Assembly: GCA_008638415.1 (NCBI GenBank)
Contig: VWVT01000001.1
Coordinates: forward strand, 248,001-312,000
DNA from: Nocardiopsis sinuspersici
Lineage (GTDB): Bacteria; Actinomycetota; Actinomycetes; Streptosporangiales; Streptosporangiaceae
Direction: 5' to 3'
DNA length: 64,000 bases
Part shown: positions 1-64,000 of the stretch, one piece after another
Position numbering within the stretch: the stretch's first letter is position 1
How the letters are laid out: the number at the start of each line of letters is the position of its first letter
The notes under the pieces: generated by a model
The model's database searches: none
What the model saw: only the letters and a program-made list of their open reading frames with translations
Told to the model about the DNA's origin: nothing
Made by a program: the position numbers and the translations under genes

Positions 1-366
1 GCCCAGGAACTGGCCGAGCAGGCGCGTATCAAGGCCGAGATCGCCAGGGCACGGGCCGAGCTGGCCCGCTACGAACTGGAGGCCGAGGACAACGACCCCG
101 ACGAGAAGTCCCAGGAGACCATGCGCCGCCTGAACGACCGAGCGGAGAGCATGACCGCCCAGGTCCAGGAGCTGCGCGGCCGGATCCGGCAGGGGCGGAA
201 GCGGCTGCGCGAGCACCGGCGGGCCGACCGCGCCGCCGAGCGCGAACTGTGGCGCGAACTGCGACGCCGCGTCCGCTCGCAGCGGCGCCAGGCGCGCCAG
301 ACCATGCGGGCCGAGCGCGAGCGCCTGGCCCGTGCCGAGGACAGCGACCTGCAAGGGAGCGAGTGA
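1..366 (+). CDS. C-terminal part of a coiled-coil protein, probably the tail of Mnh/Mrp antiporter subunit C (5' end outside window)
   Basis: The reading frame is open from base 1 to a TGA at 364-366, so only the last 121 residues are visible. They are almost entirely charged, with many Arg, Glu, Gln and Ala residues in heptad-like order, which predicts a long cytoplasmic coiled coil with no membrane segment. The stop lies two bases before the ATG of mnhD. In Mrp operons subunit C precedes D, so I infer that this is a long hydrophilic extension of MnhC. An internal ATG at 121 opens the same frame but has no convincing ribosome binding site. The usual MnhC is a three-helix protein of about 110-130 residues, so such a tail would be an unusual addition. 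A separate small coiled-coil protein cannot be excluded. Confidence 0.55.
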   Translation, partial: AQELAEQARIKAEIARARAELARYELEAEDNDPDEKSQETMRRLNDRAESMTAQVQELRGRIRQGRKRLREHRRADRAAERELWRELRRRVRSQRRQARQTMRAERERLARAEDSDLQGSE

Positions 367-368
367 CC

Positions 369-2027
369 ATGGGTGTGGAAGACCTCGCCGGGATCCTGCA
401 CTACCTCATCCCCCTGCCCGTGGTGCTCCCGCTGTTCACGGCCGGCGTCAAGCTGGCCCTCGGCATCCGCCGGCCCCGGCTACAGCAGTGGCTGAGCGTC
501 ATCTCGCTGGCCCTGGTCCTGGTCATCGGCCTGGTCCTGATGCTGGGTGTGCACGAGTTCGGTCCGCTGGCCGTGCAGGTGGGCGGCTGGGAGGCGCCGA
601 TCGGCATCACCCTGGTGGCCGACCGGCTGTCCGCGCTGCTGGTGACGGTGTCGGCGGCGATCACGCTGGCCGTGCTGGTGTACTCCATCGGCCAGGGCAT
701 GGTGGGCAAGGCCGAGGTGGCGCCCCTGTCGGTGTACCAGCCGACCTACCTGATCCTGGTGGCGGGCGTGTCCAACGCCTTCCTGGCCGGCGACCTGTTC
801 AACCTGTACGTCGGGTTCGAGATCCTGCTGACCGCCAGCTACGTACTGCTGACCCTGGGCGGCACGCAGTCCCGTATGCGGGCGGGCGCCACCTACGTCG
901 TGGTGTCGCTGGTGTCGTCGGTGCTGTTCCTGATCGCCATCGCGCTGGTCTTCGGCGCCACCGGCACGGTGAACATGGCCCACCTCGGCGAGCGGCTGCC
1001 GGAGCTGTCCACCGACCTCAGGGCCACCCTGCAGATCGTGCTGCTGTTCGCCTTCGGCATCAAGGCGGCGGTGTTCCCGCTGGCCGCCTGGCTGCCCGAC
1101 TCCTACCCGACGGCGCCTGCGCCGGTCACCGCGGTGTTCGCGGGTCTGCTCACCAAGGTGGGCGTGTACGCGATCATCCGCACGCAGACCCTGCTGTTCC
1201 CCGGCGAGCAGCTCAACGGCCTGCTGATGTGCGTGGCGCTGGCGACCATGATCATGGGCATCCTGGGCGCGGTCGCGCAGACCGACATCAAGCGTCTGCT
1301 GTCGTTCACGCTGATCAGCCACATCGGGTACATGATCTTCGGCGTGGCCCTGGGCAGCGATCAGGGTATGGCGGGCGCGGTGTTCTACATCGCGCACCAC
1401 ATCACGGTGCAGACCACGCTGTTCCTGGTCACGGGCCTCATCGAGCGCCGGGGCGGGTCCACGTCCCTGGACCACCTGGGCGGCCTGGGGCGGATCGCGC
1501 CGGTGCTGGCGGTCCTGTTCTTCATCCCGGCGATGAGCCTGGGCGGCATCCCGCCGCTGTCGGGCTTCCTCGGCAAGATCGGCCTGATACAGGCCGGTGT
1601 GGCCGCGGGCACGCCGCTCGCCTACACCCTGGTGGGGACGTCGGTGCTCACGAGCCTGCTGACCCTGTACGTCATCGCCCGGGTGTGGAACTACGCGTTC
1701 TGGCGGAGACCGTCCGAGGGCATGGTGGCCGAGCCCGGTACCGTGCTGGAGGACGTCGAGGCCGACGACACCTCCACCGCGGCGCTCGGTCCCGGCGAGG
1801 CGGTCGGACCGTCCTCCCGGCTGAGGGACACCACGACCGCGGCCACGACGGTGGTCACGTCGGTGGTCCTGCCGAAGAGCATGGTCGGCGCCACGGTGGC
1901 GCTGGTGGCGTTCAGCGTCGCCCTGACGGTGTTCGCGGGGCCGCTGATCGAGTACTCCTACGACGCGGCCGTGGAACTCCAGGCGCGCACCCTCTACATC
2001 GAGGCCGTTCTCGGAGGCGACCGATGA
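369..2027 (+). CDS. mnhD: Na+/H+ antiporter subunit D (Mnh/Mrp complex)
   Basis: A polytopic membrane protein of 552 residues, related to the proton-pumping subunits of NADH dehydrogenase (NuoM/NuoN). It is hydrophobic throughout, with the conserved stretch KAAVFPLAAWLPDSYPTAP near residues 230-250, including the transmembrane Lys and the Pro-rich motif of this family. In the Mrp complex it carries out proton-coupled Na+ efflux together with subunit A. The ATG at 369 is chosen because it follows the upstream stop by two bases and begins directly with the first membrane segment; an open frame further upstream lies antisense to nothing useful. A hydrophilic insert rich in Glu, Asp and Thr lies near residues 455-500, before the last helix. 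The stop overlaps the mnhE start as ATGA. Confidence 0.93.
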   Translation: MGVEDLAGILHYLIPLPVVLPLFTAGVKLALGIRRPRLQQWLSVISLALVLVIGLVLMLGVHEFGPLAVQVGGWEAPIGITLVADRLSALLVTVSAAITLAVLVYSIGQGMVGKAEVAPLSVYQPTYLILVAGVSNAFLAGDLFNLYVGFEILLTASYVLLTLGGTQSRMRAGATYVVVSLVSSVLFLIAIALVFGATGTVNMAHLGERLPELSTDLRATLQIVLLFAFGIKAAVFPLAAWLPDSYPTAPAPVTAVFAGLLTKVGVYAIIRTQTLLFPGEQLNGLLMCVALATMIMGILGAVAQTDIKRLLSFTLISHIGYMIFGVALGSDQGMAGAVFYIAHHITVQTTLFLVTGLIERRGGSTSLDHLGGLGRIAPVLAVLFFIPAMSLGGIPPLSGFLGKIGLIQAGVAAGTPLAYTLVGTSVLTSLLTLYVIARVWNYAFWRRPSEGMVAEPGTVLEDVEADDTSTAALGPGEAVGPSSRLRDTTTAATTVVTSVVLPKSMVGATVALVAFSVALTVFAGPLIEYSYDAAVELQARTLYIEAVLGGDR

Positions 2028-2659
2028 CCAGACCGCGGAAGAGGAAGAGGGCCGGCCTGACCGCGCTGCGCAGGCGCGTGGGCAAGGTGCAGGTCCCGGT
2101 CGCGCTCGGCATGACCCTGGTGTGGATGCTGCTCTTCAAGGGCTTCCAGCCACGCTGGGAGTCGCTGGGCCTGCTGGTCCTGGGCTTCCTGGTGTCGGTA
2201 CTGATCATGGTGCTGTTCCCGATGCCGCCGATCACCCCGATGCCCCGCTTCCATCCGGTGCACCTGGTCCGGCTGGTCCTGTACGTGCTCGCCGAGATGG
2301 TCGTGGCCAGCTTCCAGGTGACCGTGATCATCTTCACCCGCCGACAGGCGCCCAGCTCGGTGGTGGCGGTGCGGATGCGTACCGATTCGGACCTGACGAT
2401 GGTGTGCACCGCGATCGCCGCCTCGATCATCCCCGGCACCCTGATCGTCGAGGTCAACCGGTCCGAGCGCGTCCTGTACGTGCACATGCTGGGCGTGGGC
2501 GACGACGAGGCCGTCGAGCGGGGCCGACGGGACATCTGGAAGCTGGAGAGGCGGTTCGTGATGGCCCTGGGCACCCACGAGGACATCGCCGCGCTGCGGG
2601 CCGGCGGTCCCGAGGCGCTGGATGAGCAGGAGACGCGCGAGGGAGGGGAGAGGCCGTGA
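2024..2659 (+). CDS. mnhE: Na+/H+ antiporter subunit E (Mnh/Mrp complex)
   Basis: A 211-residue protein with a very basic start (RPRKRKR), two or three membrane segments at about residues 25-85, and a soluble C-terminal half, as in the MNE family. The conserved stretch after the membrane part, with VVAVRMRTDSDLTMVCTAIA, resembles that of other MnhE proteins. It is an accessory subunit needed for a stable, active Mrp complex. The ATG overlaps the mnhD stop by four bases, and its own TGA overlaps the GTG of mnhF, so translation is probably coupled along the operon. The length is somewhat greater than the typical 160-190 residues because of the basic N-terminus and acidic C-terminal tail. Confidence 0.92.
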   Translation: MTRPRKRKRAGLTALRRRVGKVQVPVALGMTLVWMLLFKGFQPRWESLGLLVLGFLVSVLIMVLFPMPPITPMPRFHPVHLVRLVLYVLAEMVVASFQVTVIIFTRRQAPSSVVAVRMRTDSDLTMVCTAIAASIIPGTLIVEVNRSERVLYVHMLGVGDDEAVERGRRDIWKLERRFVMALGTHEDIAALRAGGPEALDEQETREGGERP

Positions 2660-3033
2660 ACGCTCTGTGGACCGCCATCGGCGTCATGCTCGGGGTGGCG
2701 GCGCTGCTGGGCATGATCCGGATGCTGATGGGTCCGAGCGTCCTGGACCGGGCGCTGTCCGTGGACGTGCTGATCGCCTCGGCGCTGACCGGTACGGGGG
2801 CCTACGCCGCCTTCCACCGCGACCCCACGGTGCTGCCGACCCTGCTGGTGCTGTCCCTGCTGGGCTTCGTCGGTTCGGTCAGCATCGCCAAGTTCGTCGC
2901 CCGGCGCACGCTTCAGGAGCGCTCCTCCACGACGACCAGCGTGCACCCGGTCTCCACGGCGACCGACCCGCATCCGGCCCCGGCCGCACCCACCGACACC
3001 GCCCCCGAGCCGGAGAAGGGGGAGAACCCGTGA
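2656..3033 (+). CDS. mnhF: Na+/H+ antiporter subunit F (Mnh/Mrp complex)
   Basis: A 125-residue protein with three membrane helices in the first 85 residues and the MnhF-typical motif GPSVLDRALSVDVL between helices one and two. A Thr/Pro/Ala-rich tail of about 35 residues follows the last helix and is not part of the usual family length (about 90). The GTG start overlaps the mnhE stop as GTGA, and a GGGAGGGGAG ribosome binding site lies just upstream inside mnhE. It is an accessory subunit of the Mrp antiporter, which exports Na+ in exchange for protons and supports pH and salt tolerance. Confidence 0.93.
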   Translation: MNALWTAIGVMLGVAALLGMIRMLMGPSVLDRALSVDVLIASALTGTGAYAAFHRDPTVLPTLLVLSLLGFVGSVSIAKFVARRTLQERSSTTTSVHPVSTATDPHPAPAAPTDTAPEPEKGENP

Positions 3034-3437
3034 ACGAGACGCTCGGCGCCGTCCTGGACTGGGTGGCGATCCTGTGCATCCTGGCCGGGGCCATGCTCTC
3101 CCTGGTGGCCGGGGTGGGGCTGATCCGCCTGCCCGACCTTCTCTCGCGCATGCACGCCGCCGCCAAGCCCCAGGTGCTGGGGCTGGTGCTGGTGCTGGTG
3201 GGGATCGACATCCGGCTCATCCCCGTGGAGACCAACGTGTTCAACGTCGGGACGCTGGTACTGGTGGCGCTCTTCCAGATGGCGACCATCCCGGTGGCGG
3301 GACACATCACCGCCCGGGTGGGCTATCGGACCGGACGCATCGAAGAGGGCCTGATGGCGCGCGACGAGCTCGCCGAGCGCCTGGAGGCCGACGAGGCCGC
3401 CGCCGGGGACAGGGGCGGGGACGGCGCGGCCCGGTAG
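3030..3437 (+). CDS. mnhG: Na+/H+ antiporter subunit G (Mnh/Mrp complex)
   Basis: A 135-residue protein with three membrane segments. It contains the family signature GLIRLPDLLSRMHAAAKPQ at about residues 30-50, the hallmark of MnhG/PhaG. A charged cytoplasmic tail rich in Glu, Asp and Gly follows. The GTG start overlaps the mnhF stop by four bases, with GGAGAA just upstream. It is the last gene of the visible Mrp operon; the next gene is on the opposite strand and converges with only 28 bases between the stops. Subunits A, B and most of C lie outside the window to the left. Confidence 0.93.
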   Translation: MNETLGAVLDWVAILCILAGAMLSLVAGVGLIRLPDLLSRMHAAAKPQVLGLVLVLVGIDIRLIPVETNVFNVGTLVLVALFQMATIPVAGHITARVGYRTGRIEEGLMARDELAERLEADEAAAGDRGGDGAAR

Positions 3438-3465
3438 GCGCTCGGCGCCCGCGCGGCGGGAGGCC

Positions 3466-3854
3466 TCAGGGGCTCCCGGCCCCGTCGTCGTCCATCAGTC
3501 TGGAGCGGATGAGGAACCGGTTGCCGGTCGGCGCCTCCAGGGAGAAGCCCGAGCCCCGTCCCGGGACCACGTCGATGGTCAGGTGGGTGTGGCTCCACAG
3601 CTCGAACTGCGAGCGTGACATCCACACCGGCACCGGCTCGGGCGCGCCCACGTCCAGGTCGCCCAGGTGGACGTCCGACCCGCCGACGCGGAACTCCCCC
3701 GCCGGGTAGCACATCGGTGAGCTGCCGTCGCAGCATCCGCCGGACTGGTGGAACATGAGCGGCCCGTGCTCGTCGCGCAGCAGGCGGAGCAGGGCGGCCG
3801 CCGCGTCGGTGACGGCCACCCTCTCCACCTCCGCGCCTTCGGCGGCGGAGTCCA

Positions 3855-3855
<1 letters not shown>
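3466..3855 (-). CDS. DUF779 family protein, partner of aldehyde dehydrogenase
   Basis: A 129-residue protein with the DUF779 signature HQSGGCCDGSSPMC at residues 36-49; the three Cys and His look like a metal or redox site, but no reaction has been assigned. The family is found almost only next to acetaldehyde-type dehydrogenases, and that is the case here: its ATG overlaps the TGA of the upstream aldehyde dehydrogenase by one base (TGATG), so the two are surely cotranslated. A likely role is activation or maturation of the dehydrogenase or handling of its substrate, which is inference. A WSHTHL segment near residue 90 is also typical of the family. Confidence 0.85.
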
Positions 3856-5378
<1,523 letters not shown>

Positions 5379-5491
5379 GTCGGTCTCCTTGCTTCGCGTG
5401 GCACCGGTCGTGGGACCGGAAAGCCGCTTCCGGGAAGTGGAGTGTGACGCTAGCCACACCGACGTTGCGACCACGTTGCGAGCAGAAGGCC

Positions 5492-6823
5492 TCAGTCGCC
5501 GAGCCAGCGCAGCCTGCCCCGCAGGGCGGCGTGGCGGGGCGAGCCGGGGGCGAGGGCGGGCAGCACGGCCGCCAGGACACGGGGGTCGTCGCGCCACTCG
5601 GGGTGCTCGGCCCAGTCCATGAGCACGTCCGGCGCGGCCCCGGCTCCGAGGACCTCGCACACCTCGGCCTGGAGTTCACCGCGCGCCTCCGCCACTCCGG
5701 GAGCCTCCGAGCGGGGCAGGACCGGCCCCGCGTAGGACTCCAGCGCCCGTCGGTACGAGCCCTCGGACAGGTGGCGGCGCACCTCGTCGATGTCGGTGGC
5801 CAGTGGACGGCACAACCGGTAGGGGCGGGAGGCGAGCAGGCCGGGACCGAGCAGGCGGCGCAGGCGGGACATCTCGGCGCGGACGGTGACCGGGGAGGCG
5901 TCCCGCTCGTGCAGCCGTGCGCCGAGCGCGTCGCCGGTCAGGCCGCGCGGGCTGCGGGCGAGCAGGAGCAGGATCTCGGAGTGGCGGATGCTCAGGTCGC
6001 GGGAGCGGCCGTCCAGGGTGATCCGGGCGCTGTCACGGCCCAGTACGCGGAGCCGGGCGCCGCCGGCGGACTCCCGCGGCGCGGGCGGCCCGCCGCCCTC
6101 GCCCGGGTCCGGCGGCGCGGCCCCGTCCCGGGGCGGGCGGCGGGGCGTGGGCAGCCGGCCGCTGATGCGCAGGGCGCGCAGCTCCATCTCGGCCGCGGTG
6201 GCGGCGGTGCGGGCCAGCGCCAGGGCCTGCGGCGAGGCGAGGTGGCTGTCACCGGTGAGGTCGAGGACGCCGAGGAGGGCGCCGGTGTCGGGATCGTGCA
6301 GGGGCGCCGCCGAACAGCTCCAGTGCTGCACGCCCCGGGCGAAGTGCTCGCTGGCGAAGACCTGGACCTCGTGGTCGAGGGCGAGCGCGACGCCGGGCGC
6401 GTTGGTCCCGACCGAGCGCTCGTGCCAGTCGGCGCCCTCCACGAAGCACATGGCCTCGGCGCGGCGGCGCAGCCCGCGGTCGCCCTCCACCCACAGCAGG
6501 CGGCCCGAGGCGTCGCCGACCGCGACGATCTGGGGGCCGGGCGCGGTGTCGACGAGCAGGTGCCGCAGCAGCGGCATGACGAAGGCCAGCGGATGCGCGT
6601 CGCGGTAGTCGTACAGGGTGGGGCCGGTGAGCTCGACCCGGGGCAGGGTGGTGTCTGGGTCCACGCCGTGCAGGGCGCTGCGCAGCCAGGAGTCGCCGAC
6701 GACGGGACGGACCGGGCCGCTGACACGGCCGGAGTCGGTGAAGCGCTCGTGCGCGACCGCCACGTCCCGGCGCACGGCCTCGGGGTCGGTGTCCCACGAC
6801 CACGCGTTCCAGGCCCCGGACAT
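5492..6823 (-). CDS. GAF-domain transcriptional regulator with C-terminal winged helix
   Basis: A 443-residue protein. Residues of about 80-215 form a GAF-like sensor domain, with the stretch [20 protein letters not shown] typical of AcoR-family sensors that respond to acetoin, alcohols or aldehydes. Residues of about 255-350 look like an OmpR/SARP-type winged helix ([19 protein letters not shown]) instead of the AAA+ and Fis domains of true AcoR. It lies 113 bases upstream of the aldehyde dehydrogenase on the same strand and is the obvious candidate to control it. The ATG at 6823 is preceded by GGAGGGGAGG. GAF regulators of this shape beside ExaC-type dehydrogenases are common in actinomycetes; the inducer is unknown. 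Confidence 0.8.
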
Positions 6824-7057
6824 GTGCGCCTCCCCTCCGCCGGGACGGCGGCGGACCGTGCCGGCGGACCGCCCCGAACCTGATTGAATCCGTGTCCACC
6901 TCCGCTGACAAGGGGTTCGGGCGGATCGGGCCGCGTTTCCCCCCGGGGCCGCGCGAACCGCCACCGCCTCCGCGGCGTCCCACCGGAGCGGATCCGTACA
7001 GGATCCGCCCGCAAGACTCCCCCGTCCGGGGACACGTCCGATCCGCTGGAGACTCCC

Positions 7058-7675
7058 GTGTCCGCTCACCCCCCGTTCCCCCCTCCCCGGGTCGACGCCC
7101 GGGAGCTGAGCCCCGGGCGCTTCTGGTACGTCCTGGGCGCCGGGTTCGTCGCGCTCGGACTCCTGGTGGGGACGGCCGTCTTCATCGCCATGGTGTACCG
7201 GACCGCTGGGGTACCCGGCTTCGACGCCCGGCTCCGGGGGGCCGGCGAGGCGGTGTTCACCGCCGACGGGGAGTTCCCCCGTATCGGGCTGTACTCCAGC
7301 CCCGCGGGCGCGGACGGGAGCGCCTGCTCGCTCGTCCTGCCCGGCGGTGAGGAGAGGGCCTTCGAACCGCCCCCCTACAAGCACACCGTCCAGGGCGGCG
7401 ACGGGGAGTGGTCGCTCGTAGGGGCACACCCCGGGGCTGCGGGCGAGCACACGCTGGTGTGCGACGGCGCCCCGGGGACGGTCTACGCGGTCGCCGGGCT
7501 ACAGGGCGGTTCGCGGTTCTTCGGAGACCTCCTGACCGCGCTGGCCTCGTTCGTCGGGATCCCCCTCGCGGGGCTGCTGGTGGGTGCGCCGATCCTCGTC
7601 ACCACGGGCGTGCGCCGCAGCCGGCACAGGAAGCGGCTGCTCGGCGAGCGCGCACGGCACCCGTACAGGCCCTGA
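7058..7675 (+). CDS. Small two-helix membrane protein of unknown function
   Basis: A protein of about 205 residues starting at GTG 7058, with a weak TGGAGAC upstream. A Pro-rich N-terminus is followed by a membrane helix at about residues 22-50, an extracytoplasmic region of about 100 residues with two Cys that could form a disulfide (ACSL and LVCDG), and a second helix at about residues 152-180 with a basic C-terminus inside. The order resembles the actinobacterial proteins annotated only as integral membrane proteins. An in-frame GTG or ATG further upstream would add a Pro/Arg-rich stretch without good coding character. No neighbour suggests a role. I do not recognise a named family. Confidence 0.65.
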   Translation: MSAHPPFPPPRVDARELSPGRFWYVLGAGFVALGLLVGTAVFIAMVYRTAGVPGFDARLRGAGEAVFTADGEFPRIGLYSSPAGADGSACSLVLPGGEERAFEPPPYKHTVQGGDGEWSLVGAHPGAAGEHTLVCDGAPGTVYAVAGLQGGSRFFGDLLTALASFVGIPLAGLLVGAPILVTTGVRRSRHRKRLLGERARHPYRP

Positions 7676-7765
7676 CACGTCCCCGGCCCTCCCACCGCCG
7701 CCCTCGCCTTCCCTGCCTTCTCCGTACTGGTCGAGCCCTCCGCCGGGAGATCCCTCCTTCGGGGC

Positions 7766-7798
7766 TTGACTTTTCCTCTTTGTGAGTGTGTACTCACA
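7766..7798 (+). promoter_or_regulatory. Promoter and palindromic operator of the TetR gene
   Basis: A perfect inverted repeat TGTGAGT-GTGT-ACTCACA lies at 7781-7798, directly in front of the TetR ATG at 7802. A -35-like TTGACT at 7766-7771 and a -10-like TGTACT at 7789-7794 are 17 bases apart, so the palindrome covers the -10 element and the probable start point. This is the layout of a self-repressing TetR operator. The same half-sites recur at 8504-8523 in front of the oxidoreductase gene. The message may be nearly leaderless, since no ribosome binding site is visible. Confidence 0.75.
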
Positions 7799-7801
7799 CA
7801 C

Positions 7802-8392
7802 ATGAGCACCACAGAAGCGCCCCGTTCCAACGCCGAAGCCCGGCGCGCGGCCATCCTGGCCCAGGCCGTCCCCGTGTTCGCGCGGACCGGCTACCACGCC
7901 ACCCCGGTCACCGAGATCGCCGACGCCGCCGGGATCTCCCAGGCCTACGTGTTCCGGCTGTTCCGCAGCAAGCTGGGCCTGTTCACGGCGGCGCTGGAGC
8001 GGTGCTTCGACCTCATCGGGACGGCGCTGCGCCAGGGCGCCCGGAGCGCCGCCGAGGCGCCGACCGCCCAGGTCCTGGAGGCGATGGGCGACGCCTACGC
8101 CGACCTCATCGCCGACCGCGACCTGCTCATGCTCCAGGTCCACGCCCAGAGCGCCGCCGACATCCCCGAGGTGCGCGAGGCCCTGAGGCGCGGCTACGCC
8201 GGGGTGGTCACCCTCGCGCACGAGTTGTCCGGCGGCACCCGGGACCAGGTGCAGCACTTCGTCGCCATGGGCATGCTGTGCCACCTGGTCACCGCCCTGG
8301 ACCTGGACGAGGTCGACGCTCCATGGACGCGCACGCTCACCCAGGGCCTGCGCCACGTCCCCAAGCCGCCCGCGGGGAGGTCGGGACCGTGA
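7802..8392 (+). CDS. TetR family transcriptional repressor
   Basis: A 196-residue protein with a TetR helix-turn-helix at about residues 25-60 (FARTGYHATPVTEIADAAG followed by ISQAYVFRLFRSK) and a ligand-binding domain behind it. The ATG at 7802 is chosen because the TetR domain starts shortly after it and the operator lies immediately upstream; an in-frame ATG at 7766 lies in the promoter. The downstream oxidoreductase gene carries a matching operator, so this repressor probably controls both itself and that gene. A C-terminal tail runs into the intergenic region. The likely inducer is a quinone, an electrophile or a drug, by analogy with TetR/oxidoreductase pairs; this is inference. Confidence 0.9.
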   Translation: MSTTEAPRSNAEARRAAILAQAVPVFARTGYHATPVTEIADAAGISQAYVFRLFRSKLGLFTAALERCFDLIGTALRQGARSAAEAPTAQVLEAMGDAYADLIADRDLLMLQVHAQSAADIPEVREALRRGYAGVVTLAHELSGGTRDQVQHFVAMGMLCHLVTALDLDEVDAPWTRTLTQGLRHVPKPPAGRSGP

Positions 8393-8503
8393 ACGGGCCC
8401 GCCGGGCGCCGGACCGCCCCGACCCCGCCGACCGCCACCTCGCTCGCCGCCCGGAGCTGATCCGCGCACCACCGCGCCGCTCCGGGCGTTCTTCGGCCTC
8501 TTT

Positions 8504-8523
8504 TTGTAAGTGACTACTCACAA
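8504..8523 (+). promoter_or_regulatory. Second copy of the TetR operator motif
   Basis: TTGTAAGT-GACT-ACTCACAA is an inverted repeat with one mismatch per arm pair (7 of 8). It shares the half-site ACTCACA and the four-base spacer with the perfect palindrome at 7781-7798. It sits 16 bases before the ATG of the oxidoreductase, just upstream of its AAGGAG. Two near-identical sites bracketing the regulator gene support a shared regulon. Confidence 0.72.
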
Positions 8524-8539
8524 ACTAAGGAGAAACGCC

Positions 8540-9625
8540 ATGACACAGCAGCACCCTCCCGCCCGACAGGGCCGACCGGCCGGCGGCTCCGCCCGAGGCG
8601 CCGTCGAGGTCGTCCTCCCCGGCGTCGTGGCCGCCGACGGCCTGGAGGTCCGCCGCCGTCCGCTCGACCCGCCCGGCCGCGGGCAGGCGCTCGTCCGCAT
8701 GGAGGCCACCGGGGTCTCCTTCGCCGAGCAGCAGATGCGCCGGGGCAAGTACTTCGACCAGCCGCCGTTCCCGTTCGTCCCCGGATACGACCTCGTCGGC
8801 ACGGTGGAGGAGGCGGGGCCGGGGGTCGACCCCGCGCTGGTCGGCGGGCGCGTCGCCGCGCTCACCAAGACCGGCGGTTGGGCCAGCCGGGTCCTCCTGG
8901 CGGCCGCCGACCTGGTTCCCGTGCCCGAGGGCGTCGACGCGGCCGACGCCGAGGCCGTGGTGGTCAACGGCGTCACCGCGTACCGGATGCTGCACCGGCT
9001 GGCCCGGGTCCGCGCCGGTGACACGGTCGTCGTGCTCGGGGCCAACGGCGGTGTGGGAACGGTCCTCGTGCGACTGGCCCGGCACGCGGGCGTCCGCGTC
9101 ATCGGCACGTCCTCCGCCCGCCACACCGAGGCCGTGCGCGCCCTCGGCGCCCTTGCCCTCGACCGTGCGGACCCCGGCCTGCACGCCAGGATCCGCGACC
9201 TGGCCCCGGACGGCGTGCGCGCGGTCTTCGACCACGTGGGCGGACCCGGCATCGTCGACTCCTTCCGGCACGTGGCCCGGGGCGGCACCCTGGTCTCCTA
9301 CGGCACGGCCTCCACGCGCGACCTGCCCGGTGACCCGCGCGTTCCCGTGCTGGCCCTGTTCGCCCGCCTGCTGCTGTGGAACGCGCTGCCCAACGGACGC
9401 GGTGCGCACTTCTTCAACCTGTGGGCGGGCCACCGCCGCACGGGCCGCTACCGGGAACTGCTGGCGAAGGACCTGGGCGCCGTCCTGGGCCTTCTCGCCG
9501 AGGGGGTGGTCACGCCGCGGGTGGCCGCGCGGATACCGCTCAGCGAGGCGGGCGCGGCGATGGAGCTGGCGGAGTCGGGTGGCGTGGTGGGCAAGGTGGT
9601 GCTCGTCCCCGACGAGGAGGAGTGA
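8540..9625 (+). CDS. Zinc-independent medium-chain dehydrogenase/reductase (quinone oxidoreductase-like)
   Basis: A 361-residue protein of the quinone oxidoreductase branch of the MDR superfamily. The NADPH-binding Rossmann motif VVLGANGGVG lies near residue 163, and the substrate half holds FPFVPGYDLVGTVEEAG. No catalytic or structural zinc cysteines are present, which fits NADPH:quinone reductase or a related enone reductase. The ATG at 8540 has AAGGAGAAA six bases upstream. A palindrome shared with the preceding TetR gene covers the promoter. The N-terminus carries about 20 Gln/Pro/Gly-rich residues beyond the domain. Probable role: reduction of quinones or reactive carbonyls under control of the TetR repressor. 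Confidence 0.88.
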   Translation: MTQQHPPARQGRPAGGSARGAVEVVLPGVVAADGLEVRRRPLDPPGRGQALVRMEATGVSFAEQQMRRGKYFDQPPFPFVPGYDLVGTVEEAGPGVDPALVGGRVAALTKTGGWASRVLLAAADLVPVPEGVDAADAEAVVVNGVTAYRMLHRLARVRAGDTVVVLGANGGVGTVLVRLARHAGVRVIGTSSARHTEAVRALGALALDRADPGLHARIRDLAPDGVRAVFDHVGGPGIVDSFRHVARGGTLVSYGTASTRDLPGDPRVPVLALFARLLLWNALPNGRGAHFFNLWAGHRRTGRYRELLAKDLGAVLGLLAEGVVTPRVAARIPLSEAGAAMELAESGGVVGKVVLVPDEEE

Positions 9626-9696
9626 GGGAGCCGGCCCGCGCGCGGCCCCGTCGCACAGAGCGCGAAGGACACCCCGGCCAGGACCGCGCCGGGCGT

Positions 9697-9723
9697 ACGG
9701 GGCGCCCCGCCCGGGTCACACCG
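9697..9723. repeat. 27-bp direct repeat, copy 1
   Basis: This stretch, starting ACGGGGCGCCCCGCCCGGGT, recurs without change at 9772-9798, 75 bases further on. It contains the ten-base palindrome GGGGCGCCCC. It lies in the non-coding gap between the oxidoreductase and the pucR-type gene, whose 3' end forms the second copy. Confidence 0.85.
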
Positions 9724-9771
9724 GCTCACGCGAGGCGTCCCCGCCGGTCTCACACCGGTCATATGGAGCAC

Positions 9772-9798
9772 ACGGGGCGCCCCGCCCGGGTCACACCG
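9772..9798. repeat. 27-bp direct repeat, copy 2, covering the 3' end of the PucR gene
   Basis: This is an identical copy of 9697-9723. Its right part includes the TGA stop (complement of 9791-9793) and the last codons of the PucR-family gene. Copy 1 therefore looks like a duplicated gene end with flanking sequence. The pair and the included GGGGCGCCCC palindrome could also serve as a transcription end between the convergent genes. Confidence 0.85.
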
Positions 9799-11353
9799 CG
9801 GCCGCTCCCTCGTCCGGGCCGTCCACCAGGGCGGCCAGCGCGACCGTCATCGCCACGCGGGCCTCCGGGTCGTGCAGCCGCAGATCCGCGACCGCGCCCA
9901 TCCGGCGCAACCGGTACCGCACCGTGTTCGGGTGCAGGCCCAGGGACTCCGCGGCCCGGCCCAGGTCCCCGTGCGCGTAGAGCCAGGTGCGGAGCGTACG
10001 CACGTGGTCCGTGCCGTGCTCGGCGTCATGCCGCGCCAGGTCCGCCACCGGGTTCCGGACGGGCAGGCGGCCGCTCTCGGCCACCAGCCGCAGACGGCGC
10101 AGCAGCACGAGGTGCCATGCGTCGTCGTAGACGATCGCGTCGGCCCCCTCCGGCTCCCGGCCGTGCAGCGTCAGGCACTCGTCCGCCTCCTGCCGGCTCG
10201 CGGGCAGGCCCGAGACGTCGGCGACACCGCCCACGCCGGCGACGAGGCCGGGGGATCCGGGCAGGCCGCGCAGCGCGGAGCGCGCCCACTCCACCGCGGG
10301 GGCGGGATCGCTCCCGCAGGGCAGCACCGTGTACACGGTGGTTCCCAGCAGCGTGCTGCGCCCCGGACGCGACCACCCGAAACCGGTGGTGACCTGCTCG
10401 AACAGGTGCAGGACCGCGGCCTCGGGCTCGCGGCGGGCGCGGGCCTGGAAGGCGACCACCCGCAGCCCGTCGGCGAGCAGGCCGATCCGTCCGGCCGTCT
10501 GCGCCGGGTCGGCCGGCCCCTCCAGGAGGTCGATCACCGACTCCGACTCGACCTGCCGCTCCAGGTCGCTGCTCACCCGGGCCCTCAACATGTGCAGGCC
10601 GACCGTGTACGCGCCCTCGCGCAGCGCCCGCGACCGCTCCGCGTCCAGCGGCGCCGCACACGCCACCCACAGCGATCCCAGGAGCTCGCGCCCCACCCGG
10701 ATGGGCACGGCGGTGCGCCCGCCCATGCCGAGCGCGGGCACCCCCGGAACGAACCGGGGCTCGGTGGACGCCGCCAGCCGGGTGAACACCCCGTCCGCGC
10801 CGAGCCGCTCCCGGACGGCCTCCGGCACCCGCCGGTCCACGAGGGTGTCGCGCCGCACCGGGTCGGTGCCGCCCTGGGAGGCGGAGTAGGCGATCACCCG
10901 GGACGCGCGGTCCTCGATGGTAACGGGCCCGCCCGTCTCGGAGGCGATGGTGTCGGCGAGTGCGAACAGGTCGCTGGGGCCGCGCCCGGCCTCGGTCTCG
11001 CGCCCCTCCAGCACCAGCCCGTAGACGACACCGGATATCTGGCTCCACGACACCGCGGGGTCCACGGTGAGCAGGGCGGGGCCGCTCTCCCGGAGGCGCT
11101 CACGCACCTCGTCGCCGGGCTCGTCGGCGGACCGGACGATGACGACGGTCGCGCGGGCCCGTTCGGCGAGGCGCACGGCCTCGGCCGCCGAGTCCACGCC
11201 GACCGCGAGGAACGCGTCGCCCAGGAACAGCACGTCGTCGGTGGGGTCGTGCATGGCCACGCTGCGCAGCTCCCGGCGGCGCAGCGGCTCCGGGCCGAAC
11301 AGCCGGGCACCGTATCCGCCCAGGACGTTGACGAGGCGGTCGAGGTGGATCAC
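9791..11353 (-). CDS. PucR family transcriptional regulator
   Basis: A 520-residue protein. An N-terminal sensory region with a GAF-like section at about residues 150-290 is followed by the PucR C-terminal helix-turn-helix at about residues 460-500 (YAHGDLGRAAESLGLHPNTV followed by RYRLRRM). This family controls purine catabolism, amino-acid or proline use and similar pathways in Gram-positive bacteria. The GTG at 11353 is chosen for its AAGGGGAAAC ribosome binding site; no ATG fits. No target operon lies nearby: the next genes are a GreA/B-like protein on the other strand and an oxidoreductase. The extreme 3' end takes part in a 27-bp duplication. Confidence 0.85.
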   Translation of the reverse strand: MIHLDRLVNVLGGYGARLFGPEPLRRRELRSVAMHDPTDDVLFLGDAFLAVGVDSAAEAVRLAERARATVVIVRSADEPGDEVRERLRESGPALLTVDPAVSWSQISGVVYGLVLEGRETEAGRGPSDLFALADTIASETGGPVTIEDRASRVIAYSASQGGTDPVRRDTLVDRRVPEAVRERLGADGVFTRLAASTEPRFVPGVPALGMGGRTAVPIRVGRELLGSLWVACAAPLDAERSRALREGAYTVGLHMLRARVSSDLERQVESESVIDLLEGPADPAQTAGRIGLLADGLRVVAFQARARREPEAAVLHLFEQVTTGFGWSRPGRSTLLGTTVYTVLPCGSDPAPAVEWARSALRGLPGSPGLVAGVGGVADVSGLPASRQEADECLTLHGREPEGADAIVYDDAWHLVLLRRLRLVAESGRLPVRNPVADLARHDAEHGTDHVRTLRTWLYAHGDLGRAAESLGLHPNTVRYRLRRMGAVADLRLHDPEARVAMTVALAALVDGPDEGAAAV

Positions 11354-11544
11354 GTTTCCCCTTCCCCTGACAGGGGTGTTGTCCTGTTTCCACAAAGAAC
11401 GGTCGGTTGATTGTCGTCCGAGGATAACGCCCGGCACCGCGGTCGTGGACACACTCGTTATGAGTGGCAACACCCCCGGCCCTCGCTGTGCTCGCCCGCC
11501 CGCGGTCCGGTCCGCGGGCGGCCTGTGAAGACAAGGAACGTCCC

Positions 11545-12060
11545 ATGGCGAAGACCACCGACCGATGGATGACCCGGGAGGCCCACGAGCGGCTCCTGGA
11601 GGAACTCCGGGCACTGCGCTCGCTGCCCGACGGCGATCCGGGAGGGTCGGACGGGGGCGCGGGGGACACACTCCCCGCGCCCCGCTACATTCACGACCCC
11701 GCCGTGCGGCAGGCCCGCGTGCAGACCATCGAGAGGCTGCTCAGCGAGGCCGTGGTGGAGGAGGCCGCGCCCGACGACGGGATCGCCTCCCCCGGCAAGG
11801 TGCTCACCATCCGCTACGACGGCGAGGCGGAGACCGAGGAGTTCCTGCTCGGAGTCCGGGACGCGTCCGTGGCGGACCGGATGACCGTGTACTCCCCCGA
11901 CTCCCCGCTGGGCGCGTCGCTGCTGGGAGCCCGCCGGGGTGAGCGGCGCACGTTCACCGCGCCGCGCGGCGCGGTCATCGGGGTCACCCTCGTGAACGCG
12001 CAGCCCTACCGGAGCGCCGCCGCGCACCGAACCGGCCGCACCGGTCCGGCGGAGCACTGA
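11545..12060 (+). CDS. GreA/GreB-like elongation factor family protein
   Basis: A 171-residue protein with an N-terminal helical region and a C-terminal half (about residues 85-155) that fits the GreA/GreB C-terminal FKBP-like domain: VLTIRYDGEAETEEFLLG, then YSPDSPLGASLLGARRGE, then FTAPRG. Full GreA factors bind the RNA polymerase secondary channel and rescue stalled complexes with two acidic residues at the coiled-coil tip. Here the N-terminal coiled coil is short and interrupted by a Gly/Asp-rich loop, so it may be a Gre-like regulator of polymerase and not a cleavage factor. The ATG at 11545 has AAGGAAC upstream. It is divergent from the PucR gene. Confidence 0.75.
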   Translation: MAKTTDRWMTREAHERLLEELRALRSLPDGDPGGSDGGAGDTLPAPRYIHDPAVRQARVQTIERLLSEAVVEEAAPDDGIASPGKVLTIRYDGEAETEEFLLGVRDASVADRMTVYSPDSPLGASLLGARRGERRTFTAPRGAVIGVTLVNAQPYRSAAAHRTGRTGPAEH

Positions 12061-12069
12061 CCCGGCCGT

Positions 12070-12101
12070 GCGGTGGCCCGGCTCCGAGGCCGGGCCACCG
12101 C
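12070..12101. terminator. Bidirectional hairpin terminator
   Basis: A 13-bp perfect stem (GCGGTGGCCCGGC and its complement) with a six-base loop lies between two convergent genes, ten bases after the Gre-like stop and 17 bases before the end of the minus-strand unknown gene. No U tract follows, as is common in GC-rich actinobacteria. Confidence 0.75.
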
Positions 12102-12117
12102 CTCGGGAGGGCCCGCC

Positions 12118-13074
12118 TCAGAGGGCCGCGGAGGCCGCTCCGGGCCCGGTGCCCGGGTACCGGGTCGCGGTGGGCGGGGACGTCGCACCGTCCCCGCGCA
12201 GGATGTCCGCGGTCCGGCGCAGGTCCGCGACCGCGTCGGCCTCCAGCACCACCAGGCGCCACACCAGCGCGATCGTGTTCGCCAGTTCCGCCAGGTCCTC
12301 CAGGTCCCGGAAATCGTCGCCCTGCGACTCCTCGGCCTCGGCGTCCACCTCCACCTCCATCGTCACCCACCAGCGGCCGTCCACCTCCGTGACCGGCGAC
12401 AGGAGGAGCACGGACCCGTGCCCCTGCACGCGAGAGCGCAGGCGGACGGGCGGCGGGCCGGGGATCCCGCGCAGGCGGAACCACCACGCCTCGGCGTCCA
12501 CCTCCACCTCCATCTCCACCGCCGTCCCGTCGTCGTGCGCGCCGTCCGGCCCGTGCGCCTCGTACGCGAACACCAGGCCCGCGAACCCGCCCGCGCCGCC
12601 GCGCAGCTCCAGGCGCGCGGTGCCCCCTCCCCCGTCCGGTCCGTCGTCGACGAGCCCGGCCGTCAGCAGGGTCGTGCCCGCGGGGTCCCACGCCCGCACG
12701 GACACCTCGGTCCCCACTCCCTCCGGGGCGGGACCGGTGAGCCGGTAGACGGCCCCCGCACGGCAGTGCTCACCGCCCACGAGGCGCACGTCCGCCCCGG
12801 CTCCGTCCGCCGGAGGCGTGTGCGGGCCGCCGAACTCCCCGTCGAGGAGGTCGTGCTCGGCCTCCTCCCATATCCGCCTCTCGGCGTCGGCCCCGTCCAC
12901 GAGTTCCAGGGCCCGCCAGATGTCCAGACCGGCGAACTCCTCCCGCCGGGGAAGGAGGACCCGCCCCTCCTCGACCCGCAGGCCGGCGGCGGCCCCGTGC
13001 AGGGCGGAGGCGACGTCCGCCAGCCAGGCGGGGGACACGGCGGGGACGACGAAGTCGTGGCGTAGGCGGATCAT
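12118..13074 (-). CDS. Hypothetical acidic protein
   Basis: A 318-residue protein with no signal peptide or membrane segment and a low pI from many Asp and Glu residues. It begins MIRLRHDFVVPAVSPAWLAD. Two copies of the nonapeptide MEVEVDAEA occur about 52 residues apart in strand-like surroundings, which suggests a repeated beta-structured unit. The C-terminal third is helical (WRLVVLEADAVADLRRTADI). The ATG at 13074 has AGGAG upstream. It is a single gene: a terminator hairpin follows it and a divergent secreted glucanase gene lies upstream. I do not recognise a family, and no function is proposed. Confidence 0.7.
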   Translation of the reverse strand: MIRLRHDFVVPAVSPAWLADVASALHGAAAGLRVEEGRVLLPRREEFAGLDIWRALELVDGADAERRIWEEAEHDLLDGEFGGPHTPPADGAGADVRLVGGEHCRAGAVYRLTGPAPEGVGTEVSVRAWDPAGTTLLTAGLVDDGPDGGGGTARLELRGGAGGFAGLVFAYEAHGPDGAHDDGTAVEMEVEVDAEAWWFRLRGIPGPPPVRLRSRVQGHGSVLLLSPVTEVDGRWWVTMEVEVDAEAEESQGDDFRDLEDLAELANTIALVWRLVVLEADAVADLRRTADILRGDGATSPPTATRYPGTGPGAASAAL

Positions 13075-13279
13075 GGGGCTCCTGTCAGACGGGGGTTCGG
13101 TGGAGGTTCGACGCGCCCGGTGCCGCCGTGGTTGCGCCGCCCACGCCGAAGGAGGCCCGGAAGCCTCCGCCCGAGAGGCCCTCCCCACCGCTCGCGCGCC
13201 CCGCGGATGAACTGGATCACACAGACCCACCGTCACCACGAGAAACATCCGCCCCCGAAAACACATGCTGTTACACCGG

Positions 13280-13311
13280 TTGACGTGAGCGTCACTAAAT
13301 GATCACTTAGT
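13280..13311 (+). promoter_or_regulatory. Promoter-proximal palindrome upstream of the GH64 gene
   Basis: ACTAAATGATCACTTAGT at 13294-13311 is an 18-base palindrome with 16 matching positions around a central TGATCA. It starts nine bases after a -35-like TTGACG (13280-13285) and ends 32 bases before the GTG start. It is markedly AT-rich against the surrounding DNA. This is a likely operator for control of the glucanase. The regulator is not obvious in the window. Confidence 0.55.
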
Positions 13312-13343
13312 TTCCAGTCTCTACCCGCTATGAAGGAGACCAC

Positions 13344-14525
13344 GTGATCAACCGCAGACTCTTCCTCGGAGGGGCCTCCCTGGCCGCCGGGGTCCCCCTG
13401 CTCGGTGCCTGCTCCCCGTCCGCCACCCAGACCTCGCTCCAGTCGAACACGAGCGGCGGCGCCAACCCGGGGGCACTCCCCGTCAGCATCGCCAACGAGA
13501 CGGGTCGCTACTCCGACGGCGAGGTCCTCGTCTACGTCGTCGGCACCGACCTGACCACCGGCGGCCACTGCTGGGTGGACTCCGACGGGACACCGCACCC
13601 CGTCAGCGTGGACGACAACACCGACGGCGGATACGCCGACTACTCGATCCCGCTCGACGCCCTGCCCGCCGACATGAGCCTGCCCTACATGTCCGGGCGG
13701 ATCTACGTCGCGCTCGGCGGCAAGCTCGGCATCCGCATCGTCATCGACGGCAACGGCAAGCCCGCCCTCCAGCTCCCCGCGGGCTGGGTGGAGAGCGACC
13801 ACGGGTACGGCGTACTGCACGACTCGGTCGAGTTCACCCACAACGAGGACGGGATGTTCTGCAACACCAGCATGGTGGACCAGTTCAGCGTCCCGATCGG
13901 TATCCGGCTCACCGGCGACGCCGACCAGACCACCGGCACGTTCGTGCCCGGCGGGCGCGCCGCCGTGTTCGAGACCCTCGCCGCGGACCCCGTCTTCTCG
14001 TCGCTCGTCGTCGACGACCTGCGGGTGATCGCGCCCGGGCACGGGCTCGACGCCGGACTGTTCCCCACCGACTACTACGACCCCTACATCGACGCGGTCT
14101 GGTCCCACTACACCGCCAACGACCTGCGGGTCACCACCAACGCGGGAACCTTCACCGGAAGGGTGCAGGGCGACCGGTTCGTGTTCGACGGCGGGGTGTC
14201 CCCCATCTCACGGCCCTCGACCAGGGACGTCCTCTTCTGCGACGGCAACCTGGCCGCCCCCAACGACGGGCTCACCGGCCCGGTCGCGGCCATCCTTGGC
14301 GCCGCCCTCAACCGGTCCACCCTGCTGACCTCCGCCGAGCAGCCCACCAGCGACCCCGACACCTTCTACCTCGCGGAGGTCACCAACCGCTACGCCGGGG
14401 TCTTCCACGAGCACACCGTGGACGGCAAGGCGTACGGGTTCGCCTTCGACGACGTGGCCGGTTTCGCGTCCTACATCCAGGACCACGGCCCCGCCGAACT
14501 CGACATCACCCTGACGGCCTTCTAG
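13344..14525 (+). CDS. Family GH64 beta-1,3-glucanase, Tat-type lipoprotein
   Basis: A 393-residue protein. The signal peptide has a twin-arginine-like start (NRRLFLGG) and ends in a lipobox, LLGAC, with Cys23, so the enzyme is probably exported folded and anchored to the outer face of the membrane. The rest matches glycoside hydrolase family 64 (laminaripentaose-producing endo-beta-1,3-glucanase): EFTHNEDGMFCNTSMVDQFS, GRAAVFETL, RVIAPGHGLDAG, STRDVLFCDGNLAAPNDG and GKAYGFAFDD. It would cut laminarin or fungal cell-wall glucan. The GTG start has AAGGAG nine bases upstream, and a palindrome lies in the promoter. No carbohydrate-binding module is attached. Most GH64 enzymes are secreted freely, so surface anchoring is noteworthy. 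Confidence 0.9.
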   Translation: MINRRLFLGGASLAAGVPLLGACSPSATQTSLQSNTSGGANPGALPVSIANETGRYSDGEVLVYVVGTDLTTGGHCWVDSDGTPHPVSVDDNTDGGYADYSIPLDALPADMSLPYMSGRIYVALGGKLGIRIVIDGNGKPALQLPAGWVESDHGYGVLHDSVEFTHNEDGMFCNTSMVDQFSVPIGIRLTGDADQTTGTFVPGGRAAVFETLAADPVFSSLVVDDLRVIAPGHGLDAGLFPTDYYDPYIDAVWSHYTANDLRVTTNAGTFTGRVQGDRFVFDGGVSPISRPSTRDVLFCDGNLAAPNDGLTGPVAAILGAALNRSTLLTSAEQPTSDPDTFYLAEVTNRYAGVFHEHTVDGKAYGFAFDDVAGFASYIQDHGPAELDITLTAF

Positions 14526-14617
14526 GCACCCGTTCCGCCGAACCGGTCGCCGGGGACCCGTCCGCCGCGTGTGGGGTGCGGTCCGGGGACCCTCCGGCCC
14601 TGCGGACCGGGGTGGGG

Positions 14618-14653
14618 CGGGCGCCGCCGTGCCCTGCGGCACGGCGGCGCCCG
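14618..14653. terminator. Bidirectional hairpin terminator
   Basis: A 16-bp perfect stem (CGGGCGCCGCCGTGCC and its complement) with a four-base loop CTGC lies between the convergent GH64 and hydroxyisobutyryl-CoA hydrolase genes. It is the strongest hairpin of this part of the window. Confidence 0.85.
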
Positions 14654-14674
14654 TCTCCGTCTCCGCCGCCGTCC

Positions 14675-15769
14675 TCAGAGGTCGGCCAGGCCGAGCGGGC
14701 CGTCCGGAGCCGGGGCGAAGTGGCGGGCCACGTCGTCGTCGGTGACCGCCTCCAGGGTGTCGGGCACCCACTTGGGGGAGCGGTCCTTGTCGACCACCTG
14801 CGCCCGGATGCCCTCCACCAGGTCGGGCGAGGCCAGGGCCGCACAGGAGACCCGGTACTCCTGTTCCAGGACGGCCGCCAGGCCGGGCAGGCCGCGGGCG
14901 CGGCGCAGCGCGGCCAGGGTCACCTTGACCGAGGTCGGCGACTTGCGCGCGACGGTCTCGGCGGCCAGGGCGGCCTCCGGGTCGCCGTGGTCGCGCAGCC
15001 GGGACACGACCTCCTCGGCCGTCCCGGCGGAGTAACAGGCGTCGATCCAGTGCCGCCGGGCCTCGATTTCCGGTGCGGGTGCGGGCTCGGCGAACCGGGC
15101 CACCGCCTCGTCGATCCCGTCCGCGGTGGTCCCGGCGAGCGCCGCGGTGAGGTCGGCCAGCCGGCCCGAGGGCACGAAGTGGTCGGCCAGGCCCAGGTAC
15201 ACGGCGTCGCCCGCGCCGACCGGCTCGGCGGTGAGCGCCAGGTGGGTGCCGGTCTCCCCGGGCGCCCGGGACAGCAGGAAGGTGCCGCCGACGTCGGGCA
15301 CGAACCCGATGGTGGTCTCGGGCATGCCGACCAGGGAGCGCTCGGTGACGACGCGGACCGAGCCGTGCGCGGACACGCCCACGCCACCGCCCATGACCAC
15401 ACCGTCCATGAGGGCGACGTAGGGCTTGGCGTAGCGGTCGACGTGCGCGTTGAGGAGGTACTCGTCGCGCCAGAACGCGGCCGCCCGCCAGCTCCCGTCC
15501 CGGGCGCTGGACCGGATCGCGCGGATGTCGCCGCCCGCGCACAGCCCGCGCTCCCCCGCGCCGTCGAGAAGGACCGCGGAGACCGCGTCGTCGTCCTCCC
15601 AGGCGGTGAGCGCCTCCCGGACGCGGCCCACCATGGCGTGGTCGAGGGCGTTGATGGCACGCGGCCGGTTCAGGGTGAGGCGTCCCAGGTGTCCCTCGAC
15701 ACGGACCAGGACCTTGTCCCCGTCCTCTGGCACGGCCCGTCCGTGGGCGGTGGTGGGACTCGTGGCCAC
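14675..15769 (-). CDS. 3-hydroxyisobutyryl-CoA hydrolase (enoyl-CoA hydratase/isomerase fold)
   Basis: A 364-residue crotonase-fold protein, longer than typical enoyl-CoA hydratases (about 260) and matching the hydroxyisobutyryl-CoA hydrolase subgroup of valine degradation. The oxyanion loops AGERGLCAGGDIRAI and DGVVMGGGVGVSAHG are present, as is the subgroup motif MPETTIGFVPDVGG with the catalytic Glu and Asp. The C-terminal helical extension including SPTSVKVTLAALRRA and DKDRSPKW is diagnostic. It frees 3-hydroxyisobutyrate from its CoA ester. The GTG start has GGAGGGAGA upstream. It stands alone between a terminator and a divergent gene; an acyl-CoA dehydrogenase of the same pathway type lies 26 kb away. 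Confidence 0.88.
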   Translation of the reverse strand: MATSPTTAHGRAVPEDGDKVLVRVEGHLGRLTLNRPRAINALDHAMVGRVREALTAWEDDDAVSAVLLDGAGERGLCAGGDIRAIRSSARDGSWRAAAFWRDEYLLNAHVDRYAKPYVALMDGVVMGGGVGVSAHGSVRVVTERSLVGMPETTIGFVPDVGGTFLLSRAPGETGTHLALTAEPVGAGDAVYLGLADHFVPSGRLADLTAALAGTTADGIDEAVARFAEPAPAPEIEARRHWIDACYSAGTAEEVVSRLRDHGDPEAALAAETVARKSPTSVKVTLAALRRARGLPGLAAVLEQEYRVSCAALASPDLVEGIRAQVVDKDRSPKWVPDTLEAVTDDDVARHFAPAPDGPLGLADL

Positions 15770-16041
15770 GCTGTCTCCCTCCAGGTCGAAGGCCCCCGCG
15801 GTCGGCGCGGGCGCAGGTCGCCGACGATCCTCCCAGTGCCGCCCCCGGCGGGGTCGCCCGCCCCGGGAGAAGCGGCGGCGTCCGCCGCGGAGGATACCGG
15901 GGCGGGAGGGGGCGCCGCGCTCCGTGCGGACCGGCGCGGCCGGGTAGGGCTTCCGTGAGGCACTCCCGGGCGCGCCCGGGTACCGGCCTTCCGTGGGACC
16001 ATACGGCCGATCACGGGAACGACGGCGAGGGGAGCCCGAGC

Positions 16042-16434
16042 ATGGACGAGCACAGGGACGACACGCGCTGGGCCCCGGTCCGGGACTGGCACACGGCGGT
16101 GAACGGACGCGACCTGACGGCCGCCAGGGCCGTCGTCGACCCCAGCGTCAGGATCGGCGGCCCCAAGGGCTCCGCCCGGGGCGTGGAGGTCCTCCTGGAC
16201 TGGATCCGCGGGTCCGGGATCCGCCTCGTACCGGTCGCCTGGCACGACGTCGACGACGAACGCGTCGTGGTCGAGCAGGACGCCACGTGGCCCGACCGCG
16301 CCGACTCCGGCCCGGACGAGGCCCCGCGGCGCACGGCGACCCTCTTCGAGGTGCGCCACGGCCTCGTCACCGCCGTGCTCCGCTACGACGAGGGCGTGGA
16401 CACGGCCCTCGAAGCGGCGCGGCGGACCCGCTGA
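16042..16434 (+). CDS. NTF2/SnoaL-like fold protein
   Basis: A 130-residue protein that fits the NTF2-like (SnoaL) cone fold: an N-terminal helix DWHTAVNGRDLTAARAVVDP, a strand with IGGPKGSARG, then WIRGSGIRLVPVAWHDVDDE and a final FEVRHGLVTAVLRYDEGVD. Members are small isomerases, hydrolases or ligand-binding proteins; nothing in the sequence fixes the role. The ATG has GGGGAGCCCGAGC upstream. It ends 29 bases before the convergent TetR gene, which might regulate other genes. No signal peptide, so it is cytoplasmic. Confidence 0.75.
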   Translation: MDEHRDDTRWAPVRDWHTAVNGRDLTAARAVVDPSVRIGGPKGSARGVEVLLDWIRGSGIRLVPVAWHDVDDERVVVEQDATWPDRADSGPDEAPRRTATLFEVRHGLVTAVLRYDEGVDTALEAARRTR

Positions 16435-16463
16435 ACGGCACGGACCCGCCGCCGCCGTCGCGG

Positions 16464-17069
16464 TCAGGAGACCGTCTTCCCTCCGATGGTGCGCAGCAGG
16501 CCGTAGGTCTCGTCCAGCCGGACGGGGAAGGCCTCGGGGTTGTCCGCCAACCGCATGGCGGTGAGCTCGCAGGCCATGGCGGTGTTGGCGGCGAGCACGG
16601 CGACGTTCTCGGCCGCGCCCGCCTCCACCAGCGCGCCGGCCAGCCTGGCGGCCCGCCGCTGCCGGGTGAGGAGGTAGCGGGAGCGCAGGTCGCTGCTCTC
16701 GCGGAGCAGGCGTGCCAGGACGGCCGAGTGCGCGGGCGAGAGCGCGGTGTGCGGCCTGGTGGCGGCGTCCGCGTCCCTGAGCAGGTCGACCGCGGTGCAC
16801 AGGTCGTCGCCCAGCGGTCGGGGCGCCCTCTCCCCTATGTGGGCGCACATGCGGTCGGCCTCGACTTCCTCGTCGGCGAACAGCACCTGTTGTTTGTCGC
16901 CGAAGTACCTGAAGAAGGTGGTCCTGCCGACTTCGGCACGCTCGGCGATCGCGGCGACCGTGACGTTGTCGAATCCGTGTTCGGCGAAGAGCTGGAAGGC
17001 TGCTGACACGATCATGGCCCGGGCCTTGCGGCGTTTGCGTGCGTGGAGCGTGTCCGGGGGGTGGTGCAT
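16464..17069 (-). CDS. TetR family transcriptional regulator
   Basis: A 201-residue protein with a basic start and a classic TetR DNA-binding domain at about residues 15-60 (FAEHGFDNVTVAAIAERAEV then GRTTFFRYFGDKQ). The C-terminal domain is typical of TetR_C ligand pockets, ending LRTIGGKTVS. The ATG is taken at 17069. Its upstream region holds an inverted repeat TCAGGAC/GTCCTGA at 17111-17139 that could be its own operator. The target genes are unclear; the nearest divergent gene is the beta-propeller protein at 17528. Confidence 0.88.
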   Translation of the reverse strand: MHHPPDTLHARKRRKARAMIVSAAFQLFAEHGFDNVTVAAIAERAEVGRTTFFRYFGDKQQVLFADEEVEADRMCAHIGERAPRPLGDDLCTAVDLLRDADAATRPHTALSPAHSAVLARLLRESSDLRSRYLLTRQRRAARLAGALVEAGAAENVAVLAANTAMACELTAMRLADNPEAFPVRLDETYGLLRTIGGKTVS

Positions 17070-17527
17070 GAGGCGACCCTATCGAGTGGGGACCCGGTTC
17101 TCGCTGGTACTCAGGACCATATTGGGACGGTAGTCCTGAAACGCGCCATGGGAACCGGGATAGCGGGAAGTCGTCTGCCCTGTTCGTGGTGGGGAACGCG
17201 GCCGGTGGGCACAGGACGGTCCCACACGGGCGCACCGGTCGGCCCGGAATTTTATTGCAGAGGAGCCCTCTCCTGACAACCGCCTTCCACTTCGCGGTGA
17301 ACACCTGCCGAGAAAGTGGTTCCCCCCTCACGGAAGATATGCCTTCGGCGGGCACACCATTTCCGGTCGGCGTTCATTGAACATCTTCCTGGAAACCTTT
17401 CAGGTTCCTAACTATTAACCTTCCCGAGCGACCGGAACCCGTGTCTCCCACCGTGTCGGCGCGCACTCCGTCGAATGTCGGTGCCCTGTGTCACAGTGAA
17501 ATCCTCCTTCCCACACTGGAGTCGGTC
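17070..17527. other. Non-coding region between the TetR and beta-propeller genes
   Basis: This 458-base divergent gap has no convincing gene in any frame. It holds the inverted repeat at 17111-17139 and an AT-richer stretch at 17280-17420 (TTGAACATCTTCCTGGAAAC and TAACTATTAACC). It probably carries the promoters of the two flanking genes. Confidence 0.6.
17111..17139. promoter_or_regulatory. Inverted repeat, possible TetR operator
   Basis: TCAGGAC at 17111-17117 and GTCCTGA at 17133-17139 form a perfect seven-base inverted repeat with a 15-base spacer, 42 bases upstream of the TetR start. The spacing is long for a TetR dimer, so binding is only a suggestion. Confidence 0.4.
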
Positions 17528-18631
17528 GTGGCATACCTCCTGGTCATCGGTACACGTAAGGGGCTCTTCACGGCCCGAAACGAGGATCGGCGCGAGTGGG
17601 AGGTGAGCGGCCCCCACCGGCTCGACGCCGCGGACTACGCCAGCATGGGCGCCGTGTACGCGGTCGGGATCGACCCGCACAGCGGTCGTGTCCTGGCCGG
17701 GGCGGAGAGCTCCCACTTCGGGCCGAGCGTCTGGTACAGCGACGACCTGGGGCTGAGCTGGCACGAGCCCGCCTCCGCGCCCATCGCCTTCCCCGAGGAC
17801 ACCGACGCCTCCCTCGTCCGCGCCTGGCAGTTCGCCTTCGGCGACGACCCCGGGACCGTGTACGCGGGGGTGGAGCCGCACGCCCTGTTCCGGTCCTCCG
17901 ACGGAGGGATGAGCTTCGAGCTCGTCCGCGCCCTGTGGGACCACCCCCACCGCGCCGACTGGTACCCCGGCGCGGGCGGCGGCGCGATCCACACGGTCCT
18001 GCCCGGGATCCTGGGCTCCGGTGAGCGCTCCCCGGACGCCATGACGGTGGCCATGTCCACCGGCGGCGTCTACCAGACCCGTGACGGCGGAGCCGGCTGG
18101 GCTCCGGCCAACCGGGGGATCTCGGCGGTGTTCCTGCCCGACGAGGAGCCCGAGTACGGGCAGTGCGTGCACAAGGTGGCCGCCGGGCCGAACGGCGTGC
18201 TCTACGCCCAGAACCACCACGGGGTGTACCGCAGCGAGGATCCCGCCGGACAGGGGTGGACCGCCGTGGAGAAGGGCCTGCCCACCGACTTCGGGTTCGC
18301 GATGGTCGCCCACCCGAGGCGGCCGGAGACGGCGCTCAACTTCCCCGTGGTCAGCCAGGAGGTGCACCTGCCGCCCGACCACCGGCTGGGGGTGTACCGG
18401 ACCGACGACGGGGGCGGCAGCTGGCGGCCGTTCACCCGGGGCCTCCCGCAGGACCCCTACTTCGGGATCGTGCTGCGCGACGGCGCCTGCACCGACGGCG
18501 CGGACGAGCCCGGGTTCTACTTCGGCACGCGTACCGGCGACGTCTACGCCGCCACCGACGGCGGGGAGGGCTGGCACCAGGTGGCCGGACACCTGCCCGA
18601 CGTGCTGTGCGTCCGCGCCACGGAGGTGTGA
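17528..18631 (+). CDS. BNR/Asp-box beta-propeller protein (sialidase-like, WD40/YVTN fold)
   Basis: A 367-residue protein made of propeller blades. Five Asp-box motifs (S/T-x-D-x-G-x-x-W) can be read: YSDDLGLSWHE, RSSDGGMSFE, QTRDGGAGWAP, RTDDGGGSWRP and AATDGGEGWHQ. It is often annotated as exo-alpha-sialidase or glycosyl hydrolase, but the sialidase arginine triad is not evident and there is no signal peptide, so a cytoplasmic non-sialidase role is more likely. The GTG at 17528 follows GGAG by six bases and gives a product beginning VAYLLVIGTRKGLF, which is the conserved start of this family. The next gene, one base after the stop, encodes a MoaD/ThiS-like protein; its ribosome binding site GGAGGTG lies inside this gene. 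Confidence 0.82.
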   Translation: MAYLLVIGTRKGLFTARNEDRREWEVSGPHRLDAADYASMGAVYAVGIDPHSGRVLAGAESSHFGPSVWYSDDLGLSWHEPASAPIAFPEDTDASLVRAWQFAFGDDPGTVYAGVEPHALFRSSDGGMSFELVRALWDHPHRADWYPGAGGGAIHTVLPGILGSGERSPDAMTVAMSTGGVYQTRDGGAGWAPANRGISAVFLPDEEPEYGQCVHKVAAGPNGVLYAQNHHGVYRSEDPAGQGWTAVEKGLPTDFGFAMVAHPRRPETALNFPVVSQEVHLPPDHRLGVYRTDDGGGSWRPFTRGLPQDPYFGIVLRDGACTDGADEPGFYFGTRTGDVYAATDGGEGWHQVAGHLPDVLCVRATEV

Positions 18632-18632
18632 C

Positions 18633-18917
18633 ATGCGGGTGACGGTACATCTGCCGGGGCTGCTGCGCGCGGACGCCGACGGCTCCGCCCACGTCCCGCT
18701 GGAGGTCGACGACGGCACCGCGCTGGACGGGGTGCTGGACGCGCTCACCGCCCGGTACCCGGGCCTGGACCGGCGTATCCGCGACGAGCGGGGACGGCTG
18801 CGCCGCTACGTCAACGTGTTCGTGGACGAGGACGAGTGCCGCACGGTGGGCGGGCTGGCCGCGCCGCTCCACGACGGCGCTGACGTGCGCGTGCTCCCGT
18901 CGGTGGCGGGCGGCTGA
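18633..18917 (+). CDS. MoaD/ThiS family ubiquitin-like protein
   Basis: A 94-residue beta-grasp protein (MRVTVHLPGLLRADADG, then LDALTARYPGLDRRI, then YVNVFVDEDE) ending in VAGG. The C-terminal Gly-Gly is the feature that MoaD and ThiS need for adenylation and thiocarboxylation by an E1-like enzyme. No MoeB/ThiF, MoaE or thiamine gene is nearby. The gene is coupled to the beta-propeller gene (one base between stop and ATG, strong GGAGGTG). A sulfur-carrier or protein-modifier role with the propeller as target or partner is possible but not shown. Confidence 0.82.
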   Translation: MRVTVHLPGLLRADADGSAHVPLEVDDGTALDGVLDALTARYPGLDRRIRDERGRLRRYVNVFVDEDECRTVGGLAAPLHDGADVRVLPSVAGG

Positions 18918-19070
18918 CGGGTCGTCGGCGCCGGCCGCGGGTGGGCCGGGCCCGGGCGGCGGCGTGCCACGGCCGTGGATCCGAAGGGGCGGCCGTGGAA
19001 CCCCCGGCTCCTGGTCGGCGGGCCCGTCCTCGGTCCGGCCCCGCGGGGGTCCGGAGGGGCTGAGGGGTAT

Positions 19071-19084
19071 CGGTCACTTGACCG
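19071..19084. promoter_or_regulatory. Palindrome upstream of the alcohol dehydrogenase gene
   Basis: CGGTCA-CT-TGACCG is a perfect six-base inverted repeat with a two-base centre, 100 bases before the dehydrogenase ATG. It contains a -35-like TTGACC at 19078-19083. This is a possible operator; no regulator gene is adjacent. Confidence 0.4.
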
Positions 19085-19183
19085 GAATCCGGCCCTCGTC
19101 CCAAGTGTCGGCTTCGTTCGAGGTCGTCCTCCCCCGATGATGACCATGAGGAACCTTCGACGAGAGCGGATGTGAGGATCTCC

Positions 19184-20197
19184 ATGGCCACGATGCGTGC
19201 GGCCCGGCTCAACGTGAGGACCCGGACCCTGGAGCTCAAGGACGTCCCCAGACCCGTCCCCGGCCGCGGCCAGGTCCTGGTCCGGGTGAAGGCGGCGGGG
19301 GTGTGCCTGTCCGACGTGCACCTGATCGACGGCACCCTCAAACCGCTCTACCTGGAGGGCGACGAGGTCACCCTGGGGCACGAGGTGTCCGGTGTGGTGG
19401 AGGAGATCGGACCCGACGTCATGGACCCCGAGGTGGGCGACCGGGTGATCCTCCAGGCGGGGCAGACCGACCGTTCCGGGAAGGTGCTCACCCGGGGCGT
19501 GGACTACGACGGCGGATGGGCCGAGTACGCGCTCGCCGACGAGGAGACCCTCGTGCCGATCCCCGACGACCTGCCCTTCGACCAGGCGGCGATCATCCCC
19601 GACGCCGTGTCCACACCGTGGGCGGCGGTCACGTCCACCGCCGACGTCGGAGCGGCCGAGGCCGTCGCCGTGTGGGGCGTGGGCGGCCTGGGCGCGCACG
19701 CGGTGAAGCTGCTGCGCCTGGTGGGCGCGGCTCCGATCATCGCCGCCGACCCGGACCCCCAGGCCCGAAAGCGCGCGCTCGCCTTCGGCGCCGACGTGGC
19801 CCTGGACCCGGCCGGCTCGGACTTCCTGTCGACGGTCGGTGAGATGACCGGTGGGCAGGGGCTCAACGTCGCCTTCGACTTCGCCGGTGTCCCGACCGTG
19901 CGCGAACAGGCCCTCCGGGTGCTCGGGGAGCACGGCCGCCTGGTGCTCGTCGGCCTGACCGACAAGCCGCTGGAGGTCAGGGACGGTACGCGTTTCAGCT
20001 ACCTGCAACAGCAGATCCTCGGCCACTACGGTTCCGAGCCCGAGCACGTCGTCCAGTTGGTGGAGCTGGTCAACGCGGGCCGCGTGGACTTCGCCAGCTC
20101 GATCAGCGGCACCCTCAGCCTGGAGGAGGCGCCGATGGCGGTCGAGCAGTTGGAGAAGCGGACCGGCTCCCCGATCCGGCTCGTGCTCGAACCCTAG
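19184..20197 (+). CDS. Zinc-type alcohol dehydrogenase lacking the structural zinc site
   Basis: A 337-residue MDR-superfamily dehydrogenase. Catalytic zinc ligands are recognisable as Cys41 (GVCLSDVHL) and His66-Glu67 (LGHEVSG). The cofactor site is AVWGVGGLGAHAVKLLRL near residue 165. The four-cysteine structural-zinc loop that normally follows GDRV is absent: the sequence goes GDRVILQAGQTDRSGKV without Cys. It probably oxidises or reduces a secondary alcohol or sugar alcohol with NAD(P). The ATG at 19184 is preferred because GAGGATC lies just upstream; an ATG at 19172 gives four extra residues. It is a single gene, with a terminator hairpin and a convergent SDR gene downstream. Confidence 0.85.
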   Translation: MATMRAARLNVRTRTLELKDVPRPVPGRGQVLVRVKAAGVCLSDVHLIDGTLKPLYLEGDEVTLGHEVSGVVEEIGPDVMDPEVGDRVILQAGQTDRSGKVLTRGVDYDGGWAEYALADEETLVPIPDDLPFDQAAIIPDAVSTPWAAVTSTADVGAAEAVAVWGVGGLGAHAVKLLRLVGAAPIIAADPDPQARKRALAFGADVALDPAGSDFLSTVGEMTGGQGLNVAFDFAGVPTVREQALRVLGEHGRLVLVGLTDKPLEVRDGTRFSYLQQQILGHYGSEPEHVVQLVELVNAGRVDFASSISGTLSLEEAPMAVEQLEKRTGSPIRLVLEP

Positions 20198-20214
20198 CCG
20201 TGGGCCTCCGTCGC

Positions 20215-20248
20215 CCCGGCCCCTCGCCCTCCCGGCGGCGGGGCCGGG
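20215..20248. terminator. Hairpin terminator between convergent genes
   Basis: CCCGGCCCC (20215-20223) pairs with GGGGCCGGG (20240-20248) over nine bases with a 16-base loop, between the alcohol dehydrogenase stop and the end of the SDR gene. A U tract is absent. Confidence 0.5.
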
Positions 20249-20329
20249 TGACCTCCCGGCCCCTCGCCGAGTGGTGTGTGGTCCTGGACGCCCTGGCCGC
20301 CGCCGTCCCGGGGCGGGACCCGCTCCGGC

Positions 20330-21889
20330 CTACCAGTCGGCGGGGGCGTAGTCCTTCAGGAAGCACCCGTGCAGGTCCTCCCCCAGCTCACCCCGCACGA
20401 TGGGGTCGTACACGCGCGCGGCCCCGTCCTCCAGGTCCAGCGGCGCGTGGAACCCGGCCTCGGCCAGCCGCTCCTTGTCCGGATGCGGCCGCTCGTCGGT
20501 GATCCACCCGGTGTCCACGCTGGTCACCAGGATGCCGTCGGACTCCAGCATCTCCTGGGCGCTGGTGCGGGTGAGCATGTTCAGGGCGGCCTTGGCCATG
20601 TTCGTGTGGGGATGCCCCGCGCCCTTGTAGCCGCGCCCGAACACCCCCTCCATCGCCGACACGTTCACGACGTAGGTACGGCGTGCGGGGGACGCGGCCA
20701 GGGCCGGACGCAACCGGTCCACCAGCAGGAACGGCGCGCTCACGTTGCACAGCTGCACCTCCAGCATCTCGACGGGGTCGATCTCACCGACCCGCTGCGT
20801 CCAGCTGTTCACCGGCGCGAGGTCGGGGACCAGTCCGCCCGCGTCGATCGCCGTCCCGGCGCGCACCCTCTCCATCGACGCCGCACCCGTGGTCAGCGCC
20901 AACGACGTGAGCATCCGCGGGGTGAACGTGTGCCGCGCCAGGGTGGGCGCACCCGTGTCGGAGCCAGCGTCCGTACCCGCCTCCGAGGCGGCTCCGCCCA
21001 CGCTCCCGGCCGGGGCGTCCTCCAGCACGCGCGGACGCACACCGCCCAGGACCAGCGGCTCCGGCAGGCCCTCCCCCGTCAGCGGTTCGGCCTCGGCCTC
21101 CAGCAGCGGGCCGTACGAGGCCGGCGCCCTGCGCACCGTCTGCGCGGCGTTGTTGACGAGGATGTCCAGCGGTCCCTGCTCCGCCACCGAGTCGGCCAGG
21201 CGCACCACCTGGGCGGGGTCGCGCAGGTCGACGCCCACCACCCGCAGCCGGTGCAGCCACTCGGCGCTGTCCGGCATCGCGGCGAAACGGCGCACCGCGT
21301 CGTTGGGGAACCGTGTGGTGATGGTGGTGTGCGCACCGTCCCGCAACAGCCGGAGGGCGATGTACATGCCGATCTTCGCGCGGCCGCCGGTGAGCAGGGC
21401 CCGCCGCCCGGTCAGGTCGGTACGGGCGGCCCGGCGCTCCCTGTTGAACGCCGCGCACGTCGGGCACAGCTGGTGGTAGAAGGCGTCGACCTCCCGGTAC
21501 CTCTCCTTGCAGACGTAGCAGGGCCGGGCCTTGCGCAGCACTCCCGCGAGGGCGCCGCCGCTCCCGCTGGTGAGGGCGCGGCCGCTGGTCTCGTCGTCGA
21601 TCCGGTCGGGCGCCGCGGTGGCGGTGGCCGCGAACACGGCCTGGTCGTGGGCCTTGCGCCTGGCCTGGCGCTCCTTGCGGCGCTGTTCCTTGACCCTCTT
21701 GAACAGCCCGGCGGTGGCCCGTTGCAGGGCCACCGAGTCCGGGTGGTCGCTGGGGAGGCCGCCCGCGCGGGAGAGCACGTCCAGGCACACGGCCAACCGG
21801 TCGGGGTCGATGCCCTCCGCCGGCTCCGACCGCGTCCCCATCGGGTCCGCCGGGGTTTCCCGCTGTGTCCCCTGGTCCGTTTCCGTCAT
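20330..21889 (-). CDS. Large SDR-fold protein with an N-terminal zinc ribbon
   Basis: A 519-residue protein. Residues 1-100 are helical and highly charged (FKRVKEQRRKERQARRKAHD). A four-cysteine ribbon follows (Cys124, Cys127, Cys142, Cys145: CYVC and CPTC). From about residue 160 it is a short-chain dehydrogenase domain with a changed cofactor loop, ALLTGGRAKIGMYIALRLL (TGGxxxIG), and VNNAAQ. The catalytic Tyr of the YxxxK motif is replaced: the region reads HTNMAKAALNML, with Thr in the Tyr position. An insert of about 90 residues rich in Glu, Pro and Gly separates the cofactor and catalytic halves. The ATG at 21889 is used; a GTG at 21901 behind GGCGGAG is an alternative. It may bind a nucleotide without normal redox chemistry. 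Confidence 0.75.
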   Translation of the reverse strand: MTETDQGTQRETPADPMGTRSEPAEGIDPDRLAVCLDVLSRAGGLPSDHPDSVALQRATAGLFKRVKEQRRKERQARRKAHDQAVFAATATAAPDRIDDETSGRALTSGSGGALAGVLRKARPCYVCKERYREVDAFYHQLCPTCAAFNRERRAARTDLTGRRALLTGGRAKIGMYIALRLLRDGAHTTITTRFPNDAVRRFAAMPDSAEWLHRLRVVGVDLRDPAQVVRLADSVAEQGPLDILVNNAAQTVRRAPASYGPLLEAEAEPLTGEGLPEPLVLGGVRPRVLEDAPAGSVGGAASEAGTDAGSDTGAPTLARHTFTPRMLTSLALTTGAASMERVRAGTAIDAGGLVPDLAPVNSWTQRVGEIDPVEMLEVQLCNVSAPFLLVDRLRPALAASPARRTYVVNVSAMEGVFGRGYKGAGHPHTNMAKAALNMLTRTSAQEMLESDGILVTSVDTGWITDERPHPDKERLAEAGFHAPLDLEDGAARVYDPIVRGELGEDLHGCFLKDYAPADW

Positions 21890-22117
21890 CGTGTCCGTCA
21901 CCACTCCGCCGCCGCGTCGCCGCCACACCGCTGCCGCCGTCCTCACCCGGTGTCCCGGTTCGCCCGGCGAACAGCACGGCTCCCGGTTCGGAGCCATCAG
22001 CACCTTATGCGTATCCGGACACCACGTGGGGCACGAACCGGTACGGGGAGCAGGTGACCATAGAGGACAGACAGATGACGTGTGGGGTCCCCGGATCCCA
22101 CGGCAGGGGGAGATTCC

Positions 22118-22681
22118 GTGACGCAGCCGACGGCCGCCGCGACGAGTACCGGTTCCCAACGCGAGCTCGTGGTTCTGCTCGACGAGGACCACCGGCGTGT
22201 GGGCGTCGCCGACAAGGCCACGGTGCACACCGGGGACACCCCCCTGCACCTGGCGTTCTCCTGCTACGTCCTGGACCCGGACGGACGGGTGCTGATCACC
22301 CGCCGGTCCCTCGACAAGACCACCTGGCCGGGGGTGTGGACGAACAGCTGCTGCGGCCACCCGGCCCCCGACGAGGGCTTCGAGGACGCCGTGCGCCGCC
22401 GGGTCTCGCAGGAGCTGGGGCTGGACGTCACGGAGGTGCGGCCCGCGCTGCCCGACTTCCGGTACCGGGCGGTGTCGGCCGAGGGGATCGTGGAGAACGA
22501 GTTCTGCCCGGTGTTCTGGGCCCGCGCGGAGGGGGCGACGGCCCCGACGCCGGATCCGGACCCGTCCGAGGTAGCCGAGTACGCGTGGGCGGAGTGGCCG
22601 GACCTGGTGGCGGTCGCCGAACGGACCCCCTGGCTGCTGAGCCCGTGGGCGGTCGAGCAGATTCCCCGCCTGAATCCCTGA
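22118..22681 (+). CDS. idi: Isopentenyl-diphosphate delta-isomerase, type 1
   Basis: A 187-residue Nudix-fold enzyme that interconverts isopentenyl and dimethylallyl diphosphate for isoprenoid synthesis. The active-site Cys lies in TNSCCGHP (Cys78/79) with the metal-binding His81, and the catalytic Glu in VENEFCPVF. The Nudix-like helix EGFEDAVRRRVSQELGL is present. The GTG at 22118 has GGGGGAG upstream, and the product length is typical (about 180-200). No other isoprenoid gene is adjacent, so this is a stand-alone copy. A divergent SDR gene lies upstream and a HAD hydrolase downstream. Confidence 0.93.
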   Translation: MTQPTAAATSTGSQRELVVLLDEDHRRVGVADKATVHTGDTPLHLAFSCYVLDPDGRVLITRRSLDKTTWPGVWTNSCCGHPAPDEGFEDAVRRRVSQELGLDVTEVRPALPDFRYRAVSAEGIVENEFCPVFWARAEGATAPTPDPDPSEVAEYAWAEWPDLVAVAERTPWLLSPWAVEQIPRLNP

Positions 22682-22787
22682 CGACGGCCGCGTGCGTCCA
22701 CGGGCCGGGTGAGGACGGTGCTGGAGGCTCCCGTGCGTGGGTAGGAAGCCGTACGGGAGTCCCCTTCGTCCCCCTGGAGCCGCGTCC

Positions 22788-23516
22788 ATGTCCCAGCGCC
22801 CCGCCGGGCGGCCGCTCCGCCCGGCCGCCCTCGTCTTCGACGTCCTCGACACCCTCTTCCCCCTGGCGCCCCTGGAGTGGCGGTTCCGGGAGGCCGGTAT
22901 CCCCCGGGTGCTCATGGCCCGCTGGTCGGCCCACCTGCTACGGGACTCGTTCGCCCTGGCCCTGGCGAGCGGTGGCGATCCCGGCGGCTCCGGCGCCCCC
23001 CGCCCGGTCGACCGGTCCTTCGAGGACGTGGCCCGGGGCGCGCTGAGGGACATCACCGGCCACCAGATCGCCCCGTCGGCCGAGGACGCCGTCATCGAGG
23101 GCATGGCCGGGCTCGACCCCCGCCCCGAGGCGGCCGCCGCCCTGCTCGCGGCGCGCGGGGCCGGGCTGGGGGTGGCGACCCTGAGCAACCACGACGACGC
23201 CCTGCCCCGGACCCTGCTGGAGCGCGCCGGCCTGCTGGAGCTTGTGGAGGACGTGCTGGCCGTACGCCCCGCTCGCGAGTGGAAGCCGACGCCCGGCGCC
23301 TACCACGCCGCCGCACGGTCCCTGGGGGTCCCCCCGGAGCGGTTGGCCCTGGTCACCGCGCACGGCTGGGACGTGGCCGGGGCCGGGGCCGCACGGCTGG
23401 TGACCGGTTGGTCCTCCCACCTGGAGGGGCGCTTCCCGCCGGTCTTCGCCCCGCCGGACGTCTCCGGCCGGGACCTCGCCGAGACGGTGGACGGTCTCCT
23501 GGCCCTCTCCGGCTGA
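22788..23516 (+). CDS. HAD-superfamily hydrolase, haloacid dehalogenase type II-like
   Basis: A 242-residue protein of the HAD superfamily. Motif I is VFDVLDTLFPL with the nucleophilic Asp, motif II is LSNHDD, motif III Lys is in REWKPTPGAYHAAA, and motif IV is near TAHGWDVAGAGAA. The pattern, with a WKP and HxWD motif, fits L-2-haloacid dehalogenase-like proteins more than phosphatases. The substrate is unknown; many actinobacterial members are housekeeping phosphatases. The ATG at 22788 has a poor Shine-Dalgarno (CTGGAG). It lies about 105 bases after idi on the same strand, so cotranscription is possible. Confidence 0.8.
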   Translation: MSQRPAGRPLRPAALVFDVLDTLFPLAPLEWRFREAGIPRVLMARWSAHLLRDSFALALASGGDPGGSGAPRPVDRSFEDVARGALRDITGHQIAPSAEDAVIEGMAGLDPRPEAAAALLAARGAGLGVATLSNHDDALPRTLLERAGLLELVEDVLAVRPAREWKPTPGAYHAAARSLGVPPERLALVTAHGWDVAGAGAARLVTGWSSHLEGRFPPVFAPPDVSGRDLAETVDGLLALSG

Positions 23517-23624
23517 GCCGTCCGGACCGTCTCGCGACGGCCGACGCGCCTTGCCTCACCGCTGCCCGCGGGCCACCGGCGAGCGCCCGGAGAGCGGCTT
23601 CCGGGCATCCCCGCCCCTCTTTTC

Positions 23625-23640
23625 GGAGGCAGCCGCCTCC
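23625..23640. terminator. Small hairpin between convergent genes
   Basis: GGAGGC-AGCC-GCCTCC forms a six-base stem with a four-base loop behind a TCTTTTC tract, in the gap between the HAD gene and the end of the DUF6221 gene. It may end the long minus-strand operon. An alternative pairing with the following GGAGGC is possible. Confidence 0.4.
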
Positions 23641-23670
23641 CGGAGGCGCCCTTCCCCACCGGGCGGAGGG

Positions 23671-24006
23671 TCACTCCCCCCAGGACTCGTCGTACTCGGG
23701 ATGGGCCCGGTACACCCCCGCCAGGTACTTCACCGCCAGCCGCCAGGCCAGCAGCTCCGACCAGGGGTCGCCGCCGGACCGCCGGGGATCGGGGCGAAGG
23801 TGGGAGGAGGAGTGGGTGTCGGGGGTCAGAACCGGTTCGAGACTGCGCATACTCACGCTGTGGGCTTCGACGTATCCGCGGACGATCTTGCGTTTGGCCG
23901 CGACCTCCGCCAACGCCCGGTCCCGGCCGCGCGCTCCCGCGGGAGCGGTCTTCGACGCACGTTCGTCCTCGTCCAGACGCGCGTTCAGGAACTCGACGAT
24001 GGTCAA
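23671..24006 (-). CDS. DUF6221 family protein
   Basis: A 111-residue protein beginning MTIVEFLNARLDEDERASK, the conserved start of the actinobacterial DUF6221 family, and ending with the typical LAVKYLAGVYRAHPEYDESW. The start is a TTG at 24006 with AGGAG seven bases upstream; no ATG or GTG fits. Function is unknown. In many actinomycetes these small proteins occur in variable or phage-like regions. Here it lies 179 bases downstream of the GlnH-like gene on the same strand, and could be a last, loosely linked gene of that operon or a separate unit. Confidence 0.7.
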   Translation of the reverse strand: MTIVEFLNARLDEDERASKTAPAGARGRDRALAEVAAKRKIVRGYVEAHSVSMRSLEPVLTPDTHSSSHLRPDPRRSGGDPWSELLAWRLAVKYLAGVYRAHPEYDESWGE

Positions 24007-24185
24007 CGGACGACTCCTATCCTGTCCCCCCGTTGCTCTGCAAAGGATCAGTATCTGCCATATACCCCGCTTCGACCACACCCGAAGTCGTGTGGGGGAC
24101 ACCCGACCGATCCCGGCCACATCCCCGCCTCCGCCGGACCGTCCTCCTCTCCACCTCCGTTCCCACGGGCACACCCGTCCCTCTC

Positions 24186-25022
24186 TCAGACGCATCCCTC
24201 GAACTGGGGCACACTCTTCACCAGCTTGAGCTCGGCCTCGCCGAACCAGGTGTCCAGGAGCTCCCCGGCCCTGCCGCTCTGGTACATCCGGCTGATGGCG
24301 TCGTTGACGGCCTCGCAGCCGCGGATGTCGCCACGCGGCAGGCCGACGCCGTACTTCTCGTCGGTGAAGGGCTCGTCGACGAGGTGGAAGGAGGAGGGGT
24401 CCTCGGCGAGGAAGCCGGCCAGGATGAGGTTGTCGGTGGAGACGGCGTCCACCCTCCCCTCGCGGAGGTCCTCGATGCAGGCGCTGTAGCTGGGCGCCTC
24501 CGTCTTCCGGACGCTGATGCCCAGCCCCTCGGTGATGCGCGCGGCGGAGTTGGAGCCTTCGCCCTGGCACACCCGGAGGCCCTCCAGGTCGTGCACGCCC
24601 CGGATGCCGGAGTCCTCGGCACGCACCAGCACGTCCTGTTTGGCGACGTAGTAGGGGCCGCCGAAGGTCACCTGGGTCTTGCGTGCGGGGGTGATGGAGT
24701 AGGTGGCCACGACCATGTCCACATCACCCTCGATCAGCTTCTGCTCGCGGTTGGCGGAGGTGACGCCGGTGAACTCCACGTCCTCGGCGGACACCCCGAG
24801 CCGGTCGGCGATGTAGAGGGCCACGTCCACGTCGAAGCCCGTGATGTCGCCGTTCTCGTCCTCCAGCCCCAGTCCGGGCTGGTCGGTCTTGACTCCGACG
24901 GTCAGCGAGGTGGCGTCGGCCAGCGACTCCTGCTCGCCCAGCACCGTTGAGCAGGCGGGCAGTCCGAGGACCGCGACGGCGGCCAGGGCGGCCGCGGTGA
25001 TACGGCGGTGGCGGGACCTCAT
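24186..25022 (-). CDS. glnH: Amino-acid-binding lipoprotein, GlnH-like (glutamate/aspartate sensor candidate)
   Basis: A 278-residue lipoprotein with a signal peptide and lipobox LPAC (Cys24). It has a periplasmic-binding fold of the family-3 amino-acid type: SLTVGVKTDQPGLGL, ITGFDVDVALYIADRLG, VVATYSITPARK and FGGPYYVAKQDVLVR. Such proteins usually deliver glutamate or glutamine to an ABC permease, but no permease or ATPase gene is near. Instead it follows a GlnX-like membrane protein in an operon with a PknG-type kinase, the arrangement known from mycobacteria, where GlnH binds acidic amino acids outside and signals through GlnX to PknG. I therefore infer a sensor role. The ATG at 25022 is clear; 116 bases separate it from glnX. 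Confidence 0.82.
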   Translation of the reverse strand: MRSRHRRITAAALAAVAVLGLPACSTVLGEQESLADATSLTVGVKTDQPGLGLEDENGDITGFDVDVALYIADRLGVSAEDVEFTGVTSANREQKLIEGDVDMVVATYSITPARKTQVTFGGPYYVAKQDVLVRAEDSGIRGVHDLEGLRVCQGEGSNSAARITEGLGISVRKTEAPSYSACIEDLREGRVDAVSTDNLILAGFLAEDPSSFHLVDEPFTDEKYGVGLPRGDIRGCEAVNDAISRMYQSGRAGELLDTWFGEAELKLVKSVPQFEGCV

Positions 25023-25138
25023 CGGCCTGTTCCTTGTCTCTCAGGGGCTCTCGGGTTCTTCGGTGTTCGTCGTGTCCTCCGGAAAAGCCCTCGGAGGCTT
25101 CCCGGGGCTCCCGGTTCCCTCTCGCGGGCTTTCGGACG

Positions 25139-26635
25139 TCAGCGGTACTCGGCCAGCCGGGGGCGGACCCCGAGCACGACGAGGACGAGCAGGAGGAGCG
25201 TCCCCACGGGCAGCGTCCACGTCCAGGGCGCGAGCACCGCGTCACCGCGCTCGATCCCCTCCTCGAACGCGTCCATGTGCAGGCCGATCAGCTCGTCGAG
25301 TGCGGTCTCGTAGGTCCGGAAGGTGCCGTCCTCGATGTGGGCGACGCGCATGCGGATGTCGAGGGCCCCGGCCAGGTCACCGCTCCCGGCGGCCGAGCGC
25401 AGTGCCCGGTCCTCGCCTTGGAGGTCGTTGTAGGAGCCCAGCACCTCAGCGAGCGCGTCCCCCTGTCCGGGCAGCAGCGCTTCTTGGGCGCTCCTCCCCA
25501 GGTAGCCGAGTGTGCCCGGGTCCGGGTCGTCGGGGTCGGGCCTGTCCGGTCCCGGCAGGTCCGGGTAGGAGGCGGCCACCTCGTCGACGGCCTCGTAGTA
25601 GGCCTCCAGGTTGTTCGCGGGGCGGGACAGCACCTGCTGGGCCCACCCCAGGTACACCTGCTGGTAGTTGTCGGCGTTGGCCGGGTCGACCAGGTACCGG
25701 CTCTCGTACACCTGCATGTCGGTGGTGATCGCCCCGGCCCGGGAGAGTGACATGGCCGCGTCCAGGCCCTCCTCCTTGGCGTCATGCTGGTGGCCGTTGC
25801 TGGTGACCAGGGCGAGGACAACCCCGGCGGTGAGCAGGACGGCGCCCGCAGTCGCCGCGGTCAGCGAGGCGTTGAACCGCCGGCGGAACCGCGCACGCAG
25901 GTACATCTGGAGTCCGACCAGCGCGGCGACCGTCACCGCGCCGGCCGCGCCCACCCACAGCAGGCCGATCGTGACGGCCTCCTGGCGCTCCTCGTGGTTG
26001 GCGCGCACGCTCGCCGACGAGTCCAGCCCCAGGTTGAACGCCTTGGGAAGCAGCTCGGTGTGCATCAGCCGCGTGGCCCTGAGGTACGTCTCCAAGGCTT
26101 CCCGGTCCACCCGCCCCGGCGGGGCCTGTGCCTCGTCGTTGAGCAGGAGCGCCTCGGCGGCCCACTCCTCGTAGGCGCCCATCCCGGCCAGAACGGCCCG
26201 GACGTTGCACTCCTCCACGTCCTTGCACTTCTCCACGTAGTCGCCCTCGATCAGCGAGGCCACCTGTAGCAGGGCCTTGCCGGCCTGTGTCCGGCTGGCC
26301 TCGTACTGCTTCTGTACCTCCTCCCGGCCCGATCCGAGGTCGTGGGCGGTGCCCATGAGCAGCATGTCGGCCACACGGGCGTCCATGTCGGCGAGCGCCA
26401 GGTACAGCTCGGTGGTCGCCTCGGCCTGCGGCCCGTCGCGCCCGAGCACGTCGAGGCCGTCGCGTGCCTGGCCGAGGGTGAGGGCCGCCGAGCCGAACAG
26501 CCCGGCGATCGCCACCGCGCACACCGTGGTCAGCAGCCACACCCGGGCCGGGGTGGTGTCCAGCCGGCGGCGGGCGGCGGCGCCCCGTTCACGCGCACCG
26601 GTCCGCCGCGCCTGGTCGGAGTCAGGGGACGTCAA
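25139..26635 (-). CDS. glnX: GlnX-like four-helix membrane protein of the PknG pathway
   Basis: A 498-residue membrane protein. A basic cytoplasmic N-terminus precedes helix 1 (about residues 33-55). An outer domain of about 155 residues follows, with two Cys in EKCKDVEECN that could form a disulfide. Helices 2 and 3 (about 215-240 and 250-275) are joined by a short basic loop. A second outer domain of about 190 helical residues precedes helix 4 near the C-terminus. The two similar helical outer domains recall chemoreceptor-type four-helix bundles. Position between the FHA gene and glnH, in an operon with pknG, identifies it as GlnX-like. The start is TTG at 26635, with AAGGGG upstream and only six bases from the FHA stop. 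Confidence 0.72.
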   Translation of the reverse strand: MTSPDSDQARRTGARERGAAARRRLDTTPARVWLLTTVCAVAIAGLFGSAALTLGQARDGLDVLGRDGPQAEATTELYLALADMDARVADMLLMGTAHDLGSGREEVQKQYEASRTQAGKALLQVASLIEGDYVEKCKDVEECNVRAVLAGMGAYEEWAAEALLLNDEAQAPPGRVDREALETYLRATRLMHTELLPKAFNLGLDSSASVRANHEERQEAVTIGLLWVGAAGAVTVAALVGLQMYLRARFRRRFNASLTAATAGAVLLTAGVVLALVTSNGHQHDAKEEGLDAAMSLSRAGAITTDMQVYESRYLVDPANADNYQQVYLGWAQQVLSRPANNLEAYYEAVDEVAASYPDLPGPDRPDPDDPDPGTLGYLGRSAQEALLPGQGDALAEVLGSYNDLQGEDRALRSAAGSGDLAGALDIRMRVAHIEDGTFRTYETALDELIGLHMDAFEEGIERGDAVLAPWTWTLPVGTLLLLVLVVLGVRPRLAEYR

Positions 26636-26641
26636 CGGGGG

Positions 26642-27358
26642 TCACCCCTTCTGGAGGATGATGACGGTCCATGCGCCGACGTAGATCCGGTCACTGTCAT
26701 GCAGGGGAACCTCCACGTTGGGGGCGATGGGATTGGCGGTCCCGTTGATCGTGGTGCCGTTGGTCGATCCCGGGTCGAGGAGCGCCCATGCGCCGCCGGG
26801 CTTGGCGATCAGGACCGCGTGGACGTGGGAGATCGCGGGGTCGCCGCCGGGCCCGCCCAGGTCGATCTCGGGAACGAAGCCGCGGGAGGCGTTGCGCCGC
26901 CCGATGTGCACCCGGTCGCCCGTGAGCGCCACCCGGCGCTGCGCGCTGCCCGCGGGGAAGGAGATCCGGGTGGAGTCGAGCATGCCCTGGTCGACCATGT
27001 ACTGGTAGTACGCGGGATCGGCGGCCACGATCGCGCGCCAGCGCGGTCCGGCCGACGCGCCTTCCGCCCCCGGCTGCCCGTGCTGGTGGCTCCCGGACTG
27101 CGAGGCGAAGTCGAACCCGCACTCCTCGCAGAACCGACCCGCCCGCGAGGTGCCGCACTCGGGGCAGGGGCCTCCCCTGGGCCCGCTCGGCGGGCGGCGC
27201 GGAGCGGGGGCCCGCGCCGGGGACAGGGGCGGCGTCGGCGGGGTCGGATGCCGGTGTGACGGGGGTGGCGGCGTCGGGGAACGGGTCTGGAGGCGCAGTC
27301 CGCAGACGTCGCAGAAGTCGGTCGCCGTGGAGCGGTGCCCGGAGGGGCAACTCGGCAT
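26642..27358 (-). CDS. FHA-domain protein with two zinc ribbons
   Basis: A 238-residue protein. The N-terminal ribbon uses Cys4, His8, Cys16 and Cys19; a second ribbon uses Cys65, Cys68, Cys77 and Cys80, separated by a Pro-rich linker. From about residue 105 it is an FHA domain that should bind phosphothreonine: HIGRRN with Arg154, ISHVHAVL around residues 176-183, and GSTNGTTIN with Asn200. By analogy with the mycobacterial PknG substrate GarA it may be the reader or output of the kinase, although GarA has a single short phosphorylated N-terminus and not ribbons. The ATG at 27358 is behind GGAGGGACCC. It lies between the VWA and GlnX genes. Confidence 0.85.
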   Translation of the reverse strand: MPSCPSGHRSTATDFCDVCGLRLQTRSPTPPPPSHRHPTPPTPPLSPARAPAPRRPPSGPRGGPCPECGTSRAGRFCEECGFDFASQSGSHQHGQPGAEGASAGPRWRAIVAADPAYYQYMVDQGMLDSTRISFPAGSAQRRVALTGDRVHIGRRNASRGFVPEIDLGGPGGDPAISHVHAVLIAKPGGAWALLDPGSTNGTTINGTANPIAPNVEVPLHDSDRIYVGAWTVIILQKG

Positions 27359-27367
27359 GGGTCCCTC

Positions 27368-28729
27368 CTACCCGGGTACGGGGGCACCGCCGGTGTCCGG
27401 CCCGCCCTGTCGGGGCCGGGTCCGTACGGTCCGGGTCGAGTTGGTGTCCAGGGTCATCTCGTCGACCTTGGCCACACCGGGCTTGAGCCGAACGGTTCCG
27501 GCCACGGGGTCGACCACGTCGACGACCCTGCCGAGGAGCCTCGCGGTCTCCTCGTTGCCCGACTCGTGGGCGAGTGCGACGGCTCGGCCGAGCCGTGTGG
27601 TGGCGGTGTCGTCGTCGCCGTCGCGACGGGCGGCGAGCCCGTCCTGAACGGCCTGGGCCAGTTCGGCCTGGCCGGTGTAGTGGGCCACCCGGAAGTCGAT
27701 CTCCGTGGCCCTGCCCTCGTCCGGCGTCCACTCCGCGAGGATGTTGCCCGAGGCGAGGACCCGCTCCGGAGCGCCGTCGGTCCCGGGAAGCACCACGCGC
27801 ACCCATCCGGCGCGCAGTCGGCGGCCGGGATCGCCCGGCGGCACCTCGACGCACACGTGGTAGTCGCGGCTCTCGGTGCCCCAGGAACCGGTGGGGTAGT
27901 CGCCCGTCTGGGGCGTGCGTTCCACCTCGCGCCCGGTGAGGTCCCGCACGGTGGGCGCGACCTGCTTGACGTGGCGCACCACGGAGCCCCGGGGCGTCCA
28001 CAGGCGCAGCGCGACGTCGGCGACGGCCTTGCCCATGGACGCCCGGGTCATCGCCCGGAAGTCGGCGGCCATGTCGCCGGGGTCGGCGATGACGCCGGGG
28101 CCTCCGCCGAGCAGGGCGGCGTCGATCCGGCGCAGCTCGTCGACCTTCCAGTCGGTGCCCACTCCCCGGCAGTCGCACACGAACGCGCCGGTGACCCGGT
28201 TCAGGGCCCGCTCGAAGTCCTCGTCGGCCTCGTTGTTCTGTCCGTCGGTGAGCAGGATGGCGTGTTTGACACCGTCCCCGACCGTGGCGAACAGCTCGGC
28301 CGCGCGGGTCAGCCAGGTGCCCATGCGGGTGCCGCCGCCGGCGCGCAGGCGGCCGATGGCCGCCAGCGCCTCGGCGCGTGTGGTGTCGTCGGCCCGCGCC
28401 ATGCCCGCTCCGTCGCCGGGGTAGACCACGTGGGCCCTGGTGTGGCCGGAGACCACCGCGAAGCGGACACCCTCGCGCAGGGTCTCGACGGCGGCCCGGG
28501 CCGCATGCTTGGCGGCGTCGAGCCTCTCCCCGTACATCGACCCCGAGGTGTCGACGATGACGGCCTCGGCGGCGTTCACCGACGCGCCCGTCGGCACGGG
28601 GCCGTGGGAGGTGACGCCGACGATCGCGTGCACCTCGCGCGCGCCGATCGGCAGGAACCTGTTCTGGTCGACCTCGATCCGGAAGGCCGGCTCGTCGGCA
28701 CGGGCGGCGCGGTCAGTCGTGTCCGGCAC
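27368..28729 (-). CDS. von Willebrand factor type A domain protein
   Basis: A 453-residue cytoplasmic protein. The VWA domain spans about residues 53-230, with a complete metal-ion-dependent adhesion site: DTSGSM at 60-65, a Thr in GGGTRMGTW, and Asp in LLTDGQNN. The C-terminal half is beta-rich, then helical (QAELAQAVQDGLAARRDGDD). It probably makes regulated protein contacts, serving as scaffold in the kinase/phosphatase system. Its GTG start overlaps the 3' end of the PP2C gene by 17 bases, so the two are translationally coupled. A Thr/Arg-rich tail (TLDTNSTRTVRTRPRQ) could offer phosphorylation sites. Similar VWA genes sit beside PP2C and FHA genes in other bacterial Ser/Thr phosphorylation clusters. 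Confidence 0.83.
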   Translation of the reverse strand: MPDTTDRAARADEPAFRIEVDQNRFLPIGAREVHAIVGVTSHGPVPTGASVNAAEAVIVDTSGSMYGERLDAAKHAARAAVETLREGVRFAVVSGHTRAHVVYPGDGAGMARADDTTRAEALAAIGRLRAGGGTRMGTWLTRAAELFATVGDGVKHAILLTDGQNNEADEDFERALNRVTGAFVCDCRGVGTDWKVDELRRIDAALLGGGPGVIADPGDMAADFRAMTRASMGKAVADVALRLWTPRGSVVRHVKQVAPTVRDLTGREVERTPQTGDYPTGSWGTESRDYHVCVEVPPGDPGRRLRAGWVRVVLPGTDGAPERVLASGNILAEWTPDEGRATEIDFRVAHYTGQAELAQAVQDGLAARRDGDDDTATTRLGRAVALAHESGNEETARLLGRVVDVVDPVAGTVRLKPGVAKVDEMTLDTNSTRTVRTRPRQGGPDTGGAPVPG

Positions 28730-29987
28730 GGGAACCCCCTGGAGGTACGGGAACGACGACGACGGTGATGTTGTCCTTGCCGCCCGCCCGGAGGGCGAGG
28801 CTGACGTAGGCGCGGGCGGCGTCGCGGGGTCTGGCGCCCGCTTCGGGTACGGCGTCGGTCAGGTCCTGTGCCCCGGGGTAGTAGTTCCACAGGCCGTCGC
28901 TGCACAGCACGACGGCGCCGGGGCCGGTCGGGGTGACGGTGGAGATGTGCGCGTCGATCTCTCCGGAGTCCGCTCCCATCCACGCGATGAGTGCGTGGGC
29001 GTTGGCCGAGCGCATCGCCTCCTCCCGGGAGAGGGTGCCCATCTGCACCATCGCCTCGCTCCAGGAGTCGTCCTTGGTCAGGAGCGCGGAGGCGCTGGAG
29101 GAGGGGCCGCCGGAGAGCCAGTAGGCACGGCTGTCGCCGACCCAGCCGACGGTGACGGTGCCCGTGGCGGGGTCGACCACCGCGGAGACGAAGGTGCAGG
29201 CGGGTGCGGAGCCGGCCGAGTCGGCGATCCCGGCGACCGCCTCCGCGGCCCTGGTCATCGCCGCCCCGGTGGCCTCGCGGGGGTCGGCGCCCCCGCGTAC
29301 CCGTTCCGCCAGAACCGCCACGCCGGTCTCGGCGCTGACCCGGGAGGCCTCGTCCGAGCGCGGTGAACTGGAGACACCGTCGCAGACCACCGCGCAGACC
29401 ACTCCGGGCGCGTGGGGGGCGTCGGCGTCGATCACGCGGATCGCCATGGCGTCCTCGTTGCGCTTGTGCCGCAGTCCCCGGTCGCTGACGCCGACGGCGG
29501 CGTGCGTGCGCACCTCGACGTGGTCGCGGCCGGTGGGCTGGAGGAGGCCGCACTTCTCGCAGTAGCCGTCGCCCACCCGGCCGGGGCACCACACGCACAG
29601 TCCGGGGCCGGCGGGCGGTGCCGGCGGGTCGCTCCGGGTGGCGAGGGGGGCGGCCAGGCTCACCTGCGGCGCCGTCGGAGCGCCCTCGGTCGGGACCAGG
29701 CCCGGGCGCTCGTCCGACACCGCGTTCAGGCTCACCTGCGGTGCGGTGGGGGCTCCCTCACCCGGCACCAGGTCCGGACGTGTGCCGCCGCGGGACGCGT
29801 CCGGGGCGGGGCCGTCAGGCGGCGCCGCGCCGGACATGCTCGCCTGGGGAGCCGTGGGCACCGAGTCGGGGTGCCCCGCGGGCACGGCCCCGACGTCCTC
29901 GGGGAGGGGGCGGCCGCACCCCTCGCAGAAGGCGTCTCCCACAGCCACCCTGTCCGAGCAGGCAGGGCAGGTCCGCACCTTGGTCAT
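28713..29987 (-). CDS. PP2C-type Ser/Thr protein phosphatase with two zinc ribbons
   Basis: A 424-residue protein. Ribbon 1 uses Cys7, Cys10, Cys21 and Cys24; ribbon 2 uses Cys131, Cys134, Cys143 and Cys146. Between them lies a Pro/Ala-rich linker with three repeats of TAPQ (residues 45-48, 81-84, 105-108), the last two within the longer APTAPQVSL. The phosphatase domain starts near residue 160 with SDRGLRHKRNEDA, VVCDGVSSSP (metal Asp203) and VGWVGDSRAY, and ends GKDNITVVVVPV. It should reverse the action of the adjacent PknG-like kinase. The ATG at 29987 with GGGGGAAC upstream is preferred over an in-frame GTG at 30008 that overlaps the kinase stop. Confidence 0.88.
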   Translation of the reverse strand: MTKVRTCPACSDRVAVGDAFCEGCGRPLPEDVGAVPAGHPDSVPTAPQASMSGAAPPDGPAPDASRGGTRPDLVPGEGAPTAPQVSLNAVSDERPGLVPTEGAPTAPQVSLAAPLATRSDPPAPPAGPGLCVWCPGRVGDGYCEKCGLLQPTGRDHVEVRTHAAVGVSDRGLRHKRNEDAMAIRVIDADAPHAPGVVCAVVCDGVSSSPRSDEASRVSAETGVAVLAERVRGGADPREATGAAMTRAAEAVAGIADSAGSAPACTFVSAVVDPATGTVTVGWVGDSRAYWLSGGPSSSASALLTKDDSWSEAMVQMGTLSREEAMRSANAHALIAWMGADSGEIDAHISTVTPTGPGAVVLCSDGLWNYYPGAQDLTDAVPEAGARPRDAARAYVSLALRAGGKDNITVVVVPVPPGGSRAGHD

Positions 29988-30004
29988 CGCCGTTCCCCCG
30001 TTCC

Positions 30005-32440
30005 TCACAGCAGCGTCACAGGGCGTAGGGAGTTGGCCCTGTCGATGAGTCCGTAGCGTTCCGAACGCACGGTGGCGCGCTGGGCCAGAGCGCGGTAGCG
30101 GCGTTCCAGGTTGGCCCGCACGCCCTCCTCCGTGAGCGGGCCGCCGAGCAGTTCCTCCCGGGCCGTGTCCCGGCCTCCCGCGTGGAGCCAGTCCAGGGCC
30201 GACTCCAGTACCTGGACGGCCAGGCGGTCGGCGGACTCACCGTCCAGGCCGATCCGCTCCAGGCGCCGTCCGGCCCGCACGAGGTCGGCGGCGTCCGTGC
30301 CGTGGTGCTGGGCCGCGAGCACGGCGACCAGCGCGGTCTGGGCGTGGACGTGGAGGCTGGACAGTTCCGGGACCGTGTCCAGGACGGCGATGGCCTCGGC
30401 CCGGTTCCCCTGGGCCAGGCGGATGCGGGCCAGGCCGAAGGCGGCGCTGACGAAGGAGTGGTCGGTCCTCCAGGCCGTCTGGAACTGGCGGGCCGCGGTC
30501 TCGTGCTCGCCGGTCCGCTCGCAGGCCAGGGCCAAGCCCAGCTTGGGCGCGGTCTCCCCGGGCAGGTGGTCGTACAGCTCGTCGAAGTGGTCGCGGGCCT
30601 CGCGGAACCGGCCGGTGCTCAGCTCGGCCACCGCCAGGTACCACATGGTGCGCCAGTCCCCGGGGACCATCACGCTGAACCGCTGGAGGGCGTCCATGGC
30701 CTCGCCGTGGCGACCGGCGGCGATGAGCGACCGGGCCAGCATCAGCAGTGTCTCGGGGGTGGGCTCGGGCATGGAGCGCAGCGCGGGGACGAGGTCCTCG
30801 GGGGCGAGCGCCTGGAAGCCGCGCAGGTGCTGGGCGGCCGGGTCGTTCGGGTCAATGAGGGGCGCGGGCAGCAGCGCGGCCGCGTCGTTGGGCGGGGGCG
30901 GCGCGAGCAGGCGGTCGGCGTTGTGGGCGCCGACGGCACGGCCGATGGCGGAGTTCTCGCCGCCGAAGAGGGTGGAGGCAGCCGGGTGCGGTACGCCCTC
31001 CATGTCGGAGAGGACTTCGCGCAGCACCCCGGTGAGCTGGTCGATCATGTCGTGGGCGTCGTGGAAGCGCAGCTCGGGCTCGCTGTGGGTGGAGCGGCGC
31101 AGCAGCCGGTCGAAGGACTCGTGGCGCCGGAGCAGTGGTACCGCCCCGCGCGGCGGAATGCCGTGCGGGTGCTCGCGCATGAAGCTGAAGCGGAAGCTGA
31201 GCACGGCCAGGGCGCGGCCCACCGAGTACAGGTCGGCGCTGACGGTGGGGCCGGGATCGCGCAGCTCGTCCTCGGGCACCCGGTAGCCGGGGGTGGTGTA
31301 GACGGGGCTGACGGTGTCGTCCATGCGCCGCACGCCGCCCAGGTCGATGAGCTTGATCTGCTCCTCGCTCTGGATGACGTTGTCGGGCTTGAAGTCGCAG
31401 TAGAGCAGGCCCTTGGAGTGCAGGTGGCCCAGGGCGCGCAGGACCTCCAGGCCGTAGGAGATGACCTGTGGCAGGGGCAGGACCGCGTCGGGGCCGTCCT
31501 CGCGGCGCTCGACGAGCAGCTCGCGCAGGGACTTGCCCCCCACGTACTCCATGACGATGAGGCCGCCGGGGATGCCGGTGCGCGGGTCCGGGTGCTGGGA
31601 GAAGTTGATGATCTTGACGATGTTGGGGTGCTCGACCTTGGAGAGGAACGCGCGTTCGGCGGCGGCCGCCTTGTGCGCCTCCGCGTCACCGGCGTTGAGC
31701 AGGCCCTTGAGGACCACCCAGCGGTCGTTGACGTTGCGGTCGCGTGCCAGGTAGATCCAGCCGAGGCCTCCGTGGGCCAGGCAGCCGAGCACCTCGTACT
31801 GCCCACCGACCATGTCACCGGGGGAGAGCTTGGGGGTGAAGGAGAACTGGGTCCCGCACTTGCGGCAGAAGCCCTCGGTGCGGCCGGGCTGGCCGTCCCG
31901 GGTGCGGCCGACCCTCTCACCGCAGTTGCCGCAGAAGCGGTTCTTCTCCGCGACGGCGGGGTTGTCCATGACGGCTTCGGCGGGGTTCCGGTAGGGGACC
32001 AGGGGCACCTGGACCATGCCCATGCCGAGCGTGCCGCGCGAGGACCGACGGCTGCCGCGCCCCGCGCTCCCGCCGCCGGCACCGGTACCCGCGGTGCCGG
32101 AGGCACTCCCGGGACCGGAGCGGCCGGAGAGCCTGACGTTGCCGGAGACGGGATGCGAGTGCACCGGATCGCCGCTGACGGGGTCCCGGCCCGAGGGGCC
32201 GGAAGGCGGCCACTGGTCGGGGGCCTCGCCCCGGCCGCCGTGCGGGGCACCCGGGACGGAGGGGTGGGGCGGCCTCCTCGGTCCCGGAGCCCGCGGGGGC
32301 GGGCCGAGGGACGCCTGCGGGCCCGAGCCGTGCCCGGGGAGGGCCTGCGGAGGTCCCGCCTCCACGGGGGCCAGTCCGCACACGCCGCAGAAGCCGTCCT
32401 CGATCAGGCCGTGGCAGCCGGGGTCCGCGCACTTGGTCAT
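30005..32440 (-). CDS. pknG: PknG-like Ser/Thr protein kinase with zinc ribbon, rubredoxin-like domain and TPRs
   Basis: An 811-residue soluble kinase. An N-terminal ribbon has Cys4, Cys9, Cys18 and Cys21. After a Pro/Gly/Ser-rich linker comes a rubredoxin-like metal site with Cys170, Cys173, Cys192 and Cys195. The kinase domain covers about residues 210-470, with catalytic Lys245 in VVLKGLLNAGD. The catalytic loop reads YCDFKPDN (347-354) instead of HRDLKxxN, and the metal loop is IDLGG instead of DFG, the signature of PknG. A C-terminal tetratricopeptide-like helical region (about 575-811) completes the PknG plan. PknG phosphorylates FHA proteins that inhibit 2-oxoglutarate dehydrogenase and activate glutamate synthesis. 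Its ATG overlaps the preceding stop as ATGA. Confidence 0.92.
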   Translation of the reverse strand: MTKCADPGCHGLIEDGFCGVCGLAPVEAGPPQALPGHGSGPQASLGPPPRAPGPRRPPHPSVPGAPHGGRGEAPDQWPPSGPSGRDPVSGDPVHSHPVSGNVRLSGRSGPGSASGTAGTGAGGGSAGRGSRRSSRGTLGMGMVQVPLVPYRNPAEAVMDNPAVAEKNRFCGNCGERVGRTRDGQPGRTEGFCRKCGTQFSFTPKLSPGDMVGGQYEVLGCLAHGGLGWIYLARDRNVNDRWVVLKGLLNAGDAEAHKAAAAERAFLSKVEHPNIVKIINFSQHPDPRTGIPGGLIVMEYVGGKSLRELLVERREDGPDAVLPLPQVISYGLEVLRALGHLHSKGLLYCDFKPDNVIQSEEQIKLIDLGGVRRMDDTVSPVYTTPGYRVPEDELRDPGPTVSADLYSVGRALAVLSFRFSFMREHPHGIPPRGAVPLLRRHESFDRLLRRSTHSEPELRFHDAHDMIDQLTGVLREVLSDMEGVPHPAASTLFGGENSAIGRAVGAHNADRLLAPPPPNDAAALLPAPLIDPNDPAAQHLRGFQALAPEDLVPALRSMPEPTPETLLMLARSLIAAGRHGEAMDALQRFSVMVPGDWRTMWYLAVAELSTGRFREARDHFDELYDHLPGETAPKLGLALACERTGEHETAARQFQTAWRTDHSFVSAAFGLARIRLAQGNRAEAIAVLDTVPELSSLHVHAQTALVAVLAAQHHGTDAADLVRAGRRLERIGLDGESADRLAVQVLESALDWLHAGGRDTAREELLGGPLTEEGVRANLERRYRALAQRATVRSERYGLIDRANSLRPVTLL

Positions 32441-33732
32441 CTGCTCACACCACCCTCGCTCTCGCCGTCTGATGCGCCCGCGTCCGGTGTGGTTCTGTTC
32501 ACAGGGGCGCCGGTCCCTCCGATCTCCTGGAGCGCGCGCCGGTACGAGGACAGGGCCGCCGTGGCCGCGCGCAGGTCGCAGGGCGCGGTCCACAGCGCCC
32601 AGTGCGCCACACGGTGGAGTCCGACCAGCCGTCCGTCCCCGGCGACCCCGAGCCGGACCGCACGGGCCCGGTAGGCGTCCAGCCGCCCGCGGAGCTCGGC
32701 GCGGCGCTCCAGGAGCCCGGTGAGGTCGGCCTCGCGCTCACGCGCGTCGTCGGAGGCCTCGTGGACGGCGCGCTGCAGTGAGCCGAAGCGCGCGCCGAGT
32801 TCGCGCCACCGCCCCCGTGAGCGCAGGGCGTCCATGTCGGCGACACCGGTCCGCAGCGCGGGAACGTGGTCGGGGACCCCGACCGCGGGGGGCGAGGAGA
32901 TCTTGGCGACCACCTGTTCGCGCAGTCGACGGGCGCGGGCGAGGACCTCGCCGACGTCGTCGATGGCGGAGCGGAGCCGCTCGACGCTCTCGTCGTAGGA
33001 GTCGCGCATGCGCAGGGCGTCGCGGAGCTCGCCGCGTACGCGCTCCAGCCGGAGGCGCAGCCGTTCGAGGGAGGAGGCGTCCACGTGCCCGTCCTCGACG
33101 AGTGAGAGGGGATCGCGCCGCACCGTGGCGCCCACCGCGTCCAGGTCGGCGCGCAGGGACTCGTGCTCGTCCTCGCCGAGCCCGACCAGGTCGGAGAAGG
33201 TGCAGATCTCGTGCCACATCGCGTCGAGTTCGGCCAGGCGCGGGTGGAGGGCGTCCCAGGCCGTCTCGACGGCCGAGATGACCTCGGTGGCCTCCTCGTA
33301 GTCGGCCGACATCCGGGCGACGGCGGCGGCGAGGGTGGTGGACTCCCCGCCGGCGTGGAGCAGGCCCCGTTCGCGCAGCGGGACCTCTCTGGCGGGCAGC
33401 GGCACGGAGGCGTCGTTGAGCAGGGAGGTCAGGAGGGCCTGGTCCTCGTGGCCTCCGCCTCCGGAGACACGGAGCTCCTGGATCCGGTCGACGACGCGGC
33501 GGAACGCGTCGTAGACCGCCCACAGGTTGTGGACGTGCTCGCTGGCGTGTTCCCAGCGCCGCCGGGTGCGTCCGACGAGATCGGCTCCCCGGAGCATCCG
33601 GTGGCCGACGTGGCCGTCCAGGTCGGCGAGGTCGAGGGCGATCCGGTCGGCCTCTCCGCGCACCCGGTTGAGCGCGTGGTCGATGCCCTCCCAACTCATG
33701 GGCGGCGTGTTCGCCCCAGACGCGCTGGCCAC
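32437..33732 (-). CDS. Coiled-coil protein of unknown function, first gene of the pknG operon
   Basis: A 431-residue soluble protein, almost wholly alpha-helical, with long heptad-rich stretches (for example ALNRVRGEADRIALDLADLD and ERLRLRLERVRGELRDALRM). There is no membrane segment, no Cys motif and no known catalytic motif. It opens the operon and its stop overlaps the kinase start by four bases, so it is made in step with the kinase and probably binds it or a neighbour. The GTG at 33732 has GGGAGGAA about 11 bases upstream; an ATG at 33699 (MSWEGIDHAL) is a second choice. A 223-base gap upstream should hold the operon promoter. Confidence 0.72.
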   Translation of the reverse strand: MASASGANTPPMSWEGIDHALNRVRGEADRIALDLADLDGHVGHRMLRGADLVGRTRRRWEHASEHVHNLWAVYDAFRRVVDRIQELRVSGGGGHEDQALLTSLLNDASVPLPAREVPLRERGLLHAGGESTTLAAAVARMSADYEEATEVISAVETAWDALHPRLAELDAMWHEICTFSDLVGLGEDEHESLRADLDAVGATVRRDPLSLVEDGHVDASSLERLRLRLERVRGELRDALRMRDSYDESVERLRSAIDDVGEVLARARRLREQVVAKISSPPAVGVPDHVPALRTGVADMDALRSRGRWRELGARFGSLQRAVHEASDDAREREADLTGLLERRAELRGRLDAYRARAVRLGVAGDGRLVGLHRVAHWALWTAPCDLRAATAALSSYRRALQEIGGTGAPVNRTTPDAGASDGESEGGVSR

Positions 33733-33955
33733 CTACCGCGTTCCTCCCGGCGTCCCGGTCCCGCACCCGTCTCGGGCGTGAACGGTCAATGCTCCTTTAC
33801 CTAGACAAGAGTCTGGCGGCGACCTACGGGAACCACAAGGGAAACCGCGGTTTACGGCCGCGACCGGCCACATATGCCCTGTTTGCGAAACACGGGCACC
33901 GTCACATAACAAAGGTCTCTCCCAGTCACAGGAGTCACATCCCACCCGTCCTGTG

Positions 33956-34507
33956 CTAGTGCCCGCGTGTACCTGGGGACGTATGGGACAGGATGAAGCG
34001 GGCTCGCTCGGCGACCGGAACGCGCGGCAGTTCCACCGGCTCGTAGCCGCACGCCGGGTAGGCCTCGATCATCGCCCGGTACGTGCGCTCGGCCTCCTCC
34101 GGGGACTGGTGGCGCTCGGTGTCGCCGGTGAAGACCTCCGGCCACGGCGGGGCGACGAACACCCTGCGGTGGTACCGGAACCTGCGGGCCGCCTCGGTGA
34201 CGTGCTCCGGGACCGGCAGGCCGCGCAGCAGGAAGTAGCCGACCACGTCGGGAACGCCCCGGTCGCAGAAGACCGGCCCTGGCAGGGCGGCGGCCTCGCG
34301 GTGGGTGCGTATCTCCCACGCGAGCATGAGCTCGGCGAACAGGTCGTCGTCGCGCCAGGCCAGGCCGCGGCCCCCGATCTCCCTCTGGTCGCGGATGAGC
34401 GCCCGTCCGGCCTCCGTGGTGCGCGCGTACCCGAGCGAGGCCAGGTGGTCGATCAGGGTGGTCTTGCCCGAACCCGGGCCTCCGGTGACGACGACGAGGT
34501 GGTCCAT
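33956..34507 (-). CDS. P-loop ATPase/nucleotide kinase-like protein (AAA_28 type)
   Basis: A 183-residue protein with a Walker A motif VVTGGPGSGKTTLIDHLASL at residues 6-25. Further features of the AAA_28 group are TEAGRALIRDQ, FCDRGVPDVVGYFLLRG with a Walker-B-like Asp, and FRYHRRVFVAPPWPEVFTGD. Such small proteins are predicted kinases of a nucleotide or small molecule, often placed near resistance genes, but the substrate is unknown. The ATG at 34507 has GGAGGGACC upstream. A strong hairpin separates it from the glycosyltransferase gene upstream on the same strand, so it is probably its own unit. Confidence 0.82.
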   Translation of the reverse strand: MDHLVVVTGGPGSGKTTLIDHLASLGYARTTEAGRALIRDQREIGGRGLAWRDDDLFAELMLAWEIRTHREAAALPGPVFCDRGVPDVVGYFLLRGLPVPEHVTEAARRFRYHRRVFVAPPWPEVFTGDTERHQSPEEAERTYRAMIEAYPACGYEPVELPRVPVAERARFILSHTSPGTRGH

Positions 34508-34561
34508 GGTCCCTCCGCGGGGTGTCGGGCGGGTGTTCCGGTGCGTGTCCGGAGCACGGGG

Positions 34562-34595
34562 CCGGTGCGCCGCGTCCGAGGACACGGCGCACCGG
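34562..34595 (-). terminator. Hairpin terminator downstream of the glycosyltransferase gene
   Basis: An 11-bp perfect stem (CCGGTGCGCCG with its complement) encloses a second small stem GTCC/GGAC. It lies 29 bases after the glycosyltransferase stop on the minus strand and separates it from the P-loop gene. Confidence 0.75.
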
Positions 34596-34623
34596 AGGAA
34601 CGGAGCGGGTCGGGGCCTTCCGG

Positions 34624-35793
34624 CTAACCGGGCAGTTCCGCCTCGATCAGGTCGGCCGCGTAGGAGGTGCCGCCGGCCTGGAGCCGGGCGCTGACGTCGG
34701 CCAGCCTGCGGGCGACCTCCGGATCGGAGGTCAGCTCCAGCAGCGCCGAGCGCAGCCGGTCCGCGGTGGCGTCCTCGGTGTCGATCCGCCGGGCGACGCC
34801 GAGTTCCTCCAGGCGGTCGGCGTTGCCGAACTGGTCGACGGCCTGCGGGACGGCGATCATCGGGACCCCGGTGTACAGGCCCTCGCTGGAGCCTCCCATG
34901 CCGGCGTGGGTGACGAAGGCGTCGGCCTGGCGCAGGACGGCCAGTTGCGGCACCCAGGAGTGCGTCTCGACGTTGGCGGGGACCTCCCCCAGCTCGGCGG
35001 GGTCCACGTACTTTCCGGTCTGTAGTACCACGTGCCACCCCGGCAGGTCCCCGAAGGCCCTCAGGCACTCGCGGTAGAACCCCGGCTGGTTGGTGTAGGC
35101 CGACCCCAGGGACACCAGCAGGACCTTGTCCGCGTCCGCCGGGCGGGTCCACTCCCCCTGGTCGGCCCGCTCCCCGAGGCACGGCCCGACGAAGGTGACC
35201 GTGTCGGGCACGGTGTCGGCGAACGGCTGCATCTCACGCGGGATCACCGCCAGCGACCGCTCCGGACGGGCGACGAAGGAGGTGTGGTCCAGGCCGGTGA
35301 CACCGTTCCCGGCCAGCCAGGCCGCCATCCTCCCGAAGTGCTCCTCCGCCCCGGGCAGGGAGCGCAGTTCCTCCATGACGGTGTCTCCGTAGTCCTCCCA
35401 GGCCACGTAGGTGGGCGAGAGCTGCACGGACGGAACGCCCCAGCCGATGCCGAGCACCCGGGCGGCGTATCCCGCGATGTCGTACAGGAACAGGTCCGGG
35501 CGGTCGGCGTCGTAGGCGGCCCGCAGGACGGGTAGCTGGGTGATCGCCTCGTCCAGGAAGACGTCCATCCCCGCGACGGGGTCGTCGGGCCACTCCTCGT
35601 CCCCGGTGGGCAGGGTGGTGGCGTACGGGACGAGTGCGGCGCCGGTACCGGTGACCAGGTCGGCCAGCACGGGGTCGTTGGCGTAGGTGACGCGGTGCCC
35701 CCGGCTCACCAGTTCGCGGATGATCTCCAGGCTGGGCAGGGTGTGGCTCACGGCGGGGGTGCCGATCATGGCGATGTGGGCGCGACGGGTCAT
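34624..35793 (-). CDS. Macrolide-type glycosyltransferase (Mgt/OleD-like)
   Basis: A 389-residue GT-B glycosyltransferase of family GT1. It begins MTRRAHIAMIGTPAVSHTLP, as macrolide-inactivating transferases do, and has the C-terminal nucleotide-sugar motif THAGMGGSSEGLYTGVPMIA followed by VPQAVDQFGNA. Close relatives (Mgt of Streptomyces lividans, OleD/OleI) use UDP-glucose to glucosylate the desosamine 2'-hydroxyl of macrolides, which inactivates them. A resistance or general detoxification role is therefore likely, but OleD-type enzymes accept many phenols and alcohols. The ATG at 35793 lies 10 bases behind GGAGAAG. It has its own terminator. No macrolide synthesis genes are in the window. 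Confidence 0.88.
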   Translation of the reverse strand: MTRRAHIAMIGTPAVSHTLPSLEIIRELVSRGHRVTYANDPVLADLVTGTGAALVPYATTLPTGDEEWPDDPVAGMDVFLDEAITQLPVLRAAYDADRPDLFLYDIAGYAARVLGIGWGVPSVQLSPTYVAWEDYGDTVMEELRSLPGAEEHFGRMAAWLAGNGVTGLDHTSFVARPERSLAVIPREMQPFADTVPDTVTFVGPCLGERADQGEWTRPADADKVLLVSLGSAYTNQPGFYRECLRAFGDLPGWHVVLQTGKYVDPAELGEVPANVETHSWVPQLAVLRQADAFVTHAGMGGSSEGLYTGVPMIAVPQAVDQFGNADRLEELGVARRIDTEDATADRLRSALLELTSDPEVARRLADVSARLQAGGTSYAADLIEAELPG

Positions 35794-36208
35794 CGCTTGC
35801 TTCTCCAGAACTCGGTGTCCAAGGACAGGGCTGGGAGGCACCCGGCCCCGGGCGGGGCGGATGCGCGGCGTCGGGGACGTCCGCCCCCGGGCCGTGTTCC
35901 CTTGAGGCTCCGCCGCGCTTCGCCCCGTGCTCGGACGCCGCAGGCACGGGAACCTTCGGCCCCTACGGTGCGCCCGCTCGTACCTCACGGACGCACCTGC
36001 GCGGCCTCCAGAACCCCGTCGGCGCCCTCGCTGTGCGGTGGCACAGGACCGAGTCCACCGAACAGGACCCGGCCGTAGATCTGGAGGAGGTGCGCGGCCG
36101 ATGCTAGCCGTGCCCCCGGGGAGCGCACAAAGCATTTCCCGGGACCTGCCGGCCCGGTCCCGGGGGTGTGGTGCGGGCGCCGGCGGAGCGCGGCGCCCGG
36201 GAACACGT
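35794..36208. other. Non-coding region between glycosyltransferase and HdeD-like genes
   Basis: This gap of 415 bases has no convincing gene. Its right part holds a hairpin at 36138-36164 that probably ends the HdeD-like transcript. The left part should carry the glycosyltransferase promoter; an AT-poor sequence makes the -10 and -35 elements hard to see. Confidence 0.55.
36138..36164 (-). terminator. Hairpin downstream of the HdeD-like gene
   Basis: CCCGGGACC (36138-36146) pairs with GGTCCCGGG (36156-36164) over nine bases with a nine-base loop, about 45 bases after the HdeD-like stop on the minus strand. Confidence 0.55.
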
Positions 36209-36964
36209 CTAACGCGGCTCGCCGGGATGGTCGGGGTGTCCCTCGTCCTCGTCCCGGGCGCGGTGGCGGCCGCCTCCGGAGGTCTCGCCCCGGTCCTCCC
36301 CGACACCGTCGTCGAGGAGGTCCCCGTGGGTTCCGGTGGTCTCCCCGTCGACCGGCTCGTCGGGACCGCGGAGGTCGTCGAAGGCCCCCGTCTCCGGGCC
36401 CAGGAAGGCGTTGGCGGCGCCGCGGAGGCGGAACCCGGCCACGGCCATCACCGCGCCGAAGATGATGGCGTACATCGCGATCACGAACATGACGGCCTGC
36501 GCGCCCGCCAGGGGCCAGAACCACAGCAGCAGGCCGAAGACGATCGAGAGGGCCCCGACGAAGATCAGCAGCCACTCGGAGCTGATGTGCGCGCGCAGGC
36601 GGATGGCGGTGATGATCTCGGCGACGCCGGTGATCACCGCCCAGGCACCGATGACGAACACCAGGGCGACGACCGCCAGGAGCGGCCAGACCAGCGCGAC
36701 CAGACCCGCGACGACGCTGATGACCGCCTGCACGACCAGGGAGAGGCGGTTGCCCGGCGCCGCCCGGTAGGCCGCGTACCCCAGGGCGGCGCCGTCGGCC
36801 AGCGCGTAGACGCCGAAGACGATCGCCAGGACCACCAGGGTCTTCTCCGACCAGATCAGCGCGACCACGCCGAAGAGGACGGCGGCGATCCCCCGGAGGA
36901 CCACCAGCCACCAGTTCCGGCTCAACTCGTCGAGCAGGTCGCCGGCCAACGTGTACCGGACCAT
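36209..36964 (-). CDS. HdeD-like (DUF308) membrane protein
   Basis: A 251-residue protein with six membrane helices in pairs over about residues 18-195, the DUF308/HdeD plan: WWLVVLRGIAAVLFGVVALI, VISVVAGLVALVWPLLAVVA, LLIFVGALSIVFGLLLWFWP. A hydrophilic tail of about 55 residues rich in Asp, Glu, Gly and His follows. HdeD protects E. coli at low pH and high cell density, while actinobacterial members have no proven role. The ATG at 36964 lies behind GGAGGGA. It stands between terminators and is probably expressed alone. Confidence 0.85.
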   Translation of the reverse strand: MVRYTLAGDLLDELSRNWWLVVLRGIAAVLFGVVALIWSEKTLVVLAIVFGVYALADGAALGYAAYRAAPGNRLSLVVQAVISVVAGLVALVWPLLAVVALVFVIGAWAVITGVAEIITAIRLRAHISSEWLLIFVGALSIVFGLLLWFWPLAGAQAVMFVIAMYAIIFGAVMAVAGFRLRGAANAFLGPETGAFDDLRGPDEPVDGETTGTHGDLLDDGVGEDRGETSGGGRHRARDEDEGHPDHPGEPR

Positions 36965-37136
36965 CGTCGCCTCCCTCCACGGCTCCGTCCGGAACCGCGC
37001 CCCGCCCCTTCCCCGGAGTCGTGGCCGGGGTCGGCTGGCCGCGGAACGCGGAAAAGGACGGGACCGCTCATAGGTGTCCTGGTACGGGTGCTACCCGCAG
37101 CGTCCGGCGCGCAACAGCGAACGGCGGAAAAGGCAC

Positions 37137-37176
37137 GAGAGCGCCCGCCCCGTCGGTGACGCGGGCGGGCGCTCTC
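37137..37176 (-). terminator. Rho-independent-like terminator of gltA
   Basis: A perfect 14-bp stem (GAGAGCGCCCGCCC and its complement) with a 12-base loop begins 18 bases after the gltA stop. On the minus strand the stem is followed by GTGCCTTTTCC, so a short U tract is present. Confidence 0.88.
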
Positions 37177-37193
37177 GGTGTTCTCCCGGGAGG

Positions 37194-38483
<1,290 letters not shown>

Positions 38484-39239
38484 GCCCGAGGTCAACCTTT
38501 CCAGGCGGGGGATACGTGAGATGCGTCAGACGCGGGGCGGTCCGCCGCCACGTTCCTGCTTCACTCGTTATTGTTCTGTTTTGTTAAACGACAGTTAAGC
38601 AAAAGCATATAAGTTTCACCGATTCACGGACAGGTGACATGCAACACATACCCCGGCGTGAGCAGAATTACCGCAAGGTGAAGATTTACAAACTTTGCCA
38701 GACGTCGATTACTCCGTGATCGCCCTGAGACGTCATGAGCGGAACCGAGGGTCCGCCCGCCGCCGCTCCGTCTCCTGTACCGGTCCCCTGAGCACCCCAC
38801 CACCCGGCCCGAACCCGCTCCTTCCGGCCGTCCTTCACAGAAGTGGACAGAGCCGGACGAAGCCCGGTGCGGCCGGGTGCCCGAACGCGCCCTAGTGGCC
38901 TTCTCCCAGGGTACCTTCGCCCTGATCACGGGGGTCGACACGGGGTACCCGACAGCCGGTGACATTGACCTCTGCCCGGGGCACTGGGGCCCCACAGGCC
39001 CCTCCCCGCACACCGGGCCGGCCCCGTCGTGACCACGGTCTGTGCGTGGGGCACGGGAGTTCACACACCATCCGCGCGGGACCCGTCCGGGCCCCGCGGC
39101 ACCGCCCAATTCACGCGGATCCGCGACCCGGGGGCGACAACGGGTTATCGGCATTCACCCCAGGTAAACAGGGCGGCGCGCTTAGCCGAAAAGGCGGCGG
39201 GCACCGGTACCGGTGCCCGCCGAAGCGTTCCGAGGGACC
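38484..39239. other. Long non-coding region upstream of gltA with an AT-rich core
   Basis: These 756 bases lie between gltA and prfC, both on the minus strand. No frame has good coding character. At 38560-38620 the base composition turns strongly AT-rich (TTATTGTTCTGTTTTGTTAA and AGCATATAAGTTTC), with a GTTAA direct repeat, which is exceptional here and marks the gltA promoter and regulatory region. The right end holds the prfC terminator at 39195-39222. Confidence 0.7.
39195..39222 (-). terminator. Terminator of prfC
   Basis: A 28-base perfect palindrome centred on GGTACC (arms CGGCGGGCACCGG) starts 17 bases after the prfC stop. On the minus strand it is followed by CCTTTTCGG, giving a short U tract. 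Confidence 0.85.
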
Positions 39240-40865
39240 TCACACGCCCTCGTCGACCCCTCCGGCCAGCAGCGGTTCCATGAACAACTCCGGATGGTCG
39301 CGCTCGATGACGCGCAGCCGCCACTTGTTGTGCACCAGCACCAGCAGCTCACCGTCGTTACGGCGCTTGAGCACCTCCGCGCCCGAGAGCGCGTGCAGCG
39401 CGGGAGCCGACTCGGTGTCCGTGCGCCGGGCCACGGAGTAGTCCAGCGGCGAGGTCTCGATCGGCGAGCGGAACTCGTGCTCCATGCGGTGGCGGACCAC
39501 GTCGAACTGCAACGGGCCCACCGCCGCCAGCACCGGCGCCTGCTCACCGCGCACGTCCGAGGTGAGCACCTGCACCACGCCCTCGGCGTCGAGCTGGGCG
39601 ATCCCGCGCTGGAACTGCTTGTACTTGCCCGCGTCGACGGCCCGGGCCACCACGAAGTGCTCGGGGGCGAAGCTGGGGATCGGCGGGAAGACCACCTTGG
39701 GCCCGTCGTAGAGCGTGTCGCCCACCGCCAGGGCCTGGGCGTTGACCAGCGCGATCACGTCACCGGGGTAGGCGGTCTCGATCGTGGACCGGTCCGAGCC
39801 GAACACCGCCTGGGTGTACTTGGTCGCGAAGGGGCGCCCCGTCTCGGCGTGGGTGAGCACCATGCCGCGGTCGAAGCGGCCCGAGGAGATGCGCACGAAC
39901 GCCATCCGGTCCCGGTGGTTCTTGTCCATGTTGGCCTGCATCTTGAACACCTGGCCGGAGAAGGGCTTCTCCACCGGCCGCGGCCGGCCCTGCGCGTCCG
40001 GCTTGGGAGCCGGGGGCGGGGCCAGGCCGACCACGGCCTCCAGCAGCTGGCCCACCCCGAAGTTGGGCAGCGCCGCGCCGAACAGCACCGGGGAGGACTC
40101 CCCGGCCATGAAGGAGTCGTGGTCGAAGTCGGCTCCCAGGGCTTCGAGGAGCTCGATCTCCTCGCCGGCCTCCTCCCACACGGAGCCCTCGGCCTTGGCG
40201 GCCTCGTCCGCGGACAGGACCTCCTCGACCGCCTTCTTCGCTCCGCCCGGGGTACGGGTCATCTTGGTGTAGGTGCCGCTGCCGCGGTCGATGAGGCCGC
40301 GGAAGTCCCCGGCGATGCCCACCGGCCAGTTCAGCGGGGTGGGGCGCAGCCCGATGCGCTGCTCGATCTCGTCCAGCAGCTCCAGCGGCTCGCGTCCGGG
40401 GCGGTCCCACTTGTTGACGAAGGTGATGACCGGCATCTTCCGCGCGCGGCACACGTCGAAGAGCTTCAGCGTCTGCGGCTCCAGGCCCTTGGCCGAGTCC
40501 AGCAGCATGATCGCGCAGTCCACCGCGGACAGCACCCGGTAGGTGTCCTCGGAGAAGTCGGCGTGGCCGGGAGTGTCCACCAGGTTGAGCACCCGGTCGG
40601 CGTAGTCGATGCGCAGCGCGGCGGAGGTGATGGAGATCCCGCGGTCCTGCTCCATCTCCATCCAGTCCGAGGTCACGCCCCGGCGGTCGCCCTTGCCGTG
40701 CACCGCGCCGGCGGAGGAGATCGCGGCCGCGTGCAGCGCCAGCGCCTCGGTCAGCGTGGACTTACCGGCGTCGGGGTGGGAGATGACCGCGAACGTCCGC
40801 CGTCGGGACGCCTCGCGTACGACCTCTGACTCCTGCTTGGTGGCGCTCGCCGTGTCCACGCTCAT
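39240..40865 (-). CDS. prfC: Peptide chain release factor 3
   Basis: A 541-residue translational GTPase that recycles class-I release factors from the ribosome after peptide release. G1 is ISHPDAGKST at about residues 28-37, switch II is DTPGHADFSEDTYR, and G4 is FVNKWDRPGRE. The residues WMEMEQDRGISIT are the typical switch I of RF3, and the length matches the family (about 530). The ATG at 40865 has GGAG and AGCGGA upstream. It is the last gene before a terminator. A TetR gene lies upstream on the same strand, 142 bases away. Confidence 0.96.
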   Translation of the reverse strand: MSVDTASATKQESEVVREASRRRTFAVISHPDAGKSTLTEALALHAAAISSAGAVHGKGDRRGVTSDWMEMEQDRGISITSAALRIDYADRVLNLVDTPGHADFSEDTYRVLSAVDCAIMLLDSAKGLEPQTLKLFDVCRARKMPVITFVNKWDRPGREPLELLDEIEQRIGLRPTPLNWPVGIAGDFRGLIDRGSGTYTKMTRTPGGAKKAVEEVLSADEAAKAEGSVWEEAGEEIELLEALGADFDHDSFMAGESSPVLFGAALPNFGVGQLLEAVVGLAPPPAPKPDAQGRPRPVEKPFSGQVFKMQANMDKNHRDRMAFVRISSGRFDRGMVLTHAETGRPFATKYTQAVFGSDRSTIETAYPGDVIALVNAQALAVGDTLYDGPKVVFPPIPSFAPEHFVVARAVDAGKYKQFQRGIAQLDAEGVVQVLTSDVRGEQAPVLAAVGPLQFDVVRHRMEHEFRSPIETSPLDYSVARRTDTESAPALHALSGAEVLKRRNDGELLVLVHNKWRLRVIERDHPELFMEPLLAGGVDEGV

Positions 40866-41007
40866 TTCCGCTGCCCGCTCCGCCTCTGTGCTGCCCGTCG
40901 TGCCCGGTTCCCGGCCTCGTCCAGCCTACGCGCGTCACGGCGCCGACCGGACCGAGCGAAGCAGCACAGGACCGTGCGGGCCGGCGTGCGCCAGGGCTGT
41001 CCGGCCC

Positions 41008-41730
41008 TCAGGAGCCCTCGGAGGCCTGGACGGCGGCGCCGATGCGGCGGAGCAGCTCCTCCCGGCCGGTGTCCCCCGGGTAGACCGCGACCAGTACGTG
41101 GTCGCGCCGGGGCCCCCGCTCGGCGTGCAGCATGGGTTCGGCGGCCCGGCGGACGAAGTCCATGGCCTCGTCGAAGCCCGCCCACACCTCTCGGCTGTCC
41201 TGTTCCGGGCGGCGCAGCCAACCGCGCAGGACGTGGTTGTGCGCCGAGATGAGCGAGGCGGCCGCCACACCCGCTGCCAGGGAACGGCCCTCACGGCCCC
41301 CGCCGTCCCCGCACCGGGACAGGTAGCTGCTGAACGCGGCCTGGTAGCGGGCGGTCATCGCCACCTCCCGGTCGCGCAGCCGGGGGTGGGCGCGGACCAG
41401 GCGGTAGCGGGGCACGGTGATCTCCGGGTCGCGCAGGTATCCCTGGAGCACCAGGCGTGCGGCTGCGAAGACCGAGGTCAGCGGCTCGTCCGGGGACGCC
41501 TCCAGGTAGCGCACCACGGTGGAGAACAGCTCGTCGTGCTCGGCGAACAGGATGTCCTCCTTCGAGCCGAAGCGGCGGAAGAGGCTGCGGCGGCTCACGC
41601 CCGTGGCGGTGGCGATCTGGTCCATCGTCGTGTCGTCGAAGCCGCTCTCGGTGAACAGCCGCACCGCGGCCAGCACCACCTCGCGGGTGGCCACCCGCGG
41701 CTGGCCGCCCCGGCCTCCCGACCGTTCCAT
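41008..41730 (-). CDS. TetR family regulator, probably of fatty-acid/acyl-CoA genes
   Basis: A 240-residue protein with a TetR helix-turn-helix at about residues 22-62 (FTESGFDDTTMDQIATATGV then SRRSLFRRFGSKED). The C-terminal domain is a common TetR type. It is divergent from the acyl-CoA dehydrogenase, and the shared 148-base promoter region carries two palindromes of the same kind at 41808-41841, so it very probably represses itself and the dehydrogenase. The effector is likely an acyl-CoA or fatty acid. The ATG at 41730 has GAGGGGAGCG upstream. Confidence 0.88.
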   Translation of the reverse strand: MERSGGRGGQPRVATREVVLAAVRLFTESGFDDTTMDQIATATGVSRRSLFRRFGSKEDILFAEHDELFSTVVRYLEASPDEPLTSVFAAARLVLQGYLRDPEITVPRYRLVRAHPRLRDREVAMTARYQAAFSSYLSRCGDGGGREGRSLAAGVAAASLISAHNHVLRGWLRRPEQDSREVWAGFDEAMDFVRRAAEPMLHAERGPRRDHVLVAVYPGDTGREELLRRIGAAVQASEGS

Positions 41731-41807
41731 GGGTCCGCTCCCCTCACGCCGACATCCCGAAGCTATCCGAGTCCGCCGGTGTACTTCGCCCTCCCTACCC
41801 CCTATTC

Positions 41808-41841
41808 TGGCACCGAATGCCACAAGAAGGCACGCAGTGCC
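41808..41841. promoter_or_regulatory. Twin palindromic operators between TetR and acyl-CoA dehydrogenase genes
   Basis: TGGCA-CCGAA-TGCCA (41808-41822) and GGCAC-GCA-GTGCC (41829-41841) are two perfect inverted repeats with the same core GGCAC, centred 20 bases apart, that is about two helical turns. A -10-like TATTCT at 41803-41808 touches the first. This suits cooperative binding of two TetR dimers across the divergent promoters. Confidence 0.72.
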
Positions 41842-41878
41842 AAACACCGAGGGGCGACTCCCCCGGGGAGGGAAGCAG

Positions 41879-43033
41879 ATGAGCGACTTCGACCTGTTCA
41901 GGACCACCGAGGACCACGAGGAGCTGCGCGAGGCCGTGCGCTCCGTCGCCGAGGGCAGGATCGCTCCGCACGCGGCGGAGGTCGACGAGAAGAGCGCCTT
42001 CCCGCAGGAGGCCCTCGACGCCCTGGTCGCCACGGACTTCCACGCCCCGCACATCGCCGAGGAGTACGACGGCGTGGGTGCCGACGCCCTGGCCACCTGC
42101 ATCGTCATCGAGGAGGTGGCCCGCGTGTGCGCCTCCTCCTCCCTGATCCCCGCGGTCAACAAGCTCGGCACCATGCCGCTGATCCTGGGCGCCTCCGACG
42201 AGGTCAAGCGCCGCTACCTGCCCGAGGTCGCCGGCGGCGAGGCGATGTTCTCCTACGGCCTGTCCGAGCGCGAGGCCGGCTCCGACACCGCGAACATGCG
42301 CTCACAGGCCGTTCCCGACGGCGACGGCTGGGTGCTCAACGGCCAGAAGTCCTGGATCACCAACGCCGGGGTCAGCAAGTACTACACGGTGCTGGCCGTG
42401 ACCGACCCCGAGGGCGCGCGCGGTCGCAACGTCTCGGCGTTCGTGCTGCACGCCGACGACGAGGGCTTCACCCTGGGCGAGCCCGAGCGCAAGCTCGGCA
42501 TCAAGGGCTCCCCCACCCGCGAGCTGTTCTTCGACAACGTGCGCGTTCCCGGCGACCGCATCGTCGGCGCCCCGGGCGAGGGACTCAAGATCGCCCTGCG
42601 CACCCTGGACCACACACGCGTCACCATCGGCGCACAGGCCGTCGGCATCGCCCAGGGCGCCCTGGACCAGGCCGTGGCCTACGTCAAGGAGCGCAAGCAG
42701 TTCGGCAAGCACATCGCCGAGTTCCAGGGCGTCCAGTTCATGCTCGCCGACATGGCGATGAAGCTGGAGACCGCGCGCCAGATGGTCTACGTGGCCGCCG
42801 CCAAGTCCGAGCGGGGCGACGAGGACCTGCCGTTCTACGGCGCGGCCGCCAAGTGCTACGCCTCCGACGCCGCCATGGAGATCACCACCGACGCCGTGCA
42901 GCTGCTGGGCGGCGCGGGCTACGTGAAGGACTTCCCGCTGGAGCGCATGATGCGCGACGCGAAGATCACGCAGATCTACGAGGGCACCAACCAGATCCAG
43001 CGCATGGTGATGGCCCGCCAGCTCCTGAAGTAG
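41879..43033 (+). CDS. Acyl-CoA dehydrogenase
   Basis: A 384-residue FAD enzyme that makes the alpha-beta double bond in an acyl-CoA. The three-domain plan is clear: N-terminal helices, a middle beta domain with FSYGLSEREAGSDTANMRSQ and WITNAG, and C-terminal helices with RKQFGKHIAEFQGVQFMLAD. The catalytic Glu is residue 368 in IYEGTNQIQR. The sequence resembles short-chain or branched-chain enzymes. The ATG has GGGAGGGAAGC upstream. A divergent TetR gene and twin operators control it. A hairpin ends the gene. It may act with the hydroxyisobutyryl-CoA hydrolase in valine degradation, which is inference. Confidence 0.94.
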   Translation: MSDFDLFRTTEDHEELREAVRSVAEGRIAPHAAEVDEKSAFPQEALDALVATDFHAPHIAEEYDGVGADALATCIVIEEVARVCASSSLIPAVNKLGTMPLILGASDEVKRRYLPEVAGGEAMFSYGLSEREAGSDTANMRSQAVPDGDGWVLNGQKSWITNAGVSKYYTVLAVTDPEGARGRNVSAFVLHADDEGFTLGEPERKLGIKGSPTRELFFDNVRVPGDRIVGAPGEGLKIALRTLDHTRVTIGAQAVGIAQGALDQAVAYVKERKQFGKHIAEFQGVQFMLADMAMKLETARQMVYVAAAKSERGDEDLPFYGAAAKCYASDAAMEITTDAVQLLGGAGYVKDFPLERMMRDAKITQIYEGTNQIQRMVMARQLLK

Positions 43034-43051
43034 GCCGGTCCGCGGTGCGGA

Positions 43052-43078
43052 GCGCCCGTCCCCTCGCGGGGCGGGCGC
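43052..43078. terminator. Bidirectional hairpin terminator
   Basis: An 11-bp stem with one G-U pair (GCGCCCGTCCC against GGGGCGGGCGC) and a five-base loop lies between the convergent acyl-CoA dehydrogenase and NmrA-like genes. Confidence 0.75.
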
Positions 43079-43091
43079 GCGGCGCTCCGGG

Positions 43092-43904
43092 TCAGAGCAC
43101 GGCTTCGCGGACGAAGCGGGCCAGCGGGATGGGATCGCGCCTCAGGGCGGCGCGCACGTCCTCGGTGACCTCGGCGGCGCGTCCGGCGACGGCGGCGGCG
43201 AAGCGCTCGTTGAGCGTGTCCACGTACCGCTCGCCCCATCCCCGGTCGGTGGCGCGGAAGTAGAAGCCCGCCTCGTCGACGGCCTTGAACCGCCACACCG
43301 GGCTCTCGGTGCCCCTGGTCTGCTTGACCACCTCGCGGAAGGTGTGCGCCTGCGGGCCCGTGAGCGTGTACTCCCTGCCGCTGTGGTCGTCCAGCAGCGC
43401 GGAGACGGCTACGTCGGCGACGTCGCGGGCGTCCACGAAGCTGATCGCCGTCCTCTTCTTGACCGGCAGTTCGAGGCGTCCGTTGCGTGCGCGCGCCATG
43501 CTGGCGAACGTCCCCTCGGTGAAGTCCTGGAAGAGCCAGTTGGACCGCAGCACGGTCCAGCGGCCGAACAGGTCCTTGGCCCGCAGCTCGGCCGCGCGCT
43601 GGTCGGAGTCCGACGGCGCGTACTCGGTGCCCATGGCCGTCATGACCACGGCGTTGCCGACCCCGGCCCCCGCCGCCTTCTCCAGGAACCCGGCGACCCG
43701 GTTGCCCAGGGCGCTCCCGACCGGCGTCACCACGAAGACGCTCTTCACGCCGTCGAGGAGCTCGTCCCAGTTGGAGGTGTCGGTCCAGTCCAGACGTGTC
43801 TGTGAGGTGCGGGACGCGCCCGTCGCGGACAGGCCGCGGCTCCTCAGCTGGGTGAGGATGCGGCGGCCCACCATGCCGGTGGCTCCGGTGACCAGAGTGC
43901 TCAT
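43092..43904 (-). CDS. NmrA-like NAD(P)-binding protein
   Basis: A 270-residue atypical short-chain dehydrogenase. The cofactor loop TLVTGATGMVGRRIL stands at the very start, VFVVTPVG follows in the second strand region, and a Lys-containing FVDARDVADVAVSALLDD block is typical of NmrA/YtfG-type proteins. These act as NAD(P)H:quinone reductases or redox sensors. The ATG at 43904 fits the domain start exactly. It is divergent from the two-component kinase gene, with 127 bases between, and stands alone. The substrate is unknown. Confidence 0.85.
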   Translation of the reverse strand: MSTLVTGATGMVGRRILTQLRSRGLSATGASRTSQTRLDWTDTSNWDELLDGVKSVFVVTPVGSALGNRVAGFLEKAAGAGVGNAVVMTAMGTEYAPSDSDQRAAELRAKDLFGRWTVLRSNWLFQDFTEGTFASMARARNGRLELPVKKRTAISFVDARDVADVAVSALLDDHSGREYTLTGPQAHTFREVVKQTRGTESPVWRFKAVDEAGFYFRATDRGWGERYVDTLNERFAAAVAGRAAEVTEDVRAALRRDPIPLARFVREAVL

Positions 43905-44031
43905 CGGTTACAAGGTACCGACACGCGGTACCCGACCTGACACGAATCGCCCGGCCCACCGTGATCCCGGACCGGTCCGCGTCGGCCCCGCTCCTCCTCC
44001 CCGTCCGGGGCCGGACGTAGAATGCCCGGCG

Positions 44032-45195
44032 ATGAACGCTATGGCCGTTCCGCGGCGGCGCGGCGCGCGCGACTGGATCGTGGACTCCTCCGCCTTCCTC
44101 CTCGCGGTCCTCTTCGCACTGATGGGCGCCGCCGAGTTCCCCGAGTTCCCCACCGAGCCCGTCCTGCCCGTGTGGCTCAGGGGCGTCGACGCGCTCCTCA
44201 CCCTCCTGGCCTGCCTGTCCCTGTGGTGGCGCCGCTGCTGGCCGGTCCAGATCGCCGTCGCGCTCGTCCTGTTCTCCGCCGTCTCCGGCATGGTCTCGGG
44301 CGCCATGCTCATCGCCCTGTTCTCCCTGGCCGTGCACCGGCCGCCCCGCACGAGCCTGGCCGTGTACGGGCTGAGCGTGGGCGCCGCGTTCGTGAACTCC
44401 GCGCTGTGGTCCGACCCGCACGCCCCCTTCCTCGTGCTCTTCCTCCTGGGCGCGGCCCTCCAGGGCGCCGTGACGGGGTGGGGGCTCACCGTCCACCACC
44501 GGCGCGAGCTGGTGGAGTCGCTGCGCGACCGCGCCGTGCACGCCGAGACCGAGGCGCGGTTGCGCGCCGAGCACGCCCAGCACCAGGTCCGCGAGGCCAT
44601 GGCCCGCGAGATCCACGACGTGCTCGGGCACCGGCTTTCCCTGCTCAGCGTGCACGCCGGCGCCCTGGAGTACCGTCCGGACGCCTCCGCCGAGGAGGTG
44701 GCCCGCTCCGCGAAGGTGATCCGGGAGAGCGCCCACCAGGCCCTCCAGGACCTGCGCGAGGTGATCGGGGTGCTGCGCGCCCCGGTCGGCGAGCTGCCGC
44801 AGCCGACCATGGCCGACCTCCAGCAGCTGGTGGAGGAGGCCGACGAGGCCGGGGCACGGGTGGAGTTCGTGGAGGGGTACAGCGGCGCGGTGCCGGAGCG
44901 CACCGGACGCGCCGCCTACCGGATCGTCCAGGAGGGGCTGACGAACGTGCGCAAGCACGCCCCGGGCGCGGACACGCGCGTGCTGGTCAGGGGAGCACCC
45001 GGCGACGGGCTGCTGGTGGAGGTGCGCAACGGCCCCTCCCCCGGCCCCGAGCCCGACGCCACGGGAGGGGACGGACGCGGCCAGGGCCTCGCCGGCCTCG
45101 CCGAGCGGGTGTCCCTGGCCTCCGGGCACCTGGAGCACGGACCGGACGCCGGTGGTGGCTGGCGGTTGTCGGCATGGCTACCGTGGCCGGTATGA
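44032..45195 (+). CDS. NarL-type sensor histidine kinase
   Basis: A 387-residue membrane sensor kinase. Four to five membrane helices occupy about residues 18-150 with short loops. The HisKA_3 dimerisation domain has the phosphorylated His195 in MAREIHDVLGHRLSLLSVHA. The HATPase domain shows YRIVQEGLTNVRKHAPG and a G box DGRGQGLAGLAERV. With little outside the membrane it may sense membrane stress or an intramembrane signal, as LiaS/DesK-type kinases do. The start codon ATG at 44032 is preceded by a weak site; an in-frame upstream extension lacks coding character. The stop overlaps the response regulator ATG by four bases. Confidence 0.92.
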   Translation: MNAMAVPRRRGARDWIVDSSAFLLAVLFALMGAAEFPEFPTEPVLPVWLRGVDALLTLLACLSLWWRRCWPVQIAVALVLFSAVSGMVSGAMLIALFSLAVHRPPRTSLAVYGLSVGAAFVNSALWSDPHAPFLVLFLLGAALQGAVTGWGLTVHHRRELVESLRDRAVHAETEARLRAEHAQHQVREAMAREIHDVLGHRLSLLSVHAGALEYRPDASAEEVARSAKVIRESAHQALQDLREVIGVLRAPVGELPQPTMADLQQLVEEADEAGARVEFVEGYSGAVPERTGRAAYRIVQEGLTNVRKHAPGADTRVLVRGAPGDGLLVEVRNGPSPGPEPDATGGDGRGQGLAGLAERVSLASGHLEHGPDAGGGWRLSAWLPWPV

Positions 45196-45875
45196 GCGAG
45201 ACGGAGCGCGGTCGGATCGGGGTCGTGATCGTCGACGACGACGCGCTGGTGCGGGTCGGCCTGGTGATGATGATGGGCGGAGCGCCCGACATCAGGGTGC
45301 TGGCCGAGGCCGAGGACGGCGGCGCGGTGCTCGACCTGGTGCGGCGGCACTCCCCCGACGTGGTCCTGATGGACATCCGCATGCCCACGGTGGACGGGCT
45401 GACCGCCACCGAGCACCTGCGCGCCCTGGAGAGCCCGCCGGAGGTGCTGGTGCTGACCACCTTCGACGCGGACGAGCACGTACTGCGCGCCCTGCGCGCG
45501 GGCGCGGCCGGGTTCCTGCTCAAGGACACTCCCCCGGCGGAGATCGTGGAGTCGGTGCGCCAGGTGTCCCGGGGGATGTCGGTGCTGTCCCCGGCGGTGA
45601 CGCGGCGGCTGATCGACCGGGTCGGCGCCAACGGCCACGGCGAGCGGGCCGACCGTGCGCGCCGGCGGCTGGCGGCTCTCAACGGCCGGGAGCTGGAGGT
45701 GGCCGTGGCTGTCGGCGAGGGACGGTCCAACGCCGACATCGCCTCGGCCCTGTTCCTGAGCGTGCCGACGGTCAAGACGCACGTGTCCAACATCCTCACC
45801 AAACTCGGGCTCAACAACCGGGTGCAGGTGGCGCTGCTGGTGCACGACGCCCAGCTCCTGGACGAGGGCGGCTGA
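45192..45875 (+). CDS. NarL/LuxR-type response regulator
   Basis: A 227-residue response regulator partnered with the preceding kinase (ATGA overlap). The receiver has the acidic pocket VDDD (Asp15-17), the phosphoacceptor Asp61 in VVLMDIRMP, the Thr in VLTTFDADEH and the Lys in FLLKDTPP. The C-terminal LuxR helix-turn-helix reads LNGRELEVAVAVGEGRSNAD then IASALFLSVPTVKTHVSNIL. The promoter targets are not known; no transporter operon is adjacent. A short palindrome follows the gene. The next gene, glutaminase, lies 130 bases downstream and could be a separate unit. Confidence 0.93.
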   Translation: MSETERGRIGVVIVDDDALVRVGLVMMMGGAPDIRVLAEAEDGGAVLDLVRRHSPDVVLMDIRMPTVDGLTATEHLRALESPPEVLVLTTFDADEHVLRALRAGAAGFLLKDTPPAEIVESVRQVSRGMSVLSPAVTRRLIDRVGANGHGERADRARRRLAALNGRELEVAVAVGEGRSNADIASALFLSVPTVKTHVSNILTKLGLNNRVQVALLVHDAQLLDEGG

Positions 45876-45890
45876 CACAACCGCGCGGCC

Positions 45891-45908
45891 GGTACGCGGC
45901 CGCGTACC
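45891..45908. terminator. Palindromic hairpin after the two-component genes
   Basis: GGTACGCGGCCGCGTACC is a perfect 18-base palindrome 15 bases after the response regulator stop, with one more base pair outside. A further GCGGTAC lies nearby. It is a plausible terminator, although a folded hairpin would need to lose the central pairs to form a loop. Confidence 0.5.
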
Positions 45909-46005
45909 GCTCGGATGCGGTACCCGTGCACGGCGGTGTTCTGGGTAGTCGGGAGGGGTCAGGCCCTGGTCGGGAGGGCGTCGGAACTCGGCACGGGAGG
46001 ACGCG

Positions 46006-46938
46006 GTGACCCAGACGTGCGACGGTGACGACTACGCCGGTGTGCTCGAAGCCGTCATGGACAGAGTGCGGCCGCGCGTCGGCGAGGGGAAGGTCGCCGA
46101 CTACATCCCCGAACTGGCCAGGGTGGACCCGGCGCAGTTCGGGATCGCGGTCGCCACGGTGGACGGCGGCCTGTACGTCGCCGGCGACGCCGGCACACGC
46201 TTTTCCATGCAGAGCATCACCAAGGTGTTCGCCCTGGCCCTGGTGATGAGCGGGTCCGGCGGCGGCGTGTGGGGGCGGGTCCACCGCGAGCCGTCGGGCG
46301 CGCCCTTCAACTCCCTGTACCAGTTGGAGTTCGAGGGGGGCGTCCCGCGCAACCCGATGGTCAACCCGGGCGCGCTCGTCGTCACCGACCAGTTGCTGAC
46401 CGACACGGGGGGCGCCTCCAACGCGCTGCGGGAGCTGCTGTGCGCGGAGGCCGGGGCCCCGGACCTGGGCTCGGACGAGGCGGTCGCCCGCTCGGAGAGC
46501 GAGCACGGGGAGCGCAACCGGGCGCTCGCCCACCTCATGGCGGACTTCGGCACGATCCACAACCCGGTGGCGGAGGTACTGGAGCACTACTTCCGGCAGT
46601 GCTCGATCACCATCAGTTGCGAGGAGCTGGCCAGGGTGGGGCTGCTGCTGGCACGGCACGGCAGGCGCGCGGACGGCTCCCAGCTGCTCAGCAGGCCCGA
46701 CGCGCGCCGCATCATGGCGGTGATGCTCACCTGTGGCACCTACGACGCCGCGGGCGAGTTCGCCTACCGTGTCGGGCTCCCCTGCAAGAGCGGGGTGGGC
46801 GGCGGCATCCTCGCGGTCGTGCCCGGGCGCTGCTCGGTGGCGGCGTGGGGCCCGGGGCTGGACGCCAAGGGCAACTCGGTGACGGCGGCGCTGGCCCTGG
46901 AGGCCTTCACCGACGTCACCAGCTGCTCGATATTCTGA
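46006..46938 (+). CDS. glsA: Glutaminase
   Basis: A 310-residue glutaminase of the serine-dependent, beta-lactamase-like fold that splits glutamine to glutamate and ammonia. The nucleophile is Ser70 within SITK (Ser70, Lys73), preceded by the family stretch RFSMQS. Other family blocks are NPMVNPGALVVTD, ADFGTIHNPVAEVLEHYFRQ, CGTYDAAGEFAYRVGLPCKS and GVGGGILAVVPG. The GTG at 46006 with GGGAGGACGCG upstream is used. No regulatory STAS domain is fused. Together with citrate synthase and the GlnX/GlnH/PknG operon it fits a glutamate-centred neighbourhood, but it is its own transcription unit. Confidence 0.95.
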   Translation: MTQTCDGDDYAGVLEAVMDRVRPRVGEGKVADYIPELARVDPAQFGIAVATVDGGLYVAGDAGTRFSMQSITKVFALALVMSGSGGGVWGRVHREPSGAPFNSLYQLEFEGGVPRNPMVNPGALVVTDQLLTDTGGASNALRELLCAEAGAPDLGSDEAVARSESEHGERNRALAHLMADFGTIHNPVAEVLEHYFRQCSITISCEELARVGLLLARHGRRADGSQLLSRPDARRIMAVMLTCGTYDAAGEFAYRVGLPCKSGVGGGILAVVPGRCSVAAWGPGLDAKGNSVTAALALEAFTDVTSCSIF

Positions 46939-46965
46939 ACCGGTCGGCCGCCGTGCTCCGCCGCC

Positions 46966-48690
46966 TCAGCCGGCGGGTTCGAAGCTCCGGGACATCCGGT
47001 CCAGCAGCGCCCGGTTGGCCTCGGGGTCACCGTTGTCGGCCACCAGGAACAGGGCGTAGCCCTTGTCCTCGGTGTGGAAGCCCCGGTTCACGGCGTGCAT
47101 GCCGCCGCTTTCGAAGGTGAACTCCCAGTCGGCGGCGCTGACGTAGTCCTCCGCCCAGTCGGCCTCCACGTCCTCGATGCCGATGAGCTCGTAGCCGCCG
47201 AAGTTGCCCCGGGCGGAGGGCTCCAGGGCACGCCAGTCGTCCCCGGCGTCGGCACCCGGGTCGTCGGTCTGGTCGACCAGCAGGTATCCGCCGTCGGGGT
47301 TGTGGAAGTAGACCATGTGGTCCCGCCGCTCGACCTCCCAGTCCTTCGGGACGTCCACGGAGAACCCGCTGGGGTCCTCGTGGCGGGTCAGGAAGTCCCA
47401 CCTGCCGTCTTCCTCGTCGTCCTCCTCGGACGGCTCGGCGGAGGGCTCCTCGGACGGTTCCGCGGGATCGGACGCCTCCTCCGGCGTACCGGACTCCTCC
47501 CCGCCGGTGGGACCGGGGTCGACGGCGGCCTGCTGACCGGAGCCGTCGACCAGCCCGGCCCCGGAGCCTCCGGGGCGGTTCATGCTCACCAGGACGCTGG
47601 TGGTGGCGCCCACGACCAGCAGTACGACCACGGCCGCGACGACCAGCAGCGTCCTCACGCGGGACGCGGCGCCCCCCTCGCGGTGGGAGACGGCGGGCGG
47701 CGGGCCGGATCCGGCCCGTCCGGGGCCGGGTTCCGACGCGGCCGCTCCGGTGCGCGTGGCCGGGCCGGTTCCACCGGTCTCCTCCGGTTCCCCCGAGCCC
47801 TCCGGCTCCTCCGCCGACGCGGTGACGGCCGGGGCCGGGGCGGCCGCCGGGGGACTCCCGGTGCCGTCCCGAGCCTCGCGTAGGAGGGAGCGCACCTCGC
47901 CGACCGACGGCCGGTCCTGCGGGCGCTTCTCGCACAGGGCCTCCAGGACCGGGCGCAGCGGACCGGCGTTGGGCGCCTCCGGCAGGTCCTGGGTGACGAT
48001 CGCGGTCAGCGTCGCCATCGGGGTCGGCCGGTCGAACGGCAGCGTGCCCTCCACCGCCTGGTAGAGGGTGACGCCCAGGGCCCACATGTCCGAGGCCGGG
48101 GTGGCCGCGTTCCCGTGCGCGACCTCCGGGGCCAGGTAGCTCGGGGATCCGATCAGCAGGCCGGTGCTGGTCAGGTGGGTGGCGCCGTCCAGGTGGGCGA
48201 TGCCGAAGTCGGTGAGGACGGCCCGGTCGTTCCCGGCGATGAGCACGTTGCCCGGTTTGATGTCGCGGTGCACGATGCCGCGGGCGTGCGCCTCGGCCAG
48301 GCCCGCGGCCATCTGCTCGCCGATGTCGGCGGCCCGCCGGACCGGCAGCGCCCCGTCGTCGCGGATGAGGTCGCCCAGGGAGGGGCCGCGGACGAGCTCC
48401 ATGACGATCCACGGGCGGCCGTCCTCCTCGGCCACGTCGAACACGGTGATGATGGCGGGGTGGCTGAGCTGCGCCGCGCTGCGCGCCTCGCGCAGCATGC
48501 GGGTGCGCAGCACCTCGACCTCGTGCGCGGGCAGGTTCGGCGGTGTGGTCAGCTCCTTGACCGCGACCGGCCGGTCCAGGAGGGTGTCGGTGCCCTGCCA
48601 CACCCGGCCCATGCCACCGGCACCGATGACCTCGTCCAGGCGGTACCGGTTGACCAGGAGACGACCGGGATCGGCTTCCGAGCTGTTCAT
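46966..48690 (-). CDS. Membrane receptor Ser/Thr protein kinase
   Basis: A 574-residue kinase of the PknB/Hanks type. The cytoplasmic kinase domain (about residues 14-275) has GAGGMGRVW, VAVKEL, the active loop IVHRDIKPGNVL and LTDFGIAHLD, all complete. After a Pro/Ala/Glu linker comes one membrane helix (about 355-380, LLVVAAVVVLLVVGATTSVL). The outer part begins with a strongly acidic linker (PAEPSEEPSAEPSEEDDEED) and ends in a folded domain of about 130 residues (FSVDVPKDWEVERRDHMVYF) resembling the lipoprotein-like extracellular domains of other actinobacterial kinases. No PASTA repeats. The ATG at 48690 is behind GAGGAA. Target and ligand are unknown. Confidence 0.92.
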   Translation of the reverse strand: MNSSEADPGRLLVNRYRLDEVIGAGGMGRVWQGTDTLLDRPVAVKELTTPPNLPAHEVEVLRTRMLREARSAAQLSHPAIITVFDVAEEDGRPWIVMELVRGPSLGDLIRDDGALPVRRAADIGEQMAAGLAEAHARGIVHRDIKPGNVLIAGNDRAVLTDFGIAHLDGATHLTSTGLLIGSPSYLAPEVAHGNAATPASDMWALGVTLYQAVEGTLPFDRPTPMATLTAIVTQDLPEAPNAGPLRPVLEALCEKRPQDRPSVGEVRSLLREARDGTGSPPAAAPAPAVTASAEEPEGSGEPEETGGTGPATRTGAAASEPGPGRAGSGPPPAVSHREGGAASRVRTLLVVAAVVVLLVVGATTSVLVSMNRPGGSGAGLVDGSGQQAAVDPGPTGGEESGTPEEASDPAEPSEEPSAEPSEEDDEEDGRWDFLTRHEDPSGFSVDVPKDWEVERRDHMVYFHNPDGGYLLVDQTDDPGADAGDDWRALEPSARGNFGGYELIGIEDVEADWAEDYVSAADWEFTFESGGMHAVNRGFHTEDKGYALFLVADNGDPEANRALLDRMSRSFEPAG

Positions 48691-49061
48691 GAAGGCGCGG
48701 TTCCTCTGCGGGGAAAGTGCGGTGTGGAGGCTACGGGGGCACTGCCCTGGGGCGGGAGGGTGTGTACGGGCGGAAGGGGGCACGGGCCCGCCGGGCGGAC
48801 CCATGGCCGTGGAGGCGTGTATCGCGAGTACCCGCCCTGCTACGCGAAGGGCGGCACCCACCACACACGCCCTAGAGAGTCTAGAAGTCCGCGACCACTG
48901 GTGGCGCTGTCCGCCACGGTGGTATGTGTGTTTCCCCGGTACTTCGGATCCGCCCACAACCCCCTGAAATGCAGATATCCCGCCGGAAACGTCGCAGGAC
49001 GCCGTTCCGGCGGGATCGGGATCGGGCGTGTCCGGTCCCGGAGGGCGGATCATCCCGGGGA
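48691..49061. other. Non-coding region between the receptor kinase and the P450 pair
   Basis: These 371 bases hold no convincing gene. A 13-base inverted repeat CTAGA-GAG-TCTAG is at 48872-48884, in what should be the kinase promoter region, and a 12-bp stem hairpin at 48977-49016 ends the P450 transcript. Confidence 0.55.
48977..49016 (-). terminator. Hairpin terminator of the P450 operon
   Basis: ATCCCGCCGGAA (48977-48988) pairs perfectly with TTCCGGCGGGAT (49005-49016) around a 16-base loop, 46 bases after the stop of the downstream P450 gene on the minus strand. Confidence 0.72.
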
Positions 49062-50270
49062 TCACCGCAGGCGCACGGGAAGGGCCTCCACGCCCGAGCC
49101 GATGATCGACGGGAGCGGGACCAGCTCCTCGTCCGCCACCGCGACGTCGAGCCCGGGGAAGCGCCCGAACAGGCGCGGCAGCGCTTCGAGGACCTCCATA
49201 CGGGCCAGGCTGGCTCCCAGGCAGTAGTGCCGCCCGTGGGAGAAGGTCAGGTGCGAGGTGTCCTCGCGGGTGACGTCGAACAGGTGCGCCGTCGGCCCGT
49301 AGCGCTCCTCGTCCCGCCCGGCCGAGCCGTAGCCCATCAGCAGCGGCTCACCCGCCGGGACCGCGACCCCGGCCAGCTCGACGTCCTCGGTCGTGTAGCG
49401 CATCGGTACGAACTCGCCCGGCCCGTCCCAGCGCAGTACCTCCTCCACGGCCCTGGACCACTCGACCTCGCCCCGCAGGACCATGTCGAGCTGGTCGCGG
49501 TGGCCGACCAGCGCCCGCACCGCGTTGGCGATGAGGTTCATCGTGGTCTCGTAGCCCGCGCTGATGATGAGTACCAGGCTCCAGATCAGCTCGTCCTCGC
49601 TGAGCCTGTCGTCCTCGTCGCGGGCGGCGATGAGTGCGGAGGTCAGGTCGTCGCCCGGTTCGGCGCGCTTGGCCCCGACCAGCTCGGTGAGCAGGCCCCA
49701 CATCTCCATGAAGGTGGTCATCGCGTCCTCGGGCGTGACGCTCTGGTCGAAGAAGACCCCGACCAGCCGGTGCAGCTTCGGCCGCGCCTCCTCGTCCAGT
49801 CCGAACAGGTCGCTGATCACCGTCATCGGCAGCGGCTGGGCCAGCAGCGCCTTGAGGTCGACCACACCGTCCGCGCTCGCGGCGGCCTCGGCCTCCACCC
49901 GGTCCAGCAGCCCCTCGACGATGGCGACGACCCCCTCGCGCATGTGCTCGATCCGGCGCGGGGTGAACGCCTTGGAGACGAGCTTGCGCAGGCGCGTGTG
50001 CTCCTCACCGTCGCTGGTCAGCATGTTCTCGGCGATGATCCAGGAGATCAGCGGCCAGTCCGGCGGGATCTCACCGGCGTTGAACGCCCGCCAGTGCTTC
50101 TTGTCCTTCTGCACGCGCTGGTCGGCCAGGGCCTCGGTGACCGCCGCGTGCGTGGTCACGACCCACGCAGCAACCTCACCAGGAAGTTCGACAGGGACGA
50201 CAGGCCCGAGCTCACGGAGGTGGGCTGCTTGGGCTCGGAGGTTTCCGGGTGCGATGCGGACGGGCTCCAA
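49062..50270 (-). CDS. Cytochrome P450, CYP154-like
   Basis: A 402-residue P450 monooxygenase. The heme ligand is Cys350 in FSHGRHYCLGASLAR. The I helix has ISAGYETTMNLI with the acid-Thr pair, and the K helix has the normal ExxR motif in AVEEVLRWDGP. The N-terminus is short and starts at a TTG (50270) behind AAGGAAC. The reading frame overlaps the upstream P450 gene by 115 bases; the residues in the overlap include VVPVELPGEVAAWVVTTH, which belong to the fold, so the overlap is real. The pair order, a CYP157-like gene followed by a CYP154-like gene, matches Streptomyces conservons. Substrate is unknown. Confidence 0.88.
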   Translation of the reverse strand: MEPVRIAPGNLRAQAAHLRELGPVVPVELPGEVAAWVVTTHAAVTEALADQRVQKDKKHWRAFNAGEIPPDWPLISWIIAENMLTSDGEEHTRLRKLVSKAFTPRRIEHMREGVVAIVEGLLDRVEAEAAASADGVVDLKALLAQPLPMTVISDLFGLDEEARPKLHRLVGVFFDQSVTPEDAMTTFMEMWGLLTELVGAKRAEPGDDLTSALIAARDEDDRLSEDELIWSLVLIISAGYETTMNLIANAVRALVGHRDQLDMVLRGEVEWSRAVEEVLRWDGPGEFVPMRYTTEDVELAGVAVPAGEPLLMGYGSAGRDEERYGPTAHLFDVTREDTSHLTFSHGRHYCLGASLARMEVLEALPRLFGRFPGLDVAVADEELVPLPSIIGSGVEALPVRLR

Positions 50271-51511
50271 GATGTTCCTTCCTCGGGGTCAGAGGGCGGG
50301 GGAACCTGCGGGGCGAACTCGACGGGGAGCTGGACGGGGGTCCAGGACAGGGTCGACAGCCGCCAGCGCAGCTGTTCCGGCGGAACGGCCATACGGAGCC
50401 CGGGAAGGCGGGCGAGGAGCACGCGCACCGCGATGATGGCGATGGTGGTGGCCTCGTCGCGCGCGGGGCAGCGGTGGGGGCCCGCGCCCCAGGCCACGTG
50501 CGCCCGGTTGGTGCTCTCCTCCATCTGCTCGGCGTTCTCCCGCAGGAAGAAGTGATTCGACGCGGCGAAGCCCAGCAGCACGGGGGTGCCGGCCCCGATC
50601 ACCCGGCCGTCGCCGAGGGGCACGTCCACCCGCGGGTAGACGGCCGGGTAGTTGGTGATCGGCGGGTCCTGCCACAGGACCCGGTCCAGGAGGTCGCCGA
50701 GGGCGGTGTCGGAGAGGGAGGCCGAGCCGTAACCGGTCAGGGCGGGGTCGTCCAGGGCGGCCCTCAGGGACGCGGCGATCAGGTTCGCGGTCGGCTCGTT
50801 GGCGGCGGCGATGACGAGGAGGAGCTGCATGATCACCTCCTCGTCGCTGAGGGCGGCGCGGTGCTGGATCAGCCGGGTGGTGAGGTCGTCGCCGGGCTCG
50901 CGGTGCTTGGCCGACACCACCTCGGACAGGGCCCGCTCGGCCTCGGCGTTGGACCTCTCCGCGTCCACGCCCTGCCACAGGTTGCGCATGGCGGCGACGA
51001 AGCGCAGGCCCTGGTCCTCGTCGAAGCCGAAGAGGTCGTTCATCACCAGCAGCGGCAGCATGCGCGCGTACTCGTTGAGGGCGTCGGCCCGTCCGCGTTC
51101 GCAGAACTCGTCGATGAGCCGTTCGGCGTACCGGCTGGTGATCCTGCCCAGGTGCTCGGTGTCGATGGCGCCGATGCCGTCGGTGATCGCCCGCCGGTAG
51201 CGCTGGTGCTCGGTGCCCTCGACGAACAGGGCGTTCGCGCGCGGGGCCATCATCGGCAGCAGCGGGGAGTCCGGGTTGACCCGCCCCTCGGTGAAGTCCC
51301 GCCACAGCCTGGCGTCGTGGCTGAAGGTGGTGGTGTCCCGGGACCAGGAGATGAGTGTGGCGTAGTCCGTGACCAGCCATCCGTGCACCCCCGGTTCGAG
51401 TTCGACCGGGACCACCGGGCCGTGGTCGGCGCGCATCCTGGCGTATACGGCGTAGGGGTCGGGGTGCGGCTCGTCCTGGTACAGCGCGGCACGGGGGCAT
51501 CCAGAAGACAC
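50156..51511 (-). CDS. Cytochrome P450, CYP157-like, lacking the ExxR motif
   Basis: A 451-residue P450. The heme Cys is residue 348 in WGAGPHRCPARDEA. The K-helix ExxR motif, nearly universal in P450s, is missing: the region reads DRVLWQDPP (residues 276-284). The I helix reads AAANEPTANLI in place of AGxET. These are the marks of the CYP157 family, in which loss of ExxR has been described. The GTG at 51511 has GAGG upstream. The C-terminal 45 residues after VQLPVEFAPQ are Ser/Pro-rich and overlap the next P450 by 115 bases, which suggests a tail acquired by loss of an earlier stop. None of the small conservon genes flank it. Confidence 0.88.
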   Translation of the reverse strand: MSSGCPRAALYQDEPHPDPYAVYARMRADHGPVVPVELEPGVHGWLVTDYATLISWSRDTTTFSHDARLWRDFTEGRVNPDSPLLPMMAPRANALFVEGTEHQRYRRAITDGIGAIDTEHLGRITSRYAERLIDEFCERGRADALNEYARMLPLLVMNDLFGFDEDQGLRFVAAMRNLWQGVDAERSNAEAERALSEVVSAKHREPGDDLTTRLIQHRAALSDEEVIMQLLLVIAAANEPTANLIAASLRAALDDPALTGYGSASLSDTALGDLLDRVLWQDPPITNYPAVYPRVDVPLGDGRVIGAGTPVLLGFAASNHFFLRENAEQMEESTNRAHVAWGAGPHRCPARDEATTIAIIAVRVLLARLPGLRMAVPPEQLRWRLSTLSWTPVQLPVEFAPQVPPPSDPEEGTSWSPSASHPETSEPKQPTSVSSGLSSLSNFLVRLLRGS

Positions 51512-51933
51512 GGGGAACCTCGGCTGGAGCGGTCGGATGCGGGCTGGGATCCGTCCTTCACGTCAGGGGGCGGGTCGTGTCCTTCGCGTCGTCTCCGGCG
51601 TACGCGTCCACCGGAAAGGCCGACGGAGAACACTTCCAGGGGCTCAGCCTCGGGGGCACGGGGCTGGTTCACGGGTTTTCGGGCAGGGCCCGGCCGCACG
51701 GTCCGCGAGCGTGTGCCCGGGCTGTACGGCCTCGCGCAACCCTAGCGGCCCGCCCCGGCGGGGCGCGAGACCCGTTCTCACCCCCATTGAGGGAGCAATC
51801 GCCCTTATCTGCCATTTCGCCGCAGAATTTCGCGGCCCCCGGGTGAAGGGGCGACGGCGGAGGGGAACGGCGAAGCCCCCGCCTCCGGGACCGGAGGCGG
51901 GGGCGGCACCGAGGGAGGACGCCGGGCGGGTGC
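51512..51933. other. Non-coding region between the P450 operon and copA
   Basis: These 422 bases separate the start of the P450 pair from the end of copA. No gene is convincing. The P450 promoter should lie at the left; a small AT-rich patch (TTATCTGCCATTTCGCCGCA) is near 51805. The right side holds the copA terminator at 51885-51914. Confidence 0.55.
51885..51914 (-). terminator. Terminator of the copZ-copA operon
   Basis: A perfect inverted repeat GCCCCCGCCTCCGG-GA-CCGGAGGCGGGGGC lies 19 bases after the copA stop. The innermost bases must open to give a loop, leaving a stem of about 13 pairs. The minus strand continues TTCGCCGTTCCCC. Confidence 0.8.
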
Positions 51934-54231
51934 TCAGGGGGTGCGGTCCGCACCGTCCGTCGCCAGCGGGCGGAACCGGCGCAGCCGCTGGCTGTTGCTC
52001 ACCACGAACACGCTGGAGAAGGCCATCGCCGCACCCGCGAGCATCGGGTTGAGCAGGCCCGCCGCCGCCAGCGGCAGGGCCGCCGCGTTGTAGGCGAAGG
52101 CCCAGAACAGGTTCCCCCTGATCGTGCCGAGCGTGCGGCGCGAGAGCCGGACCGCGTCGGCCGCCGTCCGCAGGTCGCCGCGCACCAGGGTCAGGTCGCT
52201 GGCCTCGATGGCCACGTCGGTTCCCGTACCCATGGAAAGCCCCAGGTCGGCCTGGGCCAGGGCCGCCGCGTCGTTGACACCGTCGCCGACCATCGCCACG
52301 GTACGGCCCTCGGCCTGCAGCCGCCTGACGACGTCGACCTTGTCCTTGGGCAGGACCTCGGCGATCACCTCGTCGATACCGACCTCCGCGGCCACCGAGC
52401 GCGCCACGGCCTCGTTGTCGCCGGTGAGCAGGATCGGGGTGAGGTCGAGCTCGCGGAACCGGCGGACCGCCTCGGCGCTGGTGGGCTTGACGGTGTCGGC
52501 CACCACCAGCACGCCCCGGGCACGGCCCTCCCAGCCGACCGCGACGGCGGTGCGGCCCTCGGACTCGGCGTCCCTGAGGGCGGTGGCCAACTGCTCGGGC
52601 AGGGAGGTCCCGTGCTCCTCCAGCAGCGTGACCCGGCCGACCAGGACGGCGCGGCCGTCGACGGTCCCCCGGACGCCGAGGCCCTCCACGTTGGCGAAGC
52701 CCTCGGGTGCGGGCAGGGTGCCCACCCGGTCGGCGGCGCCGGAGGCGACCGCCCGGGCGACGGGGTGCTCGGAGGCGTTCTCCAGCGCCCCCGCCAGTCG
52801 CAGGACCTCCCGCTCGTCCTCGCCGTCGGCGACGGTGACACCGGTCAGCGCCATCCGGCCGGTGGTGACGGTGCCGGTCTTGTCCAGCACGACGGTGTCC
52901 ACGCGGCGGGTGTTCTCCAGGACCTCGGGGCCCTTGATGAGGATGCCGAGCTGGGCGCCGCGACCGGTGCCCACCATCAGGGCCATGGGCGTGGCCAGGC
53001 CGAGGGCGCACGGGCAGGCGATGATGAGCACCGCGACGGCGGCGGTGAAGGCCGCCGTGGCGGACTGGCCGGCGAGGAGCCAGGCGCCGAGCGTGCCGAG
53101 CGCGATCAGGATGGCGATCGGGACGAACACCCCGGACACCCGGTCGGCCAGGCGCTGGACCTCGGCCTTGCCGCTCTGGGCCTCCTCCACCAGACGCGCC
53201 ATCTGGGCGAGCTGGGTGTCGGAGCCGACCCTGGTGGCGCGTACCACCAGGCGTCCGCCCGCGTTGACCGTGGCGCCGACGACGGAGCTGCCGGGCGAGA
53301 CCTCCTCGGGGACGGACTCACCGGTGAGCATGCTCATGTCGACGGCGGAGGTGCCCTCCTCCACGGTGCCGTCGGTGGCGATCCGCTCGCCGGGCCGGAC
53401 GAGGAAGCGGTCGCCGACGGCGAGCCGGTCCACGGGTACGAGCACCTCGCGGGGCGAGGGGCCCTCACCGCGCAGGACGGTGACCTCCTTGGCGCCGAGT
53501 TCGAGCAGGGCGCGCAGGGCGTCTCCGGCACGGCGCTTGGAGCGAGCCTCGAAGTACTTGCCGAGGAGGATGAAGGAGGTGACGCCCGCGGCGACCTCCA
53601 GGTAGATGTTGCCCGCCCCGTCGGTGCGGGCGATGGTCAGCTCGAACGCGTGCGTCATGCCCGGTGTCCCGGCGGTGCCGAGGAAGAGGGCGTACAGCGA
53701 CCACAGGAAGGCGGCCGAGACCCCGAGGGAGACCAGCGTGTCCATGGTGGCCGTGCCGAGCCTGAGGTTCTTCCACGCGGCCACGTGGAAGGGCAGGGCG
53801 CCCCAGACGACGACGGGTGCCGCCAGGGTCAGGGAGGCCCACTGCCAGTAGGTGAACTGCAGCGCGGGGACCATGGCCATGGCGATGACGGGCACCGAGA
53901 GCACGAGGGAGACCACGGCGCGGTTCCACAGCGCCCGCACGGGATCGTTCGGATCGACGGCGGTCTCGGCCGTCTCGGCCTCGGTCCGGGGGACGGTGGC
54001 GGTGTAGCCCGCCTTCTCGACCTGGGCGACCAGGTCGTCCACCGGTGTGGGCGTCCCCTCGAAGGAGACACGGGCCTTCTCCGTGGCGAAGTTGACGGTG
54101 GCGCTGACGCCGTCGAGCTTGTTGAGCCGCTTCTCGACCCGGTTGGCGCAGGCGGCGCAGGTCATCCCGCCGATGGCCAGCTCGACCGGTTCGGTGCCGG
54201 TCGGTTCCGCCGTGGCTCTGCTGGTACTCAT
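51934..54231 (-). CDS. copA: Copper-exporting P1B-type ATPase
   Basis: A 765-residue P-type ATPase that pumps Cu+ out of the cell. One N-terminal heavy-metal domain has [11 protein letters not shown] (Cys25, Cys28). Eight membrane helices are expected. The metal path motif [10 protein letters not shown] is near residue 407, the phosphorylated Asp is in DKTGTVTTG near 450, and the ATP-binding HP motif is in [12 protein letters not shown]. The hinge [14 protein letters not shown] is intact, and the C-terminal helices carry YN and MxxSS-type residues ([19 protein letters not shown]), which select Cu+. The ATG at 54231 has GGGAGGGG upstream. It is cotranscribed with copZ, 147 bases upstream, behind a CsoR-type operator. 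Confidence 0.95.
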
Positions 54232-54378
54232 TGACCCCTCCCGGAGGTCCGGAAAATCCTGGTGTCCGTCGGCGCCTCGCGCGGTGTCCCGCCGCGACGC
54301 CCGGGAACGGTCCGCCCCGGACGCCGCGGCGGACGTGTGCGCGGGGCCCGCTGCGCGGACCCCGCGGCCGGGTCCGTG

Positions 54379-54594
54379 TCAGTCACGGACCTCGTATCCG
54401 GCCTCGTCGATGGCGGCGCGGACCGACCCGTCGTCGACCGGGCCGTCGCTGGTGACGGTCACCTTCTTGCTGTCGAGGTCGACCTTGACGTCGGTGACTC
54501 CCGCGACCTCGCTGACCTCCTCGGTGACAGAGTTGACGCAGTGCCCGCAGCTCATGCCGTCAACGGTGTAAACAGCGGTCGTGGTGGCAGCCAT
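54379..54594 (-). CDS. copZ: Copper chaperone (heavy-metal-associated domain protein)
   Basis: A 71-residue single-domain HMA protein with the copper-binding motif GMSCGHC (Cys16, Cys19) on the first loop and a typical beta-alpha-beta-beta-alpha-beta fold (YTVDGMSC then VTDVKVDLDSKKVTVTSDG). It carries Cu+ to CopA. The ATG at 54594 has AGGAGGCG upstream. It is the first gene of the copper operon; the perfect operator at 54659-54675 stands 65 bases before the start. Confidence 0.93.
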   Translation of the reverse strand: MAATTTAVYTVDGMSCGHCVNSVTEEVSEVAGVTDVKVDLDSKKVTVTSDGPVDDGSVRAAIDEAGYEVRD

Positions 54595-54658
54595 TTCGCC
54601 TCCTGGGACATGTGTGGTGTGTCGGTCGTCCTGAGACCGGCCTCCGATGACCCCCAAC

Positions 54659-54675
54659 ATACCCCCAAGGGGTAT
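54659..54675. promoter_or_regulatory. CsoR-type copper operator
   Basis: ATACCCC-CAA-GGGGTAT is a perfect inverted repeat 65 bases upstream of copZ. It matches the TACCC/GGGTA form of the sites bound by the copper repressor CsoR in Streptomyces, where copper binding releases the repressor. A csoR gene is not in the window. Confidence 0.82.
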
Positions 54676-54959
54676 GCATCTGTCAAGTGCCGCCCCGGGG
54701 TCCGCGCCCCGCACGCCCGGGAGAAACCCCAGGGAGACGGCCTCCGCCGCCTGGCGCGGAGGCCGGATCCCCCGCTCGGCACGGTACCCGGTGGGGGTAC
54801 CCAGGCGAAAGCGGCCGCTCCGGACACGACGAAGGCCCCCGCACGTCGTGCGAGGACCTCGGAGGCGGTCCGCCCCGGCTCCGGGTACCCTCCCCCCGTT
54901 CCACGAAGGGCGAAAGACCCGCCTTCCGGATCCGGAGGAGGGGAGCCACGGGGGGACGG

Positions 54960-55055
54960 GGGGTTCGGAGAGGTGGGGCTCGGGGGGTTGGGGGGTTCGA
55001 AGAGGCGGGGGTCGGGGAGGTCGGGGGTTCGGAGGAGGCGCCGGGGCTCGGAGCC
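54960..55055. repeat. Imperfect 32-bp G-rich tandem repeat, three copies
   Basis: GGGGTTCGGAGAGG at 54960, GGGGTTCGAAGAGG at 54992 and GGGGTTCGGAGGAGG at 55024 start exactly 32 bases apart and are followed by related G-runs. Many G tracts on the plus strand could form G-quadruplexes. The block ends six bases before the 3' end of the GNAT gene. Confidence 0.75.
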
Positions 55056-55061
55056 GGCCGG

Positions 55062-55661
55062 CTACTCGGCCTTCAGCTCCAGGCGGGCGACCACGCGCTC
55101 GCTCAGGTGGTGCCCGTTGAGCGTGAAGCCGGCCCGCTGGAACATCTCCACGGTGCCCGTGTAGACCTCCGCACTGGGCGCCCGGCCCCCGGCCGTGTCC
55201 ACCGGGTAGGCCTCCAGGACGCGGGCCCCGTTGCTGCGGGCGTACTCGATCGCCCCGTCCAGCAGGCGGCTGCCCAGGCCGTGCCTGCGCCGCCGGGGCG
55301 GGAGCCAGAAACAGACCAGCGCCCACACACCCGGCTCGTGGGGGTCGGCCGGACGCAGGGAACGCGACCGCGACAGGCGGATGAAGTCCTCGCGCGGGGC
55401 CACGGAGACCCAGCCGCACGGGCCGTCATCGTCATAGGCGAGCAGGCCGGGTATCCGGCCCTCCAGGGTCAGGCGGCGCAACTCCTCCTTGTTGTCCACT
55501 CCGCGCGTCGAGCGCTCACAGGAGGTGCTCGCCGTGTGGTCCTTGGCGCGCCTGCGGAAGAACGTGCACCAGCAGTGCCCGTACGCTCCGGTCGGTCCGA
55601 ACAGGTTCTCCAGGTCTTCCCACCGCTCGGCGGTGGCGGGCTCGATTGAGACGATGGACAT
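55062..55661 (-). CDS. GNAT family acetyltransferase
   Basis: A 199-residue protein with a GCN5-type acetyl-CoA fold. The start MSIVSIEPATAERWEDLENL, the CWC motif in GHCWCTFFRRRA and the acetyl-CoA loop RRRRHGLGSRLLDGAIEYAR are typical of a group whose substrates are unknown. The ATG at 55661 is preceded by GAGGGAG; an in-frame upstream ATG adds 17 unlikely residues. It stands alone, with the G-rich repeats behind it and a symporter gene upstream. It could acetylate a small amine, an antibiotic or a protein end; the sequence does not decide. Confidence 0.82.
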   Translation of the reverse strand: MSIVSIEPATAERWEDLENLFGPTGAYGHCWCTFFRRRAKDHTASTSCERSTRGVDNKEELRRLTLEGRIPGLLAYDDDGPCGWVSVAPREDFIRLSRSRSLRPADPHEPGVWALVCFWLPPRRRRHGLGSRLLDGAIEYARSNGARVLEAYPVDTAGGRAPSAEVYTGTVEMFQRAGFTLNGHHLSERVVARLELKAE

Positions 55662-55860
55662 CGGACTCCCTCGACGAGACACACGGGCCGCCACAACTGT
55701 GACCCAGCACACTAGCGATTATTCGTCGTGACCGAAAGAACACAGATGCACGAAAGCGCCTTGCTTGGCGGGTTTCGTCACTGAAAGCCGGTGTTGGGAA
55801 GCTCGCGGGGCGGAGGGCGCACGGCCCTCCGCCCCGTTCAGCCGGTCGGTCCGGGTCGGG

Positions 55861-57360
55861 TCAGGACGAGACCCGGCCCGCCTCCTCGGCGGACTCCGCC
55901 TTTCCGGGCTCCCAGCACTCCACGCCCCGCAGGCCGCTCAGCCGGTCCCGCGTGAACACGGGGTCGATGCCCTGGCGCCGCTGGTCGGTGTAGTCCTTGA
56001 GCAGGCGTGCCGCCGTCGCCGCCAAAGGCGTGATGGCGATGAGGTTGACCAGCGCCATCATGCCCATGGTCGTGTCGGCCAGCGTCCAGACCAGGTCGAT
56101 CGAGCCCAGGGCGCCCAGGAAGCTGGCGGCGAGGAAGACCACCTTGTAGCCGACGAGGACGCCGTGGCTGTTGGTCAGGTACTCCAGGTTCGACTCGCCG
56201 TAGTAGTAGTTGCCCAGCACCGACGTGAACGCGACGATGACGATGATCAGCGTCATGAGGTGCAGCGCCCACGGGCCCAGGTGGGAGGTCACCGCGATCT
56301 GGGTGAGGTCGCCCTCAAGCTGTACGTCGGTGTCCCTCTCGTAGCCGATGAGGATGATGAAGGCCGTGATGGAGCAGACCACGAGGGTGTCGAAGTAGAC
56401 GCCCAGGCTCTGCACCAGGCCCTGCTTGGCGGGGTGGGTGACCGAGGCGCTGGCCGCGGCGATCGGGGCCGAGCCGAGCCCGGCCTCGTTGGAGAACATC
56501 CCCCGGCGCACACCCTGGATGATCACCGTGGCCAGACCGGCGGCGGCGAACTCACGGATGCCGAAGGCGTGCTCGAAGATCAGCGCGAACATCGTCGGGA
56601 TCCGCTCGAAGTTCATCGCCAGGATGACCACGCCCAGGACCAGGTAGATCGCGGCGAAGGCCGGGATCAGGGCCTGGGCCGTGTGCGCGATCCGGCGGAC
56701 GCCGCCGAAGATCACCAGCGCGGTGAGCACGACGACCACGGCCCCGACGATGGCCGACAGCCACACGCCCGAGCCCCCGCCCAGGCTCGCGGAGGAGTTG
56801 GCCACGGCACCGGCGATGGTGTTGCTCTGCACCGCGTTGAAGACCATCGGGAAGGTGATGATGAGGACGACGGCGAACAGCACGCCCATCCAGCGCTGGC
56901 CGAGGCCGCGCTCCATGTAGTAGGCGGGACCGCCCCGGTAACCCGTGGAGTCCCGGACCTTGTAGAGCTGGGCCAGGGTGGACTCGATGAAGCTGGTTCC
57001 GGCGACGACGGTCGCCATCAGCCACATCCAGAAGACGGCGCCCGGGCCGCCGAGGGAGATGGCGACCGCCACGCCGACGATGTTGCCGGTACCGATGCGG
57101 GCGGCGGCCGAGATCATGAACGCCTGGAGCGACGAGACGGCCCTCTTGCCGTCCGGTGCGATCTCGGGCCGGCTGCGCAGTACCCGGAACATCTCCGGGA
57201 ACAGGCGGATCTGGACGACTCCCGTCCTGATCGTGGCGTAGAGGCTGACCACCACCAGCAGCGGGATCAGTACCCAGGACCAGAAGAAGTCGTTGTTGAA
57301 CGTGCCGATGGCCTCGGTGATGCGTACACCGATGCCGGGCGTTGCGTCTGCGATTAACAC
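55861..57360 (-). CDS. Alanine/glycine:cation symporter (AGCS family)
   Basis: A 499-residue membrane transporter that brings in alanine or glycine with Na+. It has about 10-11 helices and the AGCS stretches ARIGTGNIVGVAVAISLGGP, GTSFIESTLAQLYK, YRGGPAYYMERGLG and FSNEAGLGSAPIAAASA. The start is GTG at 57360 because AAGGAG lies ten bases upstream; the open frame further upstream (TTG at 57393) would include that ribosome binding site in the coding part. The N-terminus has a short stretch before the first helix. Na+ coupling fits the Na+-exporting Mrp complex at the left end. Function is assigned by family; ion and amino-acid preference are inferred. Confidence 0.92.
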   Translation of the reverse strand: MLIADATPGIGVRITEAIGTFNNDFFWSWVLIPLLVVVSLYATIRTGVVQIRLFPEMFRVLRSRPEIAPDGKRAVSSLQAFMISAAARIGTGNIVGVAVAISLGGPGAVFWMWLMATVVAGTSFIESTLAQLYKVRDSTGYRGGPAYYMERGLGQRWMGVLFAVVLIITFPMVFNAVQSNTIAGAVANSSASLGGGSGVWLSAIVGAVVVVLTALVIFGGVRRIAHTAQALIPAFAAIYLVLGVVILAMNFERIPTMFALIFEHAFGIREFAAAGLATVIIQGVRRGMFSNEAGLGSAPIAAASASVTHPAKQGLVQSLGVYFDTLVVCSITAFIILIGYERDTDVQLEGDLTQIAVTSHLGPWALHLMTLIIVIVAFTSVLGNYYYGESNLEYLTNSHGVLVGYKVVFLAASFLGALGSIDLVWTLADTTMGMMALVNLIAITPLAATAARLLKDYTDQRRQGIDPVFTRDRLSGLRGVECWEPGKAESAEEAGRVSS

Positions 57361-57520
57361 GGGAACGGAACTCCTTGCTCCAAAGAAGGACAACCGCCCT
57401 CACATACCCGTGAAGTGCGAGAAGTCACCACCCGGGACGTGCTGTGGTCGGATGGTGATGTTCCCGTTACTGCACCCCACCTCGGGATCGGCCGCGGACT
57501 CCCGCGGACGGCCCCTCGGA

Positions 57521-57808
57521 TCAGCCCTCGTGGACCAGATCCGCGTAGGACGGGTTCCTCTTGATGTAGGCCTGCGCGAACGGGCAGATCGGTACCACCT
57601 TGAGTCCGCGTTCCCGGATGTGGTCCAGGGACTCGCGCATGAGGTGGCTGGCCACGCCCCGCCCCTCGAAGGCCGAGTCGACCTCCACGTGCGGCAGGGC
57701 GTACACGCCCTCGTCGATCAGGTGGTAGGCGCAGAACCCCACCACCGTCCCGTCGGCGCTCACCTCGTAGCGCGACCGCTCCGGAACATCGACAACCGTG
57801 AGGTCCAT
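57521..57808 (-). CDS. Small GNAT acetyltransferase, YjdJ-like
   Basis: A 95-residue protein of the minimal GNAT family, with VEVDSAFEGRGVASHLMRES as acetyl-CoA loop and the family end ICPFAQAYIKRNPSYADLV, where the conserved Cys lies. Proteins of this group may acetylate small molecules or proteins; none has a firm role. The ATG at 57808 has GGGGAGTG upstream. It lies 160 bases upstream of the symporter on the same strand and 160 bases after the DUF5996 gene, so it may be a separate unit. Confidence 0.83.
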   Translation of the reverse strand: MDLTVVDVPERSRYEVSADGTVVGFCAYHLIDEGVYALPHVEVDSAFEGRGVASHLMRESLDHIRERGLKVVPICPFAQAYIKRNPSYADLVHEG

Positions 57809-57968
57809 GGCACTCCCCTGCTCCCTGCGTCCGCGCACGGGTGTGCGCGTGAGCCCAGTGCCCACGTTCCCACACATACACGTCACACACACCCCCCGGA
57901 GGCGTCGGCCCAGGTGAGGGGGACGGGAGCCCGTCCGGAGCACGGGTCCCGCGCCCTCCGTTCGGGGG

Positions 57969-58907
57969 TCACCGTCCGCCGCGGTAGGGGTCGGTGGCCC
58001 CGCCCGGGCAGGCCAGGGCCTCGACGTCCCACCCGGCCAGCCCCGCGCCCGCCCGGTAGGCGCTCTCCATGAACTCCAGGACGGTCGCCTGCGGGTCGGC
58101 CGCCCGGCGTGCGTCGGCGTAGCGCAGCAGGGCCAGGTGCCCGTTGCCGCTGGGGACCCACTCGGCCGCGGCCGGGCTGAGCGGCTGTTCGGTGAGCCCC
58201 TCCGGCTCGGGCGCGGTGTAGGAGTAGAAGCAGGGTTCGGGGACGTTGTCGTCGCCGAACCAGAACCCGAAGCTGACGACCTCGCGCGAGTACGCCTCGC
58301 GCACCACCTCTCCCGCCTCCCTCGGCTGCGCGACCGTGTGCGCGGAGAAGCGGGTGACCGCGATGTCGAAGGTGTGCCAGAAGTGGTGCACGGGACTGGT
58401 CTTGCCGGAGAAACCGCCGGCGAACTCCTCCAGCACCATGTTGACCTGGCTGAGCACCTGCCAGTAGCGGGTGACCTGCTCGGGGACGTAGGTGGCGTGC
58501 TCGCGGTCCTGCGCGAACGGGCGGTCGGCGTCGGGCAGGTCGAACGGGTGCGCCGTCGGGATGGAGCCGTTCACGCCCAGGCTGTCCAGCGCGGACTGGA
58601 ACCGCAGGTAGAACGAGGCCACGCTGTTGCCCTGGAGCGGGAAGGAGACCGTGCCGCCGTCCAGGGACGAGACGACCAACTGGTGGCGGACGAAGTCGAA
58701 GTCCACGGTGAAGACCGGGTTGCCGTCGCTCAGCCCCATGGGGCGGGAGGTGATCCCGCTGCCGGTGAGGTGGAAGGGCACGTTCCACCAGTGGTTGCGG
58801 CGCGGGCTGTGGTGCAGGCGCACCTTGCCGACGATCTGCTCGAAGCGGTGCAGGGTCTGTTTGGTGTCATGCCAGGCGTGGAGGGGGAGGTCCGGGAACA
58901 GCTCCAT
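57969..58907 (-). CDS. DUF5996 family protein
   Basis: A 312-residue soluble protein that matches the DUF5996 family: PDLPLHAWHDTKQTLHRFEQ at the start, LHHSPRRNHWWNVPFHLTGS, SFGFWFGDDNVPEPCFYSYT, and a His-rich segment SPVHHFWHTFDIAVTRFS. The conserved His, Asp and Glu residues look like an enzyme active site, but no activity is known. The ATG at 58907 has AAGGAG upstream. It lies 56 bases after the NarJ-like gene on the same strand, so the two may be cotranscribed. Confidence 0.82.
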   Translation of the reverse strand: MELFPDLPLHAWHDTKQTLHRFEQIVGKVRLHHSPRRNHWWNVPFHLTGSGITSRPMGLSDGNPVFTVDFDFVRHQLVVSSLDGGTVSFPLQGNSVASFYLRFQSALDSLGVNGSIPTAHPFDLPDADRPFAQDREHATYVPEQVTRYWQVLSQVNMVLEEFAGGFSGKTSPVHHFWHTFDIAVTRFSAHTVAQPREAGEVVREAYSREVVSFGFWFGDDNVPEPCFYSYTAPEPEGLTEQPLSPAAAEWVPSGNGHLALLRYADARRAADPQATVLEFMESAYRAGAGLAGWDVEALACPGGATDPYRGGR

Positions 58908-58963
58908 GGTGACGGCTCCTTGTCGTGTGTACTGGTGGCAGCGGTGCGGTCGGACCGCGTCCC

Positions 58964-59743
58964 CTACGGTTCGTCCCCGGGCCGGCCCGAGGCACCGGTG
59001 TCCGTCCGGGCACTGGTGTCCGTACCGCTCCGCGGCGGCGGGACCCGTGTCCCGTCCGGGCTCGCGGCTCCGGCGGGCGGACCCGGTACGGACGGGTGGA
59101 GGACGGCGAACCGGCGCGCCGGCCGTTCCCCGTCCGGGCGTTCGGGCAGGGTCGCCCGGACCGCGTCCACGACCCGCGCGTACGGGGTTCCGTGGTCGTG
59201 CAGGGCCTCGCCCAGCAGGTCCAGCCCGGGGCGCAGGCTCAGGAGCAGCGCCTCGCCCGCACGGGCGTCGGCGCGGGCGGCGAACTCCAGGACGGCCCTC
59301 AGGTGGTCGGGCGGTTCGTCGGCGGGGGCCGCCCCGCCCGCCTCGGCGTAGACACGGGTGACCTCGGACAGGACGCGGTCGCGAGGTGAGGTGCCGCCGT
59401 AGCGGGTCAGGCACAGGGACCTCTGGCCGAACACGTCCGCGTGGTGCTCGCACAGCTCCGGCTCGGGTGTGGTGGCGGCGTGTTCGCAGAATCCGTGGAG
59501 CGCCGCGCGCACCGTGCCCCAGGGCAGTTCGGCGACCGCCCGGGCGACCAGCGGCAGGCTTTCGAAGAAGTCCTGGCCGGGATAGCCCAGCAGGACGGAC
59601 GCGGCCTGGCGGGTGACCGCGGTCCGGTGGGCCCTGCGGACGTCCCGGCCCGCCTCCAGCCATCCGGCGGTGCCCCGCACGCTCCCGTGCGGCGCGCTCC
59701 GGCCCGCCGCGTCCTCGTTCGCGCCGTCAGTGGTGGTGCTCAT
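58964..59743 (-). CDS. narJ: Nitrate reductase assembly chaperone NarJ, orphan copy
   Basis: A 259-residue protein of the NarJ/TorD chaperone family. The core at about residues 40-190 has AASVLLGYPGQDFFESLPLV, the metal-like CEHHADVFGQRSLCLTRYG and LPVVLEFAA-type helices (AVLEFAARADARAGEALLLS). A Pro/Arg-rich tail of about 60 residues follows. NarJ helps insert the molybdenum cofactor into the catalytic subunit NarG and stops its early export. narG, narH and narI, which normally surround it, are absent here, so it must serve an enzyme encoded elsewhere or has taken another role. The ATG at 59743 fits the domain. Confidence 0.8.
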   Translation of the reverse strand: MSTTTDGANEDAAGRSAPHGSVRGTAGWLEAGRDVRRAHRTAVTRQAASVLLGYPGQDFFESLPLVARAVAELPWGTVRAALHGFCEHAATTPEPELCEHHADVFGQRSLCLTRYGGTSPRDRVLSEVTRVYAEAGGAAPADEPPDHLRAVLEFAARADARAGEALLLSLRPGLDLLGEALHDHGTPYARVVDAVRATLPERPDGERPARRFAVLHPSVPGPPAGAASPDGTRVPPPRSGTDTSARTDTGASGRPGDEP

Positions 59744-60163
59744 GTCCGCCCCCTCACGCGGTGCGGCTTCCCTGCCGCTGTCACCGCCTCGGTGTCACCT
59801 TCGGGAAGGAGTCCGCGGGGCGGCCTTCGCCGTCCCGCGAGCCCGGGCCGCGTGTGCACCCGGGAGTCGCTGCGCGGGGAGGAGGAACACGCTGGAGACC
59901 AGCAGTCACCGCTTCCGTTAACGAATATGCCTCGTCTGCGGCGAATGTCACGTATCCCACACCGTCACGTCCGAGAATCACCACACATCGGAAGGAGTCG
60001 GGACCCGTGGCGGCGACGGTGGCCGGGGCCTGTGGGGATGAGCGCCTGCCCGGGCACCGGGAGGTGCGGTGCGGGCACCGGTGAGGGCTGGTGGTGCCGT
60101 GGGCGGCCATCTGCGGAGGCCGCGACCGGAGTCCGTACGTCGGGCTGGCGGGAGGGCGAGGCC
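59744..60163. other. Non-coding region between narJ and the rRNA methyltransferase gene
   Basis: These 420 bases contain no convincing gene. A weaker GC stretch with GTTAACGAATATGCC is near 59920-59935 and may be part of the narJ promoter. No strong hairpin marks the end of the methyltransferase gene. Confidence 0.5.
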
Positions 60164-60889
60164 CTACGGGGCGACGTCGCGTGCGCGGACCAGTACCGCC
60201 GCGCGGTTGCCGACCTTCACCCGCTCCAGCGCGCGCACGCCCTCCGGCAGCGTGACGCGCCGGGTCCTGGCCGTCACCACCACCACGGCGCGCTCGGGCA
60301 GCACCCGCCCCAGGGATTCCAGGAACCCCCGCATCGGGTCCTCACCGGGAACGGCGCCCGCCCACCGGGTCATCTCCCCGTAGGGCACGTCCGTCACCAC
60401 CAGGTCGGCGTCCACGGGCTCCGTCAGGGAGAACACGTCCGCCACCGCCGACTCGGAGGGCAGGTCGCCGCCCATCGCGGCCAGTCCGGCGGCCAGGTCG
60501 CGGGCGGCCTCGGCGCGCTCCACGAAGGTCACACGGCCGAAGTCCAGGGCGGACCGGCGCAGTTCCTCCTCGCGCTCCACGAGTCCCTCGGCGGTCAGCA
60601 GCCGCAGGTTGCGCTCGGCCAGGGCGACCGCGTCGGCGTCCACGTCCGAGGCGCGCACGTGGGAGAGGTGGTCGCGGTGCAGGAATCCCAGCACCGTCGC
60701 GAGGTATCCGCTACCGCAGCAGGGGTCCCAGAGGCGTACGGTCTCCTGGCCGGTGTGCACCATCGCCCTCTGGAACAGCTCGCTGGCCAGCCGCACGGGG
60801 AAGCCGGGGAAGCCCGGCGCCGAGCGCAGCACGTGCCCGCTCGCCAGCGCCGAATGGTCGGTCCGCTCAACGGCGTACCGGTAGCTCAA
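60164..60889 (-). CDS. aviRa: AviRa-like 23S rRNA methyltransferase
   Basis: A 241-residue SAM-dependent methyltransferase. It begins MSYRYAVERTDHSALASGHV, with SAPGFPGFPVRLASELFQRA and the cofactor loop LWDPCCGSGYLATVLGFLHR (residues 53-72), and has the motif-IV equivalent TDVPYGEMTRWAG. These stretches match AviRa from the avilamycin producer, which methylates a guanine in 23S rRNA (G2535) and confers resistance to orthosomycins. The start is TTG at 60889, supported by the fit to the AviRa N-terminus. No AviRb or orthosomycin genes are present. A tRNA-Asp gene follows directly upstream. Intrinsic antibiotic resistance or a housekeeping modification are both possible. Confidence 0.85.
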   Translation of the reverse strand: MSYRYAVERTDHSALASGHVLRSAPGFPGFPVRLASELFQRAMVHTGQETVRLWDPCCGSGYLATVLGFLHRDHLSHVRASDVDADAVALAERNLRLLTAEGLVEREEELRRSALDFGRVTFVERAEAARDLAAGLAAMGGDLPSESAVADVFSLTEPVDADLVVTDVPYGEMTRWAGAVPGEDPMRGFLESLGRVLPERAVVVVTARTRRVTLPEGVRALERVKVGNRAAVLVRARDVAP

Positions 60890-60925
60890 CGTACTTCTGC
60901 CCTTCCGTACTGGCCGGAGAAAGCC

Positions 60926-60957
60926 GAAGGCCCGGTGCCTGTGGACACCGGGCCTTC
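60926..60957 (-). terminator. Terminator of the tRNA-Asp gene
   Basis: GAAGGCCCGGTG (60926-60937) pairs perfectly with CACCGGGCCTTC (60946-60957) around an eight-base loop, six bases after the tRNA 3' end on the minus strand, followed by GGCTTTCTCC. The methyltransferase start lies 37 bases further. Confidence 0.9.
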
Positions 60958-60963
60958 CTCATG

Positions 60964-61038
60964 CGGTCCTGACGGGATTTGAACCCGCGGCCTCCACCTT
61001 GACAGGGTGGCGAGCACTCCTAACTGCTCCACAGGACC
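60964..61038 (-). tRNA. tRNA-Asp (anticodon GTC)
   Basis: On the minus strand the gene begins GGTCCTG and ends CAGGACC plus discriminator G, giving a perfect 7-bp acceptor stem. The D arm is GAGC/GCTC with a ten-base loop, the anticodon stem CCACC/GGTGG encloses CTGTCAA with anticodon GTC, and the T arm is GCGGG-TTCAAAT-CCCGT. G73 is the normal discriminator of tRNA-Asp. CCA is not encoded. The D loop has U where A21 is usual. A strong terminator follows. The gene stands alone between the S4-domain gene (divergent) and the methyltransferase. Confidence 0.93.
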
Positions 61039-61136
61039 TCGCTGCGGACACAACTCTAGCGCGACTCTGGAGTACTTCGTACCGGTGGCCGCCTAGAGTT
61101 GGCCCACAACGTCCCAGAGAAGCGAGAGGAACCGGC

Positions 61137-61553
61137 GTGAACGAGTCATCGGCCCCCCTGCCTTCGGGACCGGAGAGCACCCGGGTCGACCGCTGGCTGT
61201 GGGCCGTGCGCGTGACCAAGACGCGCTCGGACGCCGCCCAGGCCTGCCGTGGCGGGCACGTGCGCGTCAACGACCGCCCGGCCAAGCCCGCCACCGCGGT
61301 CAAGGCCGGCGACAAGGTCCGCGTCCGTCTGCACGGGGTCACCCGCGTGCTCGACGTGAGCCATGTCATCGTGAAGCGCGTGGGAGCGCAGATCGCGGCC
61401 CGCTGCTACGTCGACAACACGCCCGCCCAGCCGCCGCAGGCCACCATGCCCGTCATCAGGCGGGACCGGGGCGCGGGACGGCCGACCAAGCGCGACCGCC
61501 GCCTTCTGGACAGGGTCCGCAACGACCTCCACCAGGGGCCGCCCCTCCCCTAG
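61137..61553 (+). CDS. S4-domain RNA-binding protein (Hsp15/RqcP-like)
   Basis: A 138-residue basic protein with an S4 RNA-binding domain at about residues 16-75: RVDRWLWAVRVTKTRSDAAQ, CRGGHVRVNDRPAKPATAVK and AGDKVRVRLHGVTRVL. The overall plan resembles Hsp15 of E. coli, which binds stalled 50S subunits with nascent chains, and its relative RqcP, which works in ribosome-associated quality control. The C-terminal tail is rich in Arg and Lys. The GTG at 61137 has GAGAGGAA upstream. It lies 99 bases from the tRNA-Asp gene, divergent. Confidence 0.87.
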   Translation: MNESSAPLPSGPESTRVDRWLWAVRVTKTRSDAAQACRGGHVRVNDRPAKPATAVKAGDKVRVRLHGVTRVLDVSHVIVKRVGAQIAARCYVDNTPAQPPQATMPVIRRDRGAGRPTKRDRRLLDRVRNDLHQGPPLP

Positions 61554-61666
61554 GAGGTGGCCACGGGGGCCCGCCGGGGCGGTGCCGTCCAGCGTGGAAC
61601 CTCCTGCGTCACACCTGCGGCGGTTCCGGCCGACCCGTCAGACGGGGACGGGGACCGCCGCTCCGG

Positions 61667-62464
61667 TCAGTCCCGCGCGGAGAGCGGGTGCTCCGCGAGG
61701 AAGTCCAGGACCTCGCGCGTGGCCTTGGCCCCGGCCTCGTGCAGGTAGCCGTGGCGCGTCCCGGGCAGGACCAGCAGCCGGGCACGGGGGATCCGCTCCG
61801 CCAGGAGTGCGGCGTTGCCGACCGGGGTGAGGGCGTCGTCCTCGCCGTGCACGACCAGGGTCGGCGCCTCGATACCGGGCAGCAGGTCCCAGCCGTCGTA
61901 ACCCGTGCTCGCGCCGAAGTGCAGGCGTTGGGCGCGCAGCGGGCCGCGCGGCAGGACGCGGGTGACCGTGTCGGGGTGCGCGGCCGCCCACGCGGGGGTG
62001 TAGAAGAGCTCCGCGATCATGTCGCGTCCGGCGGCCGTGCCGGCCCGGCGCAGTGCCAGGGTGGACGACCTCGGGCGTTCGACCTCGTTGCGGCCCCCGG
62101 GCGCCGTGGCTCCCAGGACCAGTGAGCCGAGGCGTTCGGGAGCCGTGGCCGCGAAGGTCTGGGCGACCTTGCCGCCCATGGAGAACCCGTAGACGTGCGT
62201 CCGGGTGATCCCCAGCTCGTCGAGGACGGCGAGTGCGTCGCCCACGAACAGCGCGAAGGTGTAGGGCTCGTCGAGGGGCGCCTCACTGCCGCCGGTGCCG
62301 CGGAAGTCCATCCGCACGACCCTGTGGCGCCGCGCCAGCTCGGTGTGCACCCCGTCCCACATCTCGTGGTCGAGGGACTGCCCGTTGAGGAGCAGGAGGG
62401 GATCGCCCTCCCCGAGGACGTCGTACCAGATGCGGGTTCCGTCGGCTGCGGTCACGTGGCTCAC
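61667..62464 (-). CDS. Alpha/beta hydrolase
   Basis: A 265-residue alpha/beta hydrolase. The nucleophile elbow is GFSMGG (Ser95), the acid is in VVHGEDDALTPV and the His in PGTRHGYLHEA. The oxyanion strand LLLLNGQSLDHEMWDG and DFRGTGGSEAP are typical of the group that includes 3-oxoadipate enol-lactonase-like and proline iminopeptidase-like enzymes. The substrate is open. The start is not certain: GTG at 62464 gives VSHVTAADGTRIWYDVLG, matching the family start; a GTG at 62491 would add nine residues. It is a single gene. Confidence 0.87.
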   Translation of the reverse strand: MSHVTAADGTRIWYDVLGEGDPLLLLNGQSLDHEMWDGVHTELARRHRVVRMDFRGTGGSEAPLDEPYTFALFVGDALAVLDELGITRTHVYGFSMGGKVAQTFAATAPERLGSLVLGATAPGGRNEVERPRSSTLALRRAGTAAGRDMIAELFYTPAWAAAHPDTVTRVLPRGPLRAQRLHFGASTGYDGWDLLPGIEAPTLVVHGEDDALTPVGNAALLAERIPRARLLVLPGTRHGYLHEAGAKATREVLDFLAEHPLSARD

Positions 62465-62554
62465 GGATCCGGACACTACCCGAAGAACCACGCATACGAC
62501 ATGGTCGGCGTCGCTCCCCGCGCGGGGGCTCCGGGGGTCACTGCGCCGGGGTCC

Positions 62555-62577
62555 CGGTTCCCTGCCCCGGGGAACCG
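62555..62577 (-). terminator. Hairpin downstream of the DUF418 gene
   Basis: CGGTTCCC (62555-62562) pairs with GGGAACCG (62570-62577) around a seven-base loop, about 95 bases after the DUF418 stop on the minus strand, within a repeat-rich spacer. Confidence 0.45.
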
Positions 62578-62616
62578 CTGGGAGGCACCGGGGGACGCTG
62601 GGAGGCGCTGGGAGGC
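62578..62616. repeat. Short tandem repeat GCTGGGAGGC, three copies
   Basis: GCTGGGAGGC occurs at 62578, 62597 and 62607; the last two are directly adjacent. It lies in the spacer between the DUF418 gene and the hydrolase gene. Its length may vary between strains. Confidence 0.7.
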
Positions 62617-62672
62617 GCTGACAAGGGCGGGGCCGGGCAGGCCCGATCCCGCCCCCGGGCCAGCGCCCCGCG

Positions 62673-63671
62673 TCACACGGTGCGCGGGCGGGGGCGGCGT
62701 CCCCAGGTCGCCCAGCGCCACAGCCACTCGACCGGCCCCTGGCGGAACCGGCGCAGCCACAGCGTGGAGAACACCCACTGGGCGGCCAGGACGGCGCCGG
62801 AGCCCAGGAGCACCTCCGCCAGGGAGGCGAACCGCAGGCCGAGGACGTGGGCCGTCGCCAGCACGAGGACCGTGGCCGTCAGGTAGTTGGTCAGCGCCAT
62901 CCGCCCCAGGGGATCGAAGACGGCGCGCAGCACGGGCCGCAGCGGCGTCCCGAGCAGGACCAGCAGGGCGCACACGTACACACCGGTGAGCAGCAGCCCC
63001 GTCAGGAGGAACGCCAAGGTCGGCGGCTGTGCCGTGCCCGGGCTGACCTGTGCGTCGGCCTGCGCCCACAGGGCGAGGGCCTCCCCCGCCGCGAAGACCA
63101 GGCCCAGTAGGGCCGGTCCCCGGACGGACCGGTCGATCCGCTGGACCATCCCGTATCGGGCCAGTGCCGAGCCCGACAGGAACAGCCCCGCGATCAGCAG
63201 GGGTCCGCCCCCGGCTCCGACCAGCGCCGTCGGGACGAGTACGGCGGCGAGGCCGGCCACGGCCCACCGCGGCAGCCAGGTCGAGGGCAGCAGCACCAGC
63301 AGGCCGACGACGGCGTAGACGGTCAGGATGTCGCCCCGCCACAGCAGCATGTGCACGAGGCCGATCGCGAGCAGCGCCAGAAGCCGGCGCAGCAGGACCA
63401 GCCGCGGGCGGGGTGCGCGGTCCGCGGCGGAGTCCGACAGCAGCGAGAACCCGATACCGAACAGCAGGGAGAAGACCGGGAGCCCGAGCCAGGCCTGCGC
63501 GCCGCCCATGGGCGGCGTCACGGCGGCGGTGTCGGCGTTGGCTATCAGTTGGATGTTGGCCACCAGGATCCCGCACAGGGCGAACCCCCGAAGCACGTCG
63601 AGTGCGACGACGCGGGTCCGGTCGGGCGGGGCCCCGGTGGCGTGCTCCGGGAGGGAGGCCTCATGTGTCAT
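62673..63671 (-). CDS. DUF418 domain membrane protein
   Basis: A 332-residue protein with eight to ten membrane helices. The start RVVALDVLRGFALCGILVAN is the typical first helix of DUF418/YeiB-type proteins, and the C-terminal part has GRMALTNYLTATVLVLATAH and a final WLRRFRQGPVEWLWR, the diagnostic RxGPxEWLWR end of the family. These are putative transporters of unknown substrate. The ATG at 63671 has AGGATC upstream. It lies alone, divergent from the partial gene at the right edge. Confidence 0.9.
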   Translation of the reverse strand: MTHEASLPEHATGAPPDRTRVVALDVLRGFALCGILVANIQLIANADTAAVTPPMGGAQAWLGLPVFSLLFGIGFSLLSDSAADRAPRPRLVLLRRLLALLAIGLVHMLLWRGDILTVYAVVGLLVLLPSTWLPRWAVAGLAAVLVPTALVGAGGGPLLIAGLFLSGSALARYGMVQRIDRSVRGPALLGLVFAAGEALALWAQADAQVSPGTAQPPTLAFLLTGLLLTGVYVCALLVLLGTPLRPVLRAVFDPLGRMALTNYLTATVLVLATAHVLGLRFASLAEVLLGSGAVLAAQWVFSTLWLRRFRQGPVEWLWRWATWGRRPRPRTV

Positions 63672-63791
63672 GGGACCCGATCCTGGGGGCCGGCGCGGAC
63701 CCCGTCACGGGGCGAAAGAAGGGTTCGCGGCGCCCGCGACGGTACTTTCGGCCGGTTGGGCGGCGGGGAGGGCCTCTCTAGGCTGAGTGGC

Positions 63792-64000
63792 GTGAACAGT
63801 GGGGAAGGCCGGCCCGGACCGCCCGGCTCGTCCGGACGACCGGTGTGGCCGGGGCTACCGGGGCGATCGGTGTGGCCGAGGCGGCCATGGTGGCCGAGGT
63901 GGCGCGGGCGGCCCGTGCGGCCGGGGTGGCTCGGTCGGGTGGCGGACGCCGGTCTCGCCGCGGTCCTCGCGCTGGTGCTCGTGTTCCAGGCGGTCGGTAT
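63792..64000 (+). CDS. Start of a membrane protein, possibly a sensor histidine kinase (3' end outside window)
   Basis: A GTG at 63792 opens a frame that continues to the end of the window. The first 55 residues are unusual, with repeated Trp-Pro and Arg-rich units (RPVWPGLPGRSVWPRRPWWP and so on). A membrane helix begins at about residue 55 (ADAGLAAVLALVLVFQAVG). A start with ADxxLAxxL before helix 1 is common in actinobacterial NarL-type histidine kinases, but this is a guess. A -10-like TAGGCT and no clear ribosome binding site precede it. A later GTG could be the true start. Confidence 0.45.
   Translation, partial: MNSGEGRPGPPGSSGRPVWPGLPGRSVWPRRPWWPRWRGRPVRPGWLGRVADAGLAAVLALVLVFQAVG

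Follow-up and report, generated by a model that had tools for sequence, protein, structure and literature searches.

The PknG Receptor Pathway and Related Kinase Cassettes

The closest described relative of the locus considered here is the GlnH-GlnX-PknG pathway of actinobacteria, whose three-gene operon, genetics and GlnH structure are already published, as the accessible parts of PMC6069109, PMC9769921 and PMC8546545 report. The operon is presented in PMC6069109 as conserved in Actinomycetales, with STRING synteny in its Fig. 2B; in PMC9769921 the GlnX of Corynebacterium glutamicum is modelled with two four-helix bundles and the GlnX-PknG contact is termed elusive. The words “phosphatase” and “VWA” are absent from the accessible text of PMC6069109, and the running text of the literature searched holds no account of a PP2C, VWA, FHA or coiled-coil (CC) protein in a pknG operon. 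Work on the PknG receptor in that literature rests on three-gene species. A second group of related systems comes from Kaur et al. (PMC7159879), whose accessible main text describes zinc-ribbon kinase-PP2C-vWA cassettes in GAP1-N2 systems, with PknG unnamed.

The window analysed here is a stretch of 64,000 nucleotides from Nocardiopsis sinuspersici, and the minus strand between 33732 and 24186 carries a longer version of the PknG operon. Our main reading, held at a probability of roughly 60%, is that this operon is an extended PknG pathway in which GlnH signals to GlnX and GlnX to PknG, with its likely eraser, a PP2C, and its likely reader, an FHA protein, encoded in the same run. The genes, their domains and intact active-site residues, their co-occurrence across numerous families and the phylogeny of the kinase, all described below, are direct computations.

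Architecture of the Seven-Gene Locus

Seven tightly packed open reading frames (ORFs) follow one another in the order CC, PknG, PP2C, VWA, FHA, GlnX and GlnH; the coordinates bear out the earlier note in placing all of them on one strand, in this order, with overlaps or short gaps.

32437..33732, minus strand: CC protein, 431 aa, all-helical coiled-coil, first gene of the run
30005..32593, minus strand: PknG-type kinase, rubredoxin-kinase-TPR, probable start ATG 32440 overlapping the CC stop
32363..32440, minus strand: N-terminal zinc ribbon of PknG, C-x4-C-x8-C-x2-C (coordinates counted from the ORF)
31826..32041, minus strand: rubredoxin domain of PknG (PknG_rubred)
31190..31798, minus strand: kinase domain of PknG, with intact catalytic Lys, catalytic Asp and Asp of the DLG motif
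30014..30985, minus strand: TPR domain of PknG (PknG_TPR)
28713..30008, minus strand: PP2C phosphatase, PP2C_2 at 48.4 bits, four metal-binding Asp kept
29916-29969 and 29550-29597, minus strand: two N-terminal zinc ribbons of the PP2C
29655-29861, minus strand: linker of the PP2C, three TAPQ-[AV]-S repeats
27368..28729, minus strand: VWA protein, VWA_3 at 55.6 and VWA_3_C at 81.4 bits, MIDAS residues intact
26642..27358, minus strand: FHA protein, N-terminal ribbon-like cysteines, FHA domain at 40.7 bits, not GarA
27119-27166, minus strand: clear ribbon of the FHA protein
26675-26908, minus strand: C-terminal FHA domain, Arg, Ser, His and Asn kept
25139..26635, minus strand: helical membrane protein of the GlnX family, modelled with two outer bundles; its start codon is uncertain
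25142..25171, minus strand: C-terminal tail of GlnX, GVRPRLAEYR, after the last membrane helix, predicted cytoplasmic
24186..25022, minus strand: GlnH-like lipoprotein, family-3 solute-binding, SBP_bac_3 at 101 bits
24951-24962, minus strand: lipobox of GlnH, LPAC

The listed start of the PknG ORF (32593) probably lies 51 codons too early, the in-frame ATG at 32440 opening the zinc ribbon; if PknG begins at this ATG, the CC/PknG junction is an ATGA overlap. As the ORFs are listed, PknG overlaps PP2C by 4 nt and PP2C overlaps VWA by 17 nt, while 9 nt separate VWA from FHA and 6 nt separate FHA from GlnX. The sole real gap of the run, 116 nt between GlnX and GlnH, could hold a promoter for glnH; a simple scan, of limited power in an actinobacterium of high GC content, returned no terminator on the minus strand and no sigma70-like promoter on either strand. 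The seven-gene set recurs over many families and its grouping is therefore not due to chance, and the flanking genes (n = 7) match only 13-30 of 140 loci, those listed being mainly Nocardiopsis. The DUF6221 ORF behind glnH (23671-24018) was considered as an eighth gene and rejected as part of the core, since its listed matches (20 of the 23 loci matched) all come from the Nocardiopsis part of the sample.

Six of the seven proteins exceed curated Pfam or NCBIfam cut-offs, and profile searches uphold the identities first assigned to PknG, the GlnX-family protein and the GlnH-like lipoprotein. Pfam also finds both the phosphatase and the FHA gene within the run, unlike in mycobacteria, as had been claimed. 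PknG_TPR has a single match in the source genome. At 46966-49347 of the window, a further ORF matched by the PknG profile (194 bits) is probably another Ser/Thr kinase.

The Kinase and Its Four Accessory Proteins

In PknG, the three Pfam domains all score above their cut-offs (PknG_rubred 90.1, Pkinase 91 and PknG_TPR 329 bits), and the best structural relative is M. tuberculosis PknG (2pzi), aligned over residues 188-860 with an E-value of 5.8e-152. Catalytic residues were scored by alignment, in which the catalytic Asp is kept in all 139 kinases. The PknG linker contains a weaker SGPQAS stretch akin to the repeats of the PP2C linker. Those TAPQ-x-S repeats were entertained as a general docking motif and set aside, since the 20 rows (out of 70 for PP2C) that contain T-x-PQ-x-S belong without exception to the Nocardiopsis part of the sample.

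Active-site residues of the accessory proteins are kept as well: in the PP2C, the first two metal-binding Asp are found in 102 of 102 aligned sequences and the last two in 100 of 102, the two others being gaps; in the VWA protein, the MIDAS Asp is found in 97 of 99, the remaining two again being gaps; and in the FHA protein, Ser, His and Asn are invariant over all 98 sequences, 93 of which also have the Arg. The C-terminal VWA_3_C domain has no second match in the source genome beyond the VWA protein of the operon. The CC protein gives a confident AlphaFold2 model (mean pLDDT 92.7); its sequence is without a Pfam match at E<=0.05, and its fold has no convincing match in the PDB (best E-value 0.12). 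It has 941 relatives; among the 120 listed, those with names are called hypothetical or uncharacterized protein, and two carry a stray precomputed Pfam domain.

Judged by linkage and domain content, PP2C would act as eraser, the FHA protein as reader and the CC and VWA proteins as scaffold. The scaffold role that the earlier note gave to the VWA protein was worded too strongly; this gene is missing in 4 of 12 uncut genomes of the same genus and undetected in 8 of the 61 uncut loci of the named set defined below.

A Receptor Half Related to GlnX and GlnH

The membrane protein scores 262.7 bits against the GlnX family NF058618, above the cut-off of 250, which confirms the proposed homology to GlnX, and 30.3 bits against the characterised-GlnX equivalog NF041460, far below the required 780. 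Its AlphaFold2 model (pLDDT 91.6) is helical with two outer bundles; the fold search matches it to the ligand domain of the chemoreceptor Tsr (TMt 0.59, probability 0.82), but with a weak E-value of 1.6 and at rank 39, 38 rows standing above it. The C-terminal tail of GlnX is conserved throughout the survey: R-[LIV]-x-[ED]-[YF] occurs at or near the C-terminus of 122 of 122 GlnX proteins, in seven-gene and three-gene forms alike. R-[LIV]-x-[ED]-[YF]-x closes the sequence in 113 of them, and in nine the motif lies slightly further in, with several residues after it. We infer that this tail touches the TPR domain of PknG.

The last protein has both a lipobox and the family-3 solute-binding fold. 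Numbering in M. tuberculosis GlnH relies on a +41 shift set here, which fits all seven contact residues, whose roles are taken from the accessible part of PMC6069109. Five of the seven are conserved (R92, T107, S109, R114 and D197, corresponding to R147, T162, S164, R169 and D250), while Y179 replaces W232 and A106 replaces K161. Sensing of aspartate or glutamate, as suggested for this lipoprotein, is thus plausible from the pocket sequence, the five kept contacts favouring it and the Tyr and Ala replacements weighing against it. An ABC permease does not adjoin the lipoprotein, as had been noted: there is no BPD_transp_1 domain within about 40 kb on the contig, the nearest lying at C1:231412-232002, and 69 such matches are found elsewhere in the source genome. 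Across the loci surveyed, GlnH and GlnX adjoin in both gene orders.

GarA and the Likely Metabolic Target

Among the six FHA matches of the source genome, the GarA/OdhI ortholog is P0011 at C9:268602 (E 9.4e-47), outside the operon. P0011 has an N-terminal zinc ribbon and a phosphosite-like TSTIS where GarA of the Mycobacteriaceae-like family f4 has ETTS. The idea that the operon's own FHA protein is GarA, or its equivalent, fails on this ortholog, and the sole PDB match of the operon protein is 1uht (E 1.8e-4). The gene for 2-oxoglutarate dehydrogenase is likewise outside the operon, at C3:331699. The genome thus combines linked GlnH, GlnX and PknG genes and a binding protein without a permease beside it with GarA and 2-oxoglutarate dehydrogenase, both encoded elsewhere; because of the latter two, the relay is not self-contained. 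The part of that earlier description which stands is the presence of eraser and reader in the operon; the likely target, GarA with 2-oxoglutarate dehydrogenase, would act in trans. Control of GarA, like the sensing of acidic amino acids, is proposed here by homology. Six genomes of the window's family (G407, G358, G398, G306, G499 and G346) carry a ribboned GarA and no PknG_TPR match; another kinase, if any, would act on GarA there.

Zinc Ribbons on Kinase, Phosphatase, FHA Protein and GarA

In the source genome, the kinase, the phosphatase, the FHA protein and GarA all carry N-terminal zinc ribbons. PknG has one or more ribbons ahead of its rubredoxin domain in 95 of 101 scored loci where it is accompanied by two or more partner genes, and in none of the 16 scored partner-less kinases of f4, the scoring having left out 9 of the 139 kinases. 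A crude N-terminal ribbon pattern is present in 70 of 70 PP2C rows and 53 of 68 FHA protein rows. For GarA, scored by profile search, a ribbon is found in all 28 genomes where PknG has at least two partner genes and in 9 of 30 others, six of these nine having no PknG match; it is found in none of the 12 f4 genomes among those others, including G574, which has a seven-gene copy and yet a ribbon-less GarA. A strict partnership between the GarA ribbon and the seven-gene operon is therefore rejected: with the nine other genomes and G574 taken into account, lineage is no worse a predictor of the ribbon than the operon is, and the ribbon may follow lineage rather than docking.

Distribution over Actinobacteria

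Of 394 genomes surveyed in the class, 152 have a PknG_TPR match at E<=1e-15. Partner genes were called with profiles built from these loci themselves, at bit-score thresholds set by the author. The named set comprises the 80 loci whose PknG most resembles that of the window, 19 of them near contig ends and 61 uncut; named loci and numbered genomes partly overlap, so that their counts are not additive, and loci outside the window's family (f1) were hand-picked from lists.

At least three of CC, PP2C, VWA and FHA lie beside PknG in 58 of the 61 uncut named loci and all six partners in 41; VWA is undetected in 8, PP2C in 6, CC in 5, GlnH in 5 and FHA in 3. Within f1, PknG is present in 34 of 48 genomes, and in 29 of these 34 the best locus has at least three of the four accessory genes. 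The other five comprise G319 and G609, cut by contig ends, G476 with two, G364 with one and G442 with none. In f3, probably Streptomycetaceae, 43 genomes have PknG; the best copies of 28 of these were examined, and all six partners accompany 28 of 28, in the order GlnX-GlnH-CC-PknG-PP2C-VWA-FHA; three weaker extra copies (L137, L138 and L178) are without the set. Full sets are found in five of six uncut loci of f78, in the one locus of f74 and in the one genome of f42, which belongs to another class and has GlnX-GlnH on the opposite strand; the single f93 locus has PP2C only and both f97 loci have the three-gene form. In f4, 18 loci in 12 genomes divide into 12 three-gene loci, five with PknG alone and one seven-gene locus. 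The assignment of f3 to Streptomycetaceae and of f4 to Mycobacteriaceae is a probable one, made among other features from the GarA motif ETTSVFR and from clustering with named Nocardia. GlnX-GlnH come first in Nocardia, Phytohabitans and f3 and last in Nocardiopsis and Actinomadura, with constant content. The parts were thus not gathered locally, as first supposed: the synteny survey shows a conserved unit in several families and two classes.

Some loci depart from the full set. Second copies within f1 retain three (L174), two (L173) or one (L176 and L177) of the four accessory genes; the last two, in G630 and G451 of the window's genus, form a reduced PknG-VWA-GlnX set in which GlnH, PP2C, FHA and CC are undetected and whose kinase retains the zinc ribbon. 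In Nocardiopsis-type loci (L009, L017, L018, L027, L028, L034, L242, L243 and L247), VWA is missing between PP2C and FHA or fragmentary (25 bits in L034, 92 bits in L017). In Actinomadura-type loci (L042, L053, L060, L074, L075, L173 and L174), PP2C is undetected and VWA, CC and GlnX are kept. In f3, L138 (5781-13367) has a second PknG-like kinase, whose neighbours are a VWA protein ending in a zinc ribbon, a family-1 solute-binding protein and a trypsin-like protein, possibly another system of binding protein, kinase and VWA.

Kinase Tree and History

The PknG tree is a quick, unrooted search over 79 rows in which L158 is a long branch. The three-gene and lone kinases of f4 form one group (support 100) whose neighbour is a seven-gene Nocardia copy (99); two further three-gene branches are those of f97 and G442, and other kinases fill the rest. 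Three changes suffice to place the presence or absence of CC, PP2C, VWA and FHA on this tree. Had the three-gene form come first, the order CC-PknG-PP2C-VWA-FHA would have arisen more than once or moved as a block; hence loss is simpler. The mycobacterial three-gene operon is probably a reduced form of a seven-gene ancestor, on an unrooted tree that does not separate gain from loss. A bolder version, to which we give slightly less than even odds, holds that the textbook GlnH-GlnX-PknG system is a stripped remnant. On this view the ancestral form, also the commonest, is a nutrient sensor of seven proteins, assembled through zinc ribbons and equipped with its own eraser and reader, whose ribbon tag would be one that, shared with the off-operon GarA, was lost from both kinase and target in the mycobacterial branch.

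Proposed Mechanism and Alternative Readings

The seven-gene unit is real, conserved and active-looking, and it extends the known pathway. In the scheme that we propose, acidic amino acids outside the cell are the predicted ligands of the GlnH-like lipoprotein, which, once loaded, would contact GlnX at its two outer helical bundles; from there the signal would pass to the short cytoplasmic parts of GlnX, including the conserved C-terminal tail, which would dock on the TPR domain of PknG and switch the kinase. PknG would then phosphorylate the off-operon GarA ortholog, relieving the inhibition of 2-oxoglutarate dehydrogenase, and probably also sites within its own complex, which the FHA protein would read and the PP2C would reset. 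The CC and VWA proteins would keep the set together, and the N-terminal zinc ribbons of kinase, phosphatase, FHA protein and GarA are likely docking tags.

This raises the question as to whether the output is that of the known pathway. A diverged PknG module could keep a GlnH-GlnX-like receptor half while its kinase acts on the FHA, VWA and CC proteins and serves, in place of GarA and the TCA cycle, some different process such as envelope growth or development. PP2C, FHA, VWA and CC mostly stay with PknG, GarA is also found in genomes with no PknG match, and G574 combines a three-gene copy (L150) with a seven-gene copy (L153); two such loci also occur in several Actinomadura genomes, and this pairing within one genome suggests specialisation. 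Against these points, the window's genome has a single PknG together with a GarA bearing the phosphosite-like TSTIS stretch, and we regard a diverged output as unlikely, but as the alternative to be taken most seriously.

Far less probable is a kinship with the kinase-PP2C-vWA cassettes of the GAP1-N2/GTPase conflict systems, which would make the operon a stress or immune device that has borrowed PknG and its receptor. The actinobacterial zinc-ribbon kinase that the accessible part of Kaur et al. (2020; PMC7159879) describes as linked to a PP2C and to a standalone vWA, and the absence of PknG from 14 of the 48 genomes of the window's own family would suit such a device; on the other side, Pfam reports no GTPase or FNIII domain in the seven genes or in eight flanking ORFs, the name PknG is absent from the accessible main text of that paper, and PADLOC, applied to the six proteins from CC to GlnX, finds only a generic kinase domain and nothing in the other five. 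The least probable reading, that the lipoprotein serves an ABC transporter encoded elsewhere and sits here for co-regulation with amino-acid uptake, could draw on the 69 distant permease matches, the 116-nt gap before glnH and the five of 61 uncut named loci with undetected GlnH, and is opposed by the lack of such a permease within about 40 kb, the adjacency of GlnH and GlnX in both gene orders and the genetics that tie this pair to PknG in mycobacteria and corynebacteria, as the accessible parts of PMC6069109 and PMC9769921 report.

If the extended PknG pathway is the form that many PknG-bearing actinobacteria use, then the pathway gains named proteins for three roles: a candidate for the eraser, another reader of phosphopeptides and likely scaffolds. 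The conserved C-terminal tail of GlnX is a specific candidate for the contact with the TPR domain of PknG, and one open to test.

Comparison with Known Systems

By comparison with the GlnH-GlnX-PknG-GarA/OdhI pathway of M. tuberculosis, M. smegmatis and C. glutamicum, the locus likewise encodes a solute-binding lipoprotein, a GlnX-family protein and PknG in one run, in a genome with GarA and 2-oxoglutarate dehydrogenase. Unlike the mycobacterial operon, it has four extra genes (CC, PP2C, VWA and FHA); unlike the described pathway, ribbons are found on kinase, phosphatase, FHA protein and GarA, its GlnX falls below the equivalog cut-off and two residues of the GlnH pocket are changed. With the actinobacterial GAP1-N2 GTPase cassettes, as the accessible part of PMC7159879 presents them, it shares a linked zinc-ribbon kinase, PP2C and standalone vWA, and differs in the absence of any GTPase or FNIII domain by Pfam, in its full PknG with TPR domain and in the linked GlnX and GlnH. 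Its phosphatase resembles the PstP/Stp1 type in the PP2C fold and the four metal-binding Asp (NF033484, 95 bits) and departs from it in scoring below the NF033484 cut-off of 230, in carrying two zinc ribbons and in being encoded together with PknG.
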